DNA from: Methylophilaceae bacterium
Lineage (GTDB): Bacteria; Pseudomonadota; Gammaproteobacteria; Burkholderiales; Methylophilaceae
NCBI GenBank assembly: GCA_027488395.1
Contig: JAIYBT010000026.1
Coordinates: forward strand, 1-64,000
Length of the DNA: 64,000 nt
Direction of reading: 5' to 3'
Program-made: the position numbers and the translations under genes
The notes under the pieces: generated by a model
Seen by the model: only the letters and a program-made list of their open reading frames with translations
Told to the model about the DNA's origin: nothing
Databases searched by the model: none
Part shown: positions 1 to 64,000 of the stretch, in pieces
How the letters are laid out: each line of letters begins with the position of its first letter
Numbering within the stretch: position 1 is the stretch's first letter

Positions 1-42
1 CGTCGTTGACCGAAAATCTGAATTCGGTTATATTTACGTCTT

Positions 43-119
43 CGGCGTGTAGCGTAGCCTGGTAGCGCGCCTGCTTTGGGAGCAGGATGTCGGGAGTTCG
101 AATCTCTCCACGCCGACCA
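43..119 (+). tRNA. tRNA-Pro (anticodon TGG)
   Basis: A full cloverleaf can be drawn: acceptor CGGCGTG pairs with CACGCCG, the anticodon loop reads CTTTGGG with TGG, the T-loop is TTCGAAT, and an encoded CCA closes it. First of three closely spaced tRNA genes, probably co-transcribed. Confidence 0.95.
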
Positions 120-152
120 GTTTTCGGGGATGCCCAATCGACTTAACCTCAT

Positions 153-229
153 CTGCCCGTAGCTCAACCGGATAGAGCACCAGCCTTCTAAGCTGGGGGT
201 TACAGGTTCGATTCCTGTCGGGCAGGCCA
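153..229 (+). tRNA. tRNA-Arg (anticodon TCT)
   Basis: Acceptor CTGCCCG pairs with CGGGCAG, the anticodon stem CCAGC/GCTGG carries loop CTTCTAA (TCT), the T-arm is ACAGG-TTCGATT-CCTGT, and CCA is encoded. It lies 33 bp after tRNA-Pro. Confidence 0.95.
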
Positions 230-245
230 ATAAAAAAGTCTCTAT

Positions 246-322
246 GGTGGCTGTAGCTCAGTTGGTAGAGTCCAGGATTGTGATTCCTGTTGTCGTGGGT
301 TCGAGCCCCATCAGCCACCCCA
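246..322 (+). tRNA. tRNA-His (anticodon GTG)
   Basis: Acceptor GTGGCTG (from 247) pairs with CAGCCAC, with an extra G at 246 matching the G-1 typical of tRNA-His. The anticodon loop is TTGTGAT (GTG), the T-loop TTCGAGC, and CCA is encoded. Last gene of the Pro-Arg-His cluster. Confidence 0.95.
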
Positions 323-338
323 ATCTTCTGATTGTTTT
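321..338 (+). terminator. weak terminator after the tRNA cluster
   Basis: A short hairpin CAATC-TTCT-GATTG is followed by TTTTGT directly after tRNA-His. Only 5 bp of stem, overlapping the encoded CCA, so this is a weak call. Confidence 0.3.
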
Positions 339-413
339 GTCTAAATCTTATATCTTTTTGTTTTTCTCATAGATTATGCTTTATCGCTCTGGTAAAGTGA
401 TTGAGCGAAGTTC

Positions 414-1448
414 ATGACTATGAATATGGCTGTCCAACACTCCTCACATCTACCGTTAGCGCAATTTATGCAGTGTTTAGAAGACTTGACGGATGTCAGG
501 GATTATCTTGCACTGGATCAAGCATTAATTGCGTTAATGAAGCAATGGCTATCATTATTTGCAGAGCAGCCGCTCACCGCCAGACTCTGGATTTTTCGTC
601 AACGCGATATTATCTCCAAGCTGATGTCCAACCCGGCGCAAGATACGTCAACCATCGAAGTGCAATTGTCGAATGATGTTTATGAAAAATTAAAAGCATG
701 GAGTTTTTTGGAGTGGCGGCAGTATCAACGCATTCAAAGTGCTCAAGGCGATTTGCATATTTTTCCAATTGCACATTCACTCATCTACAAGCAAGCCGCT
801 CTGGTCATACAGCACAATCATTTGACATTGCCTGATATCCAATTGATTGAGCAGTGTTTGCATATGTTTCAAGGCTATACCTGCTTAATCCTTGAAAATG
901 AACGTGACAGTTTGACTGGCTTATTAAATCGCAAAAGATTTGATTATTCTGTAAGCAAAATCATGTTGGCGCAATCCAATGTCCCCAACATTACCCCGTT
1001 ACAGCATTACCTAGCGATATTTGATATTGATCGCTTTAAACGAATTAACGATGGATTTGGTCATGCGATTGGCGATGAGGTGTTGTTGATGTTGTCACAG
1101 CTGATGCAGAAAACTTTTCGTGAACGTGATTTATTGTTTCGTTTTGGCGGGGAAGAGTTTGTCGGCATTTTTTCTTGCGTCAACGATGAAGATATTTTTA
1201 ATATGTTAGAGCGATTTCGCCTCATGTTAGGCGCGTTTGCGTTTCCGCAAGTCGGCCAAGTTACCATCAGTATCGGCTACGCCCGCTTAACTGCAGATCA
1301 GTTACCAAATGTGGTGTTGGAGCACGCCGATGATGCGCTGTATTATGCGAAAGCGCATGGCCGTAACCAAGTTTGTCATTATGATGCGCTTAAAGCGGCT
1401 GGTTTACTCAAGCACCATCCAATTCAAGGTGAAATCGAGTTGTTCTAA
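414..1448 (+). CDS. GGDEF-domain diguanylate cyclase
   Basis: 344-residue protein that should make cyclic di-GMP from two GTP. Residues 1-155 match no sensor domain I can name and have no membrane segment or signal peptide. The GGDEF domain starts near residue 160 (DSLTGLLNRKRF) and carries an intact GGEEF active site at 245-249. An RxxD motif (R236-E-R-D239) sits exactly five residues before it, the classical product-inhibition I-site. ATG at 414 follows GAGCGAAG; ATG 420 is an alternative. It lies directly upstream of the MSHA-like pilus operon, whose ATPase has a c-di-GMP-binding type N-terminus, so a local signalling link is likely but inferred. Confidence 0.9.
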   Translation: MTMNMAVQHSSHLPLAQFMQCLEDLTDVRDYLALDQALIALMKQWLSLFAEQPLTARLWIFRQRDIISKLMSNPAQDTSTIEVQLSNDVYEKLKAWSFLEWRQYQRIQSAQGDLHIFPIAHSLIYKQAALVIQHNHLTLPDIQLIEQCLHMFQGYTCLILENERDSLTGLLNRKRFDYSVSKIMLAQSNVPNITPLQHYLAIFDIDRFKRINDGFGHAIGDEVLLMLSQLMQKTFRERDLLFRFGGEEFVGIFSCVNDEDIFNMLERFRLMLGAFAFPQVGQVTISIGYARLTADQLPNVVLEHADDALYYAKAHGRNQVCHYDALKAAGLLKHHPIQGEIELF

Positions 1449-1570
1449 TCGGCATCCATGCCATATGCAATCCCTAAAGTGAGTGATTGACAGCATATAT
1501 TAACTTTAATTAATATATGTTAACGTCTTGATTGTTTCAAGTCGTTTGCAATCAACATGAAGGAATGGGC

Positions 1571-3499
1571 ATGCATGCATGGTATCTTTGCGGGCTGTTG
1601 CTGTTGTCAGCGTGTTCAGCACGCATGACGCCAGCGCCCATCATGCAATCAGCCCTGCATCTGCCAGAATGGAATCTTGTACCATCGATTGATCCACCCC
1701 TTAATCGCGTGATTGCTGATCGCCTCATGGAAGATGAGTTACCTGAAGCGCACACATCCAACCCAAGTCTTTCCCAGCTTTCTACTGAAGTATCCTCAAC
1801 ACGAATTAATTTAGAAGTGCATCAAGCGCCTGTGCAAGAGGTGTTATACAGTCTTGCTCATGAGAGTCGGTTGAATATGGATGTGCATCCGTCGTTACAA
1901 GGCCGCATTAGCATGCATGCCGTCAATCAAACCCTAACCGAGATTTTGGCAAGAATTGCCAAGCAAATCGATGTGCATTATGAATGGGTCAATGGTGTCT
2001 TGGTGGTCAGTCCAGATAACCCCTTCATCCGCACCTATAAACTGAATTACGTCAACATGACCCGTGACACCGCAGGATTTATTGGTGTGGCTACCGAAAT
2101 TAGTAGTACCGGGCGCACGGGTGCAAGTGGCGCATCAGGTGCGATGAGCAATGCCAGTCAGTCACAGTCAAATCTCGGCAATGCGAATAGTTCACGTACC
2201 GCAGTCGCCTCTCAATCCCGCTATCACTTATGGGAAAGTGTGGTACAAAATGTACAAGCCTTGCTGGAGGAAACTGATAAACAAGCGATTGTGCAACGCT
2301 ATGGTGTGGAAACCGAAACCAGTGCAGTATCGCAAGCGCCAAGTGAAGTTGAGGCTGATAACCAGACGCCAACAACGGTAGTCAAAACTACCACGGCCTC
2401 CAGCAAAGTTGACCGAGATAAACAGCGCATTGAATATCAAAAGCTGATTGCCTCCCGTTTAATTGCTAACCCAGAAACAGGGGTGTTAGCGGTCAGGGCT
2501 ACCCATAAGCAACATCAACAAGTCAAAGCTTATTTACAGTCAGTCATGCAAATTGCCGCCAGACAAGTGCTGATTGAAGCCACTATTGTTGAAGTCGAGT
2601 TGGGAAAAAGTTTTCAAATGGGCATCGACTGGAGTCGTCTTGCAAATGCTACTCAGCAGCGTGGCGTGCTCTTTGCGCAATCTTTAGGGAGTCAAGCCGC
2701 CCAACTTAACCAAAACACAGGGCAGTTGGAAAGCAATAACAGTAAAAATGCGCTGGGACAAAATAACGGCAACGTGGCATTTGTACTGCAGTATTTAAAT
2801 CCGTTGAGTCGATTAGGTAACTTGAGCGCCAGCATTACCCTGCTAGAGCAGTTTGGCAAGACGCGCGTGCTATCCAGCCCTAAATTGATGGTGCTGAATA
2901 ATCAAACGGCCATGCTAAAAGTGGTCGATAATTTGGTGTACTTCACCATTCAATCGCAAATTTCACAAAGCAACAGTACCACTGGCAATAATCTACAAGC
3001 AGTGACGACCATTGCAAACACAGTGCCTGTGGGGTTGGTGATGGCGGTTACTGCGCAAATTAATAGCCAGCAACGCGTCAATTTAAATGTGCGCCCCACG
3101 GTTTCACGCGTGTTGCGTTATGTGGATGACCCCAACCCACAGTTGGGGGTAGGCGCTGGCAGGATTGTCAGTAGTATCCCCGAAATTCAAGTGCGCGAGT
3201 TGGAATCTGTGCTCAATGTCAACAGTGGACAAGTGGCAATATTGGGCGGCTTAATGCAAGAAGAGCAGCGTAGCCTCCTCGATCAAGTCCCAGGGATCGC
3301 GCAAGTGCCGTTATTGGGGCAAGCGTTTAAGGGTAAAAATCAAGCTAGCAGAAAAACCGAACTTGTCGTCTTTCTTCGGCCAACCGTGATCGCGCAAGCG
3401 GATGTCATACAGGGTGATTTGCAAGCATTTCAACCCTTGTTGCCACAAGTCCCAACAGAGGGGTCCTCACCTAATATGATGCCCGAGGACGCCCGATGA
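1571..3499 (+). CDS. mshL: MSHA/type IV pilus secretin (MshL-like)
   Basis: Outer-membrane secretin that would form the pilus exit pore. I place the start at ATG 1571 because GAAGGA lies six bases upstream; this gives MHAWYLCGLLLLSACSA, a lipoprotein signal with lipobox LSAC. An N-terminal secretin/STN-like repeat follows (LEVHQAPVQEVLYSLA). The C-terminal secretin core has LIEATIVEVELGKSFQMGIDW, the VLSSPKLMVLNNQTAMLKV segment and the closing signature VPLLGQAFKG...KTELVVFLRPTV. A Ser/Gly/Asn-rich stretch between repeats (about residues 175-215) is low complexity. About 642 aa. Its stop overlaps the next start (ATGA at 3496), so the two are translationally coupled. Confidence 0.88.
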   Translation: MHAWYLCGLLLLSACSARMTPAPIMQSALHLPEWNLVPSIDPPLNRVIADRLMEDELPEAHTSNPSLSQLSTEVSSTRINLEVHQAPVQEVLYSLAHESRLNMDVHPSLQGRISMHAVNQTLTEILARIAKQIDVHYEWVNGVLVVSPDNPFIRTYKLNYVNMTRDTAGFIGVATEISSTGRTGASGASGAMSNASQSQSNLGNANSSRTAVASQSRYHLWESVVQNVQALLEETDKQAIVQRYGVETETSAVSQAPSEVEADNQTPTTVVKTTTASSKVDRDKQRIEYQKLIASRLIANPETGVLAVRATHKQHQQVKAYLQSVMQIAARQVLIEATIVEVELGKSFQMGIDWSRLANATQQRGVLFAQSLGSQAAQLNQNTGQLESNNSKNALGQNNGNVAFVLQYLNPLSRLGNLSASITLLEQFGKTRVLSSPKLMVLNNQTAMLKVVDNLVYFTIQSQISQSNSTTGNNLQAVTTIANTVPVGLVMAVTAQINSQQRVNLNVRPTVSRVLRYVDDPNPQLGVGAGRIVSSIPEIQVRELESVLNVNSGQVAILGGLMQEEQRSLLDQVPGIAQVPLLGQAFKGKNQASRKTELVVFLRPTVIAQADVIQGDLQAFQPLLPQVPTEGSSPNMMPEDAR

Positions 3500-4362
3500 A
3501 GATGACTGACCATCTAAAGCCGGTTGAATTGATTCGCCATGCGAAGTTTAAATGGCGATCACACAGTATTAATACAAACAAGCAAGTCCTGAGAGTCTTA
3601 GCTATTGATCCACCCGCATTGGCGCTTAACAATCACCAAACAATGACCCAAACATTATTGGTCATCAATGGCTTGATTTGGGGTAGTGTGATGCTCACTG
3701 CGTACGGATTATTTATGTTTGTTTGGCGCCCGGCCGTTGAGCAAGCGCTGCATCCAGAGGTGCATTTAGCCATTGCACAAGCGCGTTTTTCGCGAGCGCT
3801 TGTTGAGCCACCTGTCGCAGATTACATGACAATATCAAAAACAGAAGATTGGTCGACAAACCTTGCAATGGCAGGAGACAGTTTGTTTGTTGTGCCTGTT
3901 TCAATCAAGGTATCCGAGTCATCATCGCTTGGTCCCACCGAGCAGGGGGCTGAGCAAAACGACCCAGTTGGTATTGAAGCTTCGCAAACACGTAAGCCTG
4001 AACCTCATGAGAAGGACGCTCCCCATTCTTCAGCCAGTCAGCGTGCCAACTTGGCGCAGCCATCTGCGACGATTGGCGGTTTACAAGTGCGTATTGTGAT
4101 GACTAAGCACAAGATATCAACAACAGCGATCGATGATACATGGCAACGCGCGCAAGGCTTTGAGGCGCGAGGCCAACTAGATGCGGCTAAAGCCATCTAT
4201 GAAGCGATATTGCTTACAGATGGTCATCATCTAGCCGCCCAACAAGCCCTATTGCGAATAAATCAAAATGCAAAGCAATCGCCTTTGGCGTCGAATCCTG
4301 ACGATGCATCTAATCTTGACAATGCGTCTATGGCTGTCAACGATGAGGATGAGATTCCATGA
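3496..4362 (+). CDS. pilus assembly TPR protein (MshN-like)
   Basis: 288-residue protein with one membrane segment at about residues 53-76 (LLVINGLIWGSVMLTAYGLF), a low-complexity polar linker, and a C-terminal TPR-like stretch near residues 215-255 (WQRAQGFEARGQLDAAKAIYEAIL). This architecture and its position between the MshL-like secretin and the MshE-like ATPase fit MshN of the L-M-N-E-G order in MSHA loci; the MshM AAA protein is absent here. It overlaps both neighbours by four bases (ATGA). Sequence similarity to MshN is weak by eye, so the name rests mostly on topology and context. Confidence 0.6.
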   Translation: MKMTDHLKPVELIRHAKFKWRSHSINTNKQVLRVLAIDPPALALNNHQTMTQTLLVINGLIWGSVMLTAYGLFMFVWRPAVEQALHPEVHLAIAQARFSRALVEPPVADYMTISKTEDWSTNLAMAGDSLFVVPVSIKVSESSSLGPTEQGAEQNDPVGIEASQTRKPEPHEKDAPHSSASQRANLAQPSATIGGLQVRIVMTKHKISTTAIDDTWQRAQGFEARGQLDAAKAIYEAILLTDGHHLAAQQALLRINQNAKQSPLASNPDDASNLDNASMAVNDEDEIP

Positions 4363-6095
4363 AGCAATCAAATACGCCATCTGCGCAGCGCCTTAAATTA
4401 GGCGAGCAGTTACTAATTAATGGCATGATCACAACAGACCAGTTGGAAATCGCGCTGATAGAACAACGTAAACATGCAACGTTGCTGGGCCAGCAACTGG
4501 TGCGGTTAAACTTTGTGTCAGATGCGTTGATACGCGACATACTAGCGCAACAATTTGCACACCAGAGTATTGATTTAAGTGTTGCTATCCCTGACAGTGA
4601 GGTGCTAAAACTGGTACCAGAAACGTTAGCGCGTCAATATAAAATTTTGCCCTTGATGCGCGATCAAACTGAAGAGCGGCTGACGGTTGCCATGGTGGAT
4701 GTCACCAACGTAGTGGCTTTAGATCAATTACGTCGGCAATTAAACCCACCCCTGCAAATCGAACCCTTACTCGCCACAGAAGTGCAAATCGAGCAAGCGT
4801 TGGATCGTTTTTATGGGCATGTATTGTCGATCGAAGGCATCCTGCAAGAAATCGAAGAGGGCACCTCAATACCCGCAAATACCACCATGGGGGACAGCCA
4901 TCCGCAGCGCCCAATTGTGAGGTTAATCAACGCTATTTTGCTGGATGCGGTAAAACAGGGCGCTTCTGATGTGCATTTTGAACCAGAGCAAGCGTTTTTA
5001 CGCATTCGATACCGGTTAGATGGCGTACTTTGGCAAGTGCGAAGTTTGCATCAACGTTATTGGCCTGCGATGTGTGTGCGACTCAAACTCATGGCGGGGA
5101 TGGATATTGCGGAGCAACGTGCCGCTCAAGATGGGCGTATGAGTGCCTATTTGTGTGGGCGCTCCGTAGATTTTAGGGTTTCCACCCAACCGACCTTGCA
5201 TGGCGAAAACATTGTGTTGCGGGTGTTAGACCGTGAAAAAGCCAGCATTCAGCTTGACCAACTCGATTTGCCAACTGATCAGATGGCAATCTTAATGCGC
5301 TTGCTAGCAAAACCCGAAGGCATGCTGATTCTAACCGGCCCGACAGGCAGCGGAAAAACCACCACGCTGTATGCCATGCTCAGTTATCTCAATCAAACGC
5401 AGGTCAATATCATGACGCTCGAAGACCCGGTGGAGTACCCGATGCCGATGATGCGTCAAACTTCGGTACATGCTGCGAATAAGGTGGATTTTGCCAACGG
5501 CATTCGGGCCATCATGCGCCAAGATCCCGATATTATTTTGGTTGGCGAGGTGCGTGACGAGGATACCGCGCAGATGGCTTTGCGCGCAGCCATGACAGGG
5601 CATTTGGTGATGACCACCTTACATACCAATCATGCGCCTGCCGCATTTGCGCGTTTGCAAGATTTAGGCCTGACGCCAGCGCTGATGGCGGGACACATTA
5701 TTGGCGTGATCGGTCAGCGCTTATTGCGCAAGCTTTGCCTTGAGTGTCGGCAATTAGTCGCTGCAGAAGATCCGATCACAGCACACATCACACAACTGCA
5801 CGCCACATTGCTTGACACTCTGGTTGATCCGCAGCAGATCATGGCGTATCGGCCTGTGGGCTGCACGCATTGTCGTATGAGTGGCTATCGTGGACGGATC
5901 GCCATCTTGGAAATATTAGAGATGCAGGCAGCATTAGAGCCTTTGATTGTGGCGCAGGCTTCGGCCGTGCAGTGGCAACAAAGTGCTGCCGCTTTTGGGT
6001 ATCGGCGCTTGGCAGCGGCTGGCTTGCGTAGGGTGCTGTCTGGGGAAACCAGTTTGAGCGAACTTCAGCGCGTGGTTGATTTACCATTGCCATGA
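4359..6095 (+). CDS. mshE: pilus extension ATPase, MshE/GspE/PilB family, with MshEN domain
   Basis: 578-residue AAA-type ATPase that would power pilus assembly in the cytoplasm. Residues about 12-66 hold two copies of an MshEN-type repeat (KLGEQLLINGMITTDQL... and LLGQQLVRLNFVSDAL...AQQ), the module that binds cyclic di-GMP in MshE. The motor has GPTGSGKTT (327-335), the Asp box LEDPVEY (354-360), Walker B DIILVGEVRD (391-400), a His box ending LHTNH, and the zinc tetracysteine C460xxC463...C502xxC505. All catalytic motifs are intact. The first Arg of the consensus MshEN motif is Lys here. Start ATG 4359 overlaps the upstream stop. Confidence 0.92.
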   Translation: MKQSNTPSAQRLKLGEQLLINGMITTDQLEIALIEQRKHATLLGQQLVRLNFVSDALIRDILAQQFAHQSIDLSVAIPDSEVLKLVPETLARQYKILPLMRDQTEERLTVAMVDVTNVVALDQLRRQLNPPLQIEPLLATEVQIEQALDRFYGHVLSIEGILQEIEEGTSIPANTTMGDSHPQRPIVRLINAILLDAVKQGASDVHFEPEQAFLRIRYRLDGVLWQVRSLHQRYWPAMCVRLKLMAGMDIAEQRAAQDGRMSAYLCGRSVDFRVSTQPTLHGENIVLRVLDREKASIQLDQLDLPTDQMAILMRLLAKPEGMLILTGPTGSGKTTTLYAMLSYLNQTQVNIMTLEDPVEYPMPMMRQTSVHAANKVDFANGIRAIMRQDPDIILVGEVRDEDTAQMALRAAMTGHLVMTTLHTNHAPAAFARLQDLGLTPALMAGHIIGVIGQRLLRKLCLECRQLVAAEDPITAHITQLHATLLDTLVDPQQIMAYRPVGCTHCRMSGYRGRIAILEILEMQAALEPLIVAQASAVQWQQSAAAFGYRRLAAAGLRRVLSGETSLSELQRVVDLPLP

Positions 6096-6113
6096 TCAAA
6101 CATCAAATCAGCC

Positions 6114-7313
6114 ATGCAAACGTTTCATTATCAGGCGATTAACCAAGCAGGCTTGCTACGTGATGGTTGGATGCCAGCTACGGATATAGACTCGCTGGCA
6201 CAACGCTTACACATGCAAGGGCTTGAATTGCTGGTGGCAACCCCACGTCGTTTGAGTCGCTGGGGCAACCACCATTTAACAGCGCAACAGATCATAGAAT
6301 TTTGTGTGCAGCTGGCACAACTGTTACGCGCTGGTGTTCCGCTCATCCAAGCGCTTGAAGCGTTGGCCGAGCATGTGGAATCACCCATGCTCAGTGTCGT
6401 GCTGTTGACCTTACAACAAGAAATTGAAGGGGGCCAACCGTTATCGCAAGCCATGTTGGCTCAAAAGCAAGTGTTTCCAACCTTGGCTTGTCATTTGGTG
6501 GCGGCGGGGGAGCATACGGGTCAACTACCTGCAGTGTTGTCACATTTAGCCACTGCCTTACAGTGGCAAACAAGCTTACAAGCGCAAACGAAGCGTGGCT
6601 TAGTCTATCCAGCCATGCTGGCGGTCATGGTGTTATTGGCGGCTGTGGTCATGCTCACTTTTTTAGTGCCGCAAATGGCTGGCTTTTTATCCAGTCTAGG
6701 CCAGGGTTTGCCGTGGAGCACGCGCGCATTGATTTGGATCTCTGACCTAGTGATTGCGCACGGCTTCGCCATGCTACTAGGATGCATCGTGATGTGTGGT
6801 CTAGCGTATGCGGCGGTCGCACATCTGCCGAGCGTTGCTTGGTGGTGGCATCAGCGTCTGTTGCACGCACCTGTCGTTGGTAAGTTGATTCAACAATTGA
6901 TGCTGGCGCGGCTTTGTCGCTTTTTGGGCCTTATGTATCGCACGGGGATTCCTCTGATAGAGGCTCTGCATTTGTGTCAACCATTGATGCGCCATCCTGT
7001 CATGACCCATGCGCTCAGTGAAGTGATCCAATCTATACAGTCTGGCAAAACCTTGGCACAAAGTGTGGCAGAAACAGGGCGTTTTCCACCATTGATGGTG
7101 CGCATGATGGGCATCGGCGAAACCACAGGCGCGCTAGACGATACACTCTCACAATTGAGTGATTTTTATGATCAAGAAGTGCAAGCACGTCTCAAAGCCT
7201 TACTCAGCTTGTTGGAGCCGGTACTGACCATGGTGCTGGGGGCCATGCTGATGTTATTGATGGCGGCTGTCATGTTGCCCATTTACGATAGTTTTTCTCA
7301 GCTGAAGTATTAA
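6114..7313 (+). CDS. mshG: inner-membrane platform protein, MshG/GspF/PilC family
   Basis: 399-residue protein with two T2SF repeats. The first begins near residue 60 (IEFCVQLAQLLRAGVPLIQAL, then ...LVAAGEHTGQL); the second begins near 265 (LARLCRFLGLMYRTGIPLIEAL, then ...MMGIGETTGAL). Three membrane segments lie near residues 165-190, 205-235 and 370-392. Length and repeat pattern are normal for the family. It anchors the MshE motor to the inner membrane. It lies 18 bp after the ATPase gene, in the same order as MSHA loci. Confidence 0.92.
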   Translation: MQTFHYQAINQAGLLRDGWMPATDIDSLAQRLHMQGLELLVATPRRLSRWGNHHLTAQQIIEFCVQLAQLLRAGVPLIQALEALAEHVESPMLSVVLLTLQQEIEGGQPLSQAMLAQKQVFPTLACHLVAAGEHTGQLPAVLSHLATALQWQTSLQAQTKRGLVYPAMLAVMVLLAAVVMLTFLVPQMAGFLSSLGQGLPWSTRALIWISDLVIAHGFAMLLGCIVMCGLAYAAVAHLPSVAWWWHQRLLHAPVVGKLIQQLMLARLCRFLGLMYRTGIPLIEALHLCQPLMRHPVMTHALSEVIQSIQSGKTLAQSVAETGRFPPLMVRMMGIGETTGALDDTLSQLSDFYDQEVQARLKALLSLLEPVLTMVLGAMLMLLMAAVMLPIYDSFSQLKY

Positions 7314-7317
7314 AGCG

Positions 7318-8979
7318 ATGCAACAGCAACTGAGCATGATGATCACAGCGCAACAATGGTGGTTAGGCTATTGGTTGGCTGGGCAACTGTACGCAATGAA
7401 AGCCTTTGCGATGACGGAGGCTGGCACGCTTGCGCTCCAACAGGCTATTTTGCAAACGCCCAACACACCGCTATATACTGTATGCAATTTACCCGACGAG
7501 CTTTATCACACCGACACCTTGCCACCCGTGCGTGGGCGCACCCGGCAACAATTATTAGCACGAAAAATGGTGCAATGCGCCCCACACAGCGCTTATCACC
7601 GCGTTTATCCCTTGGGTCAGCAACCTGCGGCAGGCTCCCCGCACCCCTATTTGTTTTGTGCGTTGTCCCCACCAGTATTGGTACAAAATTGGTTAGACTG
7701 GTGTGAGCAACAGGGCCTGCGGGTAGCGGTGATGACCATGCAATCATTATTGATGCCAGCTTGGGTGCGCATGTTGCTCCCACACACACCTCATGTGCTT
7801 TTGCTGGTGCCAATTGGCCAAGAGGTACGTGTCACTTATCATCAACATGGTCAACTCTTTTTCAGTCGTCTGCTAAGCATTGAAGGGTTGGGCGCCACGC
7901 CAGAAATGACGACCACCATACCTTTACTTGCCACCGAAATCGCACATACGGTGCAATATCTCCAAAGCAAACAATGGCTGCGTGAAGCCGAGGCCCTTAG
8001 CATTTTGTATTGCGTTGCCACCACGGGACCCGCCACAGATGCGTTATATGCCAGCTTAAGCGCGGCACTTGATCAAGTGCGATTGGCGCAAGCCAAGCTG
8101 GTCATGTTGCCTGTGTTACAGGTCTTGCCGCAATTGCCGTGGTCAGACATTGCCAAGCAAAGGGCTTCTGCGGCACCAGCACCCTATGCTGATGGCATCG
8201 ATTACCTATCGACTGCGGACCCCATGCGCGACGCTGTACTGGCGACGCTGATGGCCAGTTCAAAGCGAACGGCGCTCACCGCTGAAGGTTTGTATCTGCA
8301 TGCCAGTGTCTTGCAGGCGAAGCGATGGTTACGCGGCGTCGGGTTAGGGGTGTGTGGTGTGGCTTGCTTATCGGCATGGCTATTAATGACCATCTGGCAC
8401 CCTAACAGCTTGCGACAACTATTGCCAACGGCGAATCTAACTGAAGTCGCCAACGTCTTGCCTGCCAATGCCAATGCGCAAGCCATCATGCAGTTTAAAC
8501 AACTGCTGGCTATCGACCAGGTGTTAATCAACGCGCAGCGCCATCCAGCATCTGTGTTGCAACACTTCCAGCGCGTGCTCACCTCGAAGCAGGGTTGGCA
8601 GTTACAACAATTACATTGGGCATGGGGGCCTGCGCCTGCCCACCGCGTCACAACGGCGGCAACGCCTTTGTTGCTGATTCCCCGAGGGTATGAAACTCCC
8701 AGTCCTGGCGTATCAGCGCATGCCTCCAACCCACCGATACCTGCGCCAGATTCGGATTGGCAGGTGTTTGTGCGTATGCGCTTACAACCGCAACCAGGCG
8801 TGCATCCACAACAGGCAATGGCCGACTGGCAAGTCCTGCTACGCGAGTTACAGCAAGCCGCTTGGGTGGATCATCTCGAGGTGATGCATGCAGGCAGTGC
8901 TCAAGAGGGGATTCAAGGCGATACGCGCCAGCCCGATGTGTTACCCACCCAAGCTGATCTATTGATATGGCTCAAGTGA
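7318..8979 (+). CDS. inner-membrane pilus assembly protein (possible MshI/PilM-PilN or GspL-like)
   Basis: 553-residue protein with a single membrane segment at about residues 338-358 (GVGLGVCGVACLSAWLLMTIW). This splits it into a long cytoplasmic N-terminal part (about 335 aa) and a periplasmic part (about 195 aa), the layout of GspL or of a PilM-PilN fusion. I see no clear actin-fold nucleotide motifs, so the family is inferred from topology and from its place between MshG and a PilO-like gene. The periplasmic part contains an alternating hydrophobic stretch consistent with a ferredoxin-like fold. It overlaps the next gene by 13 bases. Confidence 0.55.
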   Translation: MQQQLSMMITAQQWWLGYWLAGQLYAMKAFAMTEAGTLALQQAILQTPNTPLYTVCNLPDELYHTDTLPPVRGRTRQQLLARKMVQCAPHSAYHRVYPLGQQPAAGSPHPYLFCALSPPVLVQNWLDWCEQQGLRVAVMTMQSLLMPAWVRMLLPHTPHVLLLVPIGQEVRVTYHQHGQLFFSRLLSIEGLGATPEMTTTIPLLATEIAHTVQYLQSKQWLREAEALSILYCVATTGPATDALYASLSAALDQVRLAQAKLVMLPVLQVLPQLPWSDIAKQRASAAPAPYADGIDYLSTADPMRDAVLATLMASSKRTALTAEGLYLHASVLQAKRWLRGVGLGVCGVACLSAWLLMTIWHPNSLRQLLPTANLTEVANVLPANANAQAIMQFKQLLAIDQVLINAQRHPASVLQHFQRVLTSKQGWQLQQLHWAWGPAPAHRVTTAATPLLLIPRGYETPSPGVSAHASNPPIPAPDSDWQVFVRMRLQPQPGVHPQQAMADWQVLLRELQQAAWVDHLEVMHAGSAQEGIQGDTRQPDVLPTQADLLIWLK

Positions 8980-9626
8980 AGCAGGTGCAGTCATATACAC
9001 AGCGGTATTGGCGAGCACTGCTGCCAGAAATAATCGGCATCGTCTTGCTGAGCGGGCTGGCGGGCTTGGTTGGCTGGGGTTGGCTACAACATTACCACAG
9101 GCATTTACAATCGATGCAAGCCGAGCGCCAACGCTTGCAGGCTAAAGCAGTGGCCGAGCAGCAGGCGCAAGCGTATCAAGCGTTATGGGTGCAGCATCAG
9201 ACAGCGGTCACACGCTGGCAAACCGCGGGGTGGTTGCGCGCAGATTTAATTCCGCATTGGGTAGCAACTTGGCCTGCCATCGTTCAGAGGCAGAGTTTGG
9301 TGGATGTTCGTTATCACTTTGCGCCACAACATGCTTGTCAGCCTGCTGATTGGCCAGTCAAGCAACCAAGCTGTGCGCAGATGGCTGCGACCTTAGCCCC
9401 TGGGTTACAAGTATCGCGCATGACCGTGAATTTTTCGCTTGACCATGAAATGCAACTGCTGCCTTGGCTGCAAGCGCTACAAAGCCACTATTGGGGGGCA
9501 ACGCTGCTGCGGCAATGTGATTGGACCGCCCATCAGGCGCAGACCACGATAGAGGTCGTTTGCAGCATCGATTGGTTTTATTTGCCCATCCGCTTGGCAA
9601 ACGTCACCAGTCAGAGGGCGTCTTAG
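8967..9626 (+). CDS. PilO/MshJ-like assembly protein
   Basis: 219-residue membrane protein. A membrane segment at about residues 19-42 (EIIGIVLLSGLAGLVGWGWLQH) is followed by a Gln/Ala-rich coiled coil at about 45-80 (LQSMQAERQRLQAKAVAEQQAQAYQAL) and a small periplasmic domain with a few cysteines. This is the standard PilO/GspM/MshJ layout: inner membrane, coiled coil, ferredoxin-like domain. It overlaps the upstream gene by 13 bases and ends within the start codon of the next gene (TAG and GTG share position 9626). No diagnostic motif exists for this family, so the call is topology plus context. Confidence 0.55.
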   Translation: MAQVKQVQSYTQRYWRALLPEIIGIVLLSGLAGLVGWGWLQHYHRHLQSMQAERQRLQAKAVAEQQAQAYQALWVQHQTAVTRWQTAGWLRADLIPHWVATWPAIVQRQSLVDVRYHFAPQHACQPADWPVKQPSCAQMAATLAPGLQVSRMTVNFSLDHEMQLLPWLQALQSHYWGATLLRQCDWTAHQAQTTIEVVCSIDWFYLPIRLANVTSQRAS

Positions 9627-10807
9627 TGGGGCGCCAGCAACATGGCATGGTGGTCTGGTTAACGTTGAGTCTGCTCATCAGTGCCAGCGTATTGTTATTG
9701 CCAATCAGGGGGGTGCAACCACCCATGTCACAGATCCAAAGTCTACGCACACAAACCGCGCTCAGTCTTGCACATCATGCATTGTTGGCTTATGCGCATC
9801 AAGCATTGGGGCTGACAGCATGTGAGACTAACTGTCCACGCCCGGGAGATTTACCTTGCCCAGACCGAAATTTAGATGGCGTAGCAGAAACCAGTTGTAG
9901 TCAAAGCAATCAGCGCTTAGGTCGCTTGCCTTGGAAAACCTTAGGCGTAGGCGAGTTAAGGGATGGGAGTGGTGAGTTATTGTGGTATGCCGTCTCCAAT
10001 GCTTATAAAAATAATCCAAGAATACTGCCGCTGCATCTAGATACACCTGGTAGTTGGAATGTGCGCTATCAGCATGGACCACGGTATGATATTGCGGTAG
10101 GTACGGGTGCAGTTGCAGTGATTATTGCCCCCAATGCACCGCTCATTCGCGAGGATGGCCTATTGCAAACACGTAACACTGATCAACGCCAGCAACCGCA
10201 ACATTATTTAGAGGTGGCAGAGGGGGTGGATAATGGCCTGGCCGTTGAGCTAGCGGCAAACGGCTTTATTGCGGCTGCGGCTAGCCCTCGTTTCAACGAT
10301 GTGCTACGCGTGGTGACTGCGCAACAAATGCATGCCTCGATGCAACGGCAGGTCGTCAGTATTTTAAAAAGCCTATTTGCGTGCAGTCCACCTTGTGCGA
10401 GCTTTCCTGAATCAGCCAGTGTGGGGGATACGAGTTGTTTGGGTCACGGTCATCTTGTTAGCGCTTGTCTCTCTAACACGGCCGTCTTGGAAGCGTTGGG
10501 TCGCATCCCGGTGACATCAGCGGGCCGAGGCCCCATCGCGGGAACCAGTGTGTTGGATGCCAGCGCACAACACCATTGGTTTCAGCAAAACGGTTGGCGT
10601 GAGCAGGTGTTTTATCGCCTGCGTGGCCAGCAACTGCATCTGGTGGTGGCGGGCGAGGCGCAAGCGGGTCAAGTACGCGCCACGACCACGCACAAACAAT
10701 CCCTGGTGAATTATTTAGAAGCCAGTACCCTAGCGCAAATGGGTATTGCCAGCGTTGGCGCCAGTCCGTTGCCCAGTAATGATCTCTGGTTGGTATTGCA
10801 ACGATAA
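9626..10807 (+). CDS. prepilin-like pilus protein with PCPD-type domain
   Basis: An open frame runs upstream to 9521, but I prefer GTG 9626, which overlaps the previous stop, or ATG 9647. This gives a short polar leader ending QQHG, then a hydrophobic helix MVVWLTLSLLISASVLLLP. That resembles a class III prepilin site (G|M), but the usual Glu at +5 is missing, as in GspK-type minor pseudopilins. The exported part has CPRPGDLPCPD, a C...LPWKTLG segment and further cysteines. The downstream protein carries the same PCPD...DG...C...LPW..LG pattern, so the two are probably distant paralogues placed together at the pilus tip. About 393 aa. Confidence 0.6.
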   Translation: MGRQQHGMVVWLTLSLLISASVLLLPIRGVQPPMSQIQSLRTQTALSLAHHALLAYAHQALGLTACETNCPRPGDLPCPDRNLDGVAETSCSQSNQRLGRLPWKTLGVGELRDGSGELLWYAVSNAYKNNPRILPLHLDTPGSWNVRYQHGPRYDIAVGTGAVAVIIAPNAPLIREDGLLQTRNTDQRQQPQHYLEVAEGVDNGLAVELAANGFIAAAASPRFNDVLRVVTAQQMHASMQRQVVSILKSLFACSPPCASFPESASVGDTSCLGHGHLVSACLSNTAVLEALGRIPVTSAGRGPIAGTSVLDASAQHHWFQQNGWREQVFYRLRGQQLHLVVAGEAQAGQVRATTTHKQSLVNYLEASTLAQMGIASVGASPLPSNDLWLVLQR

Positions 10808-11559
10808 TGCGTCCATGTCAGCAACATCAGGGGGTGCACGGCGCCGTAAAGGGTGCCAAGCCACGTTTGAGCGCAAGGGTGCAACAGGGATTTAGCTTGC
10901 TGGAACTGGCGTTAGCCATGGTCATATTAAGCTTACTCATGGGCAGTTTGATGGGACCACTGCGCGCGCAACGTAGCTTGAGCGCCAACAAAGACACCGA
11001 TTGGCGGTTGCAACAGGCACAACAAGCCTTGTATGGACACGCGGTGATTTACCATTATTTACCATGCCCAGATGATGATCTGCCGCCAGATGGCTGGGAA
11101 AACGTACTCAGCAATCAATCCTGTCGTAGTGATGAGTGTGTATTGCCTTGGCAGCAACTCGGCTTGCCAGCTACCGATGCATGGGGGCGTTACTTACGTT
11201 ATCGAGCAGACAGCACCTTTACCCATCATGGCGCATGGTTTAGCATTGCCAATGCCGAATTGGACAGCAATCTACAAGTGACGGGGGATGCGGGTGCTGT
11301 CACCAGTGTGGCAAGTCGCCCTGTGGCGATTGTGTTGTCTCATGGCGAAAATGGGCTGGGTGGCATACAATCAGGGGCGCTGGCACAAGCACTGGCGCCG
11401 CCGCAACAGGTCGACGAAATTGAAAATGCCGATGGCGACCTTCAGTTTGTGGACAAATCGCAATCCCAAGTCAATGGCCTTGTGTTTGATGACCGTATGA
11501 TCATGCTGTCACCCAAAACCCTTATTTACCACATGGTGCAGGCGCAGCGCCTGCCATAA
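10807..11559 (+). CDS. type IV prepilin-like protein with PCPD-type domain
   Basis: 250-residue prepilin. The leader of about 28 residues ends RVQQG and is followed by FSLLELALAMVILSLLMG: cleavage G|F with Glu at +5, the canonical prepilin peptidase and methylation site. The globular part contains LPCPDDDLPPDG, cysteines in SCRSDEC, and LPWQQLGLP...DAWGRYLRY, matching in order the motif set of the protein encoded just upstream. Start ATG overlaps the previous stop (TAATG). Last gene of the pilus operon. A major pilin gene is not in the window, so these may be minor or adhesive subunits. Confidence 0.75.
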   Translation: MRPCQQHQGVHGAVKGAKPRLSARVQQGFSLLELALAMVILSLLMGSLMGPLRAQRSLSANKDTDWRLQQAQQALYGHAVIYHYLPCPDDDLPPDGWENVLSNQSCRSDECVLPWQQLGLPATDAWGRYLRYRADSTFTHHGAWFSIANAELDSNLQVTGDAGAVTSVASRPVAIVLSHGENGLGGIQSGALAQALAPPQQVDEIENADGDLQFVDKSQSQVNGLVFDDRMIMLSPKTLIYHMVQAQRLP

Positions 11560-11572
11560 CCTCGGAAGTGTC

Positions 11573-12325
11573 ATGCAAGACGCACAATTGTTACGATACA
11601 GTCGGCACATTTTATTGCCACAAATTGAATATGCAGGCCAAGAACGTTTGGTCAATAGCCACGCATTGATCGTGGGTGCAGGCGGGTTGGGGGCGCCCGT
11701 GGCACTGTATTTGGCCGCCTCCGGCGTGGGTACCTTAACCATTTGCGATTTTGACGCGGTGGATCTCACCAACTTACAACGGCAAATTATTCACACTACG
11801 CATGCCGTCGGCCAAAACAAAGCGTTATCCGCTCAAACCACCATTGCTGCGTTAAATCCTGAGATCAACGTACATGCCGTGACTGAGCGCGCATCAGAGG
11901 CTACGCTTGCACGTTTGATTGCAGCGGCGGATGTGGTGATGGATTGCAGTGATAATTTTGAAACGCGATATTGCTTAAACCGCCTCTGTCTGGCTGCGCG
12001 CACCCCCTTGGTGTCAGGCGCTGCGATTCGCTTTGAGGGCCAGTTAACCGTGTTTGATTTTAGGCAGGCTCACTCGCCTTGTTACCATTGTTTATACCCC
12101 GATGTCGGCGATGATCAAGCCATGCGCTGTGCCGATAATGGCGTATTTGCACCGTTGGTCGGCATGATTGGCACCGCGCAAGCCGCCGAGGCGCTAAAAC
12201 TATTGATGCAGATCGGCGATACCATGCAAGGCCGCCTGTTGTTACTCGATGCGCTGACTGCCGAATGGCGCATGATCAAGCTTGCGCGCGACCCACATTG
12301 TGCGGTGTGCGCAACCCGCGATTAA
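11573..12325 (+). CDS. moeB: MoeB/ThiF-family E1-like adenylyltransferase
   Basis: 250-residue enzyme that adenylates the C-terminal Gly-Gly of a ubiquitin-like sulfur carrier (MoaD in molybdopterin synthesis or ThiS in thiamine synthesis). The ATP site GAGGLGAP...CDFDAVDLTNLQRQ lies at about residues 35-70, followed by DCSDNFETRYCLN. Two zinc pairs are present, C170xxC173 and C243xxC246. No rhodanese domain is attached, so the sulfur donor acts in trans. It lies 13 bp after the last pilin gene and converges on waaA with a 4-bp overlap. The window also holds a molybdopterin enzyme (39.9-42.2 kb), which fits MoeB, but ThiF cannot be excluded. Confidence 0.85.
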   Translation: MQDAQLLRYSRHILLPQIEYAGQERLVNSHALIVGAGGLGAPVALYLAASGVGTLTICDFDAVDLTNLQRQIIHTTHAVGQNKALSAQTTIAALNPEINVHAVTERASEATLARLIAAADVVMDCSDNFETRYCLNRLCLAARTPLVSGAAIRFEGQLTVFDFRQAHSPCYHCLYPDVGDDQAMRCADNGVFAPLVGMIGTAQAAEALKLLMQIGDTMQGRLLLLDALTAEWRMIKLARDPHCAVCATRD

Positions 12326-13650
12326 TCAAGCGACGGTTGAATTAACTTTAGTAAACGTGCACTGGTGCCGCGGTGCGCTTGGCTAAAAGTTTTGGCCGCG
12401 GCTGACATCTGCGCACGGGTATCTGGCTGTTGCGCCAGCGTATAAATGGCCTCGGCCAGTTGGTGGGTGTGGTTGAGCCTAATGGCGGCCCCTGCTGTTA
12501 CCGCAGCCGCGCTGGCCTGTGCAAAGTTAAACATATGCGGTCCCAAAATGGTGGGCACCCCCATGCATGCGGCCTCAATGAGATTTTGCCCCCCTAGCGC
12601 GACCAAACTGCCACCCATTACGGCGACATCGCTCGCCGCATAATAGGTATACATTTCCCCCATGCTGTCACCGAGCACCACTTGAATGTTTGGCGCCAAC
12701 GTTGGGCGGGTTGTGAGGGGTGGTTGCAGTTGTATACTGCTACGCCGCGCATAGTGTATGCCTCGGCTTGTTAAGAGCGCGGCCACTTCGTCAAAGCGTT
12801 GTGGGTGACGCGGCACCAGCAATAATAAAAGTGGCGGCAGCGGTGCGTCGTCTTTGTGCGTCGTCTGTTGGACCTGCGTTGGCCAAAGCGCATCCAGCAG
12901 GAGTGCTTCTTCACCTTCACGGGTGCTGGCCGCCATGATCACGGTACGCGTTTGGCCTAGCCATGCTCTCAACGCTTGACCCTCAGTCACGCTTTCTGGC
13001 GGTGGCGTGACCTCAAACTTTAAATTGCCACAAACGCTTACCTTGCTGGCACCAAGCGCGCTAAACCGCTGGGCATCGGCATCGGTTTGTGCGGCAATCC
13101 AACACAATTGCTGCAAGCCTTGTCGGGTCAGTGCGCCTAGCTTGGCATAGCCTGCGGCAGAGTTTTCCGATAAGCGCGCATTGATCAACGCCAGCGGTAT
13201 TTGATGACGCTTAGCCGCCGCAATCAGTGCAAACCACAGTTCAGTTTCCATCAGCCCGCCCCATTGCGGCTGAAAGTAACTTAAAAAACGGTTGACCACA
13301 CAGGGCACATCTACCGGCAAATAAGCTTGCAGCAGGCGGCCTTGTGTGATGGCTTGGCTAAACAATTGTGTGCTGGTGGCGCGTCCGGTGGGCGTGCCGT
13401 GCGTGATTAATAGCTGATGGTGTGGATAGTGTGTCATCAGTGCGTGCACCAAGGGCTGCGCCGCGCGCGTTTCGCCGACCGATACACAATGTAGCCACAA
13501 TACCGGGCCCGTCACAGCTTGGGTGTAAACGCCATAACGCTCACGCCAATGAGCTAGATAAGCAGGTTGCAGACGGGCGCGCCAAAGCAATTTTAGCGGC
13601 AACAAGAGCGCGACCAACCACATTAACAGCGCATACAAAAATCGAGACAT
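12322..13650 (-). CDS. waaA: 3-deoxy-D-manno-octulosonic acid transferase (Kdo transferase)
   Basis: 442-residue inner-membrane GT-B glycosyltransferase that adds Kdo to lipid IVA in LPS assembly. The frame is open to 13740, but ATG 13650 gives MSRFLYALLMWLVALLLPL, the expected N-terminal anchor. Family motifs include VLWLHCVSVGETRAAQPL, the acidic segment GGLMETELWFALIAAAKRHQIP split across two lines of sense, INARLSENSAAGY, and the C-terminal MGGSLVALGGQNLIEAA followed by GPHMFNF. Length is slightly above the usual 420-430. It converges with moeB, sharing four bases. Confidence 0.93.
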   Translation of the reverse strand: MSRFLYALLMWLVALLLPLKLLWRARLQPAYLAHWRERYGVYTQAVTGPVLWLHCVSVGETRAAQPLVHALMTHYPHHQLLITHGTPTGRATSTQLFSQAITQGRLLQAYLPVDVPCVVNRFLSYFQPQWGGLMETELWFALIAAAKRHQIPLALINARLSENSAAGYAKLGALTRQGLQQLCWIAAQTDADAQRFSALGASKVSVCGNLKFEVTPPPESVTEGQALRAWLGQTRTVIMAASTREGEEALLLDALWPTQVQQTTHKDDAPLPPLLLLLVPRHPQRFDEVAALLTSRGIHYARRSSIQLQPPLTTRPTLAPNIQVVLGDSMGEMYTYYAASDVAVMGGSLVALGGQNLIEAACMGVPTILGPHMFNFAQASAAAVTAGAAIRLNHTHQLAEAIYTLAQQPDTRAQMSAAAKTFSQAHRGTSARLLKLIQPSLD

Positions 13651-13843
13651 AACGCTATTTTCGCATATTTGTTTTAAACCGATGGCGGCAAATTGTGCGC
13701 TTGGCGGATGCAAAGTGTTGTGAGGTTTTGCAAGCAACAATCAGTGAGTGATGGCTCACCTATGCGCAAAGCCACATACTAACAAACAGCCAAAAAATGC
13801 AAGACTTTGCTTAAAAAAAATTATCCTAAAAATGGGTTGACGC

Positions 13844-13859
13844 ACACAACATAAAGGCA
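13844..13859 (+). promoter_or_regulatory. degenerate NrdR-box-like half site
   Basis: Starts ACACAACATA, matching the left half of the NrdR box (ACACWATATATWGTGT), with a poor right half. Its start is 32 bp from the start of the strong box at 13876, the roughly three-turn spacing seen for paired NrdR boxes. Confidence 0.4.
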
Positions 13860-13875
13860 TAAATTGCACACAAGA

Positions 13876-13891
13876 ACACAAGATATTGTGT
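13876..13891 (+). promoter_or_regulatory. NrdR box upstream of nrdJa
   Basis: ACACAAGATATTGTGT matches the NrdR consensus at all but one position and is itself an inverted repeat. NrdR is the ATP/dATP-sensing repressor of ribonucleotide reductase genes, and the next gene is nrdJa. Confidence 0.75.
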
Positions 13892-13898
13892 TTAATCA

Positions 13899-13964
13899 GT
13901 AAAGCGCCCGCGCAGTCAGTGTACCTGACAGGCCATGAAAATTGGACGCTTTACCCACCTGCGC
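13899..13964 (+). ncRNA. structured leader of nrdJa (candidate cis-regulatory RNA)
   Basis: An 8-bp outer stem GTAAAGCG (13899-13906) / CGCTTTAC (13947-13954) encloses a perfect hairpin GTCAG-TGTAC-CTGAC (13915-13929). GCGCAG (13910-13915), inside the outer loop, is complementary to CTGCGC (13959-13964) just outside it, which would form a pseudoknot. The gene starts 92 nt later. AGTCAG-TGT-ACCTG is loosely like a B12 box, but the other cobalamin riboswitch elements are absent. I recall a candidate RNA called the nrdJ motif described upstream of such genes; whether this is a member needs a covariance-model search. Confidence 0.55.
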
Positions 13965-14056
13965 TCACTCAATGCCCGCCTATTTTTGTTTCAATCTCAA
14001 GGCTGTATTGCGTATTTATAACTAAACATAAAGTCATCATGGTGTCGGAGAAGTGA

Positions 14057-16222
14057 ATGTTAAAAGCTGTTGAAACCAATAAATCCATTGCATCAGACGA
14101 AATCGTCGATATTCCTGTGCAACCTGTCTCGTTAGATATTTGGGATAAAAAATATCGCCTGAAAACCAAATCAGGGGAGCATGTCGATCACGACATGGAT
14201 AGTTCCTACGCCCGTGTGGCCCGTGCCTTGGCCGATGTCGAAACCACCGAGGACAAAAAAGCCGAGTGGCATGAAAAGTTTTTGTGGGCGCTGCGCCGTG
14301 GCGCGATTCCTGCCGGCCGTATTACTTCTAACGCAGGCGCACAAGAGCATAAACCCGCCACCTCTACCATCAACTGCACCGTGTCTGGCGTGGTCGAAGA
14401 CAGCATGGATGACATTTTAGGCAAAGTGCACGAAGCCGGCCTCACCTTAAAAGCGGGTTGCGGCATTGGCTATGAATTTTCTACCTTGCGTCCAAAAGGC
14501 GCATTTGTGGCAGGTGCCGGCGCGTATACCTCAGGCCCATTAAGCTTTATGGATATCTACGACAAAATGTGCTTTACCGTGTCTAGCGCGGGTGGCCGTC
14601 GTGGGGCGCAAATGGCTACCTTTGATATTAGCCATCCTGATGTCACCGACTTTATTAAAGCCAAACGCGAAAACGGCCGTTTGCGCCAATTTAACTTAAG
14701 CTGCCTCATCACCAAAGAATTTATGGAGGCCGTCAAAGCCGATGCCGAGTGGAAACTGGCGTTCCCCGTCACCGAAAAAGAGGCGATTATCGACGGCTTA
14801 AATGTCAACGATGAAGCGCAAGTGGTGTGGCGCGAGTGGCCGGTTAAAGGTAAATACCTCACTAAGTTAGATGGCATTGATGCAGGCAAAGTCGCTTGCC
14901 GTGTTTACAAAACCATTAAAGCGCGCCGGTTGTGGGATGTGATCATGTCCTCGACCTACGATTTTGCCGAGCCGGGCTTTATTTTGATTGACCGCGTCAA
15001 CGAAATGAACAACAACTGGTTCTGCGAAAATATCCGCGCCACCAACCCCTGTGGTGAGCAACCACTGCCACCTTATGGCGCTTGTTTGCTCGGTTCGGTC
15101 AACCTCACTAAATTTGTGCGCAAACCCTTTACCAGCGAAGCCCATTTTGATTGGGAAGAATATCGCAATGTGGTGGCGGTGTTTACCCGCATGCTCGACA
15201 ACGTGGTAGAAATCAACGGTTTGCCGCTTGAGCAACAACGCCAAGAAATCGCTCGCAAACGCCGTCATGGCATGGGCTATTTAGGTTTGGGTTCTACCCT
15301 CACCATGCTCACCATGCAATACGGCGACGAAGCCTCGATTAAATTCACCGAAGAAGTTACCCGCGTGATGGCCGAAGTAGGTTGGGAAATCGGCGTGCAA
15401 TTGGCCGAAGAAAAAGGCCCAGCGCCCATCATGGAAGAAAAATTTGAAGTGACCGCCGACATGTTGCGCCACCGCCCAGAAATGGCCGCCGATGGCATTA
15501 AAGTGGGGCAAAAAGTGGCCGGCAAAATCTTGCTGGGTAAATATAGCCGCTACATGCAGCAGTTTCCAGAAGGCTTGCGTAACCAAATCGCGACCAAGGG
15601 TGTGCGCTTTACCCACCATAGCTCGATTGCGCCTACCGGCACGATTTCACTCAGCTTAGCCAACAACGCCAGTAATGGTATTGAGCCAAGCTTTGCCCAC
15701 CACTACGCACGTAACGTGATTCGTGAAGGCAAAAAATCCAAAGAAAAAGTCGACGTGTTTAGTTATGAGTTATTGGCCTACCGCGAGTTGGTCAACCCAA
15801 AAGCCATGCCGTTTGGCACCTCAGACGAAGAAAAATTGCCTGAGTACTTTTTAGATTCTTCTACCATCATGGCCAAAGCCCATGTGGATATTCAAGCCGC
15901 CGCACAAAAATGGATTGATAGCTCCATTTCAAAAACCATTAACGTGCCTACCGACTACGATTTTGAAGACTTTAAAAACATCTATCTCTATGCATATGAC
16001 AAAGGCTTAAAAGGTTGCACGACGTTTAGATTTAACCCAGAAGCCTTCCAAGGCGTGTTGGTGACCGAGAAAGATTTAGAGAGCACCACCTATAAATTTA
16101 CGCTAGACGACGGCACCGAAATTGAAGCCAAAGGCAACGAAGAGATCGAGTACGACGGTGAGATTCATACCGCGGCTAATTTATTCGACGCGTTTAAAGA
16201 AGGCTACTACGGAAAATTCTAA
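14057..16222 (+). CDS. nrdJa: B12-dependent (class II) ribonucleotide reductase, catalytic part NrdJa
   Basis: 721-residue adenosylcobalamin-dependent enzyme reducing ribonucleotides to deoxyribonucleotides without oxygen or iron. Visible motifs: STINCTVSG with redox Cys107, AGCGIGYEFSTLRP, SAGGRRGAQMATFDISHPD, the radical segment NPCGEQPLPPYGACLLGSVNL with Cys332 and Glu334, APTGTISL, and a late GLKGCTTFRFNPEAF. The single-chain family also carries a C-terminal TSCPD/Cys-rich section, which is missing here and lies in the next gene; this is the split NrdJa/NrdJb arrangement known from Pseudomonas aeruginosa. GGAGAAGTGA precedes the ATG. NrdR boxes and a folded leader lie upstream. Codon usage is unusually regular (GCC, ACC, AAA), as for a highly expressed gene. 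Confidence 0.93.
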   Translation: MLKAVETNKSIASDEIVDIPVQPVSLDIWDKKYRLKTKSGEHVDHDMDSSYARVARALADVETTEDKKAEWHEKFLWALRRGAIPAGRITSNAGAQEHKPATSTINCTVSGVVEDSMDDILGKVHEAGLTLKAGCGIGYEFSTLRPKGAFVAGAGAYTSGPLSFMDIYDKMCFTVSSAGGRRGAQMATFDISHPDVTDFIKAKRENGRLRQFNLSCLITKEFMEAVKADAEWKLAFPVTEKEAIIDGLNVNDEAQVVWREWPVKGKYLTKLDGIDAGKVACRVYKTIKARRLWDVIMSSTYDFAEPGFILIDRVNEMNNNWFCENIRATNPCGEQPLPPYGACLLGSVNLTKFVRKPFTSEAHFDWEEYRNVVAVFTRMLDNVVEINGLPLEQQRQEIARKRRHGMGYLGLGSTLTMLTMQYGDEASIKFTEEVTRVMAEVGWEIGVQLAEEKGPAPIMEEKFEVTADMLRHRPEMAADGIKVGQKVAGKILLGKYSRYMQQFPEGLRNQIATKGVRFTHHSSIAPTGTISLSLANNASNGIEPSFAHHYARNVIREGKKSKEKVDVFSYELLAYRELVNPKAMPFGTSDEEKLPEYFLDSSTIMAKAHVDIQAAAQKWIDSSISKTINVPTDYDFEDFKNIYLYAYDKGLKGCTTFRFNPEAFQGVLVTEKDLESTTYKFTLDDGTEIEAKGNEEIEYDGEIHTAANLFDAFKEGYYGKF

Positions 16223-16242
16223 GGCCTGACCTACTGCGCTCA

Positions 16243-16326
16243 CGGGTGCGGTGTTGCAAAGCGATTTTTAATCCCCATGTACCATTTGTACACTCCGGTT
16301 AAAAATCACTTTGCGCCTAGCACCCG
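16243..16326 (+). repeat. long hairpin between nrdJa and nrdJb
   Basis: Nested inverted repeats: CGGGTGC (16243-16249) / GCACCCG (16320-16326), then a 16-bp arm (16256-16271, GCAAAGCGATTTTTAA) with its partner at 16299-16314, perfect except one G-U pair, then TGTAC (16278-16282) / GTACA (16288-16292). It fills most of the 187-bp spacer. No U-run follows, so it is not an ordinary terminator; mRNA stabiliser, processing site or a mobile palindromic repeat are possible. Confidence 0.75.
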
Positions 16327-16409
16327 AGGCGCTCGTGACGGTCATCCCATAGCATTTTAGAGTTACCAGACATTATTTAATATTGAAACACTCCAATAGG
16401 AGAAACAAC

Positions 16410-17111
16410 ATGGCCATTAAAATCGACAAAAAAATCACCGCCTACAAGCTGGTGACAGACGAAGACAAAAAAGCAGCGGAGCAAGCCGCCCAACACACCA
16501 CCGCCACCACCAACGTGGTGCAATTAGGCGAGCCACTCAGCCGCCCAGATATGCTGGTGGGCAACACCTACAAAATCAAAACCCCAGTGACCGAGCACGC
16601 GCTCTACATCACCATTAATGATGTCATCATGCACGAAGGCACCCCGCACGAGCACCGTCGCCCATTTGAGATTTTTATCAACTCCAAAAACATGGAGCAC
16701 TTCCAGTGGATCGTCGCCCTCACCCGCGTCATGTCTGCCGTGTTCCGTAAAGGCGGTGATGTCACCTTTTTGGTCGAAGAGCTTAAAAGCGTCTTCGAGC
16801 CCAGCGGAGGCTACTTTAAAAAAGGCGGCAAATTTGTGCCTAGCCTAGTGGCCGAGATTGGTGAAGTGGTTGAAAAACACCTACAAGAAATCGGCATGCT
16901 GAAAAAACCCCGCCTAGACGAACACCAACAAAAATTGGTCGAAGACAAAAAAGCCGAATACCTAGAAAAACACGCCAAATCGGGTGACGAATCCAACGAC
17001 GAAGGCTTCCCCAAAGGCGCGCAACTGTGCAAAAAGTGTAATACCAAAGCCAGCATTTTGATGGATGGATGCATGACTTGCTTGAACTGCGGCGATAGTA
17101 AGTGCGGTTAA
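16410..17111 (+). CDS. nrdJb: class II ribonucleotide reductase C-terminal part NrdJb (TSCPD domain)
   Basis: 233-residue partner of NrdJa. ATG 16410 follows AATAGGAGAAACAAC; the upstream TTG at 16383 is discarded. The middle (RPDMLVGNTYKIKTPVTEHALYITI...MHEGTPHEHRRPFEIFINS) is the TSCPD-type domain, with GGDVTFLVEELKSVFEPSGG after it. The C-terminus has CKKCNTKASILMDGCMTCLNCG then DSKCG, the mobile cysteine tail that re-reduces the active site and probably binds zinc. In single-chain NrdJ this follows the catalytic domain directly; here it is a separate gene after a 187-bp spacer filled with a long hairpin, which may tune the ratio of the two chains. Confidence 0.88.
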   Translation: MAIKIDKKITAYKLVTDEDKKAAEQAAQHTTATTNVVQLGEPLSRPDMLVGNTYKIKTPVTEHALYITINDVIMHEGTPHEHRRPFEIFINSKNMEHFQWIVALTRVMSAVFRKGGDVTFLVEELKSVFEPSGGYFKKGGKFVPSLVAEIGEVVEKHLQEIGMLKKPRLDEHQQKLVEDKKAEYLEKHAKSGDESNDEGFPKGAQLCKKCNTKASILMDGCMTCLNCGDSKCG

Positions 17112-17164
17112 AGTAAGGTGGGCGTACTTGTAATCCGTTTGTCGTGCACACCCTACCAAAATAC

Positions 17165-17197
17165 AAAAAACGGCTTGCAGAAATGCGAGCCGTTTTT
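17165..17197 (+). terminator. intrinsic terminator of nrdJb
   Basis: AAAAACGGCT (17166-17175) pairs with AGCCGTTTTT (17188-17197), with extra GC pairs inside the loop and a T-run at the 3' side. It lies 54 bp after the nrdJb stop. Confidence 0.85.
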
Positions 17198-17526
17198 CTA
17201 TTCTCAAGCTTGATATAAACTCATAAGTGTCAACTTAATTTCTTGAAGTTTTGCAGAACCTTAAGGGTTCCGTAAAGTTTTATAAATGATTAAATGTAGG
17301 ATTGCAAGACTTGACCCCGATGGATGTGATGTTTATGGCATGAAAGCTAACGAGGCGCTTATAGTTCAATACTTAGACTTTCTGACACACTCAGCCAGCG
17401 CTTTGGCAAGTTGCCTGAGAAGACCGTTCACTAACTTTAAGTCTTCTGACTTCTTGTAATTGGCTTTTAATATCATTAATATGTAGAAAAATATTAAATG
17501 AGACTCTCTCATATATTTGTTACACC
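17198..17526. other. AT-rich spacer at the left edge of the accessory region
   Basis: No convincing gene. It holds one copy of the dispersed repeat (17292-17322) and a 36-codon minus-strand frame (17366-17476, ending ECVRKSKY) without a ribosome binding site. The CACC target duplication of the insertion sequence is its last four bases. Confidence 0.5.
17292..17322 (-). repeat. dispersed repeat, copy 1
   Basis: On the minus strand it reads ATCGGGGTCAAG then TCTTGCAATCCTACATTT. Same core, GTCTTGCAATCC, as the copies at 19807, 20421 and 22411, but in the opposite orientation. Confidence 0.75.
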
Positions 17527-17591
17527 TTACCTGCTCCCCGTTTGCCCTACCAATTAAAATTTAGTAAAGTCCACTCATTAGAGTGGATTTA

Positions 17592-17858
17592 ATGAAGAAG
17601 AGTAGATTTACCGAAGAGCAAATTATTGGTTTTTTGAAGGAAGCAGAGGCTGGCGCACCAGTGACTGCTATTTGTCGTCGTGGTGGCTTCAGTGACGCCA
17701 CTTTCTATAAGTGGCGTGCCAAGTTTGGCGGTATGGCGGCGACTGAGGCGCTACGACTCCGAGCTCTTGAGAGAGAGAACTCGGAACTCAAGAAGTTGCT
17801 AGCAGAAGCCCATCTAGATATGGCAGCACTCAAGGTCGCCTTTGGGGTAAAGCGCTAA
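17592..17858 (+). CDS. IS3-family transposase OrfA
   Basis: 88-residue helix-turn-helix protein (KKSRFTEEQIIGFLKEAEAG...CRRGGFSDATFYKWRAKFGG) followed by a leucine-zipper-like stretch (LRALERENSELKKLLAEAHLDMAALK). It binds the element ends and multimerises. ATG 17592 is preferred over GTG 17583. The OrfB frame lies at -1 relative to it and is open from within the end of OrfA, as expected for production of an OrfAB fusion by programmed frameshifting; I did not find an obvious slippery heptamer. Confidence 0.92.
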   Translation: MKKSRFTEEQIIGFLKEAEAGAPVTAICRRGGFSDATFYKWRAKFGGMAATEALRLRALERENSELKKLLAEAHLDMAALKVAFGVKR

Positions 17859-17893
17859 CCCCACAAGCGAAACGTGATGGCATACAGCGCATT

Positions 17894-18685
17894 TTGGATG
17901 CTCAGTTGATGTCTGAACGTCGTGCTTGTCGCTTGGTGGGGTTATCCAGATCCAGCTGGCGTGAAACACCACAGGATTCACATCAAACAGCTGAGTTACG
18001 TGAGCGTATCAAGGTCATTGCGCATCAGCGTCGTCGCTTTGGTTACCGACGTATTAACGACCTGTTACGATTCCAAGGGGTTGAAGTTAATCACAAACGT
18101 ATTTATCGCTTGTATACCGAGCAAAAACTCAGCATTAAGCGCCGAAAGAAAGTGAAGCGTCCTATCACTGAACGTGCTGAATTGCTGGTGCCTAAAGTTC
18201 CTAATCAGGTGTGGAGTATTGATTTTGTGATGGATAGTTTAGCCAATGGCAGAAAGCTAAAATGTTTAACGATTGCCGATGACAAGACACATGAGTGTGT
18301 TGACATTGCGGTAGACCATGGCATTGGTGGTTTATACGTGACAAGAATATTGGAGCAGGCGGCTAGATTCAGAGGGTTTCCAAAAGCGATTAGAACGGAT
18401 GGTGGGCCAGAATTCACCAGTCGGGCATTTATGGCTTGGATGCATGCTCATGGAATTGAGCATTTATTGATTCAGCCAGGCAAACCAACGCAAAACGCCT
18501 ACATTGAATCATTCAATGGTAAATTCCGTGACGAGTGTTTAAATGAGCAATGGTTTGAGACACTCGCACAAGCTAGAAAGACAATTGCGCTGTGGCGTCA
18601 GGACTACAACGAAGTACGGCCTCATAGTAGCTGTGGTCGTATTCCGCCAGCAATTTATGCCCAAAAATTAAGGCATGCAAAATGA
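17894..18685 (+). CDS. IS3-family transposase OrfB (DDE integrase core)
   Basis: 263 residues from the first start-like codon (TTG), but the frame is open further upstream (GKALTPQAKRDGIQRILDAQ) into OrfA, so the working enzyme is probably OrfAB. MSERRACRLVGLSRSSWR and an HTH_21-like segment (HQRRRFGYRRINDLL) precede the catalytic core: first Asp in VWSIDFVMDSL, second in RTDGGPEFTS, and Glu in YIESFNGKFRDECLNE, then DYNEVRPHSS. No stop or frameshift disrupts it. Confidence 0.93.
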   Translation: MDAQLMSERRACRLVGLSRSSWRETPQDSHQTAELRERIKVIAHQRRRFGYRRINDLLRFQGVEVNHKRIYRLYTEQKLSIKRRKKVKRPITERAELLVPKVPNQVWSIDFVMDSLANGRKLKCLTIADDKTHECVDIAVDHGIGGLYVTRILEQAARFRGFPKAIRTDGGPEFTSRAFMAWMHAHGIEHLLIQPGKPTQNAYIESFNGKFRDECLNEQWFETLAQARKTIALWRQDYNEVRPHSSCGRIPPAIYAQKLRHAK

Positions 18686-18845
18686 TTTTTAATCGGACTT
18701 TGCTAACTTAAAAATGGTATGGCTTTGGGGGGCAGGTCACACCAGCGAGCTTAAAAACTTTTACAAGTGGATTTAGTAATACATAAAAAAATCTAAGTGG
18801 TATTTATATTTCTGAGATTGAAAATTTAAAAGAGAAACATATAAA

Positions 18846-19688
18846 ATGAATGTAATAAAATTAGTTATATTAATTTATTTAGCTATATTCGTTAATAACA
18901 CAAGTGCAAATGATTGCAGGAATCAGTGCAACGCTGATAATCAATCATGGGCAAATCCGGAAGGAAAAGAATATAAAAATCTTAATAAAGAAGAGAGCGG
19001 TAAAACTACTTTTTTAAGTCAAATTTGTAAGGCTCGCTGTGAAGGAGGAGGATGTAGAGCCAAGTCTGTTAGCGAATATCTACTAACCGAGTATCAAGAA
19101 GGTAAAATTTTCGCTAATTGTACTTTTGAAAAGATGGAGATTGATGATGAAAATAAACGAAAAGAGAGAGAGTCGCTGCGTGCCAAAAAGAAATCAGAGT
19201 CCTTGCGTAGTGCTCTCAATGAATATGAAGCATCAAAAAGAAATTATGAAAATGCAATAAGAAATCCGCCTACGCCACAATCGAGAACACAAACCTCTCA
19301 AAATAGTAACTCAGGTGCTTCATATGATGGTAGCGGTTTTGTATATGATAGTTCCGACCACTCCAGATGTATTGCCGTTAGTGCAGATTTAAATAAACGC
19401 AGAGTAAATTATAAGAATAACTGTAATTATCCAGTTTATATGCAATTTTGCCAGGTGACCGATGATTCTAGTTCATATAGCCAGTTCCAAGATGGGGCAA
19501 ATTGTCCAGGTGGTTGGCCAGGTATGCGTATTCAAGCTAATGGGTCAGATTTCGTGCGTGCTTGGAATGATTTCAATAATTACCGATTTTTTATGTATGT
19601 TTGTAAAGATGGCTGGTCACCTGTAAATCAAAACGGTAAGCCACTTTTTCTTATTAATGAGTCATACACTTGCAGGATGCTAAAATAG
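18846..19688 (+). CDS. secreted cysteine-rich protein of unknown function
   Basis: 280 residues, not recognised. A signal peptide (MNVIKLVILIYLAIFVNNTSA) is followed by an N-terminal Cys segment (NDCRNQCNADNQ ... CKARCEGGGCRAK), a charged helical linker near 95-145 (KRKERESLRAKKKSESLRSALNEYEAS), a Ser/Gln/Asn-rich stretch and a C-terminal domain of about 110 residues with regular cysteines (RCIAVS...NNCNYPVYMQFCQV...ANCPGGWPG...VCKDGW). The last looks like a small disulfide-linked beta domain. The gene is clearly more AT-rich than the core genes and sits between an insertion sequence and a dispersed repeat, so it was probably acquired. Possible roles such as binding or toxin activity cannot be read from the sequence. 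Confidence 0.65.
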   Translation: MNVIKLVILIYLAIFVNNTSANDCRNQCNADNQSWANPEGKEYKNLNKEESGKTTFLSQICKARCEGGGCRAKSVSEYLLTEYQEGKIFANCTFEKMEIDDENKRKERESLRAKKKSESLRSALNEYEASKRNYENAIRNPPTPQSRTQTSQNSNSGASYDGSGFVYDSSDHSRCIAVSADLNKRRVNYKNNCNYPVYMQFCQVTDDSSSYSQFQDGANCPGGWPGMRIQANGSDFVRAWNDFNNYRFFMYVCKDGWSPVNQNGKPLFLINESYTCRMLK

Positions 19689-19806
19689 GTTGTAACTTAA
19701 TGTGACCTTTCTATTACTGCTTCTTTATTAATGCGTCAATGGCTCTATAGAACTAATTATCTATGCTAGCTAGTTACATAATTAATAGTTCGATGTTAGC
19801 AAATCA

Positions 19807-19834
19807 CGGGGTCGGGTCTTGCAATCCAACATTT
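19807..19834 (+). repeat. dispersed repeat, copy 2
   Basis: CGGGGTCGG followed by GTCTTGCAATCCAACATTT. Nearly identical to the copy at 20421 and inverted relative to copy 1; copies 1 and 2 bracket the insertion sequence and the Cys-rich secreted gene. Confidence 0.8.
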
Positions 19835-19840
19835 TGAATG

Positions 19841-19865
19841 CCAAAGCCGCTAATCGCGGCTTTGG
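19841..19865 (-). terminator. hairpin at the 3' end of the antitoxin-like gene
   Basis: Perfect 10-bp stem CCAAAGCCGC / GCGGCTTTGG with loop TAATC, one base beyond the antitoxin-like stop. There is little of a U-run on the minus strand, so termination is possible rather than certain. Confidence 0.5.
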
Positions 19866-19866
19866 T

Positions 19867-20118
19867 TTATTCCAAAATTTCATCTCCAACTTGTGGTGGA
19901 AGCCCACTTTGTCTGTTGAGTAAGTCTAACGCGGCTTGCACGTTGCCATTTTTTGCGCGCTCGGCAAAGTAGTCGGCGGTTTTCATGGCTGCTAATTTTT
20001 CAGCCACGGCGCTGACTATGAACTGGTTAATTGAGGTGCCATCTTGTTGCGCCACTTGCTCGACTGATTGTTTGAGCGATGTGGGAATACGTAGCGCGTA
20101 GTTGCTATTGGTGCCCAT
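19867..20118 (-). CDS. ribbon-helix-helix antitoxin-like protein
   Basis: 83-residue protein. Residues about 6-45 (NYALRIPTSLKQSVEQVAQQ, then DGTSINQFIVSAVAEKLAAM) form a ribbon-helix-helix DNA-binding fold as in HicB-type or Arc-type antitoxins. The Asp/Glu-rich C-terminal tail would contact a partner toxin. It overlaps the 3' end of the PIN-domain gene by 14 bases and is transcribed after it. Such proteins usually repress their own operon and neutralise the toxin. The partner gene lacks its start (see next entry), so this antitoxin may now be an orphan. Confidence 0.75.
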   Translation of the reverse strand: MGTNSNYALRIPTSLKQSVEQVAQQDGTSINQFIVSAVAEKLAAMKTADYFAERAKNGNVQAALDLLNRQSGLPPQVGDEILE

Positions 20119-20422
20119 GAGTTTGCTCCTTTAAAAATTGGTTGGGTTGCTTGAGTGCGATTTGAAACTTTAGTGCGGCTGGCGAAAAGTCAGCGAGGTT
20201 AAAAGTGACAATTGTGTTCGCGCTTGCATTCATTGCGGCTTCTAAGGCCATGTCGTCTGCTGGATCACGTAGTTGTGGTCGCCATAAATAAAAAATTTCT
20301 ACGGGATTCATTTTTCCCGCTAGCGTATCCAAAAACTTCGTAATTTGCGCTGGTGTTAGGCCAGTTGCCTGTAATTGCGTCTCTCTTAATAGCACCGATT
20401 CGTACTCAAGTGCAGAAACCAT
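20105..20422 (-). pseudogene. 5'-truncated PIN-domain toxin
   Basis: What remains (VSALEYESVLLRETQ...FLDTLAGKMNPVEIFYLWRPQLRDPADDMALEAAMNASANTIVTFNLADFSP) matches the middle and end of PIN-family RNase toxins, with the acidic segments RDPADDM and FNLADF. The N-terminal 40-45 residues, including the first catalytic Asp (normally in DTNV), are missing. The frame continues upstream to 20467, but those codons (MRLLIKNVGLQDPTP) are encoded by a copy of the dispersed repeat. The gene therefore appears to be cut at the repeat and cannot make an active RNase. I see no N-terminal fragment further upstream. Confidence 0.7.
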
Positions 20423-20450
20423 CGGGGTCGGGTCTTGCAATCCAACATTT
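20421..20450 (+). repeat. dispersed repeat, copy 3
   Basis: ATCGGGGTCGG followed by GTCTTGCAATCCAACATTT, near identical to copy 2. It lies at the broken 5' edge of the PIN-toxin gene. Confidence 0.8.
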
Positions 20451-20505
20451 TTAATCAAAAGCCTCAATTTGCAGAGTTTATCTTTTTGCTAAATCAATCG
20501 ATTTT

Positions 20506-20533
20506 GGGCTCAGGTCTCGCAATATTGTATTTC
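20506..20533 (+). repeat. dispersed repeat, degenerate copy
   Basis: GGGCTCAGGTCTCGCAAT followed by ATTGTATTT. It keeps the general pattern of the other copies with several changes; 56 bp after copy 3. Confidence 0.4.
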
Positions 20534-20627
20534 AAAACAACTTACAAAATCTGGCTATGAGTAAAAGTGAAAAAGCAGCAATACGACTGACAATATAACA
20601 GTGGTAGAAGATGGTTACAGACGATAT

Positions 20628-20656
20628 AAAAGCCAACACGATTGTGTTGGCTTTTT
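20628..20656. terminator. strong terminator downstream of the CHRD gene
   Basis: AAAAGCCAACAC-GATT-GTGTTGGCTTTTT: 11-12 bp stem with A- and T-runs on both sides, so it can act in both directions. It ends minus-strand transcription of the CHRD gene. Confidence 0.88.
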
Positions 20657-20713
20657 GCTTTATATAAACCGCACATGCTTCCGGTTATATCAACCAGCTT
20701 GATATTAAAACAT

Positions 20714-21322
20714 TTACACAGCTCTTTGTTGTTGACGACGACGTGCGACAAACCCAAATACACCCATCCCCGCGAGCATCATTGAAATGGGTTCAGCTTC
20801 TGGCACTGGGGTTAAAAAAGCACGTACTTCCCCGCCAGGGAAGGCGTTGGTGTGAATGGTAAAGTAGGCTTTACCTGCGTTTAATCCTGACAATAATTGA
20901 TTAAATGCTGAACCTGCACTGCCGCCGTTTGCTGTTAAAAATGCAGCGTTGTAACTGGAATTTATATTCATATTAAAAGTTGAGTCGAACGCGCCAGATC
21001 TAACGCCAGTAGGGAAACCAGCAAATGAGGGCGTTTGCGTGGCAACACCTACATTTCCAGTACCAGCGTTAATCGTACAGCAGTGAATATGTGATGCAGA
21101 TGTATTCCCTGACAAACCACTAAACGATGTTTGTACACGCATCGTAAGTAAATCTAAATCGAATGATACGGTAACCAATCCAGTGGCTGGTGATGAATTA
21201 ACCGGTTGTACGTTCGCGCCAGACAGCTGCCCACTAAAGACTTGTGTACGAGCAAACACCGTTGATTGAAAACATAGCGCAAAGAAAAAACATCCAATCA
21301 TAAAAAATTTATTTAAATGCAT
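20714..21322 (-). CDS. exported CHRD-domain protein with PEP-CTERM anchor
   Basis: 202 residues from ATG 21322 (the frame is open to 21364). The signal peptide is MHLNKFFMIGCFFFALCFQSTVFA. A CHRD domain follows (VFSGQLSGANVQPVNSSPATG...SHIHCCTINAGTGNVGVATQTPSF...AYFTIHTNAFPGGEVRAFL), the fold named after chordin repeats. The C-terminus is a PEP-CTERM sorting signal: VPEAEPISMMLAG, a hydrophobic stretch GMGVFGFVA, then RRRQQQ. This directs the protein to the exosortase/EPS export system, which must be encoded elsewhere. One of three PEP-CTERM genes within 4 kb. Confidence 0.88.
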   Translation of the reverse strand: MHLNKFFMIGCFFFALCFQSTVFARTQVFSGQLSGANVQPVNSSPATGLVTVSFDLDLLTMRVQTSFSGLSGNTSASHIHCCTINAGTGNVGVATQTPSFAGFPTGVRSGAFDSTFNMNINSSYNAAFLTANGGSAGSAFNQLLSGLNAGKAYFTIHTNAFPGGEVRAFLTPVPEAEPISMMLAGMGVFGFVARRRQQQRAV

Positions 21323-21511
21323 TACCAACCCACCCTCAGTTTTAAATTTAGTTAAAGTCATCAATTACTACACATATAGATATTAATGATTGTTTTGTCT
21401 GCGGACTATAGCGCATTTGGGCTAATTGTTTAGCAATCAATATCGGGAGGCGTTTAGGGGTAGAGACGGCGCTCCAACGCTTTTAATAAAAAAGCTGAAA
21501 TGAATGGGTCT

Positions 21512-21570
21512 GGCTCAATCGATTTGATGGCGACGTTTAGCCTATTTTTTGGCCTAAATGTTTAGTACCT
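21512..21570 (+). repeat. duplicated intergenic segment, copy A
   Basis: About 59 bp (GGCTCAATCGATTTGATGGC ... GGCCTAAATGTTTAG) recurring at 23515-23574 with roughly 80-85% identity and one indel. Each copy lies about 260-270 bp before a PEP-CTERM gene start. Confidence 0.7.
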
Positions 21571-21839
21571 TAACTGCCGTGATTGAAGTGCGATTCGCCG
21601 AGTCCAAAGGGCTAGGCATGACACATCAAACAACTCAAAAAATGTTGTTAATCAACATCTTGCTTATCAGGGTCGTGTAATGAATAACGCAGCTTTTGTG
21701 ATTTAACACTTTGGTGTTTGCTTAAAATTTTTTGCGATTTTTTGTTGATATGTCAATTAGAGCTATTTACTTTTTTGATGGTTTTGAACACTATCTTGAT
21801 GCAATAGATATTAATTTTTAAATGTTGTGAGGACAAAAA

Positions 21840-22352
21840 ATGAACAAATTATTTAAATTTCTAATGATCAGCATCGGTTTATTTAGCAGTATTCACAACG
21901 CAAATGCGATTGTAGTCTCTTGGACATTTAAGGACATTTTTTTTGATCGGCCTGGGTTTGCCTCAATTTATTTAGAAGGGTCACTCTCTTTTGATGCTGA
22001 CACCAATACCTTCAGCAATTCTACGCTTGTAAGCAAACTAACTAATCAAGACCCTGCTTTTCCAGGGTTTCCAATCCTATTAGGCAATACAAGCAATGCT
22101 AACGGACTATCGTTGTTAGCACTCAATATCCTTCCGGGTTCTTTGTCATTCTTAACGCCGCTGACCAATAATGGCGGTACTGTTTTTCTATCAAGTGGTA
22201 ACTTCACATCTTCTCCTGGCAATGAGTTGACATTACGTACTGGGCAAAGCATTTCTGCACCCTTAGCCATCCCTGTGCCAGAGCCAGTAACGGTTGCAAT
22301 GATGCTCTCTGGTTTGGGTTTATTAAGTGTTGCAGCGCGCCGAAACGCTTAA
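21840..22352 (+). CDS. PEP-CTERM exported protein, unknown function
   Basis: 170 residues. The signal peptide is MNKLFKFLMISIGLFSSIHNANA; a beta-rich passenger without cysteines follows, with no domain I can name; the C-terminal PEP-CTERM signal is VPEPVTVAMMLSGLGLLSVAARRNA, with the VPEP motif, a hydrophobic stretch and a basic end. GTGAGGAC lies before the ATG. The 270 bp upstream include a segment shared with the third PEP-CTERM gene. The protein would be exported by Sec and processed by an exosortase. Confidence 0.85.
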   Translation: MNKLFKFLMISIGLFSSIHNANAIVVSWTFKDIFFDRPGFASIYLEGSLSFDADTNTFSNSTLVSKLTNQDPAFPGFPILLGNTSNANGLSLLALNILPGSLSFLTPLTNNGGTVFLSSGNFTSSPGNELTLRTGQSISAPLAIPVPEPVTVAMMLSGLGLLSVAARRNA

Positions 22353-22410
22353 AAAATCTTTTTTAAGAAATATCATGGTCGTTAACGCAACGCTAATCAC
22401 GGAGAACTCC

Positions 22411-22437
22411 AGGGTCTGGTCTTGCAATCCTACATTT
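22411..22437 (+). repeat. dispersed repeat, copy 4
   Basis: AGGGTCTG followed by GTCTTGCAATCCTACATTT. Shares the CCTACATTT end with copy 1, while copies 2 and 3 have CCAACATTT. Confidence 0.75.
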
Positions 22438-22490
22438 CTTTTGTGAGTCTTCGGGTTTGGGAGTTGAAATGTCATTTGTATTATATAAAC

Positions 22491-22519
22491 AATTAAAGCC
22501 GCTATAAGGGGCTTTAATT
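22491..22519 (-). terminator. terminator of the NERD pseudogene
   Basis: AATTAAAGCC (22491-22500) pairs with GGCTTTAATT (22510-22519), 16 bp past the 3' end of the broken NERD gene on the minus strand; T-rich flanks on both sides. Confidence 0.65.
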
Positions 22520-22535
22520 ATGTAACTATTAAAAA

Positions 22536-23458
22536 TCATTTCGGCTGTTTGAAAGCCTTTGGTTCTATAGTTCTACTGATAGTTTCTAATTGAAATGCAA
22601 TTTGATCGACTTGCTTTTGCGTTAACAATCCATTTTTCATTGAGTTAAAAAAACTATCTGGATTTTTGCCATTTATTAACGCAATGTCGGTTTTTTTTGT
22701 GGTGTTTACATACCAACCTGGCAACGCAATTACTGCTTTCACTTTTATAGGTTAGGCAATCGCTTTGCTGAGCCATTTTTGTAAAGACTCTGCTTGTCTC
22801 CTGGCTTGATTAACAGGTGCAGTTTCTTCATGTTCTGGAAATATAAGTTTTTGGCCATCAAAGCTAACTTTAAATGCATGGTCACCCGAGCTTTTAATCG
22901 GCTTTGAGCGACCTTTTGTTTCAACTGCAAACACACCACTACTGCCAACACACCACTACTGCCAACAACAATATGGTCAATATTAAACTCACTCACCGTA
23001 TTCTTCAGGTTTACATCATGAAATACATAAAAGCCAAAACGCATGAGTTGGTTAAGCTCTTGCCCGATGGCGAGTTCAGCTTCGTAGCCAAGTTTCAGTT
23101 TTTCATTTTCATCAATTAACTTGATGATTTTTCGATACAAGTAAAATAAAAAGCCAATTGAAATACATAGGCTACAAAAAAGAATTAGGTTAGATCTTTT
23201 TGATATTTGATAAGCGTTATAAACAAGTAGTATCAATGCAGGTATTGAAAATAAAGTGGTTTGAATTTCAAACATAGAATCATCAATTTTTTGCATGAGC
23301 GATTGTCCAGGCGCTCTTAATAAGAACACGTTGATTGGATTTTTCTTTAATTGAGATTTTCTTTTTCTTCTACGTATGATGAGCCATACGATGCAGTACA
23401 CAGGTAAAAATGCAATCAGTAAAGGTACGAGCATTTCTAATGTTTGTTGAAATATCAT
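22536..23458 (-). pseudogene. NERD-domain membrane protein, broken twice
   Basis: Two N-terminal membrane segments and a linker lead to a NERD nuclease-related domain (LGYEAELAIGQELNQLMRFG...VFHDVNLKNTVSEFNIDHIVVGSSGV). A perfect 17-bp tandem duplication at 22934-22967 then shifts the frame. Removing one copy restores IVVGSSGVFAVETKGRSKPI, the expected NERD continuation. In the restored frame a TAA at 22752-22754 interrupts LSKAIA-stop-PIKVKAVIALPGWYV, where homologues would read straight through (usually Glu, one base from TAA). The tail then continues to 22536 (DIALINGKNPDSF...). So the gene has two independent lesions and is recently dead. NERD proteins are thought to act on DNA, often in defence or mobile contexts. 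Confidence 0.85.
22934..22967. repeat. 17-bp perfect tandem duplication
   Basis: CACCACTACTGCCAACA occurs twice back to back (22934-22950, 22951-22967). It is the frameshifting lesion of the NERD pseudogene; perfect identity points to a recent slippage event. Confidence 0.95.
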
Positions 23459-23514
23459 TTAGGATTTGTCTTGTATCAGCTGAAATAAATTAATCAAGGG
23501 AATTCAACTGGCTA

Positions 23515-23574
23515 GGCTTGATCAATTCGATCGCGACGCTCAGTCTATTTTCTTGGCCCAAATGTTTAGCATCC
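23515..23574 (+). repeat. duplicated intergenic segment, copy B
   Basis: GGCTTGATCAATTCGATCGC ... GGCCCAAATGTTTAG, partner of 21512-21570. The 375-bp gap 23460-23834 that contains it has no gene I can support. Confidence 0.7.
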
Positions 23575-23834
23575 TCATGACTTCATCGAATGCGAACTTT
23601 CAAAACCTAAGTGTTGGAAATCATATCACTTGAGCTTCGGCTTAAAACATGATCAATGGCTAGTGCTCGTTCTATTTAACGACCGCATTGTTAGGCGCCA
23701 GTCTCGCTAAATCGCAACAGGGTCTTAGCGGATATTAATAAAAAATTAAACCTCATAAGATAGATTTTCTCAATAAAATCAATTAGATTGCTGTTAATTC
23801 TTATCACTTTTTCTTTTATTTTTTTGAGGTGCTT

Positions 23835-24464
23835 ATGATGCAAACTGTATGGAGTAGGTTGTCAACGCTGCTAAAAGTGGTTGTTTTTTTCATCTTTAGT
23901 CAGCAATCTGCGCATGCCAATGTCAGCTTAGTAACCGACAGTAATGGCATCTTGTTCGGCGCAAATGGTGTTGTGGTAGATGATTTTATTTATAACGTTA
24001 GATTTCAAGATGGTTCGTGGCCAGACCTTGGATTAAGCGTCTTGTTTTCAATTGAGCAGCCGGAACCCTCTCAGGCAACTCGCGCAAATAAAGCATTAAT
24101 CGATACGGTTTTTACGGGCATTTACGATACCAATCCAGCACTGACGAATGGTTGTTTAGACCCAACAGGTTGTCTTATTTTAACGCCAAGATTATCTTTT
24201 TTTAATGGCTCCCAGGTAAGAGCGGTAGCTAACGTTGCTTACAATGCAGGTGAAGCTGGCGTCGATACGTTCGATGGAACCTTTCAATTTAACTATAATG
24301 CAGATACTTCAATCAATGTACCTGGTGCATTAGGGCCTGTATTAGTTTGGGCAGTGTGGTCTAAGGTTGGTCCTGTCACCCCAGTGCCGGAGCCACATCA
24401 TTATGCAATGCTGTTAGCTGGAATTGGTTTTATTGTGTTGGCAAAACGCAAACATGCTGTGTAA
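23835..24464 (+). CDS. PEP-CTERM exported protein, unknown function
   Basis: 209 residues from ATG 23835, which has GAGG five bases upstream. The signal peptide runs to SAHA (MMQTVWSRLSTLLKV... FFIFSQQSAHA). The passenger is a beta-rich domain with one CLDPTGC pair; no family recognised. The C-terminal sorting signal is VPEPHHYAMLLAGIGFIVLAKRKHAV. Transcription ends at the terminator at 24535. Third PEP-CTERM gene of the region; it shares its upstream segment with the second. Confidence 0.85.
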   Translation: MMQTVWSRLSTLLKVVVFFIFSQQSAHANVSLVTDSNGILFGANGVVVDDFIYNVRFQDGSWPDLGLSVLFSIEQPEPSQATRANKALIDTVFTGIYDTNPALTNGCLDPTGCLILTPRLSFFNGSQVRAVANVAYNAGEAGVDTFDGTFQFNYNADTSINVPGALGPVLVWAVWSKVGPVTPVPEPHHYAMLLAGIGFIVLAKRKHAV

Positions 24465-24534
24465 GCATATGTAGGATGTATTTCTACGGTTTTGTGCACA
24501 ACAATATGATGTGTTCATCGTGAGTACCAAATAT

Positions 24535-24559
24535 AAAAAGCCGCAGAGTGCGGCTTTTT
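24535..24559. terminator. bidirectional terminator
   Basis: AAAAAGCCGC-AGAGT-GCGGCTTTTT between the convergent PEP-CTERM gene and the ADP-ribosylglycohydrolase gene; A-run and T-run on either side. Confidence 0.9.
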
Positions 24560-24576
24560 ATGTTTGTGCGTGCTGA

Positions 24577-25668
24577 TTAAGCAAATCTTGCTATAAAGCT
24601 TTCAATCTCCGCATGCAGTGCGTCGTGCGCGGTGAGGCCGTTTATCCAGCGTGGTGGAATGCCTGCTACGCCTAAGCTTGCCCCCAAAATGGCACCCAAC
24701 ACGGCACCACGGTGGCAGTTATCACCACCCACATTGGTGTTGGCAATGAGTGCGCTTTCAAAGTCATCGGGGTAGCGAGTGGCTAAATACAGCACCGAAG
24801 GAAACGATTGGTCGATATAGCAGGCGGGGCTGAGCAGTTTGCCAATCACTTCGAGGTCGGGCAGTTGTTTGGCGCGCACTTGCTCGACCACTTTGCCAGC
24901 AGGAAAGCCTAAGCCTGTGGCGGCGGCATTGGTAAGTGTTGCGAGCGGGGTGTCTGCTGCGGTAAATACTTGAAACAGTAGTTTCACCAAGGCTTGCGTG
25001 TGCCGCTCTAACTCGGGCGAGCGGTGGGTGAGGCGTTGCTGGGTGAGGGCCGCTTGTTGGCAAGTGGCTTCTTCACCTGTGGCTAACGTGGCCATCACCA
25101 CCATGGGGATATTGACCAACCCACCAATCGAGGCGGTATCGTGGCCTTCGTGGCCCGCGCAGTCGGCAGGGGCGACGCCGTTGGCGTAATTAGCAAAAAA
25201 ATCGCGATGATACGATTCTGCATATGTGTCGTTATGCTGATCGGGGGCGGTCATAAACTGCACATAGGCTTGCAAAAAATCTGCGGGGTCGTGTTGGCCT
25301 TGTTGCGTTAACGAGCGCAATAATACCCGCGCGCAATGCAAATTTAAGGTGTTATCACCCGCTTGCATGCCTTGGTGATAATGGCCGTTGGGCAAGCCCC
25401 AAAACTGCTTTTTCCCTTTTAAAATCACGCTACCGACAATATCCCCCGCTTGCGTGCCGCGCCCCGCTTTGCCAGTGCTATGTAATGGCATGATCGAGCT
25501 TGGGTGCTTGGCTTTGGGCGCTTGGTAATCGCGAATTTGTCCAAAATCTTGCCACAGTGCGGCAATGTTGTAATACCAATGCACGGGCATGGCGAGTGCA
25601 TCGCCGATAAACATGCCCCATAAGGCACCGCGCATGCGGTCAGCGTGATTGAGTGGCGTGGATGTCAT
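24577..25668 (-). CDS. ADP-ribosylglycohydrolase-family protein
   Basis: 363 residues. N-terminal GALWGMFIGDALAMPVHWYY and internal HEGHDTASIGGLVNIPMV fit the all-alpha DraG/ARH fold, which removes ADP-ribose from proteins or small molecules using two magnesium ions. In typical members the C-terminal metal motif is GGDxDTxA; here the matching place (about residue 312) reads VGGDNCHRGAVLGAILGA, so the second Asp and the Thr of that motif are replaced. This may mark a subfamily with another substrate or altered metal binding. It stands alone, divergent from msrB, in ordinary base composition. Confidence 0.82.
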   Translation of the reverse strand: MTSTPLNHADRMRGALWGMFIGDALAMPVHWYYNIAALWQDFGQIRDYQAPKAKHPSSIMPLHSTGKAGRGTQAGDIVGSVILKGKKQFWGLPNGHYHQGMQAGDNTLNLHCARVLLRSLTQQGQHDPADFLQAYVQFMTAPDQHNDTYAESYHRDFFANYANGVAPADCAGHEGHDTASIGGLVNIPMVVMATLATGEEATCQQAALTQQRLTHRSPELERHTQALVKLLFQVFTAADTPLATLTNAAATGLGFPAGKVVEQVRAKQLPDLEVIGKLLSPACYIDQSFPSVLYLATRYPDDFESALIANTNVGGDNCHRGAVLGAILGASLGVAGIPPRWINGLTAHDALHAEIESFIARFA

Positions 25669-25747
25669 GTGGGGGTCCTCTTCAATGGGTGTTCTACAAT
25701 TAACATTTTATGAGGCTACCGTGGGCAGTTGAAGTTCAACCTATGGC

Positions 25748-25806
25748 ATCACAATGTGGTGTGCTAGGGTTTGTTTTACATACCGTTTGTTGCACCACTA
25801 TGTGAT
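25748..25806. repeat. spaced inverted repeat in a divergent promoter region
   Basis: ATCACAATGTGGTG (25748-25761) and CACCACTATGTGAT (25793-25806) are inverted copies matching at 12 of 14 positions with a 31-bp spacer. They lie in the 276-bp gap between the ADP-ribosylglycohydrolase gene and msrB; possible paired operator or large hairpin. Confidence 0.5.
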
Positions 25807-25944
25807 CTGGCACAACCAGCAGTGGGATATATGCTCCAGTGGATGCAACGCCTGAATTAAACGGTATGATGCGGCATAAACAGAACTACTGTTTAAGAAA
25901 GCTATCACACACGATTGTTGTTATTGATTGAGATGGAACCCAAC

Positions 25945-26388
25945 ATGCTTACTTGGCAAAATATTGAAACATTTGTGACACAAGGCAACCCGCCAGCGAA
26001 ACAGCGCGTGGTCAAAACAGGCCAGCAATGGCGCGCATTATTGCCTGACGATGTTTATGAAGTCACGCGGTTAGCGGGCACTGAGCGGCCTTTTAGCTCG
26101 CCGATGTGTACGCATTTTGAGCCAGGCTTATACGCCTGTGCCTGTTGCGATACCTTGTTGTTTGATGCCACCCAAAAATTCGATTCAGGCACTGGCTGGC
26201 CTTCGTTTACGCAGCCGGTGGAAGAAAGTGCAGTGGCGTATTTTAACGATGATAGCTTGGCGCGGTTACGGGTAGAAATCACCTGCAATACCTGTGATGC
26301 GCATTTGGGCCATGTGTTTCCCGATGGACCTGCACCGAGCCGGTTGCGCTATTGTGTCAATGCGCTGTCTTTAAAACGTAAAGCCTAA
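25945..26388 (+). CDS. msrB: peptide methionine-R-sulfoxide reductase MsrB
   Basis: 147 residues from ATG 25945 (GGA seven bases upstream; ATG 25933 and a start at 25915 are also in frame). It reduces the R epimer of methionine sulfoxide in proteins with thioredoxin. Two zinc pairs are present, CACC-type CxxC in LYACACCDTLLF and CNTCDAHLGHVF. The catalytic Cys lies in RLRYCVNALSL; the usual Ile-Asn-Ser-Ala is Val-Asn-Ala-Leu, still within the family. The substrate pocket GTGWPSFTQP and HLGHVFPDGP are intact. Single gene with its own terminator. Confidence 0.95.
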   Translation: MLTWQNIETFVTQGNPPAKQRVVKTGQQWRALLPDDVYEVTRLAGTERPFSSPMCTHFEPGLYACACCDTLLFDATQKFDSGTGWPSFTQPVEESAVAYFNDDSLARLRVEITCNTCDAHLGHVFPDGPAPSRLRYCVNALSLKRKA

Positions 26389-26420
26389 CGCACTACAAGT
26401 AACCCTGATAACACCCCCTA

Positions 26421-26444
26421 AGCCCGCGCGTTATGCGGGCTTTT
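26421..26444 (+). terminator. terminator of msrB
   Basis: AGCCCGC-GCGTTAT-GCGGGCTTTT. The hairpin overlaps the stop codon of the convergent ABC transporter gene (26431). Confidence 0.85.
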
Positions 26445-28257
26445 CAACGTGTTGCACACGCCACATTTCAGCGTAACGTTGCTCCAGCGCCAACAATTCG
26501 GCATGGGTGCCGCGCTCGATGATCTCGCCTTCCGCCATCACTAAAATTTGATCGGCGTGGGTGATGGTGGATAAGCGGTGGGCAATGATCAAGGTGGTGC
26601 GGTTTTTGGCCAAGGCGTTGAGTTCTTTTTGAATGGAGCGCTCTGTTTCGGAATCGAGTGCCGAGGTGGCTTCATCAAAAATCAATAACGCAGGATTTTT
26701 GAGTAGGGTTCTGGCAATCGCCACCCGTTGTTTTTCACCGCCTGATAGCTTGAGGCCACGCTCACCCACCATGGTGTTGTAACCTTCGGGCAATCGCAAA
26801 ATAAAGTCATGGATTTGCGCCGATTGGGCTGCGGCCTCAATCTCAGCCTGGCTTGACCCCGGTTTGCCGTAGCCGATGTTAAAGCCGATGGTGTCGTTAA
26901 ACAGAACGGTGTCTTGCGGCACAATGCCCACCGCTTGGCGCAGGCTGGCTTGGGTCACCTGTTTGATGTCTTGTCCGTCGAGCAAAATAGCGCCCGCTTG
27001 CACATCATAAAAACGGAACAATAACCGAGATAGGGTACTTTTGCCCGCCCCGCTATGGCCGACCACCGCGGTGGTTTGGCCAGGCAAGATATCAAACGAC
27101 ACCTGCTTTAAAATGCTGCGATTGGTTTCGTAATGAAATGCAACCTGCTGAAAGCGAACATGCGGCCCCAGCGCTGGCGATTGGATCGCTAAAGGCTGGG
27201 CCTGCGGCGCATCGGCAATTTCTTGATCGGTCTCGAGCAAATTGAACATTTTGTCGATATCGGTCAGCGATTGCTTCATTTCGCGGTACAACACCCCTAA
27301 AAAGTTAAGCGGGATATACAGTTGTATCATCAACACGTTGACCAGCACTAAATCGCCGATGGTCATATTGCCCTTGGCCACGCCTTGGCTGGCTAAGCCT
27401 AAAATACACACCAAGCCCAACACGATGATGGTTTGCTGACCAAAGTTTAAAAACGCCAACGACTTTTGCGATTTGATGGCGGCTTGGGCGTATTTTTTCA
27501 AATTGGCGTCGTAGCGATTTGATTCATATTGTTCATTGCCAAAGTACTTCACGGTCTCAAAATTAATCAAGGAATCGACCGCCTTTTGATTGGCTTTTGA
27601 GTCCAGCGTGTTCATCTCGCGTCTAAAATGGGTGCGCCATTCAGTCACGGTCACCGTAAACACCACGTAGCACACCAAGGCCACAAAGGTCACCACCACA
27701 AACCATGCGTTGTACGCAAACAGCAAATAGCCCAACACCATCGCCAGTTCGATTAAGGTCGGGATAATGCTATAAAACGAAAATGAAATCAGCGATTGTA
27801 TGCCGCGGGTGCCGCGTTCGATATCGCGGGTCATGCCCCCGGTTTGGCGGCTCAAGTGAAAGCGTAACGATAAGGCATGCAGGTGATTAAATACCTGCAA
27901 TCCTACTTGCCGCACCGCGTGCTCAGTGACTTTAGAAAAAATCAGTTCACGGAGTTCGGCAAATAATGAGGCGGATAAGCGCAGCGCACCATAGCCCACA
28001 ATTAAACTGATCGGCACCACCAACAGCGCTTGCGGTGCGGTGGTGACACTCATGCTATCAACGATTTTTTTCAGCATAATCGGCACGCCCAAGTTGGCCG
28101 CTTTTGCCACCACTAAGCACAACAGGGTCAACACGATGCGTGCTTTAAACGCCACCAAATAGGGCATTAAGTGTTGGATCACTTGCCAATCTTGCGCCGC
28201 ACCTGCGGGTTTCAGTGGCGGCGTCGTTACGGGTACATCAGCCTTAAAAGATTGCAT
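26431..28257 (-). CDS. ATM1/HMT1-type ABC half-transporter
   Basis: 608 residues: six membrane helices in the first 340 residues, then one ATPase domain. Walker A GHSGAGKST at about 397-405, signature LSGGEKQR near 502, Walker B ALLIFDEATSALDSE and the switch His in IIAHRLSTI. The membrane part (GGMTRDIERGTRGIQSL, NFETVKYFGNEQYE, NFGQQTIIVLGL) is typical of the ATM1 group, which exports glutathione-linked sulfur or metal compounds from the cytoplasm and works as a homodimer. 3' end converges on msrB. A link to thiol chemistry with the nearby ovothiol genes is possible but not shown. Confidence 0.9.
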   Translation of the reverse strand: MQSFKADVPVTTPPLKPAGAAQDWQVIQHLMPYLVAFKARIVLTLLCLVVAKAANLGVPIMLKKIVDSMSVTTAPQALLVVPISLIVGYGALRLSASLFAELRELIFSKVTEHAVRQVGLQVFNHLHALSLRFHLSRQTGGMTRDIERGTRGIQSLISFSFYSIIPTLIELAMVLGYLLFAYNAWFVVVTFVALVCYVVFTVTVTEWRTHFRREMNTLDSKANQKAVDSLINFETVKYFGNEQYESNRYDANLKKYAQAAIKSQKSLAFLNFGQQTIIVLGLVCILGLASQGVAKGNMTIGDLVLVNVLMIQLYIPLNFLGVLYREMKQSLTDIDKMFNLLETDQEIADAPQAQPLAIQSPALGPHVRFQQVAFHYETNRSILKQVSFDILPGQTTAVVGHSGAGKSTLSRLLFRFYDVQAGAILLDGQDIKQVTQASLRQAVGIVPQDTVLFNDTIGFNIGYGKPGSSQAEIEAAAQSAQIHDFILRLPEGYNTMVGERGLKLSGGEKQRVAIARTLLKNPALLIFDEATSALDSETERSIQKELNALAKNRTTLIIAHRLSTITHADQILVMAEGEIIERGTHAELLALEQRYAEMWRVQHVEKPA

Positions 28258-28302
28258 AAAGAGATCTAATCCTTGGAGGAGCGAGTGACGGCATCATGCG
28301 GG

Positions 28303-29010
28303 TTAGCAGCCTTGTAACTGTTGTTGTTGGCACTGTGAGGCTTGTTGCTTGGCCGCGCTACGTTGCTCTGGACTTAATTGTGCGCTGAGATAATTGAGCA
28401 TTTTGGTGTGACGGGTATTAAAGCGTTTGTCTTCGTTTTGGGTCGCAATCAACAGCCACATGGCCGCTTTGACAGAATCTTGTGGCACGCCTTCGCCTTG
28501 TTGATAGCTATTGGCTAAATAGCCTTGTGCTTCGCTATTGTTGTTGCTGGCGGCTAACTGTATCCACTTTAAGGCCAAGGCTAAATCCTGCGCGATGACA
28601 TCACCCCGAAAATACAACATGCCTAAATTGAGCTGTGATTTGACATGGCCCAGTGTGGCCGCCTGTTGGTAATAGTCCGCCGCTTGCGCATAACTGAGGC
28701 TTTGAATCTCCCGTTGAAACACCAACGAGGCCAGCATATATTGCGCCTCTTTGTAATTTAAACTGGCGGATTTTGTATACCATTTCACCGCCTCGTCCAT
28801 GTTTTTTGTCACGCCATCACCATCGTGGTACATCAACCCCAAGTTGTAGCAAGCTTTAGCATCATGTTGATTGGCCAGGGTTTCATAAATCGCGCGTGCG
28901 CCAACAAAATCTTTTTGCGATAGTTTTTGTTTAGCTTCTTCGAGCGTGTTGGCTTGCACCCACGATGATAGACAAATGCTGATCAATAACAACAATAAAC
29001 GCGCTTGCAT
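28303..29010 (-). CDS. exported Sel1/TPR-repeat protein
   Basis: 235 residues from ATG 29010 (AAGGA eight bases upstream). The signal peptide is MQARLLLLLISICLSSWVQA. At least four Sel1-type repeats follow (AKACYNLGLMYHDGDGVTKNMDEAVKWYTKSA; EAQYMLASLVF...; SQLNLGMLYFRGDVIAQDLALALKWIQLAA; AQGYLANSYQQGEGVPQDSVKAAMWLLIA). Such periplasmic solenoids serve as protein-interaction scaffolds. It ends with cysteines (QCQQQQLQGC). It lies 45 bp before the ABC transporter gene and may share its transcript. Confidence 0.88.
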   Translation of the reverse strand: MQARLLLLLISICLSSWVQANTLEEAKQKLSQKDFVGARAIYETLANQHDAKACYNLGLMYHDGDGVTKNMDEAVKWYTKSASLNYKEAQYMLASLVFQREIQSLSYAQAADYYQQAATLGHVKSQLNLGMLYFRGDVIAQDLALALKWIQLAASNNNSEAQGYLANSYQQGEGVPQDSVKAAMWLLIATQNEDKRFNTRHTKMLNYLSAQLSPEQRSAAKQQASQCQQQQLQGC

Positions 29011-29055
29011 GGTGTGTTCCTTCATAGGGTGGTTACTGCAGGGTATGTGCCTATA

Positions 29056-30315
29056 TCAAGAGGCGTTTTGTGGGCTTAGGTTCCATGTCGCTGGTCGGGC
29101 TGACAACGCCTTGTTTAATCGATCCAGCGCTGCCATGACGTTGGCCTTGGGTGTGCCGATATTTAAACGCATAAAGCCCTCGCCACCATGGCCAAAAATT
29201 ACGCCGGGTGAAAGCCCAAGTTGGGCTTCATCGATCATAAAGCGCTGTAATGCAGCATCGTTGAGCGCGAGCGCACGACAATCTAGCCATAACAAATATG
29301 TGGCTTGTGGCACCACCACGCGAATACTGGGTAAATGCGCTGCAATATAAGCGATGGCGCTATCACGCGTGTCTTGCAAATACAGCATCAACGCGTTTAG
29401 CCAGTCATCCCCAGCGCGAAAAGCGGCTTCAAACGCCACCATATTGAGCGGGTTGGTGACGGAAATTCCCATGTGGTTGAGGTGGCTTTGGAGCAGGGTA
29501 CGCTGCGCACGATTGGGCACGATCAAGGCGGAGAGCCCTAACCCAGGAATATTAAAGGTTTTACTGGGCGAGACTGCGGTGATCACGCGATGCGCTGCTG
29601 CGGTGGTTTCGGCGGATTCAGTTTGCATCGCGAGGCGGCTGATCGGCTGGTGTTGCTGCCCTGCGTAGACCAAATCTGCATGGATTTCATCAGACAACAC
29701 AGTGAGATCATGCTGGTGGGCAATCGCTAACACGGATTTTAATTCGTCGGTGCGCCATACGCGGCCCACCGGGTTGTGCGGAGAGCACAGCAGTAGTAAC
29801 CGTGCATGCTTGGCGCAAGTTGCTAAATGCGCGAGATCCATCTGGTAGCTGCACTGGCCGTGATCATCGGTCACGTAACGCAATGGATTTTCAATTAATT
29901 GCCGCTGTTGCTGGGTCACGGCAGAAAAAAATGGGAAATACACTGGCGGTTGCACAATCACCCCAGCATCCACTGCCGTGAGGGCGGCCACCACTAGGTT
30001 AAGCGAAGGCACCACGCCGGGCGTGAGTACAATCCACTCACGCTCAATTTGCCAATCATGGTGTACACGTAGCCAATCGATGAGGGCTTGATACAGGCTA
30101 TCTGGGGCCATCGAGTAACCCAATATCGGATGTGCGAGCCGTGCTTGCAACGCATGAGTGATGGCTTCTGGCACTGCAAAATCCATGTCAGCCACCCACA
30201 TGGGCTGCACGTGGTCCGACCCAAAGGTGGCGATCCTGCCATCATATTTGAGCGATTGCGTGCCCGCTCGGTCGATGGCGTGATCAAAATCAGTTGTCAC
30301 CGAATGCGTTCCCAC
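29056..30315 (-). CDS. ovoB: PLP-dependent C-S lyase, PatB/MalY type, probable ovothiol lyase OvoB
   Basis: 419-residue fold-type I PLP enzyme of the PatB/MalY (cystathionine beta-lyase) branch: PMWVADMDFAVPEAI near the N-terminus, CSPHNPVGRVW, VLSDEIHADL and the PLP-binding Lys in AVSPSKTFNIPGL. It follows ovoA with an overlap of 19 bases (or GTGA if GTG 30300 is the start), so the two are made together. In ovothiol biosynthesis OvoA makes 5-histidylcysteine sulfoxide and a PLP lyase, OvoB, cleaves it to the mercaptohistidine; this gene fits that role by family and position. General cystathionine lyase activity remains possible. Confidence 0.82.
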   Translation of the reverse strand: MGTHSVTTDFDHAIDRAGTQSLKYDGRIATFGSDHVQPMWVADMDFAVPEAITHALQARLAHPILGYSMAPDSLYQALIDWLRVHHDWQIEREWIVLTPGVVPSLNLVVAALTAVDAGVIVQPPVYFPFFSAVTQQQRQLIENPLRYVTDDHGQCSYQMDLAHLATCAKHARLLLLCSPHNPVGRVWRTDELKSVLAIAHQHDLTVLSDEIHADLVYAGQQHQPISRLAMQTESAETTAAAHRVITAVSPSKTFNIPGLGLSALIVPNRAQRTLLQSHLNHMGISVTNPLNMVAFEAAFRAGDDWLNALMLYLQDTRDSAIAYIAAHLPSIRVVVPQATYLLWLDCRALALNDAALQRFMIDEAQLGLSPGVIFGHGGEGFMRLNIGTPKANVMAALDRLNKALSARPATWNLSPQNAS

Positions 30316-32402
30316 AGCGTGACTTCGGAGAGGCTATGCTGAAATTTGTGGCGGGTTTCTCGAATCACAAACGGAATTTCAACCGGTGCTTGCAATAACT
30401 TAAAGTGATCGCCTAACACTGTTTTTAAGCCATCTAAGGTACTCACATTTTCGCCATCTTGTTTATAGCCGCCTATCCATTCTTCACGTGGGGTGTGTTC
30501 CTCCAGCCAAGTGTAGGGGGAGGTCAGCATTAACACGCCGCCCAAATTTAAACGCGTGTGAATTGCGCTTAAAAACTGACGTGGGCTGTAGAGGCGATCA
30601 ATCAAGTTGGCGGCTAATATAAAGTCATAGCCAGTGAACTGTGGTTTTAAATTGCATGCATCGCCTTGCCAAAATTCAACCTTATGCGCCACGGCTTGTA
30701 AGCCCATCGCAGTTAACGTGCGCTCTTGGTAGCTGACGAGATCCCCCTCGTTGACCATGGTATAGCGCAACACGCCTTGCTGGGCAAGTTTGAGCGCCAA
30801 ACCGATAAAGCGTGCAGAAAAATCAATGCCGGTCACATGTTCAAATTGTGTGGCTAACTCAAAGGTTGCGCGACCCGTGGCACAACCTAAATCCAGTGCA
30901 GTACGCATTGGTTTGCCTTGTAAATGGTGCAAGGCAAAATCGCTGAGCGCTTTGGGGAAATTGGGCACACCAAAGTAGGTATCGCCATAATGAAACTCGG
31001 CATATTCGGACAATTGTTTGTCAGATTCATAATGCGAGCTGTGCTGTTCTAAAGGGGTGTCGGTCACGATATAACGGAATCCTGCATGTTGAAAGAAATG
31101 GCGTCTAAACGCATAACGGGCACTTTTTAGGGCCTCGTTGCCGGTGGAAATCCACGAGCCGCCTTTGATGATGTTATGTCGACCATCAAAGGTGGGGGTC
31201 GTAAAGTCATCATACAACGGATGTACCTTAAAACCATCAAATGGGAAAATCGGTGTTTCTGTCCATTGCCAGACATTGCCCACCACATCGTATAGATCGC
31301 CATGCGCAAACTGGTCAACCGGGCAGGAAGACGCACCGTGGTCTAAAAATAAATTGGCCTGTGTGCTGTGTGTCAGCTGTTCATCTGACAAGCCTGCATG
31401 TGCATACAAGCTATACCACTCGTGTTCACTCGGTAGGCGCACTGATTGGCCGGTCTGGCTCGATAACCAATTGCAAAATGCTTTGGCCTCATGGTAATTC
31501 ACCTCGACTGGCCAGCTCCAAGGCATGGTCACTTCTTCAGTCATTAATCGCAGTGCCCAGCCCTCAGCCTGTTTGATCCAAAAGGTAGGGTGTTGGGCTT
31601 GCGCGTAGTTACGCCATGCGAGGCCTTCCTCTTGCCAGTATTGGTCAGCTTGATAACCACCTGCTTCGACAAAGCTTAAAAACTCAGCGTTGGAGGTCAG
31701 GTATTTAGCGGCCTGAAAGGCGGGGCAGTGCGCATTAAATTGGCCGTATTCGTTATCCCAACCATAATGTGCTGAAGATTTAGTTAACTGAATATCGCGG
31801 GCGGCAATCTCCACCAAACCATTGATCGGTGCGGCCACGTCTAAGGCAGCACACGGCACCCAATCTGGCGTGGATTGGACCAACGCTAAGCGTTGTTGCC
31901 GAATCAGCACCGAACTGGTTTCTAAATGGATTCGCTCGTGTTCGATGCCCATTAAAATCGGCCACCAAGGGCTGTCCCAATCAATCGGCAACGCTAATGG
32001 CAGTGTTTGGATGAGGTCATCCACCACTGCGCGGACTTGCACGCGATACGCTTTGACCTCGGCAGGCGTCGGCCATTGGTAGTGTTGTTCGTTGACATCA
32101 TCCCACCCCATTTCATCTACACCTACCGCAAACATTGACTCAAATGCGGGGTTGACGCGCTGTGTAATCAGTCCAGCAAGAATCAGTTTATTAATAAAAA
32201 AGGTATGGGTATGCCCAAAATAAAAAATCAATGGATGTCTAAGCGCAATCGGCTTCACGTAATAGGCTTGATCGCTCACGAGCGTCTCGAATAAGCGCTC
32301 ATACAGATCACAAGTGGCATGAAATTGTGTGCGAATCTGCGCCCGTGAGGTGAGGGTGGCATCATGGCTTAAGATCTGGCTGCGATTGGAAAGTGTGGTC
32401 AT
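30297..32402 (-). CDS. ovoA: OvoA: 5-histidylcysteine sulfoxide synthase with 4-mercaptohistidine N1-methyltransferase domain
   Basis: 701 residues with three modules: an N-terminal DinB-like iron-binding domain with HTH (H64, H66) and HERIHLE (H155, H159, E161); a formylglycine-generating-enzyme-like sulfatase-modifying domain (about 190-450: VNYHEAKAFCNWLSSQTGQ, RLPSEHEW, DVVGNVWQWTETP, IIKGGSW, RRHFFQHAGFRY); and a C-terminal SAM methyltransferase (ALDLGCATGRATFELA near 500). It joins cysteine to histidine using oxygen and iron, then methylates the product to ovothiol A, an antioxidant thiol. All modules look intact. Operon with the downstream PLP lyase. Confidence 0.93.
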   Translation of the reverse strand: MTTLSNRSQILSHDATLTSRAQIRTQFHATCDLYERLFETLVSDQAYYVKPIALRHPLIFYFGHTHTFFINKLILAGLITQRVNPAFESMFAVGVDEMGWDDVNEQHYQWPTPAEVKAYRVQVRAVVDDLIQTLPLALPIDWDSPWWPILMGIEHERIHLETSSVLIRQQRLALVQSTPDWVPCAALDVAAPINGLVEIAARDIQLTKSSAHYGWDNEYGQFNAHCPAFQAAKYLTSNAEFLSFVEAGGYQADQYWQEEGLAWRNYAQAQHPTFWIKQAEGWALRLMTEEVTMPWSWPVEVNYHEAKAFCNWLSSQTGQSVRLPSEHEWYSLYAHAGLSDEQLTHSTQANLFLDHGASSCPVDQFAHGDLYDVVGNVWQWTETPIFPFDGFKVHPLYDDFTTPTFDGRHNIIKGGSWISTGNEALKSARYAFRRHFFQHAGFRYIVTDTPLEQHSSHYESDKQLSEYAEFHYGDTYFGVPNFPKALSDFALHHLQGKPMRTALDLGCATGRATFELATQFEHVTGIDFSARFIGLALKLAQQGVLRYTMVNEGDLVSYQERTLTAMGLQAVAHKVEFWQGDACNLKPQFTGYDFILAANLIDRLYSPRQFLSAIHTRLNLGGVLMLTSPYTWLEEHTPREEWIGGYKQDGENVSTLDGLKTVLGDHFKLLQAPVEIPFVIRETRHKFQHSLSEVTLWERIR

Positions 32403-32524
32403 AGGTGAGGATCAGTGTGTTTAGCGGCTGGCGTTGGCGCCTGGCCATTTTAATGTGGGCTATAGATTAACATATCAGGATGACACAACAGGTGTACGCG
32501 TCGCACATCCTTGAACTGTAAAAA

Positions 32525-32552
32525 CAAACAACGCCTCATTGGGCGTTGTTTG
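32525..32552 (-). terminator. terminator of the DUF1223 gene
   Basis: An 11-bp stem CAAACAACGCC / GGCGTTGTTTG with a T-run on the minus strand (GTTTGTTTTTA), about 100 bp past the DUF1223 stop. The rest of the gap 32403-32654 shows nothing I can name. Confidence 0.75.
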
Positions 32553-32654
32553 CTGGCTTTAGTTCATCGCAAATTACTTAAATCTCTTTGCATATATTGC
32601 CATGCAATACGCAACGGGGGCGTGCATGCGGAGGCCACATTACTAATCACAGCG

Positions 32655-33470
32655 TTATTTGTTTTCACAGCTGGGCAACGCCAGTGCTTGCAAAATATCG
32701 CCGCTATTTGGTTGCTCCACAAAAGCGACCACGGTTAAATCACGCGGCTTCCAACTGCGATCAATGTTGAGGCTGTGACTGGCTTGGGTATGGCCGTCAG
32801 CATTTAATTTAAAAGGCCCTAGCCACTGACGTACCACGTAATCATGACGCAACACGGTGCCACGATTTTCACCTGCTTTCACGGTTGACGCTAATTGATG
32901 TTCTTGCAAGGCGATGTAGTAGACCAAAGGTCGTGTCTCTTGACTATGAATGTCCGCCATGACGTGCATGGTCTCGCTAGCTTGCATTTCCAGCGTGAGT
33001 TTGATCTCGGCTTTGGCGGGCATACGATTGATGGCCGCGATCTCATTGTGAAAGCGCGCATCATTGACCCAGCTACGATGGTCTTTACCTTGCATTACCA
33101 CTTGTGGCGTATACACCGCACGCGCACCGCCCAGCGCAGCAATGTCACGTTGTCGTTTGGCAAATGCAGGTTGCGCAAAGCGATCTTGCCAGCCGATGTA
33201 ATCCCAGTAGTCAACATGCAACGCCAATGGCACCCATTGACCCAAGCCTTTATGTTGTTGTTTTAGGCGGCTGAGCCATTGATCGGCGGGTGGACAACTG
33301 CTGCATCCCTCCGAGGTATAAAGCTCAATTAAAGCGTTAGTTTGGGCGCCGCTCACAGCACTACACGTCTGTGCTAACGCATTGGATGTAGCTAATACAT
33401 GGGATGCAGCTAATACATGTGATGCACTTAGGGCTAAGCACGCACGGACAACAAAGGGTAGGGGTTTCAT
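32655..33470 (-). CDS. exported DUF1223 (thioredoxin-like fold) protein
   Basis: 271 residues from ATG 33470, which follows TGGAGTCAAGCC; the frame is open to 33512. The secretion signal is unusual: ASHVLA-ASHVLA-TSNALA, a three-fold hexapeptide repeat. The mature part begins ALIELYTSEGCSSCPPADQWLSRL with a CxxC motif in thioredoxin position, then VDYWDYIGWQDRFAQPAFAKRQRDIA and VYTPQVVMQGKDHRSW, all diagnostic of DUF1223. Function is not established; a periplasmic redox or metal role is suggested by the CSSC motif. Confidence 0.88.
   Translation of the reverse strand: MKPLPFVVRACLALSASHVLAASHVLATSNALAQTCSAVSGAQTNALIELYTSEGCSSCPPADQWLSRLKQQHKGLGQWVPLALHVDYWDYIGWQDRFAQPAFAKRQRDIAALGGARAVYTPQVVMQGKDHRSWVNDARFHNEIAAINRMPAKAEIKLTLEMQASETMHVMADIHSQETRPLVYYIALQEHQLASTVKAGENRGTVLRHDYVVRQWLGPFKLNADGHTQASHSLNIDRSWKPRDLTVVAFVEQPNSGDILQALALPSCENK
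33379..33432 (-). repeat. three 18-bp tandem repeats inside a signal-peptide region
   Basis: Units at 33379-33396, 33397-33414 and 33415-33432 (GCATTGGATGTAGCTAAT, ACATGGGATGCAGCTAAT, ACATGTGATGCACTTAGG). In frame, each adds six residues to the DUF1223 leader. Confidence 0.85.
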
Positions 33471-33615
33471 GGCTTGACTCCATTCATCAAAGGTAGTCAT
33501 TGGTCGCGTCAATCGTTAAACCCTTACAAGGTCCCTGGTGAAGGTCGCCATGTTCAGTCTGTTCTTAGGTGTTTATGCCGTAAATAACCGCTGCCAATGC
33601 GGTGATTGTGCGGCG

Positions 33616-33795
33616 CTAAGGGATGCCCAGTAGTTTCAGATATTCCTCTAAGGTGATTGTTAATTGTTCTAGCGAGGCGTTCCCCTCATCAAGGTGCTGA
33701 TTGCCATTGAGGTGCAGCGATTCGAGTAGGGTCTGATGCTGTTTGACTGCACTGAGATGGGCTTGATACTTGAGCTCTTTGAGCGGCGTGGACAT
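33616..33795 (-). CDS. small protein of unknown function
   Basis: 59 residues from ATG 33795 (MSTPLKELKYQAHLSAVKQH...); the open frame continues to 33960, but the extra part looks non-coding. Predicted mostly helical, acidic C-terminal half, ending EEYLKLLGIP. Not recognised. No strong ribosome binding site, and it is isolated between DUF1223 and the EF-hand gene, so it may or may not be translated. Confidence 0.4.
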   Translation of the reverse strand: MSTPLKELKYQAHLSAVKQHQTLLESLHLNGNQHLDEGNASLEQLTITLEEYLKLLGIP

Positions 33796-34014
33796 GTTGG
33801 ATACTCGACAGGGAAACGTCCACTGTAACAGGCTTGTGTGGTGATGCACTGCTTTATATTGAATGTTGCGAGCGGTTGAAAAATATAAAGAATACATCGT
33901 CCGCATATTACAGCGCTGCGAATTTATTTTTAAAAGTGTGTAAGGCAACCCACCCTGCATCGACTAAGGGTTGTTAGCTGACACCCTTATAAATCTTTTG
34001 ATGGAGTAACGACA

Positions 34015-34479
34015 ATGAACATGAAATTAAACCTTGGTCTGGCTGTATTGTTAGGTGTTGTGACCATGCACGTGGCGCAAGCAGCAGAACTATTCACCGG
34101 CGGCTATGCCCGTGAGTTTCAAACCATGGGCATGATGAAAATATTAGATGCAGACGGCAATCATATGGTGACCGAAGCAGAATTTAATCAATATCACACC
34201 GCTGTCTTTAACGGCTTAGACCGTAACCAAGATGGTCGTTTAGATCAATCTGAGTGGACGGGCACGCAATCTGAAAAAATGGCCACCTTAGGTACGGGCG
34301 GCTATCTGCGCGAATTAAGTAATCTGGCCATGATGGATGCGGCCGATGCGAATCAAGACCACGTGGTCACCAAAGAAGAATTTTTAAAGTTTCAAGGTAA
34401 AGTGTTTGTGAAACTGGACCGCAAAGCCGATAAACAGATTGACGCACAAGAGTTTGTTGCCAAATTGGTAGGAAGCTAA
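34015..34479 (+). CDS. exported EF-hand calcium-binding protein
   Basis: 154 residues with signal peptide MNMKLNLGLAVLLGVVTMHVAQA. Calcium loops of EF-hand type: DADGNHMVTEAE, DRNQDGRLDQSE, DANQDHVVTKEE and a weaker DRKADKQIDAQE. The two halves repeat each other (TGGYAREFQTMGMMKILDAD and TGGYLRELSNLAMMDAAD), so the gene arose by internal duplication. TGGAGTAACGACA precedes the ATG. Probably a periplasmic calcium buffer or sensor. It ends at a strong terminator. Confidence 0.9.
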   Translation: MNMKLNLGLAVLLGVVTMHVAQAAELFTGGYAREFQTMGMMKILDADGNHMVTEAEFNQYHTAVFNGLDRNQDGRLDQSEWTGTQSEKMATLGTGGYLRELSNLAMMDAADANQDHVVTKEEFLKFQGKVFVKLDRKADKQIDAQEFVAKLVGS

Positions 34480-34529
34480 TTTGCTAGTTAGGCGATCTCT
34501 ACAATGACTACATGTAAGCGTTCCACAGC

Positions 34530-34558
34530 AAAAGCCCATCCCCGTGATGGGCTTTTTT
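34530..34558. terminator. bidirectional terminator
   Basis: AAAAGCCCATC-CCCGT-GATGGGCTTTTTT between the convergent EF-hand and bestrophin-like genes. Confidence 0.92.
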
Positions 34559-34595
34559 GACACCATGCGATGGCGTGACGGATGACATACACGCC

Positions 34596-35459
34596 CTACA
34601 ACAACTCAGCCACATGTTTGTTGATATTGGCTGCCATTTTGGGGGTTGGTAAATCATTGGTGTCGTTACCAAATGGGTCTTCAATTTCTTCGGCAATCAG
34701 CTCTAAACTGGCCAACACGTAAAAAATAAACACTACCACGGGAATCACGTAATACCCCAAACTAAACACAAAGCCAAACGGCAAGGTCATCACGTAAAAG
34801 AAAATAAATTTTTTGATAAACGCACTATACGAGTAGGGAATCGGCGTATTTTTAATGCGCTCGCACACGCCGCACACCTCGGTAAATGCTTTCAGTTCTT
34901 CGTTCAGTATCAACAATTGCTCGCCACTGAGGCGGCCTGCGACATATAGCGCGTTGGTATGTTGAAACAAGCGTTGCGCTATCTGATTGGGGTGATGCTC
35001 GTGGTGGTCGATCTCGAGGTCCAGCCCCTCAAAGAGCATCTTGCTGACCTCTTCGTTCATTAAGTGCTTGGATAACACGGAAGCGTAAGTTGGGATGATT
35101 TTTTTATAAAACTGCTTATCCGCCTCATCACTTAAAAACGCCGACAATTTAATCGCCAAGTTGCGGCTGTTATTGACCAAGGCCCCCCAGGCTTTGCGCC
35201 CTTCCCACCATCGGTCATAGGCCGTATTGGTGCGGTAAGCCAGTAATAACGAGAGCACAAAGCCCACCGTGGTATGAATAAGTGATAAATTTTTCACATG
35301 ACTGGTATCCGCCAGTTTCCAGTATTCGAGCTCGAGATAGGCAATGCCGCCCGCATAACAGCCGATCAATCCCATCATCGGCAGCAGTTGACGGAAGGTA
35401 TCTGACTCGTGAAAGCGGAAGATGAACGTGAGCCAGTCTTTAGGGTTGTATTGAATCAT
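34596..35459 (-). CDS. bestrophin-like anion channel family protein
   Basis: 287-residue membrane protein with four hydrophobic regions (LLPMMGLIGCYAGGIAYL, TTVGFVLSLLLAYR, FFYVMTLPFGFVFSLGYYVIPVVVFIFYVLASL). The motif RTNTAYDRWWEGRKAWG and the late EEIEDPFGNDTNDLP match bacterial bestrophin homologues (UPF0187), which form pentameric ion channels in the inner membrane. Length is normal. Single gene divergent from the bufferin-like cluster; no functional link seen. Confidence 0.9.
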   Translation of the reverse strand: MIQYNPKDWLTFIFRFHESDTFRQLLPMMGLIGCYAGGIAYLELEYWKLADTSHVKNLSLIHTTVGFVLSLLLAYRTNTAYDRWWEGRKAWGALVNNSRNLAIKLSAFLSDEADKQFYKKIIPTYASVLSKHLMNEEVSKMLFEGLDLEIDHHEHHPNQIAQRLFQHTNALYVAGRLSGEQLLILNEELKAFTEVCGVCERIKNTPIPYSYSAFIKKFIFFYVMTLPFGFVFSLGYYVIPVVVFIFYVLASLELIAEEIEDPFGNDTNDLPTPKMAANINKHVAELL

Positions 35460-35664
35460 GGGGTGTAGGGCCTGAATAACGCTTAAGAAACAAACTTGAG
35501 TTTAGCATGGCTTTGCAAGCATACTGAGGTCGTAAGCCAAGGCTGATGTATCCTCTGGATTCGGGCGATATCGGTTGGAGGATGGCTACGCAACGCGAGG
35601 GTAAAAAAATGTGCATGCATGCCGTTAAAAGGTATGCCGTAAAAAAGTTGTAAGGAAATGGTTG

Positions 35665-35676
35665 TGGTCACGACCA
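35665..35676. promoter_or_regulatory. short palindrome upstream of the Cys-rich precursor
   Basis: TGGTC-AC-GACCA, 59 bp before the precursor ATG, directly preceded by TTGTAAGGAAA. The arrangement could be an operator or part of an ECF-type promoter; arms are only 5 bp, so this is weak. Confidence 0.25.
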
Positions 35677-35734
35677 AAGGTGGTAGGACAAGCGATTCAT
35701 GATGTTTGTATTGAATATTTTTTAAGGAGCACTG

Positions 35735-36001
35735 ATGAAAACCACACAACAATTAGCCGCTGCAGCATTATTAGGGTTATTTACCGCGACGGTCATGAGC
35801 GCAAGCCCAGCGTTTGCCGCGCATGATGAAAAATCTGCTTGCGCTGGTAAAGACAGCAGTATGGAAAAATCGGGCTGCAAAACCGCCGACACCAAAGAAA
35901 AGCATGCGTGTAAAGGCCACAATACCTGCAAAGGTCAGGGTGCAGATGGTAAAAATGCCTGTAAAGGTAAAGGCTCTTGCGCAACGGATGGCAGTAAATA
36001 A
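35735..36001 (+). CDS. Cys-rich secreted peptide, probable bufferin-type RiPP precursor
   Basis: 88 residues with a Sec signal peptide (MKTTQQLAAAALLGLFTATVMSASPAFA, about 1-28). The mature part is 60 residues of Lys, Gly, Asp and six cysteines: C36, C48, C59, C65, C76, C82. Two spaced pairs repeat a KG pattern: ACKGHNTCKGQG and ACKGKGSC. AAGGAG lies five bases before the ATG. This matches precursors that accompany DUF692 enzymes: such peptides are exported and, in the characterised bufferins, have cysteines turned into thiooxazole groups that bind copper. The neighbouring gene encodes the DUF692-DUF2063 fusion. The exact peptide family and metal are inferred. Confidence 0.78.
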   Translation: MKTTQQLAAAALLGLFTATVMSASPAFAAHDEKSACAGKDSSMEKSGCKTADTKEKHACKGHNTCKGQGADGKNACKGKGSCATDGSK

Positions 36002-36044
36002 TACGCTCACCGCTTAAACAGGATGGTTGGGTGAAATAGGATTG

Positions 36045-36154
36045 CCGGGTTAAGTGTGATGACTAGTTTCAATGTGATGACTGGGTTGAGTAAAATGCAT
36101 GGGCTGAACACAATCACTTGGTTGAATACAGTGACCCCGTTGAACCAGATTAAC
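36045..36154 (+). repeat. degenerate 17-19 bp tandem repeats in the precursor-enzyme spacer
   Basis: Six imperfect units in a row, for example GGGTTAAGTGTGATGAC, AGTTTCAATGTGATGAC, TGGGTTGAGTAAAATGCAT, TTGGTTGAATACAGTGAC and CCCGTTGAACCAGATTAAC. They fill the spacer between the Cys-rich peptide gene and the terminator. Confidence 0.65.
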
Positions 36155-36157
36155 ATG

Positions 36158-36181
36158 GCAGGGCAATGGCCCTGCTTTTTT
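36158..36181 (+). terminator. terminator/attenuator between precursor and modifying enzyme
   Basis: GCAGGGC-AATG-GCCCTGC followed by six T (36176-36181). It ends 17 bp before the preferred start of the DUF692 gene and covers the alternative start at 36166. Partial read-through would give much more precursor than enzyme. Confidence 0.9.
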
Positions 36182-36198
36182 GCTGGGCGGCGGCACCC

Positions 36199-37905
36199 AT
36201 GGCACTGATGAATCCATTAGCAACCCCAATGCCTAATTTGGGATTTGGATTGGGGCTACGGCCCACGCATTATCCGTATATTTTTGAACACCAGCCGCAG
36301 GTAGACTGGTTTGAGATTATTTCGGAAAACTTTATGGATACCGACGGTAAGCCGAAACGCAATTTGGCCCAAATCAAAGCGCGTTATCCGATTGTCATGC
36401 ATGGCGTATCACTGTCGATTGGCAGTGTAGACCCGCTCAATACCGAATATCTGACCAAACTGAAAGCCTTGATTGACTGGGTGGCACCGGTCTGGGTCTC
36501 CGACCACTTATGTTGGACTGGCGTTGCCCATCACAACACCCACGATTTACTGCCTTTGCCCTACACGGAAGCATCGTTGAAGCATATTGTGCAGCGGATT
36601 CGTCAAGTGCAAGACACGCTGGGGCGCAGAATTGCGCTTGAAAACCCATCCACCTATTTAGAGTTTAAGCATTCAACCATCCCTGAGGCCGAATTTATTT
36701 CGGCGATGGCGCAAGCGGCAGACTGCCATTTGTTGTTGGATGTCAATAATGTATATGTGAGCTGTTACAACCATCGGTTGGATGCCCAAGCCTACCTAGA
36801 TGCGTTGCCGCTGGACCGCGTGATCCAAGTTCACCTGTCCGGACATCGCCACAAAGACACCCATATCATTGATACCCATGATGACCATGTCACCGATGCT
36901 GTTTGGGCACTCTACCAATACGTGGTGGAACGCGCAGGGCGTGTGCCCAACACCATGATTGAATGGGATGATCAGATTCCTGATTTTCCAGTATTGGCGG
37001 CCGAATTAGACAAAGCACGGCAGGCGGCGCAACTGGCCGTGCGCTACGCGATGCCACCACCTGCATCGCCAGCAGAAACAACCCTTACCGTTGCAAACGA
37101 GGTGACCTTGCATGCGGCACAAACCCAATTGCAACAAGCCATTGTGCTCGGCGATCGCTTTGATAGCCAGCCCGCGGCATGGATACGGGCTAACGTGGAT
37201 TTCGCCCCGCATGCGCAATTGTCGGTGTACAGCGATGCCTACCGTTATCGTTTGTTTGATGTGGTGGCAGAAGATTATCCCGTACTTAAACACTACCTGA
37301 CGCCACCAGTGTTTGATGATGTGCTGTGGGGGTTGATTGCAACCGTGCAACCAGACCATTTTAATATTGGCCGATATGCACTTAAGTTTCCCGCGTTTAT
37401 GCAAAACACAGTGGCCGACGCGGCTGCCGTGAGCCTATGTCAATTGGAAACTTTGGTGGCGCAAATGACCGATCCGCCTGAAACGGCAGTGCTAGAGGTC
37501 TCTCAATTGCAAGGCCTGACCGCTGAAAGCATGATGAGGTTAACGCTCACACCGCGCGCAGCGCTGACCTTGGTGCAGTTTGACCAAGCGGTGAATGCCT
37601 ATTATCAAGCGGTGATGGATGCGGTGGAGGTGGCTACGATTGACAATACGCCTGAAGCGTTGGTGGTGTATCGGCATGAAGACGTGGTGTGGCGCATGCC
37701 GTTAGCACCACAAGAGTTTAACTTACTCAGCGCCTTGTTTAACGGGGCTACCGTGGGTGAAGCCTTAGCCACATTAGATGCGGATGCGGCCCCAACAGTC
37801 ATGGGCTATTTTTCAAAATGGATGAGAAACGGCTTGTTGGCGGCGCCTAACGCGGTCAATACAGCCAATCCACCGCAACAGGCGCAAACCGCATGCATAC
37901 TTTAA
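36199..37905 (+). CDS. DUF692-DUF2063 fusion: MNIO-type iron oxidase with its partner domain (BufB-BufC-like)
   Basis: 568 residues from ATG 36199; ATG 36166 lies inside a terminator hairpin and is unlikely. Residues about 1-290 are a DUF692 TIM barrel of the multinuclear non-heme iron oxidase family (MbnB, BufB), with the metal-binding set visible: H68 ([10 protein letters not shown]), D102-H103 (SDHLCW), E148 (ENPSTY), D181-N183 (DVNNVY), H212 (VHLSGH), the DTHDDH stretch and E255 (MIEWDD). Residues about 300-568 are a DUF2063-type partner domain ([40 protein letters not shown]), usually a separate protein that presents the peptide. Here both are one chain. Expected role: oxidising cysteines of the upstream peptide before export. 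Its 3' end overlaps a DoxX-like remnant. Confidence 0.85.
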
Positions 37906-38063
37906 CCTGGTTATGTATTGTGTGGCCCAACACCATCGCAGGCCCGTTGCAGTGGTTGGGACCATTGATCGCCCGTGTGGTGGTTCGCTCGTGCGGCGCT
38001 ACAGCCACCCTCACACCTCAGCGTGATGGTAGGCGGTTAGCGGTCAGTCGCTTTAGGCGGTGA
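37893..38063 (+). pseudogene. truncated DoxX-like gene start (BufD-like remnant)
   Basis: ATG 37893 overlaps the end of the fusion gene, as expected in an operon. The first 31 codons read [17 protein letters not shown] then PLQWLGPLIARVVV, like the opening of the DoxX membrane proteins that end many DUF692 operons. Similarity then stops and the frame closes after 56 codons, inside the 3' end of the convergent MocR gene. A full DoxX is about 140 residues, so this seems to be a deletion relic. Chance resemblance cannot be excluded. Confidence 0.4.
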
Positions 38064-39497
38064 AGTGTTTGAAGTGGCGGCGGCGGATACCATGGCACAA
38101 GCCAACGCACCCACTTCACGCAGCGCTTGCTCAATCGCCAAGGTCCATACATGGCTAAAATTGAGTCGAATCGCGTGGGTAAATGCTTTGTTACGCGAAA
38201 AAATCGTCCCCGGCGCGACCGTGATGCCGCGATCGAGTGCTGCACGGTAGAGGCTGAGCGCATCTATGCTGGACGGCAAGCTGAGCCATAACACATAACC
38301 GCCCTGCGGCGTTGACAGCTGCGTACCTTCAGGAAAGCTTTGCAGCACCACATTGCGCATCAAGACGTGATTTGATCGCAAGGTATGGCGCAACGCTTTG
38401 AGGTGGTGCTGATAACTGTCGCGTTGCAGAAATTTTGCAATGGCAAGTTGTGGCGGCGTACTCAGCGACAAGCTATTTAAAAACATCAGGCGTTCTACCT
38501 CTGGGCGATAGCGCCCAGCGCTGGTCCAACCGAGTCGAAACCCTGGGGCAAGCGATTTTGAAAAGGAACCGCAATGCAACACCATGCCGTTCGTATCATA
38601 CATTTTAGCGGGCGGCGGTGGGGTGTCACTAAACGATAACTCGGCATACACATCGTCTTCAATCAGTGGAATCGCATGCGCCGATAACAATTGCACCAAG
38701 GCTTGTTTTTTTGCAGACGGCATCACAAACCCCAGCGGGTTTTGAAAGCTGGTAGTGATGAGGACGGCTGCCAGCCTGACATTACCGATGACAGCCAGCA
38801 AGGCATCTAATTCGATACCGCTCTCCGCATGCGTGCGCACTTCTAGCGCTTTCATGCCTAGCCGTTCAATGGTGTGGGCGAGTGCATAATAACCTGGCGA
38901 TTCAATTGCAATCACATCGCCGGCCTTGGCCACCGCTTGCAGGCATAAGGTGATCGCCTCGGTGGCGCCGTGGGTGATGACAATTTCATCGGGTGAGAGC
39001 GTTATGCCAAGATCTAAATAGCGGCGGGCAATTTGTTGCCTTAAGCGTAGATTGCCAGGCGGTAAATCGCTGAGCACGCCCCATTCTCCGCCATCACGAC
39101 TAAACGTTTGCACCGATTGATGCAGTTTTTTCAGCGGAAATAATTGTGGGTCTGGAAAAGGGGAGCCTAATGGCACTGTGCCAAATTCACGGATTGATTT
39201 TAAGGTGGTCAGCACCAGTTTGCTGGCGTCAATCTCGGCCAAGTCGAGATCTTTTGCGAGTGCCGTTTGCAGCTTGGGGCTGGCTTTTAAACGGTGACAC
39301 ACGTAATAGCCTGATTGCGGGTGGCTGGCGATCATGCCTTCTTGTTCTAACAACAAGTAGCCTCTGAGCACCGTGCTGACACTTAAATCAAACTGCTTGC
39401 TGGCGGCACGCACCGACAACATTTTTTCACCTGGGCGCAGGACCCCTTCATCAATCATTGCACGCATACGCGCGGCAAACGAGACATACAGCTTCAT
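38037..39497 (-). CDS. MocR/GntR-type transcription regulator with aminotransferase domain
   Basis: 486 residues. The N-terminal winged helix (about 1-70) has MIDEGVLRPGEKMLSVRAASKQFDLSVSTVLRGYLLLEQEGMI broken across the usual GntR pattern, followed by a fold-type I aminotransferase domain: HGATEAITLCLQAVAKAGD, TSFQNPLGFVMP, DDVYAEL and the PLP Lys in GSFSKSLAPGFRLGW. MocR proteins sense PLP-linked ligands and control nearby genes, often of vitamin B6, taurine or amine metabolism. The target cannot be read from context: the neighbours are an unrelated oxidoreductase operon and the bufferin-like cluster. Confidence 0.9.
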   Translation of the reverse strand: MKLYVSFAARMRAMIDEGVLRPGEKMLSVRAASKQFDLSVSTVLRGYLLLEQEGMIASHPQSGYYVCHRLKASPKLQTALAKDLDLAEIDASKLVLTTLKSIREFGTVPLGSPFPDPQLFPLKKLHQSVQTFSRDGGEWGVLSDLPPGNLRLRQQIARRYLDLGITLSPDEIVITHGATEAITLCLQAVAKAGDVIAIESPGYYALAHTIERLGMKALEVRTHAESGIELDALLAVIGNVRLAAVLITTSFQNPLGFVMPSAKKQALVQLLSAHAIPLIEDDVYAELSFSDTPPPPAKMYDTNGMVLHCGSFSKSLAPGFRLGWTSAGRYRPEVERLMFLNSLSLSTPPQLAIAKFLQRDSYQHHLKALRHTLRSNHVLMRNVVLQSFPEGTQLSTPQGGYVLWLSLPSSIDALSLYRAALDRGITVAPGTIFSRNKAFTHAIRLNFSHVWTLAIEQALREVGALACAMVSAAATSNTSPPKATDR

Positions 39498-39599
39498 TGC
39501 GATCGCTTCCGCGAATTCTCAGCACGATTAAAGTGCTGATTATACGTCAGCGATGCGGTGCTTCGTGGTGGATTGTTGCATACCCAAACTGGGGCTAAC

Positions 39600-39932
39600 T
39601 TAAGGCGTGGGCAAGGCTTGCGCAATCTGCTGGCCGTACACCGTTAAACTGGCCATCCAGCGTGACGGTTCAGGCGTGACCGTCACCAGTTGTTGCTCGC
39701 TGAGCGCCGTCATCAAGCGCTGCACTGTGCTCATGCGCAGGTGAAGGTGTTTGCAGATCACCGCCAACGATACCGATGGCCGCCCTTGTTGCTGCGCTTG
39801 ATGCAGCTGCTCTAAAATCGCCAGCATGCGCACCACACTGGGGTCGAGTTGCGCGACCTCTGGCGTGACCTCTGGCGCGAGCACCGTGGGTGCGTCTACC
39901 TCAGGCTGAGAAATAGCATGCTCAAGCCACAT
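39600..39932 (-). CDS. small winged-helix protein coupled to the FdhF-like gene
   Basis: 110 residues. A Pro/Glu-rich N-terminus (about 1-30) is followed by a helix-turn-helix of winged type: VVRMLAILEQLHQAQQQGRPSVSLAVICKHLHLRMSTVQRLMTALSEQQLVTVTPEP, the recognition helix being STVQRLMTALSEQ. It overlaps the end of the upstream oxidoreductase gene by 11 bases, so it is translated with it. It may regulate that gene or help load the enzyme; no family name recognised. Confidence 0.65.
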   Translation of the reverse strand: MWLEHAISQPEVDAPTVLAPEVTPEVAQLDPSVVRMLAILEQLHQAQQQGRPSVSLAVICKHLHLRMSTVQRLMTALSEQQLVTVTPEPSRWMASLTVYGQQIAQALPTP

Positions 39933-42246
39933 GTGATACTTCCATGGGTGTACTTTTTTCGATCATGACGGGAATCGATTTGGAGGTCGGTGTGCGCGAT
40001 TGATCGCCAACACTAGACAGGGGAACTAAGTTGTTGGTTTCTGGATAGTAGCCGCTCAAGCAACCCGCTGGAATATCATAAGCCACCACCATAAAGTGAT
40101 CGGCCCGCCGTGTGATGCCATCGTGCCAAACGCTGATCAAATTAATCCAATCGCCCGCTTGCAAGCCCATGCGCGCAATGTCGGCTGGGTTCATAAAAAT
40201 GACACGCCGTTGTCCAAATACGCCGCGATAGCGATCATCCATGCCATAAATCGTGGTGTTGTATTGGTCGTGTGAGCGGGTGGTCATCAAGACAAATAAT
40301 TGATCGCCATGGGTAGCGCGTGCTTGATGAATAGGCGATGCGGTTGGAATGGCATGTAGGCTAAATTCCGCTTTACCAGACGGTGTGAGCCAAACCCGCT
40401 CACTGGAGGGCACTGGCATACGAAAACCACCTGGTTGTTGTATGCGTAGGTTATAGTCTTTAAACGCGTCTGGCATGGTGCGCTCAATCAATGCGCGGAT
40501 TTTGCTGTAATCTTCAATCAATGCCAACCATGGAACAGGGCTATGTTTGAGGGTGGCATGGGCCAATCGCGCCACGATCGCAGGCTCGGATAGCAGATGT
40601 GCTGAGGCTGGTTTGTTCATCCCGTATGAAATATGCACCATGCTCATCGAATCCTCGACAGTCACGCCTTGCGGCCCCGTAGCTTGGGTATCAATTTCAG
40701 TGCGGCCTAAACACGGCAAGATCAGCGCTTCACGTCCATGCACCAAATGGCTGCGGTTCAGTTTGGTGGTAATGTGCGCCGTTAGGTCACAGTTGCGCAT
40801 ACCAGCCCACGTGCGGTCAGTATCTGGGGTGGAGATCGCAAAGTTACCGCCCAAGCCAAAGAAAAACTTCACCTTGCCAGCAATCATGGCTTCGATGGCA
40901 CCAACAGTGTCATAGCCAGGGGTTTTTGGTACGCGGATGTTAAATACTTGTTCAAGGCTTTCTAAAAAAGCCAATGGCATTTTTTCGTAAATGCCCACGG
41001 TGCGATTGCCTTGTACATTGCTATGGCCACGCACCGGGCATAAGCCAGCCCCTGCTTTACCAATATTGCCGCGTAACAACATGAGATTGACCAAGGTTTT
41101 GATGGTGGCCACCCCATATTTGTGTTGCGTGATGCCCATGCCCCAAGTCGCAATCACGCGGTCACCCGTGGCGTAGATGCGAGCAATTTCTTCAATCTGT
41201 GCCAATGGAACGCCTGATTCTTGCTCAATCAGTGCCCAGCTTTCTTGGCGTGCATCCTCGGCGATTGCCTCAAAGTTTTGCGTATGTTCGGCTATAAACG
41301 CGGTATCAACCACGCGTTCACGCCCATGGGCTAAAGCTTCGTCATCCCATTGGATTACAAATTTAATCATGCCTTTGATCAGCGCTAAATCCCCGCCTAG
41401 CTTGGGTTGGATGAATAAACTGCTGATTTGGCTGCCTTTGAATGACAACATATCAAACGGACTTTGTGGGTCAGCAAAGCGTTCTAAGCCGCGCTCACGT
41501 AACGGGTTAATGGCGACAATGCGGGCGCCGCGTTTAGCCGCTTCGCGCAACTCACCCAGCATGCGCGGGTGGTTGGTGGCGGGGTTTTGACCAAAAATCA
41601 AAATGGTGTCGGTATGTTCAAAGTCATGTAAGGTGACCGAGCCTTTGCCAATGCCAACGGTGGCTGGCAAGGCCAAACTGGTTGATTCATGACACAAATT
41701 GGAGCAATCAGGAAAATTATTGGTGCCAAAACTACGCACAAACAACTGATATAAAAATGCCGCTTCGTTACTGGCACGCCCTGACGTGTAAAACACGGCT
41801 TGATTCGGGTCGTCTAAATCATTGAGGTGGCGCGCCATCAAATTAAATGCTTCATCCCACGACACCGCTTGGTATTTGTCTGTGGCTGCGTTGTAACGCA
41901 TGGGGTGGGTCAAGCGGCCTTCGTTTTCAAGGTCAAAATCAGACCAAGACATCAGCTCGGTCACGGTATGTTGCTCAAAAAAAGCGGGTGGCACGCGTTT
42001 GGCGGTGGCTTCTGCGGCAACCGCTTTCACGCCATTTTCACAAAATTCAAAGGTCGATGTGTGTTCTTTATCGGGCCATGCGCAGCCTGGGCAATCAAAG
42101 CCATCGGGCTGGTTTTGTGCCAGTAAGGTCATCACGCCTTTGACAGGAATTTTTTGCAACGCCAATTGCGCGGCAACCTGTTTGAGTGCGCCCCAGCCCG
42201 CCGCTGGGTGGTGATAGGGTTTAATCGACGCTTTTGAAGAGGACAT
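39922..42246 (-). CDS. FdhF/YdeP-family molybdopterin oxidoreductase
   Basis: 774-residue molybdopterin-dependent enzyme of the FdhF/YdeP branch. N-terminal FDCPGCAWPD replaces the usual iron-sulfur CxxCxxxC set; then HPMRYNAATDKYQAVSWDEAFNLMARHL, YTSGRASNEAAFLYQLFVRSFGTNNFPDCSNLCHE, GQNPATNHPRMLGELREAAKRGARIVAINP, RGNIGKAGAGLCPVRGHSNVQGNRT, and the C-terminal molybdopterin-binding domain (MTTRSHDQYNTTIYGMDDRYRGVFGQRRVIFMNPADI). Substrate of this branch is not established; YdeP is linked to acid resistance in E. coli. It needs cofactor chemistry to which the MoeB-like enzyme in this window could contribute. Confidence 0.88.
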   Translation of the reverse strand: MSSSKASIKPYHHPAAGWGALKQVAAQLALQKIPVKGVMTLLAQNQPDGFDCPGCAWPDKEHTSTFEFCENGVKAVAAEATAKRVPPAFFEQHTVTELMSWSDFDLENEGRLTHPMRYNAATDKYQAVSWDEAFNLMARHLNDLDDPNQAVFYTSGRASNEAAFLYQLFVRSFGTNNFPDCSNLCHESTSLALPATVGIGKGSVTLHDFEHTDTILIFGQNPATNHPRMLGELREAAKRGARIVAINPLRERGLERFADPQSPFDMLSFKGSQISSLFIQPKLGGDLALIKGMIKFVIQWDDEALAHGRERVVDTAFIAEHTQNFEAIAEDARQESWALIEQESGVPLAQIEEIARIYATGDRVIATWGMGITQHKYGVATIKTLVNLMLLRGNIGKAGAGLCPVRGHSNVQGNRTVGIYEKMPLAFLESLEQVFNIRVPKTPGYDTVGAIEAMIAGKVKFFFGLGGNFAISTPDTDRTWAGMRNCDLTAHITTKLNRSHLVHGREALILPCLGRTEIDTQATGPQGVTVEDSMSMVHISYGMNKPASAHLLSEPAIVARLAHATLKHSPVPWLALIEDYSKIRALIERTMPDAFKDYNLRIQQPGGFRMPVPSSERVWLTPSGKAEFSLHAIPTASPIHQARATHGDQLFVLMTTRSHDQYNTTIYGMDDRYRGVFGQRRVIFMNPADIARMGLQAGDWINLISVWHDGITRRADHFMVVAYDIPAGCLSGYYPETNNLVPLSSVGDQSRTPTSKSIPVMIEKSTPMEVSHVA

Positions 42247-42293
42247 GTGTTTTCAACTTTAGGCAAAGATGCAGCGCTAGAAACTATCGCTAA

Positions 42294-42345
42294 ATTCCAA
42301 CGCCAGACTCCAACGCCAGATTCCAGCGCTAGATTCCAACATTAG
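42294..42345 (-). repeat. four 13-bp tandem repeats
   Basis: ATTCCAACGCCAG, ACTCCAACGCCAG, ATTCCAGCGCTAG, ATTCCAACATTAG at 42294, 42307, 42320 and 42333; a fifth more diverged unit follows. They lie 48 bp upstream of the FdhF-like start, where promoter elements would be. The rest of the gap to 42516 shows nothing I can name. Confidence 0.85.
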
Positions 42346-42516
42346 ATAGCAGCGCAACATGCGCAAGATTTCGAGTCGATATGCTAGAGGCTATCATGGC
42401 GAGAAACCAGACACAGAAGCACATCATTTTTAGAGCACAGTTGTATTACGGCGCGCGGTGAAGATTCTTGAGCGATGTGGAAACAAGCCGTGGCAAGGGA
42501 TGCCACTCACAACAAT

Positions 42517-43761
42517 CTAGCGTTTACGGGGTTTTTTTAGGCTGGCTACATAGGCTTGTTGATAGGCGCGCCATTGGTCCATGGTGTGTTGCGCCATGGT
42601 GTGCGCTAAGTTGAGGGTGGTGTGTTTCCAACTGGGTACAGTCGCGCCAAATTGCATGAGTGACTCGCGATTGGCTGCGCCCAAAAAGCCCGCATTACGC
42701 AAATGGCCCCAAGCGCTGACTTGCGCCATGGTGTCTATCATTGGTCCCAAGGCCGCAGGTTGTTTGTGACATGTGCTTAAATCTAGCCGATCTTGACTCG
42801 GTTGCAACGCTTTTATCACATAGGCTAATCCATCGACACGGACGGCGTGTAAACCGTCAGGCGCTAATATTTGCGCGCCAGATTGGATGGTGACGATGCG
42901 CTGTGCTTCCGTGGGCCACTCGGGTTGTGGCAAATGAAGATAAGGCGTGAGCGCGCTGGGCTGACTGGCTTTCATATCCATTAAGGCGCGTTTCCCCGGC
43001 CCTTTGCCCGCCACCAATACCACGTAGCGTTCTACCCCAAGGCTACCCGTACCGGCAATGCGTCGCGCGATATCCAAAGGGTAATAAAAATCTTGTTTGC
43101 TGGTGACTTGCATGGCACGCATAAACCGGTCTAGTGCCTGTTTTTTGCGTGGTTTTTTCAATGATAAGGTGCGTTTGCCATCGATAATTAACCGCTCCAC
43201 CTGATCGACCATTTGAATGCGATCCGCTAAAAAGGCTTTATCACTGCGCTCACTTAATGTTGATAGCAGCGTTTTAACGTCGCCACGCGCTGTTTTTCGT
43301 TCTACCCATTTGGCTTTGCCGTTGGCCAAGGCGCTGGCGTAACCATCGATCATGCGCTCACTCAGTGCCGCGATTTGTGCCGCGCTGAGTTTAAATAAGC
43401 GACGCGCCAGCAGTAGGCTGGTGACTAAACGCGCGAGCTCCCAGCCACATGGCGCTAACGCGCATTCATCAAAATCGTTGAGATCAAAATAGACCAAGCC
43501 ATTGTCCGCTTTAAAGCTGCCAACGTTTTCTAAATGCATGTCACCACAGATCCACGCGGCGGGACTGGTACTTTGGCGCAACGTTGCGTGCCAATCCTCA
43601 TAAAACAAATGACAACTGCCACGAAAAAATACCGAGGGCTGTTGCGCCATGGCCGCATATTTAAGGGCTAGCCGTTCTGGGTCACGCCCAGCATTAAACT
43701 GCTGAATTTTTTCAAAGGGGTCCATCAGAAACAGTATAAAGCGTTTACGCACATGCTCCAA
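42517..43761 (-). CDS. DUF2252-family protein
   Basis: 414 residues (ATG 43725 giving MDPFEKIQQFNAGRDPERLALKY is an equally good start). DUF2252 landmarks: FFRGSCHLFYEDW, WICGDMHLENVGSFKADNGLVYFDLNDFDECALAPCGWELARL, RIAGTGSLGVERYVVLVAGKG, and DLSTCHKQ. The D-H-E-N-x-D-x-N-D-F-D series resembles the catalytic and metal sites of kinase-like folds such as aminoglycoside phosphotransferases, but no reaction is established. It ends in basic KKPRKR. No operon partners. Confidence 0.85.
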   Translation of the reverse strand: MEHVRKRFILFLMDPFEKIQQFNAGRDPERLALKYAAMAQQPSVFFRGSCHLFYEDWHATLRQSTSPAAWICGDMHLENVGSFKADNGLVYFDLNDFDECALAPCGWELARLVTSLLLARRLFKLSAAQIAALSERMIDGYASALANGKAKWVERKTARGDVKTLLSTLSERSDKAFLADRIQMVDQVERLIIDGKRTLSLKKPRKKQALDRFMRAMQVTSKQDFYYPLDIARRIAGTGSLGVERYVVLVAGKGPGKRALMDMKASQPSALTPYLHLPQPEWPTEAQRIVTIQSGAQILAPDGLHAVRVDGLAYVIKALQPSQDRLDLSTCHKQPAALGPMIDTMAQVSAWGHLRNAGFLGAANRESLMQFGATVPSWKHTTLNLAHTMAQHTMDQWRAYQQAYVASLKKPRKR

Positions 43762-43994
43762 TGCATGCTGAATATCGCATCAAAACATAACTTAAATGGT
43801 ATGGAAAATATTACGATGGTGACAATTCCGTATTTATGGGATGATTTCAAGGAGCGCTTGATGACGTCAGTGACTAAGCCCACGTCTCAAGGTATGCGCA
43901 AGGTGTGTGCTTGGCACTTTGAAACCAAGCGTGAAGTACTTGCTATTAACGTCGTGTGAATCGGAGTAGATGCATCGTCATCTTTTTCATTGAA

Positions 43995-46571
43995 ATGCAG
44001 TGGATAAGACGCTTATGTCTGTTACTAGGTATATTAGGCTTGTGCTATCCCAGCCATGCTGAAGACCTGTCGTCCACGCCGATCACGGTCATCAGCGATG
44101 ACAACTATCCCCCCTACTTATTTAAAGATGCTGATGGCAATACCGTAGGGATTGTGGCTGATCTTTGGGCCCTTTGGTCACAAAAAACAGGCATTAAAGT
44201 CACCTTGGTGTCTACCGTGTGGGCGAGTGCGCAACAGCAGTTGCTCAATGGCCAAGCGGATGTGATCGAGATGATCTTTAAAAATCCTGAACGCGAAGCG
44301 CAATATGCGTTTTCGACGCCTTATGCGGTGGTGCCCGTGGGCATTTATGCGCATGAAAGTTTAACCGGTTTGGTCTCCGCTTCCTCATTGTCTGGCTTTA
44401 CGGTGGGGGTGCAAAAAGGCGATGGCTGTATTTTTAAATTGAAGCAAGCGGGGGTGAAGTCTTTAAGGCTCTACGACGGCTATGAGGATATGGTGAATGC
44501 CCTGTTGCGTGAACAAGTCAAAATTGTTTGCATGGATGATTTTCCCGCGCGCTTTTATTTATATCGTCTAGACCATAACAATGATATTCGACGCGCATTT
44601 TCATTCTATCAAGGGCAATTTCATCGCGCGGTGAGAAAAAGCGAGGGGGCGCTGTTAGCGCAGGTTGAACAAGGCATGCAAACCATCACGGCCGAGGAAG
44701 TGGCCGCCATTGAGCGCAAATGGAAAGGCACCTACCTACAACGGCTTTCTTACTCCAAACAAATGATCTATGGCCTGTCGGGGTTGTTGTTGGTGGCCAT
44801 CATGTTGGTGTTGTCGGTGTTGATGTTACGGCTGGCAGTCAAACGTAAGACCTCCGAAATTCAAGCGAAAAGTCTAGAAATAGAACAAGAGCGGCGCCGA
44901 TTGCAATCAATTTTAGAGGCCACGCGGGCGGGTACTTGGGAATGGAATATCCAAACGGGCGAGTGTCAGTACAATGCGCGCTGGGCAGAAATCGTGGGTT
45001 ACCATTTAGAGGAGTTATTGCCACATACCCTAGAAACCGCGCAACGATTGATTCATCCCGACGATTGGCAAACCATACATCAACTGCTAGGTCCGCACAT
45101 GGCAGGTGAAACCGAGTTTTACGACTGTGAAATACGCATGCGCCACAAAGCGGGTCATTGGGTCTGGGTCTCAGACCGCGGACAGGTGATTAGCCGCAAT
45201 GCGCAGGGCGAGCCATTGACCATGAGTGGCACCCATATCGACATCAGTGAAAAAAAGGCGGCAGAACATGCCACTTGGCAACAAGCCAATTATGACAGTT
45301 TGACCCAGTTGCCGAATCGACATTTTTTTAATCAACAGTTACAACAGGCGTTAAACCATGCCACCGCCACGCAAACCAGCGTGGCCCTGATTGCCTTGGA
45401 TTTAGATCGCTTTAAAGAAGTCAATGACACCCTAGGCCACCACCGAGGCGATGCCTTATTGGTGCAAGCTGGCCAGCGTATTGCCCAAGTGGTGGCCAAC
45501 AGTGCTGTGGTTGCGCGATTGGGTGGCGATGAGTTTTCAATTATTTTCCCCGAGATTGCAGGTGCACGACTCACTGGGTTTTGCACACAATTGCTACAAG
45601 TCCTGTCATCGGTCTATGTGTTAGAAGGGGAGCGAGTAGCGGTCACCGCCAGTATCGGGGTCAGTGTGTATCCACAGGATGCTAAAAGCGCTGCAGACAT
45701 GATGGGGCATGCCGATCAAGCCATGTATGACGCCAAAAAGAAAGGGCGCAACCAATTCAGTGTATTTTCTAAATCCATGCAAGAGGCGTTAGAAACCCGC
45801 ACGACATTGGCGCGTGATTTGCGTTTAGCGGTGGCCCATGATCAGTTGCTGGATTTTTACCAACCAATTGTGGATTTGGCGACAGGCGAGATCGCCAAAG
45901 CGGAAGTATTAATGCGTTGGCAACATCCTAGCCGCGGCTTGGTCAGTCCTGCCATGTTTATCCCAGTGGCAGAAGACATCGGCGCCATTATTGAAATGGG
46001 GAATTGGATTTTTAAACAAGCCGCCGCGCATTTGCTGCAATGGCAGCCTTTGGTGGGTGAGCAATTTGCCATCAGCGTCAATAAATCGCCGGTGCAGTTT
46101 ACTGGGCATTCTGCGGAGCACGATGATTGGGTCAGCCACCTGAAATCCTTGGGGCTTGAGGGCAGGCGCATTGTGGTGGAAATTACCGAAGGCCTGTTGT
46201 TAAACCCTGACCCTGAAGTGGAAGCGATTTTGCTACACTTTAGAGATGCCGGTATCCAAGTTGCGATTGATGATTTTGGTACCGGGTATTCTTCGTTGTC
46301 TTATTTAAATAAATTCGATATTGATTATCTTAAAATTGACCAAACCTTTACCCGTCATTTAAGCGCAGGCAATGAAAGTTATGTGCTGTGCGAAGCGATT
46401 GTGGTCATGGCGCATAAATTAGGGCTAAAAGTCATTGCAGAGGGCGTGGAAACTGCGCTACAACGTGATTTGTTGCGTGAGATTCATTGTGATTATGCCC
46501 AAGGCTTTTTTTATTCACCGCCAGTGCCAGCGGCCGATTTTCAAACTTTACTGCAAACGCGCCCTTGGTAG
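43995..46571 (+). CDS. SBP-PAS-GGDEF-EAL sensor, cyclic di-GMP turnover
   Basis: 858 residues from ATG 43995 (no strong ribosome site; GTG 43956 is in frame). Signal peptide (to PSHA), a periplasmic solute-binding domain of the amino-acid family (about 28-250: ITVISDDNYPPYLFKDADGN... AQYAFSTPYAVVPVGIYA), one membrane helix (257-285), PAS with PAC (about 305-430), GGDEF (RLGGDEF, 508-514; no RxxD site) and EAL (EVLMRW at 637, EITEGLL, DDFGTGYSSLSYLN). EAL is EVL here, but the metal-binding acids are present, so both activities are possible. It should convert an external ligand signal into c-di-GMP change. Spacer 43762-43994 shows no sure gene. Confidence 0.9.
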   Translation: MQWIRRLCLLLGILGLCYPSHAEDLSSTPITVISDDNYPPYLFKDADGNTVGIVADLWALWSQKTGIKVTLVSTVWASAQQQLLNGQADVIEMIFKNPEREAQYAFSTPYAVVPVGIYAHESLTGLVSASSLSGFTVGVQKGDGCIFKLKQAGVKSLRLYDGYEDMVNALLREQVKIVCMDDFPARFYLYRLDHNNDIRRAFSFYQGQFHRAVRKSEGALLAQVEQGMQTITAEEVAAIERKWKGTYLQRLSYSKQMIYGLSGLLLVAIMLVLSVLMLRLAVKRKTSEIQAKSLEIEQERRRLQSILEATRAGTWEWNIQTGECQYNARWAEIVGYHLEELLPHTLETAQRLIHPDDWQTIHQLLGPHMAGETEFYDCEIRMRHKAGHWVWVSDRGQVISRNAQGEPLTMSGTHIDISEKKAAEHATWQQANYDSLTQLPNRHFFNQQLQQALNHATATQTSVALIALDLDRFKEVNDTLGHHRGDALLVQAGQRIAQVVANSAVVARLGGDEFSIIFPEIAGARLTGFCTQLLQVLSSVYVLEGERVAVTASIGVSVYPQDAKSAADMMGHADQAMYDAKKKGRNQFSVFSKSMQEALETRTTLARDLRLAVAHDQLLDFYQPIVDLATGEIAKAEVLMRWQHPSRGLVSPAMFIPVAEDIGAIIEMGNWIFKQAAAHLLQWQPLVGEQFAISVNKSPVQFTGHSAEHDDWVSHLKSLGLEGRRIVVEITEGLLLNPDPEVEAILLHFRDAGIQVAIDDFGTGYSSLSYLNKFDIDYLKIDQTFTRHLSAGNESYVLCEAIVVMAHKLGLKVIAEGVETALQRDLLREIHCDYAQGFFYSPPVPAADFQTLLQTRPW

Positions 46572-46919
46572 GCTGCAAAGCTTAGCGATAGCGCGCATGA
46601 TCACCACGCTTGGCGGGTGTCCCCCCAACTGTCCAAGTATGTGCATGGCTGCACTTAAATTGGGCAAAACATACAGCAAAGTATGGGTGAATACTGGTGC
46701 AACCCAGGAGCAACGACTGTTCCGCGGGCTTTATCTAGGCTTAAAACAGTGCCATGGCTAGCTTGCACCTCCCTGTCCCGCTGGTTAGGTCAATCATTCC
46801 GCATGATTCATACGATATGCAGGTGTTTTTCACCCTTTTTTGTCGGGTTGAATCTCCCAAGTTGGCGTCATTATTGCATCTAAATCTACGTTAGACCCCT
46901 CACTAGGAACCATAAGCCT
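46572..46919 (+). other. 348-bp gap without an identifiable gene
   Basis: Only one weak hairpin (TTGGCGGG-TGT-CCCCCCAA at 46610-46628) without a T-run, and short frames lacking starts and codon bias. I looked for c-di-GMP riboswitch signatures (GEMM-type) and found none. It must carry the promoter of the CheW-domain gene. Confidence 0.5.
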
Positions 46920-49514
46920 ATGCATCCCCAGCCGTTGACCGAAGATCTCACAGGCTACTTTAAAAAAGTAGGCGATTTTCGAGCGCACATTGTGCAATTA
47001 CAAAATGCTTGGGATAGCCTGGCATTGTTGGCACAGTTGTCAGGGACTGGCTCCGAGATGGAGCACACACGCACGGCGTTTAACCAAATTTCAACCGATG
47101 TGCTGCAGTTTTTGTCGGAAGAAACCCTGAATAAAACCGCGGCTCAATTGTCATCAAAAGCCTTTGTGATTATTAACTTATTGGTGCGTAATTTGTTTGA
47201 GCGTACTGCCGATATTGGGTTTTTTGCCACCGATGACGATGTGCGTGACTTTTTAGCGCATCATCTTGATGGCACCATGAATGGCGATATCGCCCAAAAC
47301 ATGCTGTTTCGCTTTCAAGAATATCAAAAGAAATACACCGTCTACGAAAACATCGTGTTGTTTGATCGGACGGGGGTGATCGTGCATCAACTCGATGCCG
47401 ACCAAGGCATTTTGCACGACCAGCATCCGATTTTTGCCCTAGCCATGCAAAGCACTGAGCCTTATGTAGAGCGCTTCTACGAAACTGAAATCAACGGGCG
47501 CGTGCATAAGTCACTCAATTATGCCCATGTGGTACGGGCAAAAGATGGTCGCACCGTGCTGGGGGTGTTGTGTTTATGTTTTAAATTTGTCAACGAACTC
47601 GACACCATTTTTGGCAACTTGATTGATGAAAAAGACTGGGCCGTTGGCTTGTTGCTCGATGAACAACGCCATGTCATTGCATCCAGTGATCCGTATCAAA
47701 TTCCGATTGGTGCAACCTTGTGTGCAGATCCTGCGCGTGATTGGTTTGTTGCGCGCTTTGCTGGGCGTGAGTATTTATGTGTGACCTGTCAATCCGAAGG
47801 CTACCAAGGCTATTTGGGCCCAGGGTGGTTGGGTCAAGCCATGATCCCACTCGAACATGCGTTTACGCAAAACATGCGCGCATTGGTGGCGCATATCGAT
47901 GGCGATATTTTGAAAAAGGTGATGCGTAGCCCGCTGATTTTTTCTGACAATTTATTGAATATCCCTAAGCAAGCCGCCAGCATTCAGAGCAAGCTCAATC
48001 AATCCGTTTGGAACGGCAATATTTGGCAGAGCAATTATGTGGATACCCAACAAAAAAACTTCTCTAAAACCTTATTGAGTGAGATCAGTAACACCGGTCG
48101 TAAAACTCAGCTGATTATTGAGCAAATGGTGTCTGAGCTGTATCAAACGGTGGTATCGGTGATGCTGGAAAACTCATCGTTTTACGCCCAGTTAGCTGTG
48201 GACATCATGGATCGAAACCTGTACGAACGAGCCAATGATGTGCGTTGGTGGGCGCTGACTTATAGCTTTCGAGATCTATTGGCCAAGCCACAACTGACGC
48301 AAGATGACAAAGACAAGATGACCAGTATTTTGCGCTATATCAATAGCCTGTATACCGTCTATGAAAACCTCATGTTGTTTGATCGCAAAGGCGAAGTGGT
48401 CGCAATCTCGAATCCTAAATACAGTGACTTATTAGGCACCATCCGTCAGGAAGAATGGTTGGGGCGCACGCGCAGTTGTCATACCACGCAAGCCTATGTG
48501 GTGTCACGCTTTGAACCAACGCCTTTGTATCGAGATGCGCATCAACAAGACCAACACGCCTATGTGTACGCGGCCCCTGTCAGTCACCTCGACGCCTCTG
48601 CAATTGTGGGCGCGATTGGCATTGTGTTTGATAGTACGCCGCAATTTAATGCCATGTTACAAGATGTGATTCCGCGTGATCGCAATCATGCGCCTGTGGC
48701 AGGGAGCTTTACCGTGTTTGTCAGTGATCAGCTGAAGGTGATTGCCAGCACCCATCCTAACTTTGTGATTGGTGAAGCGTTTGATTTAATGCCGCAAATC
48801 AGCAAACTGCGCGAAGGCGAGCAGCTGTTTGATATTGCCATGTATGAAAGCACTTACTATGCGGTAGGCGCCCACGCTGCCTATGGGTATCGTGAGTACA
48901 AAGGTGAAGATGATGCCTATCGTAATCAGGTGATTGCCTTGATCTTTACGCCGCTAGGGGATATCGAAGCCATTAATGTGCGGATCGATGCTGAAGCACA
49001 AGTGATTCATAACAAATTTAATCCCAATTTATTTTTACAAGCCGATGCGCAAGCCAAAGAATATGCCACTTTTTATGTGGGGGGCACATGGTTGGGCATT
49101 GCCGCGGAATACATTGTGGAAGCCTGTGACGAAACCCAATTACGTACACTGCCTGAAGCTGCCACCTTTATTGCAGGCATGCATCCGCATCGCAATGCTG
49201 TGATTCCAGTGATCGATTTGGCGCAAATGCTGGGCAATGCCGATTATCAAACTGAACATCGACAAATGGTGGTGATCCACGACAAAGCGTCCAATCTAAA
49301 ATTTGGCGTCTTTGTGTCGGCACTGGGTGAAATTCCATATTTAATGCCGACGCAAATCCAACCGATGGCTACCTTTTTTAAAGGGCATAGTCACAATCCT
49401 GGGATTGCGATTGCCAATTTAGCGCAGGCCAACGCTTCGCAAAGCATGTTGACCCTAGTCACACCACAAAGCATTTGGGATAAAGTGGTGCAGCCTGCCA
49501 CGGCACCTGCCTGA
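46920..49514 (+). CDS. duplicated-sensor protein with C-terminal CheW domain
   Basis: 864 residues, no signal peptide or membrane helix, so cytoplasmic. Two related halves of about 350 residues share NLFERTADIGFFATDDDVRDFLA / NLYERANDVRWWALTYSFRDLLA and YTVYENIVLFDRTGVIV / YTVYENLMLFDRKGEVVAIS, each followed by a Cache/PAS-like ligand domain. From about residue 705 a CheW domain follows (EYATFYVGGTWLGIAAEYIVEACD... MHPHRNAVIPVIDLAQMLG), which couples chemoreceptors to CheA. A sensor fused to CheW without membrane helices or a methyl-accepting domain is unusual; it may feed a soluble stimulus directly into chemotaxis arrays. No che genes are nearby. Confidence 0.8.
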   Translation: MHPQPLTEDLTGYFKKVGDFRAHIVQLQNAWDSLALLAQLSGTGSEMEHTRTAFNQISTDVLQFLSEETLNKTAAQLSSKAFVIINLLVRNLFERTADIGFFATDDDVRDFLAHHLDGTMNGDIAQNMLFRFQEYQKKYTVYENIVLFDRTGVIVHQLDADQGILHDQHPIFALAMQSTEPYVERFYETEINGRVHKSLNYAHVVRAKDGRTVLGVLCLCFKFVNELDTIFGNLIDEKDWAVGLLLDEQRHVIASSDPYQIPIGATLCADPARDWFVARFAGREYLCVTCQSEGYQGYLGPGWLGQAMIPLEHAFTQNMRALVAHIDGDILKKVMRSPLIFSDNLLNIPKQAASIQSKLNQSVWNGNIWQSNYVDTQQKNFSKTLLSEISNTGRKTQLIIEQMVSELYQTVVSVMLENSSFYAQLAVDIMDRNLYERANDVRWWALTYSFRDLLAKPQLTQDDKDKMTSILRYINSLYTVYENLMLFDRKGEVVAISNPKYSDLLGTIRQEEWLGRTRSCHTTQAYVVSRFEPTPLYRDAHQQDQHAYVYAAPVSHLDASAIVGAIGIVFDSTPQFNAMLQDVIPRDRNHAPVAGSFTVFVSDQLKVIASTHPNFVIGEAFDLMPQISKLREGEQLFDIAMYESTYYAVGAHAAYGYREYKGEDDAYRNQVIALIFTPLGDIEAINVRIDAEAQVIHNKFNPNLFLQADAQAKEYATFYVGGTWLGIAAEYIVEACDETQLRTLPEAATFIAGMHPHRNAVIPVIDLAQMLGNADYQTEHRQMVVIHDKASNLKFGVFVSALGEIPYLMPTQIQPMATFFKGHSHNPGIAIANLAQANASQSMLTLVTPQSIWDKVVQPATAPA

Positions 49515-49549
49515 TTGTAGTGGTGCTCGCTTCGCCCGTTTGTGGGACG

Positions 49550-50125
49550 ATGCAAATGCCTTTACAATTTGGCCATGACCATTATAGCCTGCTTGCTTTG
49601 ACCACCTCTACACCATTGATAGAACGCTATTTAGCGGGCTATCCGCTCACCTTACAGGCGCAAATTGCCCAATTACAGGCGCACGGAACCCTTGCTGAGC
49701 ATCTGCAGCAACGCTATCCAGAGGGCCATGACATTCAAAGTGATAAGGCGCTCTATGCCGTATGCATGGCGCGTAAACAGCGTTATCTTAAAAATGCACC
49801 GATGCTCGATAAAGTTTATTTTGATAATCGGCTGACGATTGAAAAACAAACGCTCGGCCTGAATACGGCCATCTCCCGCGTACAGGGCGGGAAACTCAAG
49901 GCCAAAAAAGAAATCCGAATTTCAGCTTTTTTTAAGCAAGCGCCTGCCGCTTTTTTGGACATGATTGTGGTGCATGAGCTGGCACATCTAAAAGTGCATG
50001 CGCATGACAAAGCGTTTTATCAATTATGTCTGCATATGGAGCCCAACTACATGCAATATGAGTTTGATTGCCGCGTCTATTTATGGCTCAACGCACTCAA
50101 GCAGCTGGATGACAGTGAGCGCTAA
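49550..50125 (+). CDS. YgjP-like metallopeptidase-domain protein (DUF45)
   Basis: 191 residues from ATG 49550; the frame is open to 49520. The zinc motif HELAH (in VVHELAHLKVHAHDKAFYQLC) and the following H and E/D residues match the YgjP/DUF45 group of M48-like metal proteases. Upstream FDNRLTIEKQTLGLNTAISRVQGGKLKAKKEIRIS is the typical beta-strand region. Substrate unknown. It ends one base before the preferred start of the next gene, suggesting an operon. Confidence 0.83.
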   Translation: MQMPLQFGHDHYSLLALTTSTPLIERYLAGYPLTLQAQIAQLQAHGTLAEHLQQRYPEGHDIQSDKALYAVCMARKQRYLKNAPMLDKVYFDNRLTIEKQTLGLNTAISRVQGGKLKAKKEIRISAFFKQAPAAFLDMIVVHELAHLKVHAHDKAFYQLCLHMEPNYMQYEFDCRVYLWLNALKQLDDSER

Positions 50126-50126
50126 C

Positions 50127-51044
50127 ATGCGCGTACGCATTGGTGTGTGTTGTATCTTGAGTATGCTAGGGTTAGCACACGCCGCTGAGCCGATACCCCA
50201 GACGACCACACCGCCGATTGAGGTTTATATCACCGTGGATTGGGAGGGCGACACGCTGGAGCCCGACAATATCGCAGCCATGCAGCGGTTTAGGCAACGC
50301 TTTTCAACCATTCCTTTATTACAATTATTAAACCCTGCCTACTTTTTTAAGCCTGGCGCCGATGCCAATGCGATCAACGCCACGATACGCAGTACTTTGT
50401 TGCCGATCGATACGCTGGGTTTACACCTACACGGTTGGCAACACTGGGTGGCCCATTGTGGCGTGACGTTTCAGTCACAACCGCAATTTGCAGCGGCCCC
50501 ACTTTCGGCAAGTGAGGCGGGGGTGACGGTCAGCCTGGAGCATGCATACAGTCAAGCCGCACTCACCCAGTTAATCGGCTGCGCAAGTCAGTGGATGGTG
50601 GGCCAAGGCTATCCAAGGCCACGTCATTTTCGTGCTGGGGGCTGGCAATTGGGTCCGAAATTGACGGCGGCTTTGGAGCAGCACGGTTTTGTGTGGGATA
50701 GCTCGGTGATTCAGGCAGCGTTGCTCACGACACGTTGGCCGAAAGACAGTGCGCTGGTGACTTCCCTCCACCGCTTACATCCACAAGTGCCCGACCTGGC
50801 GCAACCTTATGCGTTAACCCCATCGCTGATGGAATACCCCAATAATGCGGGCTTGGCGGATTACGCCACCAGCCAGCAGTGGGTGCAACTTTTCGAACAG
50901 CTGATTTCCAGTGAACATAGCGTCATGGTGCTGGGCTTTCATCAGGAATCCGCAGACGATTTTTTGACGATCTTGGCGCAAGTCATCCCGCGCTTTGAAG
51001 CAATTGCCGCACAACATCAACGACGATTAAGATGGATGCCATAA
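50127..51044 (+). CDS. exported polysaccharide-deacetylase-like protein
   Basis: 305 residues from ATG 50127 (ATG 50109 also possible; the frame is open to 49998 but overlaps the upstream gene). Signal peptide MRVRIGVCCILSMLGLAHA. A NodB-like beta/alpha barrel is suggested by ITVDWEGDTLEP (metal Asp position), LGLHLHGWQHW (His pair), PRHFRAGGWQLGPKL and the late VMVLGFHQESADDF. The set D-W-E, HLH and RAGGW is that of carbohydrate esterase 4-like proteins, though the DD motif is D-W-E here. Acts in the periplasm, substrate unknown. It lies 3 bp before alkB. Confidence 0.72.
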   Translation: MRVRIGVCCILSMLGLAHAAEPIPQTTTPPIEVYITVDWEGDTLEPDNIAAMQRFRQRFSTIPLLQLLNPAYFFKPGADANAINATIRSTLLPIDTLGLHLHGWQHWVAHCGVTFQSQPQFAAAPLSASEAGVTVSLEHAYSQAALTQLIGCASQWMVGQGYPRPRHFRAGGWQLGPKLTAALEQHGFVWDSSVIQAALLTTRWPKDSALVTSLHRLHPQVPDLAQPYALTPSLMEYPNNAGLADYATSQQWVQLFEQLISSEHSVMVLGFHQESADDFLTILAQVIPRFEAIAAQHQRRLRWMP

Positions 51045-51047
51045 GCC

Positions 51048-51689
51048 ATGACATTATTTGATACCCATCCCCCCTCAGCACCCGTGGTGTTAGCGAGTGG
51101 CGCCGTATGGTTGGATGGTTTTGCGTTGCCAGTGGCAGATCGCATCTGCCAGCAACTGTCTGCGCATTTTGTTTCGCGGCCGCCACAACAAATGATGACG
51201 CCCATGGGCTACCCGATGTCGGTCAAAACCACCAGCATGGGCGATTGGGGCTGGGTAGGCACGACCCAAGGCTATGGCTACAGTGCCATCGAGCCCGCCA
51301 CAGGGCTCGCATGGCCAGCGATGACGCCTGATATTTTGCAACTCGCAGCAAATGCAGCCGCCGCAGCGGGCTACCAAGCATTTGTGCCAGACAGTTGTTT
51401 GATCAATCAATATGCCGTTGGGACGAAAATGGGGTTGCATCAAGACAAAGATGAACAAGATTTTAGTCAGCCGATTGTGTCGGTGTCACTCGGTTTACCT
51501 GCGACTTTTTTGTTTGGTGGGCCCCGCCGCAGTGATCGCCCGGTTAAAATTCCGTTGGTGCATGGCGATGTGGTGGTGTGGGGCGGCGCCAGTCGTCGCT
51601 TTTATCATGGCGTGGCCACCATTCGGCCAGGCATGCATCCGCTGTTAGGCGCTCAGCGCATTAATCTTACGCTGCGAAAAGCACGCTGA
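51048..51689 (+). CDS. alkB: alpha-ketoglutarate-dependent DNA dealkylase AlkB
   Basis: 213 residues. AlkB removes methyl groups from N1-methyladenine and N3-methylcytosine using Fe(II), oxygen and 2-oxoglutarate. The iron site is HxD in GLHQDKDEQDF plus the later His in RRFYHGVATI; the 2-oxoglutarate Arg lies in RINLTLRKAR. SVSLGLPATFLFGG and PLVHGDVVVWGGASR are family landmarks. Full length. Starts 3 bp after the deacetylase-like gene, probably co-transcribed. Confidence 0.95.
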   Translation: MTLFDTHPPSAPVVLASGAVWLDGFALPVADRICQQLSAHFVSRPPQQMMTPMGYPMSVKTTSMGDWGWVGTTQGYGYSAIEPATGLAWPAMTPDILQLAANAAAAAGYQAFVPDSCLINQYAVGTKMGLHQDKDEQDFSQPIVSVSLGLPATFLFGGPRRSDRPVKIPLVHGDVVVWGGASRRFYHGVATIRPGMHPLLGAQRINLTLRKAR

Positions 51690-51792
51690 CTGCCGCGGTC
51701 ATTGTCTGTGGACCAGCATGGAAAGACCTGCCACATCGCTGGCCTTTTTAATGCGCAATAAACCCGAGCTTTAACCCTCACTTCGCAGTTGC

Positions 51793-51810
51793 CTCTTTTG
51801 TCCAAAAGAG
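51793..51810. promoter_or_regulatory. perfect inverted repeat upstream of hpf
   Basis: CTCTTTTG-TC-CAAAAGAG, 88 bp before the hpf start. No T-run follows, so a protein-binding operator is more likely than a terminator. Confidence 0.4.
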
Positions 51811-51897
51811 TAAACTGAAGTTGTCCTGATTCATGATTCGTCTCGATGTTGAGGCAGGACCATTGAACGGGGCAATTTCAGAACAAAGGAGTTTGTC

Positions 51898-52224
51898 ATG
51901 AATTTACAGCTTACTGGACATCATTTAGAAATCACCCCCGCGCTTCGAGAATACATCTCGACGAAATTTACGCGCATCAGCAATCATTTTGATCATGTCA
52001 TTGATGTCAAAGTCACCATGTCGATTGAAAAGTTGGCGCAAAAGGTCGAGGCCACCTTGCATGTGCCTGGCAACGATTTACACGCAGCGTGTACCGACGA
52101 AAACATGTATAGCGCCATCGATATGTTGACTGACAAACTAGACCGTCAAGTGGTCAAGCACAAAGAAAAACATGGCGACCATCACAAGTCTGGTGGGGCG
52201 GTTAAACACCAAGTATTGTCCTAA
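51898..52224 (+). CDS. hpf: ribosome hibernation promoting factor (short form)
   Basis: 108 residues, short HPF/YfiA family: MNLQLTGHHLEITPALREYISTKFTRI...HFDHVIDVKVTMSIEKLAQKVEATLHVPGNDLHAACTDENMYSAIDMLTDKLDRQVVKHKEKH. It binds the decoding centre of 30S subunits and promotes inactive 100S dimers in stationary phase. AAAGGAGTTTGTC precedes the ATG. In many beta- and gammaproteobacteria hpf follows rpoN and precedes ptsN; here neither neighbour is present, and hprK follows after 126 bp. Confidence 0.93.
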   Translation: MNLQLTGHHLEITPALREYISTKFTRISNHFDHVIDVKVTMSIEKLAQKVEATLHVPGNDLHAACTDENMYSAIDMLTDKLDRQVVKHKEKHGDHHKSGGAVKHQVLS

Positions 52225-52234
52225 TCTCTCGATT

Positions 52235-52259
52235 GCGCTATCCGTGGTTTGGGTAGCGC
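52235..52259 (+). terminator. hairpin between hpf and hprK
   Basis: GCGCTATCC pairs with GGGTAGCGC (9 bp with one wobble), 10 bp after the hpf stop. No T-run directly follows, so it may be a weak terminator or a processing or stability signal. Confidence 0.5.
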
Positions 52260-52350
52260 AAACACCCATTTTTCTAAAGTGAAGTCACCGCACAAGCAGG
52301 ATTCAGTTGTAAGATAACCCGTTGATTTCCCATGACGCATACGGTCTACC

Positions 52351-53301
52351 ATGGCACACATATCAGTCGCCGATTTATACAAACAAATTCGTAGCAAACT
52401 CAAACTCAAATGGGTGGCAGGCCAAGCCGGCGGCAGTAAAGTGCTGACTTCAGGCACGGTGACCAAGCCATCGCTGGCGTTGATTGGTCATTTGAATTAT
52501 GTCCACCCAAATCGCGTGCAAGTGCTGGGCTGCGCCGAGATGGATTATCTCAATCAATTAAGCATTTTGGCCTTACAACAAGCGGTGGCCAATTTATTTT
52601 CAACCGATTTAGCGGTGGTGATTGTTGCAAACGGCGAAAAAGTACCGCCTGCATTGTTAGAGATGGCGGAAAAACAACAAACGCCCTTGTTTACCTCACC
52701 GATGATGAGTCCGCAACTGATGGAGTTGCTCAGCCATTATTTAGCGATCGCGACCGCTGAATCGGTGAGCTTACATGGGGTATTTATAGAAGTACAAGGC
52801 TTTGGCGTGTTGATTAAAGGCAGCGCTGCCATTGGTAAAAGTGAGTTGGCCTTAGAGTTAATTTCCCGTGGCCATCGTTTGGTTGCCGACGACATCGTCG
52901 ACTTTTATCGGATTTCGCCGGAGCGGGTGGAGGGACGTTGTCCTGAATTATTACAAGATTTTTTAGAAGTACGTGGTCTCGGTATCTTAAATATTCGTGC
53001 ACTGTTTGGTGATAATGCCGTCAAACCAACCAAACCCCTTGATTTAATCATTCAGTTAGCGCTGGCCGACGAGATGCAACCAATGGCGCTAGATCGACTC
53101 AATGCCAATCGACAAACCGAACGCGTACTCGATGTCGAAATCCATAAAGTGGTGATTCCGATTGCGGCTGGCCGCAACATCGCGGTGTTGGTCGAAGTTG
53201 CAGTACGCAATCATATGTTGCTATTAAGAGGGGTGAATGCGACTAAACAGCTCACCCAACGGCAAAAACAACTCATGCTAAGAGAAAGCAAACAACGCTA
53301 A
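52351..53301 (+). CDS. hprK: HPr kinase/phosphorylase
   Basis: 316 residues. HprK phosphorylates HPr on Ser46 and removes the phosphate again. The N-terminal domain is followed by the C-terminal catalytic domain with P-loop GSAAIGKS at about 157-164, the LVADD metal site and the signature EVRGLGILNIRALFG. Full length and intact. Ends TAATG, overlapping the rapZ start by one base; the run hprK-rapZ-EIIA-HPr-PtsI is continuous. Confidence 0.96.
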   Translation: MAHISVADLYKQIRSKLKLKWVAGQAGGSKVLTSGTVTKPSLALIGHLNYVHPNRVQVLGCAEMDYLNQLSILALQQAVANLFSTDLAVVIVANGEKVPPALLEMAEKQQTPLFTSPMMSPQLMELLSHYLAIATAESVSLHGVFIEVQGFGVLIKGSAAIGKSELALELISRGHRLVADDIVDFYRISPERVEGRCPELLQDFLEVRGLGILNIRALFGDNAVKPTKPLDLIIQLALADEMQPMALDRLNANRQTERVLDVEIHKVVIPIAAGRNIAVLVEVAVRNHMLLLRGVNATKQLTQRQKQLMLRESKQR

Positions 53302-54179
53302 TGCAATTGGTGATTGTGACCGGTTTGTCCGGCTCTGGAAAAAGTATCGCACTCCGTGTGTTTGAAGACCACGGCTATTATTGTATTGATAATTTGCCTG
53401 CGACCTTGTTGCCGCACATACAAAGCCATGTCGCTGGACGCGATGCAACCAAAGTGGCCATTAGTATTGATAGCCGTAGCATTGCGATTGAAGCCTTGCC
53501 TGATATGTTGCAAACCCTGTCTAGTCAGGGTATCCAAACCCATTTATTGTTTTTAGATGCCAATCTGGAAACCTTGGTCAAACGGTTTTCAGAAACCCGC
53601 CGTAAGCATCCTTTAAGTTCGCCTAGCTTGGCCTTGGCCGACAGCATCCGCCAAGAGCGCGAGTTATTATCTGGCTTGCGTGAGTTGGGACACCATGTGG
53701 ATACCAGTCATTTAAACTCGAACGCCTTGCGCCAGCACACGCGACAATGGATGTTGCAGGTAGAACAACAATATCAGCACAGTGCCAGTCATAGCTTGGT
53801 GTTATCGTTTATTTCGTTCGGGTTTAAACATGGCATTCCGCTGGATGCAGACTTTGTGTTCGATGTCAGAAGCTTACCCAATCCGCACTACGATCCCGTC
53901 TTGCGGCCATTTAACGGCAAACAAGCGCCGATTCAGCAATTTATGCAAAATGAAAGTATGGTGCTTGAAATGCAGCGAGACATTCAGCACTATATCGAGA
54001 AATGGTTGCCGAGTTTTTATCAAGACCATCGGAGCTATGTCACGGTGGCAATTGGGTGCACAGGTGGTCAGCACCGATCGGTCTATTTAGTCGAGCAGTT
54101 GGGCCATCATTTTCAACCACAACATGCGGTGATGTTACGTCACCGTGAACTCAACGAATCGATCGCGCGTTCGATTTAA
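53301..54179 (+). CDS. rapZ: RNase adapter protein RapZ (YvcJ family nucleotide-binding)
   Basis: 292 residues. P-loop GLSGSGKS at the N-terminus (residues 6-13), then DNLPATLLP, TRRKHPLS, the C-terminal FDVRSLPNPHYDP and GCTGGQHRSVYL. In enteric bacteria RapZ guides RNase E to the sRNA GlmZ to control amino-sugar synthesis; in betaproteobacteria the role is less clear. It sits, as commonly, between hprK and the PTS genes. Confidence 0.95.
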   Translation: MQLVIVTGLSGSGKSIALRVFEDHGYYCIDNLPATLLPHIQSHVAGRDATKVAISIDSRSIAIEALPDMLQTLSSQGIQTHLLFLDANLETLVKRFSETRRKHPLSSPSLALADSIRQERELLSGLRELGHHVDTSHLNSNALRQHTRQWMLQVEQQYQHSASHSLVLSFISFGFKHGIPLDADFVFDVRSLPNPHYDPVLRPFNGKQAPIQQFMQNESMVLEMQRDIQHYIEKWLPSFYQDHRSYVTVAIGCTGGQHRSVYLVEQLGHHFQPQHAVMLRHRELNESIARSI

Positions 54180-54196
54180 GTATTGAAAGCCTCTTT

Positions 54197-54604
54197 ATGA
54201 TTGGTGTGTTAATAATCGCTCATGGTCGCCTAGGTGCCAGTTTAATTGAGTGTGCCACCCATGTGATGGGTAGTCGTCCGGCACAGTTGGATTACCTAGA
54301 AATTTCTAAGCAAGATGAACCCGCAGATATGTTGGCCAAAGCGCAAAGCGTGGTCAGCACTTTAAATAGCGGTCATGGCGTATTGGTGTTATCGGATATT
54401 TATGGCGCAACCCCATGCAATATCGTCACCCGCCTGCTCAGCCCCGATGAAATTGAAGGGGTTGCTGGGGTGAACTTACCCATGCTGGTACGCGTATTGA
54501 ATTATCGGCATGAGGGCTTGCATACCTGTATTGAAAAAGCCTTAAGCGGTGGACGCGAAGGCGTTGTCCATTTCACCAAAACCACTTGTCATCACGCACC
54601 TTAA
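54197..54604 (+). CDS. PTS EIIA component, mannose (EIIA-Man) family
   Basis: 135 residues. The phosphoacceptor His9 lies in MIGVLIIAHGRLGASLI; VLVLSDIYGATPCNIVTRLL is the family landmark. It accepts phosphate from HPr. No EIIB, EIIC or EIID gene is present in the window, so it most likely serves regulation rather than sugar uptake, as in other betaproteobacteria with this gene order. It follows rapZ by 17 bp. Confidence 0.92.
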   Translation: MIGVLIIAHGRLGASLIECATHVMGSRPAQLDYLEISKQDEPADMLAKAQSVVSTLNSGHGVLVLSDIYGATPCNIVTRLLSPDEIEGVAGVNLPMLVRVLNYRHEGLHTCIEKALSGGREGVVHFTKTTCHHAP

Positions 54605-54607
54605 ATC

Positions 54608-54877
54608 ATGGCCAAATTGTCGATCGAAATTATTAATAAATTGGGGCTACATGCGCGCGCCTCCACCAAGTTTACGCAAACTGCCAGTCAGTTTAAAAGT
54701 GAGGTCTGGGTTGAAAAAAATGGTCGCCGGGTCAATGCTAAAAGCATCATGGGGGTGATGATGTTGGCCGCCGCCAAAGGCAGCATCATTGAGATTGACG
54801 CCACAGGCGATGATGAAACCGACGCCATCGCGGCCTTGCAAGCGCTCATATTGGATTATTTTGGCGAGGGTGAATAA
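54608..54877 (+). CDS. ptsH: phosphocarrier protein HPr
   Basis: 89 residues with both phosphorylation sites: His15 in NKLGLHARAST (PtsI site) and Ser46 in NAKSIMGVMMLAA (HprK site). The presence of Ser46 fits the hprK gene four genes upstream. It lies 3 bp after EIIA and directly abuts ptsI. Confidence 0.96.
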   Translation: MAKLSIEIINKLGLHARASTKFTQTASQFKSEVWVEKNGRRVNAKSIMGVMMLAAAKGSIIEIDATGDDETDAIAALQALILDYFGEGE

Positions 54878-56629
54878 ATGAGCAGCTTTAGCATGCATGG
54901 AGTAGGCGTTTCCAGTGGCATTGCCATTGGTCATGCCCACTTGATTTCGCATGCGTTGCTCGAAGTGGTGCATTTCACCATTGAGGCTAGCGCGGTAGCG
55001 CAAGAAATTGCACGGTTTCAACGTGCGATTCACCTGGTGAAGTTGGATTTAGAGCAGCTCAAAGCGCAACTGCCCGCCAACGCGCCTGCCGAGCTGGCAG
55101 CATTTATTGGCACCCATTTGGCAATGTTATGCGATAAATCATTGTCGGAAGCACCGATTGCTATTATTGAGGCCGAGCGCTGTAATGCAGAGTGGGCGCT
55201 AAAGCAACAAATGGATGACATCGTTGCGCAATTCGATGCGATTGAAGATGTGTATTTGCGCGAGCGTAAACAAGATGTGATGCAGGTGGTGGAGCGGGTG
55301 ATTAAAGTCTTGCTCGGCCGTCATCAACACACTGCAGAAAAAAAACAGCATGCCAAGCAAGAGCGCGCCATGATTTTAGTGGCGCACGATATTTCACCGG
55401 CGGATGCGATCCAATTTAAACACCATCAGTTTGCTGCTTTTATTACCGATGTTGGTGGCGTGACCTCCCATACAGCCATTTTGGCGCGTAGTTTAAATAT
55501 CCCCTCGATTGTGGCATTGCAACGCGCGCGCGGCTTAATCAGTGATGGCGAGTTGATGATTGTGGATGGTGCGCAGGGGGTGGTCATTGTCAACCCTGGC
55601 CCTGAGGTGTTATCCGAGTATCAGCTCAAGCAAAATCAGTGGCAACTGGCGCAACAAAAACTACAACGTATTAAAGCGACCAAAGCGCTCACCGTCGACG
55701 GCGTTGCCATTGAGTTGCTGGCGAATATTGAAGTGCCTGAAGATGTGCTAAGCGCAAAAGCGGCTGGGGCGGCCGGTGTGGGCCTGTATCGCACCGAATT
55801 TTTGTTTATGAATCGGCGAGATATGCCCGACGAAGAGGAGCAATTTGAAGCCTATCGTTATGTGGCGGAAGCGATGAAAGGCATGCCCGTGACCATCCGC
55901 ACCTTGGATATTGGTGCAGATAAACAATTAAATCCAGACGAAGTGGTCACCGCGACCAATCCAGCGTTGGGCTTACGCGCTGTGCGCTATTGTTTGTCAG
56001 AGCCACAGGTGTTTCACACCCAATTCCGTGCGTTGCTGCGTGCCTCGCACTACGGGCGGGTGAATATTTTGATTCCCATGCTTTCTAATTTAAATGAGTT
56101 GCGCCAAACCAAATTGTTGCTGCAACGCGCCAAAGAGGCGTTGCGCAAAGAAGGCGTTCCATTTGATGAGGGAATACGTTTGGGCGGGATGATAGAGGTG
56201 CCAGCAGCTGCCATCAGTGCCGATGCGTTTAGTCAGGCGTTGGACTTTTTATCCATTGGCACCAATGATTTGATTCAATACACCTTGGCGATTGACCGTG
56301 CGGATGATGCGGTGGCGCATTTATACAATCCCTTGCATCCCGCGGTTTTAAAATTGATACAGCTGACCATACAAGCCGCGCACAAGCATGGTAAACCCGT
56401 GTCTGTGTGTGGCGAGATGGCAGGCGACACCCGTTTAACGCGATTACTCATCGGCATGGGCATGCGTCAATTGTCGATGCATCCCGCCCACATCCTGAGT
56501 GTGAAATCACACATTTTGCAAAGTGAAGCAGCCGTCTTAGCCAAGCAAGCAAAAAAAATCCTTGCACTCAGTGACTTAGATAAAATTGAGCCACTGATCA
56601 ATCGGTGGAACGGTCAAGCGATGTCTTAA
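54878..56629 (+). CDS. ptsI: PTS enzyme I
   Basis: 583 residues. It autophosphorylates from phosphoenolpyruvate on His198 (GGVTSHTAILAR) and passes the phosphate to HPr. The C-terminal PEP-binding barrel has GVGLYRTEFLFMNR, DIGADKQL, NPALGLRAVRYCL, GGMIEVPAAA, DFLSIGTNDLIQYTLA and VCGEMAGD. Length is normal. Last gene of the hprK-rapZ-EIIA-HPr-PtsI set. Confidence 0.96.
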   Translation: MSSFSMHGVGVSSGIAIGHAHLISHALLEVVHFTIEASAVAQEIARFQRAIHLVKLDLEQLKAQLPANAPAELAAFIGTHLAMLCDKSLSEAPIAIIEAERCNAEWALKQQMDDIVAQFDAIEDVYLRERKQDVMQVVERVIKVLLGRHQHTAEKKQHAKQERAMILVAHDISPADAIQFKHHQFAAFITDVGGVTSHTAILARSLNIPSIVALQRARGLISDGELMIVDGAQGVVIVNPGPEVLSEYQLKQNQWQLAQQKLQRIKATKALTVDGVAIELLANIEVPEDVLSAKAAGAAGVGLYRTEFLFMNRRDMPDEEEQFEAYRYVAEAMKGMPVTIRTLDIGADKQLNPDEVVTATNPALGLRAVRYCLSEPQVFHTQFRALLRASHYGRVNILIPMLSNLNELRQTKLLLQRAKEALRKEGVPFDEGIRLGGMIEVPAAAISADAFSQALDFLSIGTNDLIQYTLAIDRADDAVAHLYNPLHPAVLKLIQLTIQAAHKHGKPVSVCGEMAGDTRLTRLLIGMGMRQLSMHPAHILSVKSHILQSEAAVLAKQAKKILALSDLDKIEPLINRWNGQAMS

Positions 56630-56750
56630 CTGTACGCACAAGCATCAATAAAACTCATCAATCTCATTTAAATAAGCAATATGACAGGCCAGAACAATTA
56701 CCAGATAATGGCAGTCAACCTAACAACATCGATTGCATAAGGAATCTTCT

Positions 56751-58781
56751 GTGAGCACCAATCCACTCCTCGTTTTTAATGGTTTACCACAATTCAACGA
56801 GATCAAGCCCGAGCATATATCGCCCGCGATCGAAACCTTGATTGCCGAGGGACGGGCGCTGGTCGCGCAATTGGCGACCCGTGCCGACACCCCAACTTGG
56901 GAAAATTTTGCAATTCCGCTCGAGGCTTTTTCAGTCAAGTTATCTCGCGCATGGGGGCCTGTGGGTCATCTCAACGCGGTGGTCAATACGCCTGCGCTGC
57001 GTGAAGCCTATAACGACAACTTAGCGAAACTCACTGATTTTTATAGCGATCTTGGTCAAGATGAGCGGCTGTATCAAAAATATAAACAGATACAAGCCAG
57101 CCCTGCATACGCCCACCTCAGTCCTGCGCAACGCAAGATTGTGGACAATGAAGTGCGTGGCTTTAAATTGGGCGGGGCTGAACTAGCCCCTGCAGAAAAA
57201 ACACGCTTTAAAGCCATTGCCGAGCAACTGTCTAAACTGGGCAGTCAATTTGAAGAGAATATTCTCGACAATACCAACGACTTTCAACATGTGGTGACCG
57301 ATAGTGCGATATTAGCGGGTCTGCCCGAGGATGCACTGCAAGCCGCGGCCGAAGCGGCACAAGCCGCGGGTAAAACGGGTTGGTTGTTCACCTTACACTA
57401 CCCCTCCTATATGCCCGTCATGCAATATTGCGAACACCGTGGTCTGCGCGAAACCCTGTATCGTGCCTATGTCACGCGCGCATCCGAGCTTAGTCAGCCA
57501 CAATGGGACAACACCCCGTTAATTGCTGATTTACTTAAGCTCAAGCAAGAAGAAGCGCAACTACTGGGCTTTGAAAACTATGCTGCGCTGTCATTAGCTA
57601 CCAAAATGGCCGACAGCCCACAGCAAGTGATTGATTTTCTGGATACGTTGGCCAAACGGGCAAAACCATATGCCGAAAAAGACATGGCAGAACTCACCGC
57701 TTACGCGAAAACGCTCGGGCTCGATGACCTGCAATCGTGGGATGTGGCCTATGTCAGCGAAAAACTACGCCAAGATAAATATGCGTTCTCAGACCAAGAA
57801 GTTAAGCAATATTTTCCAGAACCTAAGGTGAAAGCCGGCCTGTTTCGCGTGATTGAAACCATTTTTGGGGTACAAGTGCGTCCAGTCGCCGCGCCGACTT
57901 GGCATGCAGATGCCAGCTTTTACGAGATCAGTGATCAGCAACGCAACCCAATTGCTTACTTTTATTTGGACTTATACGCGCGCCAAGGGAAACGTGGCGG
58001 TGCATGGATGGATGAATGTATTACACGGCATAAAACTGCACAAGGCATTGAGTTGCCTGTGGCTTACTTAACGTGTAACTTCTCTGGGCCAATCGGCAAT
58101 AAGCCGGCCTTATTCACCCACGACGAAGTGATCACCTTGTTCCACGAGTTTGGGCATGGCTTGCACCATATGTTGACGCAAGTGGAGGAATACAGCGTCT
58201 CGGGTATCAAAGGCGTGGAATGGGATGCGGTGGAGTTGCCCAGTCAATTTATGGAAAACTTTTGCTGGGAGTGGGAGGTATTGCGTCATATGACCGCGCA
58301 TGTAGACAGCGGCGCACAATTGCCTCGCAACCTGTTTGATAAAATGGTGGCTGCTAAAAATTTCCAAGCCGGCATGCAAACGGTGCGTCAAATTGAGTTT
58401 TCATTGTTTGATATGCGTTTACATAGCACGTTTGATCCACATGGCACCCAAACAGCACTCGATGTGATTGAACAAGTACGCGATGAAGTGGCCGTGTCAC
58501 GGCCACCGAAGTGGAACCGCTTTCCGAACAGCTTTAGCCATATTTTTGCAGGGGGGTATGCTGCGGGTTACTATAGCTATAAATGGGCGGAAGTATTGTC
58601 TGCGGACGCTTATAGCTTATTTGAGGAAATGGGCGTGCTGTCGGCAGAAGCGGGTAGTCGCTTTAAACAAGAAGTGTTAGCGCAAGGTGGTGCCCGTCCC
58701 GCCATGGAATCATTTGTTGCATTTAGGGGCCGTGAACCCAGCATGGATGCCTTACTGCGGCATAACGGCATGGCCAGCTAG
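56751..58781 (+). CDS. prlC: oligopeptidase A (M3 zinc metallopeptidase)
   Basis: 676 residues from GTG 56751, which has AAGGA eight bases upstream; the TTG at 56733 is less likely. The zinc site HEFGH lies at about 465-469 (LFHEFGHGLHHML), with the downstream Glu in VEWDAVELPSQFMENFCWE. NPLLVFNGLPQFNEIKPEHI and the C-terminal FPNSFSHIFAGGYAAGYYSYKWAEVLSADAY are typical of PrlC/OpdA. It degrades short peptides, including cleaved signal peptides, in the cytoplasm. Confidence 0.95.
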   Translation: MSTNPLLVFNGLPQFNEIKPEHISPAIETLIAEGRALVAQLATRADTPTWENFAIPLEAFSVKLSRAWGPVGHLNAVVNTPALREAYNDNLAKLTDFYSDLGQDERLYQKYKQIQASPAYAHLSPAQRKIVDNEVRGFKLGGAELAPAEKTRFKAIAEQLSKLGSQFEENILDNTNDFQHVVTDSAILAGLPEDALQAAAEAAQAAGKTGWLFTLHYPSYMPVMQYCEHRGLRETLYRAYVTRASELSQPQWDNTPLIADLLKLKQEEAQLLGFENYAALSLATKMADSPQQVIDFLDTLAKRAKPYAEKDMAELTAYAKTLGLDDLQSWDVAYVSEKLRQDKYAFSDQEVKQYFPEPKVKAGLFRVIETIFGVQVRPVAAPTWHADASFYEISDQQRNPIAYFYLDLYARQGKRGGAWMDECITRHKTAQGIELPVAYLTCNFSGPIGNKPALFTHDEVITLFHEFGHGLHHMLTQVEEYSVSGIKGVEWDAVELPSQFMENFCWEWEVLRHMTAHVDSGAQLPRNLFDKMVAAKNFQAGMQTVRQIEFSLFDMRLHSTFDPHGTQTALDVIEQVRDEVAVSRPPKWNRFPNSFSHIFAGGYAAGYYSYKWAEVLSADAYSLFEEMGVLSAEAGSRFKQEVLAQGGARPAMESFVAFRGREPSMDALLRHNGMAS

Positions 58782-58848
58782 ATTGGCTAAAGGCTAGGCA
58801 GCATGCACACCGATGCGTGCTGCCAATCGATAAAACAGAGGAAATACG

Positions 58849-59151
58849 ATGCTTCGATGGTGTTGTGTGTTGTGTGTAATGATGAGTGTAGCGGTGAACG
58901 CTGCCACTGTGGCTGAGGATGATATTCAGGCAACCACGGGCAATGGCGATGCCGTGGTATTGCATGCCAATGGCTACTGGGAATTCAAAGACCGTCAAAA
59001 AGCTGCAGAAGCCAAAGTGAAAGTCGAACAATTTGAACGCGATAATAGCTGTCCCTTGGGCATGCGCCCGAGCTTTTTAGGGGTGGGCCGTTGTATCGCA
59101 TTTGATGATCCCATCCTAAAACGCGGTTCCCTCAGTGGTAAAGGCCGTTAA
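58849..59151 (+). CDS. small exported protein of unknown function
   Basis: 100 residues with signal peptide MLRWCCVLCVMMSVAVNA. The mature part has the segment GNGDAVVLHANGYWEFKDRQKAAEA, which resembles a short beta-hairpin found in some DUF3157-like periplasmic proteins, then a helix and a CPLGMRPSFLGVGRC disulfide candidate. Not firmly recognised. CAGAGGAAATACG precedes the ATG, so translation is likely. Confidence 0.7.
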   Translation: MLRWCCVLCVMMSVAVNAATVAEDDIQATTGNGDAVVLHANGYWEFKDRQKAAEAKVKVEQFERDNSCPLGMRPSFLGVGRCIAFDDPILKRGSLSGKGR

Positions 59152-59350
59152 CCCAGCCGCGCCCAACATGAGTGCATATTCACGCGGTCGGCGACCTGAC
59201 GTTACAAGCTTATCTTCCTAGTTTGCAGCGCGGTTGCCGTGCCTCACCGCCCTCTGTGGTGATCTGACAGGTTTTCACCCAGCTGGCAGGATTTAGGTAT
59301 AAGCTTTGCTTAACTACACGCTAAACAATTCATATAAAGCCCCAACATCT

Positions 59351-60589
59351 ATGGTTAACTCCCTACAATTTGCCCGCCACGGCGATAAAAAAAACTCAGC
59401 CTTTTTTGAAGAGTATCTACAAAAACTGCTTGAAGAACGCGATCAGCTTGGCCTCACCGAGATGATTCACGATATTGATGCGTTAATGATCACGGTGGAT
59501 CCTGACCACTCAATTCAATACATTGCTGAGCTATCACTGATGACCTCGTATCACTATTTGGTGACGCTTGAGAGTGAAAAGCACTGGACACATATTTTAA
59601 GAATCGACCTGAACTCCCCTGATTTGTTAGTACGCGAGGTGAAAGACCCAAATTTTCGCGGTATTTTTCGGGCACTGAATGAAATATATCCAGTGGGGGC
59701 GCGCAAACCGAATAGTCGCTACATGGGCGAAATCATTCGTGTCAGCAATTTACATGAAGTGGTTAAGTTGCAAGAGGCGCGCGAGTTTCGCTTTTTTAGC
59801 CAAGATGAAGTGCGCAAGTTAGAGTTGCCAGGCAATGTGGCGATTAGTAAACCGTCGCCGTATACCCACAATATTGTCGGCTATATGAAACGCGAACCAC
59901 ATGAGCTCAGGGTGTATGCGCTTGGCATCAGCACCATCCGCAACGATGTGCAAGCAGCCTATGCAGAAGCCAAAAATATGCAGGCCAAATTACGGATTGA
60001 TGACCTGATTTTACCCGTCGATCATTTGGCCACCCGAGTCTATAGCCAAAATCGCGAAGTGGCGATTTTGGAATATTTATCTTGGTCTAGTTATTACTTT
60101 TGGGGTGCCTACAATATTTGGGATCAAAATTCTTCCACCAATGTCACCAAAAGTGTGCACGGTGTGCCTGAGACGCAAAGCCCCGCCAAAGTGTTTACAG
60201 CCAATAACACGCCTTATTTTGTCAATCACTTAGAACATCTACCCTCACCGACTGAGACGTTTGTCCGTAACTATGGCCCGCGCTTACACCATGTGGCCTT
60301 ATCGGTAAAAGACGGCATGCGCGATGGGCTGGAAAATATCGAGTTTGTGGTGAATGCCATTGCTGGCCAAGGCAAAGGCTTTTTATTAGACGTGGTGGGC
60401 TCTAAAGAAGAAGGTTTAAAGCAGGTGTTTTCCAATGCTTCGGAACATTCATCGCTGATCATTGAATATGTGCAACGCTATGACGGCTTTGATGGCTTTT
60501 TTACCCGTGATAATGTGGCTAAATTGACGGAAGCCGCTGGTGAAGAAGAAGGCGTGCTGGAGCAACAAGCCCTGCTCAGTCCCCGCTAA
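59351..60589 (+). CDS. VOC-superfamily protein resembling 4-hydroxyphenylpyruvate dioxygenase
   Basis: 412 residues from ATG 59351 (TTG 59306 is in frame). The C-terminal half has possible metal ligands in order: His in PVDHLATRVYSQ, His in GPRLHHVALSVKDGM, and Glu in IEYVQRYDGFDGFFTRDNVAKL; the last segment resembles the closing motif of HPPD. The N-terminal half is longer and does not look like HPPD. I infer an iron-dependent or related VOC enzyme of unknown substrate. No tyrosine-degradation genes are nearby. The spacer 59152-59350 shows nothing else. Confidence 0.6.
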   Translation: MVNSLQFARHGDKKNSAFFEEYLQKLLEERDQLGLTEMIHDIDALMITVDPDHSIQYIAELSLMTSYHYLVTLESEKHWTHILRIDLNSPDLLVREVKDPNFRGIFRALNEIYPVGARKPNSRYMGEIIRVSNLHEVVKLQEAREFRFFSQDEVRKLELPGNVAISKPSPYTHNIVGYMKREPHELRVYALGISTIRNDVQAAYAEAKNMQAKLRIDDLILPVDHLATRVYSQNREVAILEYLSWSSYYFWGAYNIWDQNSSTNVTKSVHGVPETQSPAKVFTANNTPYFVNHLEHLPSPTETFVRNYGPRLHHVALSVKDGMRDGLENIEFVVNAIAGQGKGFLLDVVGSKEEGLKQVFSNASEHSSLIIEYVQRYDGFDGFFTRDNVAKLTEAAGEEEGVLEQQALLSPR

Positions 60590-60651
60590 TGTTGCAAAAT
60601 ACGTCGCCGTGCCTAAGCTTTGCTTGAGATCAACCCGTTTAAAGATTGGCT

Positions 60652-61305
60652 ATGGAACCTGATTTTTGGCATCAACGCTGGCAACAACAGCAGATAGGCT
60701 TTCATTTACCAGCGGTGAATCCCCATCTACACAAACATTTTTCGCGTTTAAAGCTGGCGCCCAATGCGCGCGTGCTATTGCCATTGTGTGGCAAAACCCG
60801 CGATATTGGTTGGTTGTTGCAACAAGGGATGCAGGTGGTGGGCGTGGAGCTGAGTGCGTTGGCCGTGGAGGCGTTGTTCGCCGAAGCTGCACTCAACCCC
60901 CACATCACGCAGCGGGCGGGATTCGTATGTTATCAAGCACCAGGCTTGGTGGTATGGCAGGGTGATTTTTTTGCGTTGACGCCAGCCATGCTGGGCCCGA
61001 TGGATGCAGTCTACGATCGGGCGGCGTTGATTGCTTTGCCGCCCGCGATGCGCGTACGCTATGCCCAACAGCTGCAACGATTAGCGCCTACGGCAAGCCA
61101 ACTCATCGTCACGCTTGATTACGACCAACGCTGTTATGCTGGCCCACCGTTTAGTGTGCCAGCGCGTGAGGTCCTGCAACACTATGCCCAAGCGTATGCA
61201 ATCACCGCGTTAGATGATGTCAATATGGCAGGCGGGTTAAAAGGGCTGTGCCCTGCGCAAGAGCAGGTGTGGCAGTGCGTCCCGCATGCCGTATCCTTGG
61301 GTTAA
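60652..61305 (+). CDS. tpm: thiopurine S-methyltransferase family protein
   Basis: 217 residues from ATG 60652. MEPDFWHQRWQQQQIGFHLPAVNPHL and VLLPLCGKTRDIGWLLQQGMQVVGVELSALAVEALF are the TPMT signature with the SAM-binding loop; VYDRAALIALPPAMR and VTLDYDQRCYAGPPFSVP follow. Bacterial members methylate selenium, tellurium or sulfur compounds. Starts 62 bp after the VOC protein gene. Confidence 0.92.
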   Translation: MEPDFWHQRWQQQQIGFHLPAVNPHLHKHFSRLKLAPNARVLLPLCGKTRDIGWLLQQGMQVVGVELSALAVEALFAEAALNPHITQRAGFVCYQAPGLVVWQGDFFALTPAMLGPMDAVYDRAALIALPPAMRVRYAQQLQRLAPTASQLIVTLDYDQRCYAGPPFSVPAREVLQHYAQAYAITALDDVNMAGGLKGLCPAQEQVWQCVPHAVSLG

Positions 61306-61434
61306 CAGGTTTGAGGGTTAACAGGTTGACGCAATCAGGCGCATGCATAAGGTGACTGCAACCGACGATGCACACGGTTGGTGTGAACAACATGCAGGGA
61401 CTGACAAGAACGACATGCAAGGCCGCCAGCGAAA

Positions 61435-62106
61435 TTAAGCCTCGGCGGCAAGCCCACCCTCACGCAAGCAGTCATGCGTTTTGTGCCACTGGGCCAAATC
61501 GGCCACCACCTGATGCGCTTGTGCTTGGAGCGCCGCGCTTGGATGTTTTAAATCGGGCACGATAACCACGCGTAAGCCAGCAGCAATTGCCGCTTGCGCC
61601 CCCAGTTCACTGTCTTCAAACGCAATGCACGCCTCAGCGGGTAAACCGAGTTTGTCGAGGGCTAACAGGTAAATATCGGGGTATGGCTTGCCACGTTGCA
61701 CCTCCTGACCACTGGTTAAATGCTCAAAATAATCTAACACACCAGTGTGACGTAAGCGGTGGGTAATATGTGGCATCGGCGACGAAGAGGCGACACTGCA
61801 ACGGATACCGCGGGCTTGATACGCCGCTAATAAATCCACGACGCCAGTTTTTAACGGAAAGGCATGGTCGCGTGCGGCTAAAAACCGCTCTAAACCATCA
61901 ATCACTTGTTGCATCTTGTCTGCACCGCCTAATTGTTGTGCCATGATGCGGCTCGAATCTGACCATACCCGTCCCACCAGTTCCACATAGTCTTCTTGGC
62001 GATAGGGGATGCCGATGGCAGCAGCGGCTTCAATACAGCCTTGCATGATGATGCGCTCAGAGTCGATCAGTAAGCCATCCATATCAAAAATGGCTGCTTT
62101 TATCAT
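61435..62106 (-). CDS. HAD-superfamily phosphatase (beta-phosphoglucomutase/GPH-like)
   Basis: 223 residues from ATG 62106, which has AAGGAAATAC upstream; the open frame to 62331 is not needed. The catalytic motif is IFDMDGLLIDSE with nucleophile Asp, then SVASSSPMPHI (motif II), KPYPDIYLLAL (motif III Lys) and CIAFEDSELGAQAAIAAGL (motif IV). A cap domain lies between motifs I and II. Substrate not predictable; phosphorylated sugars are usual for this class. Confidence 0.9.
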   Translation of the reverse strand: MIKAAIFDMDGLLIDSERIIMQGCIEAAAAIGIPYRQEDYVELVGRVWSDSSRIMAQQLGGADKMQQVIDGLERFLAARDHAFPLKTGVVDLLAAYQARGIRCSVASSSPMPHITHRLRHTGVLDYFEHLTSGQEVQRGKPYPDIYLLALDKLGLPAEACIAFEDSELGAQAAIAAGLRVVIVPDLKHPSAALQAQAHQVVADLAQWHKTHDCLREGGLAAEA

Positions 62107-62353
62107 GTATTTCCTTTCATCGCGCACTTGTTTGTCGCGTACTTTTTCATGACACACATTAGAATAGGTATTGTTTAACATGATGATGTTACTCGGGATG
62201 ACCGTCTGATAAGCGTGATGGCGTTCATGGGATGTCAAAAAAACAGAAGATGCAGCCATGTGCTGCAGGCCACGCGTTGAGGCTTGACCATGCTCTGGGC
62301 AAGCAAGGGGGCGGGTGTGCATCGGCAGCATCCAGCGGGGTAGTTAAGCATGC

Positions 62354-63250
62354 TTAAATTACATGTGCGCTAGCTGGGGTCACTGTGACACTCACTTTTA
62401 AGTGTTGTTGGCCGCCGCCTAGCACCACGCCGCGCATGGGTGAGACATCACTAAAATCACGGCCCCACCCCACGGTGATATGTTCTTGTTGCACCAAGCA
62501 ATCATTGGTTGGGTCAAAATCGACCCAACCATAGACGGGGCAATAGACGGACACCCAGGCATGTGAAGCATCCGCGCCCACCATCCGAGGCTTGCCTGCT
62601 GGGGGATGAGTCAAAATATAACCACTCACATACCGACATGGCAGCCCGAGTGAACGCAAAGCACCGATCATCAAATGGGCAAAATCTTGGCAAACCCCGC
62701 GTTTTCCACGTAGCACTTCATCGAGTGGGGTGGATACATCGGTGGCTTGCGCATCAAATTTAAAGGTGTTGAACATATGCCGTGTGAGCGCCATAGCAGC
62801 CAATAATATGGGTTGATTTGCGCGTATACGTTCGCGCGCAAATTGCGCCAGTGCCTCATTGGGTTTGATTTTGGCACACGCATATAAAAAGCGACTGGCA
62901 TCCGTATGTCGGCTGGCTTGATGTTGCATCATCCAAGCAACTTCTTCCCACGCTGGGCTCTGCTGATAGGCGTCCAAGGTCGGGCGTGCTTGACACGCCA
63001 CTTCAAACCTTGAGGTCACTTTCAGCTGTTGATGGGGCGCTAAAATGGTTAGGTAATCGTTGTGATTGCCAAAAAAGTCAGTGCGATGTGCTTGTTCTGA
63101 CGGGTGTGGATCGCATTGCAACACATGCGACAAGCATTGCTGAAATGGGGTTTCCCGTGGCACCAAATGTAACAGCTGTTGTGACTGTGTCACCACGCTA
63201 TCGTATTGGTAATGGGTTTGGTGTTCAACCAAATAGCGCAGCTCACTCAT
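62354..63250 (-). CDS. transglutaminase-like protein with N-terminal bacterial domain
   Basis: 298 residues. N-terminal bacterial transglutaminase domain (LRYLVEHQTHYQYDSVVTQSQQLLHLVPRE) then the papain-like catalytic domain: Cys in GKRGVCQDFAHLMIGALRSLGLPCRYVSGY, His in DASHAWVSVYCPVYGWVDFDPTND with the Asp. The triad is complete. It is 13 bp downstream of the alpha-E gene. Such pairs, usually with a circularly permuted ATP-grasp gene, are common, but the pathway is not known; peptide ligation or cleavage is suggested. Confidence 0.9.
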   Translation of the reverse strand: MSELRYLVEHQTHYQYDSVVTQSQQLLHLVPRETPFQQCLSHVLQCDPHPSEQAHRTDFFGNHNDYLTILAPHQQLKVTSRFEVACQARPTLDAYQQSPAWEEVAWMMQHQASRHTDASRFLYACAKIKPNEALAQFARERIRANQPILLAAMALTRHMFNTFKFDAQATDVSTPLDEVLRGKRGVCQDFAHLMIGALRSLGLPCRYVSGYILTHPPAGKPRMVGADASHAWVSVYCPVYGWVDFDPTNDCLVQQEHITVGWGRDFSDVSPMRGVVLGGGQQHLKVSVTVTPASAHVI

Positions 63251-63263
63251 GATCTCACTCGGG

Positions 63264-64000
63264 TTAATAGCCAGTGGTGGCGTGGCTGCTGGTGTAGCTA
63301 AAAAAGCGTAAACTTAAGCGATCAGACAACGCCAATGTCACAGCATAAGTGTGGTCTAGCCATGCAGTGAGGGCGGCACTGCCAGGGTGAAAATGCTGAT
63401 CGGGGTCCAAATCCAGCAGTGCTTGCCAGCAATCTTTAAGCGCACTGGCAATACCGCCCGCATCGTCTTTTGCATCCATATCCTCTAAATATTTGACGAG
63501 GCCACGAATTTGAAAGGCAATTGCATTTGGGTTTTGCCCATCCATCAACAACATATCCAGCACCGGTAACCACTCAGGTTGTGATGCATAGCGTGCGCGA
63601 TAAGTCACTAGATTATTGGTGACCTGTAACAACCACTCTAAATTACTATGCTGTGGCATGTGGATAGCGCGGCTCAGTAACACGCACATAAACTGTAAGC
63701 GCTCAATCCGTCGACCCAAAGACATAAAGCGCCAGCCCAAATCACGTGTCATCCAATCCATTGCAAAGCCAGTGAGCGTGACAAAATGATTAATCGCCAA
63801 TTCGATATAAGCGTTGGCCTCTTGCAAGCTAGGGTGTGGCTGACGGGTAATGAATTGGCGAGACAGTAAGTTAACCGTGCGCCAATGGTCGTTTGAAATG
63901 CGCTCACGCAGGTTAAACGCTTGTTGAAACAATTGCTGCACACTGGTCGCTAAACTGTTTGATTGTTGTGAAAACACCGCACGAATCAACAAAGGTTCGA
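63264..64000 (-). CDS. alpha-E domain protein (DUF403), 5' part outside the window
   Basis: About 245 codons of an all-helical alpha-E protein: WRTVNLLSRQFITRQP, FVTLTGFAMDWMTRDLGWRFMSLGRRIERLQFM, VDMLLMDGQNPNAIAFQIRGL with LPVL before it. The reading frame runs open past 63992 to the window edge (EPLLIRAVF), and family members are about 310 residues, so the true start lies beyond 64000. Operon with the transglutaminase-like gene downstream. Confidence 0.88.
   Translation of the reverse strand, partial: EPLLIRAVFSQQSNSLATSVQQLFQQAFNLRERISNDHWRTVNLLSRQFITRQPHPSLQEANAYIELAINHFVTLTGFAMDWMTRDLGWRFMSLGRRIERLQFMCVLLSRAIHMPQHSNLEWLLQVTNNLVTYRARYASQPEWLPVLDMLLMDGQNPNAIAFQIRGLVKYLEDMDAKDDAGGIASALKDCWQALLDLDPDQHFHPGSAALTAWLDHTYAVTLALSDRLSLRFFSYTSSHATTGY

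Follow-up and report, generated by a model that had tools for sequence, protein, structure and literature searches.

We find that the window, the whole 64,000-nucleotide stretch of Methylophilaceae DNA analysed here, probably contains a bufferin-type RiPP operon in which BufB and BufC (DUF2063 plus an RRE-type domain) are joined in one polypeptide and work as in the mechanism proposed below. Directly observed here are the order of the genes, both enzyme domains, the fold predicted for them, the iron ligands, the conservation of the locus and the phylogenetic placement of each half. Bufferins are known already, as are MNIO chemistry and this kind of partner; the natural single-chain variant is well supported as an architecture and as a lineage. 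The preliminary description had named a bufferin-like cluster, and this name is supported. The locus and its surroundings comprise the following features.

33500-33528, minus strand: promoter motif in its GACCAA form, at the beginning of the DUF1223 open reading frame 32655-33512 (motif scan; PF06764, 192.6 bits)
33939-33967, plus strand: the same motif before a secreted EF-hand protein (34015-34479; motif scan, EF-hand Pfam matches)
35649-35677, plus strand: candidate ECF-sigma-type promoter, TGTAAG-N17-GACCAA, 58 nt before the peptide start (conserved motif)
35735-36001, plus strand: BufA2-like precursor, 88 aa, Sec-like signal, six cysteines (CKGHNTCKGQG, CKGKGSC; open reading frame, NCBIfam, relatives)
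36157-36182, plus strand: terminator-like hairpin and T run in the precursor-enzyme spacer, a possible attenuator (folding energy, relatives)
36199-37905, plus strand: fused bufferin maturase, 568 aa, MNIO, linker and DUF2063/RRE-type partner (open reading frame, Pfam, NCBIfam, AlphaFold2, Foldseek)
36244-37029, plus strand: MNIO (DUF692, BufB-type) TIM barrel, residues 16-277 (Pfam, NCBIfam, TglH alignment)
37045-37107, plus strand: linker between the domains (residues about 283-303), of variable sequence (alignment A1) and a coil in the model
37120-37401, plus strand: DUF2063 helical domain, residues 308-401 (PF09836)
37558-37842, plus strand: predicted RRE-type winged-helix domain, residues about 454-548, limits set by eye (predicted secondary structure, Foldseek)
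37893-37984, plus strand: doxX remnant, first ~30 codons, the rest missing

In Pfam, the MNIO family PF05114 matches the enzyme with 365.6 bits (cut-off 25) and the DUF2063 family PF09836 with 36.8 bits, above its gathering cut-off of 27.2; about 20 residues of linker separate the MNIO from the partner half. Among the NCBIfam models, the enzyme half passes the BufB cut-off (NF050167; 375.3 bits, cut-off 310), and the HvfB model comes second at 259.4 bits, below its cut-off of 360. Position 36199 is the likelier start, because the in-frame ATG upstream of it (36166) sits in the hairpin and L004-like relatives begin at the equivalent of 36199. The TglH iron ligands, given in the consulted part of PMC10880893 as H71, H107, E151, D184, H216 and E258 for Fe1/Fe2 and D184, N187, D229 and H231 for Fe3, are all kept in the window protein (P0001; H68, H103, E148, D181, N184, H212, D225, H227 and E255, nine of nine in the alignment to TglH). 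The same nine positions are invariant across all 22 fused proteins of alignment A2. A DUF692-DUF2063 fusion of 568 residues with visible metal-binding residues had been described from the letters alone, and the profile matches and ligands bear it out.

The AlphaFold2 model of the whole chain, computed from an alignment of 93 sequences (the window and the collected loci), has a mean pLDDT of 93.7 and a pTM of 0.91, with low spots at residues 1-4 and 554-568 (pLDDT <50) and values of 86 and 77 for the linker blocks. Foldseek matched this model to 3bww (TMt 0.89), TglH, MbnB and NGO1945 (3dee; TMt 0.74, E = 5.5e-6, 217 columns). As a solved DUF2063-RRE partner, 3dee can match the C-terminal half only. 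Structural support for the partner half comes from Foldseek, because the VIA-align rows cover almost only residues 12-283. By its predicted fold, the window enzyme thus appears to carry an RRE-type C-terminal domain; the Pfam family NGO1945_C has no match on the window protein and matches 6 of the 22 fused proteins.

The peptide encoded upstream had been described as secreted, with 88 residues and six cysteines, which agrees with the open reading frame and with an N-terminal Sec-like stretch recognized by eye. Its cysteines are partly CKG-spaced, and the same six-cysteine peptide occurs in all nine other fused Methylophilus loci. Six cysteines are present in 90% of Buf2 peptides (PMC12452194, in excerpt), a trait that the window peptide and its nine counterparts share. 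The sole NCBIfam match is BufA2 (NF050166) at 36.7 bits (E = 3.5e-9), short of the cut-off of 60. No Pfam family matches the peptide at E ≤ 1, hence DUF2282 (PF10048, BufA1) does not either; as a positive control, DUF2282 was found in 6 of 6 peptides from unfused alphaproteobacterial loci and the Rhizobium fusion locus. Applied to nine further peptides of the fused clade described below, the BufA2 model gave 28.8-36.7 bits for five (L003, L006, L038, L039 and L041) and no match for four. Such sub-threshold scores alone cannot type a peptide, since a genuine DUF2282 peptide (L068) reaches 30.8 bits. Judged from its sequence, the precursor is nearest to BufA2 yet below the cut-off, and BufA2-like at most. 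Profile searches had been proposed as a check, and they returned DUF692 and DUF2063 as foreseen, with the precursor remaining under the BufA2 threshold and free of DUF2282. The window precursor lacks the C-terminal end of the Cys-x-AK-x-G type that visual inspection shows in peptides of separate-gene Methylophilaceae loci.

Our family search covered 187 genomes, 113 of which had any match and 10 the fusion. All ten belong to Methylophilus, for which 22 genomes were listed, and in every one the six-cysteine peptide lies upstream. The fused enzymes of the nine relatives share 70-78% identity with that of the window and contain no internal stop; as nine further Methylophilus genomes share it, the peptide-fusion pair is not a chance arrangement. 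Two Methylophilus genomes (G067 and G070) have a separate BufB-type gene instead (54-57% identity). Scanning the genome contigs of the best 80 of 564 relatives revealed at least 11 loci with a single fused open reading frame, namely three Methylophilus loci already found, seven MAGs of Alphaproteobacteria (L038-L044, including two with a Rickettsiales label) and L054, labelled Deltaproteobacteria. A Rhizobium plasmid record has three adjacent genes, for a DUF2282 peptide, for a fused protein of 598 aa and for DoxX. Wider sampling yielded the fusion in at least 12 of 399 genomes at order level (196 with any match), at least 4 of 369 at class level (222) and at least 2 of 398 at phylum level (145), counts that are lower bounds because the samples overlap and the checks were confined to listed matches with long frames.

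A long open frame was rejected as a proxy for fusion: among the first 18 regions ten were fused (L123-L129, L131, L132 and L136) and eight were not, and 12 more regions gave three fusions (L155, L157 and L158) and nine upstream extensions or separate frames. All 22 tested fused proteins match both PF05114 and PF09836 in Pfam at E ≤ 0.01; L155, L157 and L158 were tested with our own profiles only. The genome survey that the preliminary description had called for recovered the same fusion in the ten Methylophilus genomes, the seven MAGs and others. Its statement that the two proteins are separate in described systems stands as the usual arrangement, but the fusion is not unique: it is common to a clade that unites Methylophilus with Alphaproteobacteria, and further fusions of this kind are found at other places of the MNIO tree. 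Fused proteins of this kind are already present in sequence databases under generic names.

In a 144-row tree of the MNIO domain, the window protein and the nine other Methylophilus proteins form a starred group (96), which nests with L038-L044 in a clade of 17 fused proteins (support 86, not starred). The 17-protein clade recurs with a support of 90 in a 63-row MNIO tree and of 96.7 in a 115-row tree of the partner half. Vertical descent from the separate Methylophilaceae enzymes was rejected by an AU test that joined the ten fused Methylophilus proteins with 18 of the 20 separate ones (without L013 and L016; p = 0.005). A repeat on the 63-row tree (p = 0.002) used 16 separate enzymes, because the 18 are not a clean clade and the 16 form a clade of their own; the groups in these tests were named after tree inspection. 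The presence of the 17-member clade in both trees and the rejection of vertical descent together point to transfer of the fused gene into Methylophilus. Most likely, as far as sequence comparison can tell, the fused gene and the peptide gene in front of it entered horizontally from an alphaproteobacterial lineage. Among the relatives listed (best 80 of 564), the closest to the Methylophilus fusions are alphaproteobacterial MAGs, and it is from MAGs that the donor side is known.

By distance, the closest unfused partner halves in the 115-row set are five alphaproteobacterial ones (L048, L067, L068, L073 and L109). These five, the fused clade and another group form a three-way fork in the 144-row MNIO tree, and the 63-row tree unites the five with the fused clade at a support of only 51. 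Four of the five loci show a 4-nt overlap between the MNIO and partner genes, as do 34 of the 86 separate pairs overall. It is plausible that the fusion arose from an adjacent gene pair overlapping by 4 nt, the nearest unfused relatives not being firmly placed. Changes of fusion state numbered six on the 144-row tree (at least three forced by starred branches), nine with 12 added rows (at least four forced) and five on the partner halves (at least two forced); these counts cannot separate gains from losses, and they come from a 'quick' tree method with several long-branched fused rows. A single origin of all fusions, modelled as one clade for 26 of the 29 fused rows (omitting the long-branch rows L032, L054 and L132), was rejected at p = 0.0147, a result that is suggestive rather than final. 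The simplest reading of these trees would be several independent MNIO-DUF2063 fusions.

The peptides accompanying the fusions are diverse. Within the 17-member clade, the peptide of L041 (a Rickettsiales MAG) resembles the Methylophilus pattern, those of L038 and L039 have the CKG spacing in common, and L040, L042, L043 and L044 have different cysteine peptides. All five of the nearest unfused alphaproteobacterial loci encode DUF2282 peptides (Pfam). Outside the clade, fused enzymes stand next to DUF2282-like peptides in L126, L127, L129, L131 and L136 (by eye) and L032 (Pfam), and next to Buf2-like peptides in L123 and L054 (by eye). That the fusion recurs with both bufferin types suggests that the position of the partner relative to the barrel fits a C-to-N join in several subfamilies.

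Upstream of the peptide gene, all ten fused Methylophilus loci have the motif TGTAAG-N17-GACTAA, for which they served as the source set. Beyond this source set, 16 of 20 separate-gene Methylophilaceae loci proved to have it too (in L019, one of the four without it, the contig ends within the locus), which brings the total to 26 of 30 Methylophilaceae bufferin loci. The window departs from it by a T-to-C change in the -10 element (GACCAA), where 25 of the 26 sites keep the T. In the window we counted three exact sites and one with a single mismatch, against a mean expectation of 0.31 with one mismatch allowed. None of the seven alphaproteobacterial fused loci (L038-L044) showed the motif, and of the MNIO relatives fetched from other families, L121 was the only one whose locus did. 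A sigma-70 scan of the region was no richer than shuffled sequences.

Across the window's own genome, a slightly wider pattern gave six sites and none for a reversed control. Five precede the genes for bufA, the secreted EF-hand protein, the DUF1223 protein, a cytochrome b561 and a thioredoxin, and the sixth is internal to an ECF sigma gene, shortly ahead of a zf-HC2 protein, and may be due to chance. A stricter pattern in five relatives found eight sites versus two for the control. Bufferin operons account for five of them; of the other three, one precedes a DoxX gene and two precede genes that look dsbD-like by eye. No EF-hand or DUF1223 gene stands behind any of the eight. In G067, a site precedes a DUF1223 gene adjoining the unfused operon. 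On these counts, the sites before bufferin operons are well established, and the wider regulon has the status of a lead. The sigma-F sites reported before comparable Caulobacter operons (GTAACC-N16-CGAA; PMC3511200, in excerpt) are alike in kind and differ in their letters. Our guess is that the ECF sigma factor at L170 reads the bufferin promoter sites.

The spacer between peptide and enzyme holds the hairpin, whose segment 36140-36190 folds at -21.2 kcal/mol (z = -3.0). A perfect stem with a T run is present in the same spacer in six of the ten fused Methylophilus loci, including the window, and the other four have a GC element that is imperfect, as judged by eye. The strict form of the hairpin was also seen in three of the seven alphaproteobacterial fused loci and in one of eight unfused loci tried. 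By count, terminator-like hairpins are no commoner in the region than in shuffles. The hairpin may be an attenuator that keeps the peptide above the enzyme.

Behind the fusion, the nine relatives have a doxX open reading frame (73.8 bits with Pfam DoxX for the single tested copy, L008). This gene is common, though not universal, in bufferin operons, and the window has a remnant only: a 56-aa open reading frame within 35735-38063 whose first ~30 residues match the start of DoxX. Homology to L003 resumes at 38091, past the end of the L003 doxX, and 106 window bases lie between the anchors 37984 and 38091 versus 445 in L003. The preliminary description had set the end of the cluster at 38063 and so took in this frame without naming it; what is new relative to it is the truncated doxX, the promoter motif of ECF type, the intergenic hairpin and the signs of horizontal origin.

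Known bufferin systems (BufA1/BufA2, the MNIO BufB, the DUF2063-RRE protein BufC and DoxX) agree with the window in gene order, the Sec-type cysteine peptide, the BufB-level MNIO, the DUF2063 and RRE-type partner and, in the window's relatives, DoxX; the window differs in its single BufB-BufC chain, its precursor below the BufA2 cut-off and its broken doxX. The methanobactin system MbnABC and the 3-thiaglutamate system TglHI have the MNIO fold in common with the window enzyme, TglH the iron ligands as well, and they too have a recognition subunit, a separate one; their partner families and products differ. The oxazolin system HvfABC of Haemophilus, as far as the available excerpts describe it, likewise applies an MNIO and a DUF2063/RRE partner to a Sec-signal cysteine peptide, whereas the window has other cysteine motifs and an MNIO of the BufB rather than the HvfB subfamily (NCBIfam).

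According to the sections consulted of a 2026 preprint (PMC13419390), HvfB and HvfC bind weakly and were fused by the authors because their complex forms only partly; the fusion was more active. The preliminary description had expected a fusion to be easier to study, and this engineered protein, made for the same reason, supports the point. It has the same domain order as the window enzyme but is man-made and lacks a linker, whereas the window fusion is natural and has one. MovX, compared here by its description in the same excerpts, also has the recognition part on the MNIO chain, in its case as a C-terminal RRE fusion only versus DUF2063 plus an RRE-type domain in the window. The excerpted text of PMC12452194 lists MNIO-nitroreductase fusions and DUF2063-RRE partners. 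Neither in that text nor in the accessible portions of other open-licence PMC papers, supplementary tables aside, did we meet a natural MNIO-DUF2063 fusion, and the same portions of open-licence PMC papers contained no experiment on a natural fused member.

We propose that an ECF sigma factor would activate the operon in response to metal or thiol stress in the envelope, and that the hairpin after bufA would hold the peptide in excess over the enzyme. The C-terminal RRE-type domain would grip the signal or leader part of the peptide and bring its CKG cysteines to the diiron centre of the barrel on the same chain, where they would be oxidised, most likely to 5-thiooxazoles. The modification had initially been left unspecified; for the window peptide itself this still applies, and 5-thiooxazoles are expected because the studied MNIO and DUF2063 (PME1) systems install them. 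In the available part of PMC13097082, such systems broadly make 5-thiooxazoles, and one product bound copper. After export via Sec, the peptide would take up surplus Cu(I), or a comparable soft metal, in the periplasm; both copper binding and thiooxazole chemistry are what we infer for this system. The fusion would fix the 1:1 complex that forms only partly in one studied two-protein system, and the transferred gene would now stand behind the promoter motif of the family's unfused bufferin operons.

An active single-chain MNIO with another product or metal, that is, a different modification of the CKG cysteines or a role in gold, zinc, thiol or redox stress, is the strongest competitor to this mechanism, although we consider it unlikely. 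It would fit a precursor below the BufA2 cut-off that lacks the Cys-x-AK-x-G type end, and the own-genome sites before the DUF1223, thioredoxin and cytochrome b561 genes; the enzyme nevertheless passes the BufB equivalog cut-off, and Caulobacter operons with the same gene set belong to a heavy-metal-responsive ECF regulon (PMC3511200, in excerpt).

Less probable still is an operon that is decaying and idle in the window genome. The reduction of doxX to ~30 codons, the deviating -10 element and a bufA-enzyme spacer of 197 bp, versus 67-74 bp in the nine fused relatives, would be expected of decay, but neither the peptide nor the fusion is truncated and the ligands are retained, and doxX occurs in varying combinations within such clusters, as excerpts of PMC12452194 state for the EGKCG class. 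That two adjacent genes were merged by a sequencing or assembly artefact has practically no probability left: the stop-free fusion in nine further genomes and seven MAGs rules it out, four of the nine being single-contig assemblies (G061, G065, G066 and G068).

The bufferin-type operon with a single-chain maturase accordingly remains our preferred reading. More speculatively, and with the balance leaning somewhat against it, single-chain MNIO-partner enzymes might be a recurrent, independent answer to a weak complex, represented here by a class-crossing, self-sufficient peptide-enzyme-DoxX cassette whose substrate switched from the DUF2282 to the CKG type and which came under the control of the ECF-type bufferin promoter already present in the Methylophilaceae. 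The oxidation state of the MNIO iron cluster and the dependence on the partner are live questions, and a natural fusion is useful because binding between MNIO and partner can be weak in vitro. As the natural counterpart of the recently hand-built fusion, the linker-bearing window enzyme offers a ready single chain for peptide-bound structures, spectroscopy and engineering, and the promoter motif common to these operons is a concrete starting point for studying how methylotrophs control bufferins.

Within 2.2 kb, the window holds three copies of a single candidate ECF-type promoter motif, located upstream of the genes named here:

33500-33528, minus strand: motif copy before the DUF1223 gene
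33939-33967, plus strand: motif copy before the EF-hand gene
34015-34479: secreted EF-hand protein with four EF-hand_1 stretches
35649-35677, plus strand: motif copy before the bufferin gene

The motif also precedes a DUF1223 gene in G067 (L012 672-700), a Methylophilus genome in which this gene adjoins an unfused bufferin operon. In other Methylophilus genomes, the motif was observed at positions 1501-1529 of regions L175, L176, and L180; downstream of it lies a further DoxX gene in one case and a dsbD-like gene in the genomes of the other two. These sites are possibly chance matches, because the same search gave two control hits.

Bestrophin and aminotransferase genes flank the fused operon in the window and in two Methylophilus loci (L003 and L004), while several further genomes among L003-L011 carry it with different neighbours. 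In the window, a decayed doxX, truncated after ~30 codons (37893-38091), lies between the fusion and a convergent GntR-type aminotransferase gene. The precursor encoded beside one alphaproteobacterial fusion (L038 2072-2428) contains the CKG module as a tandem duplicate.

Against the lanmodulin profile, the EF-hand protein scored 40.9 bits, below the cut-off of 135; this sub-threshold match is of interest given the methylotroph host.
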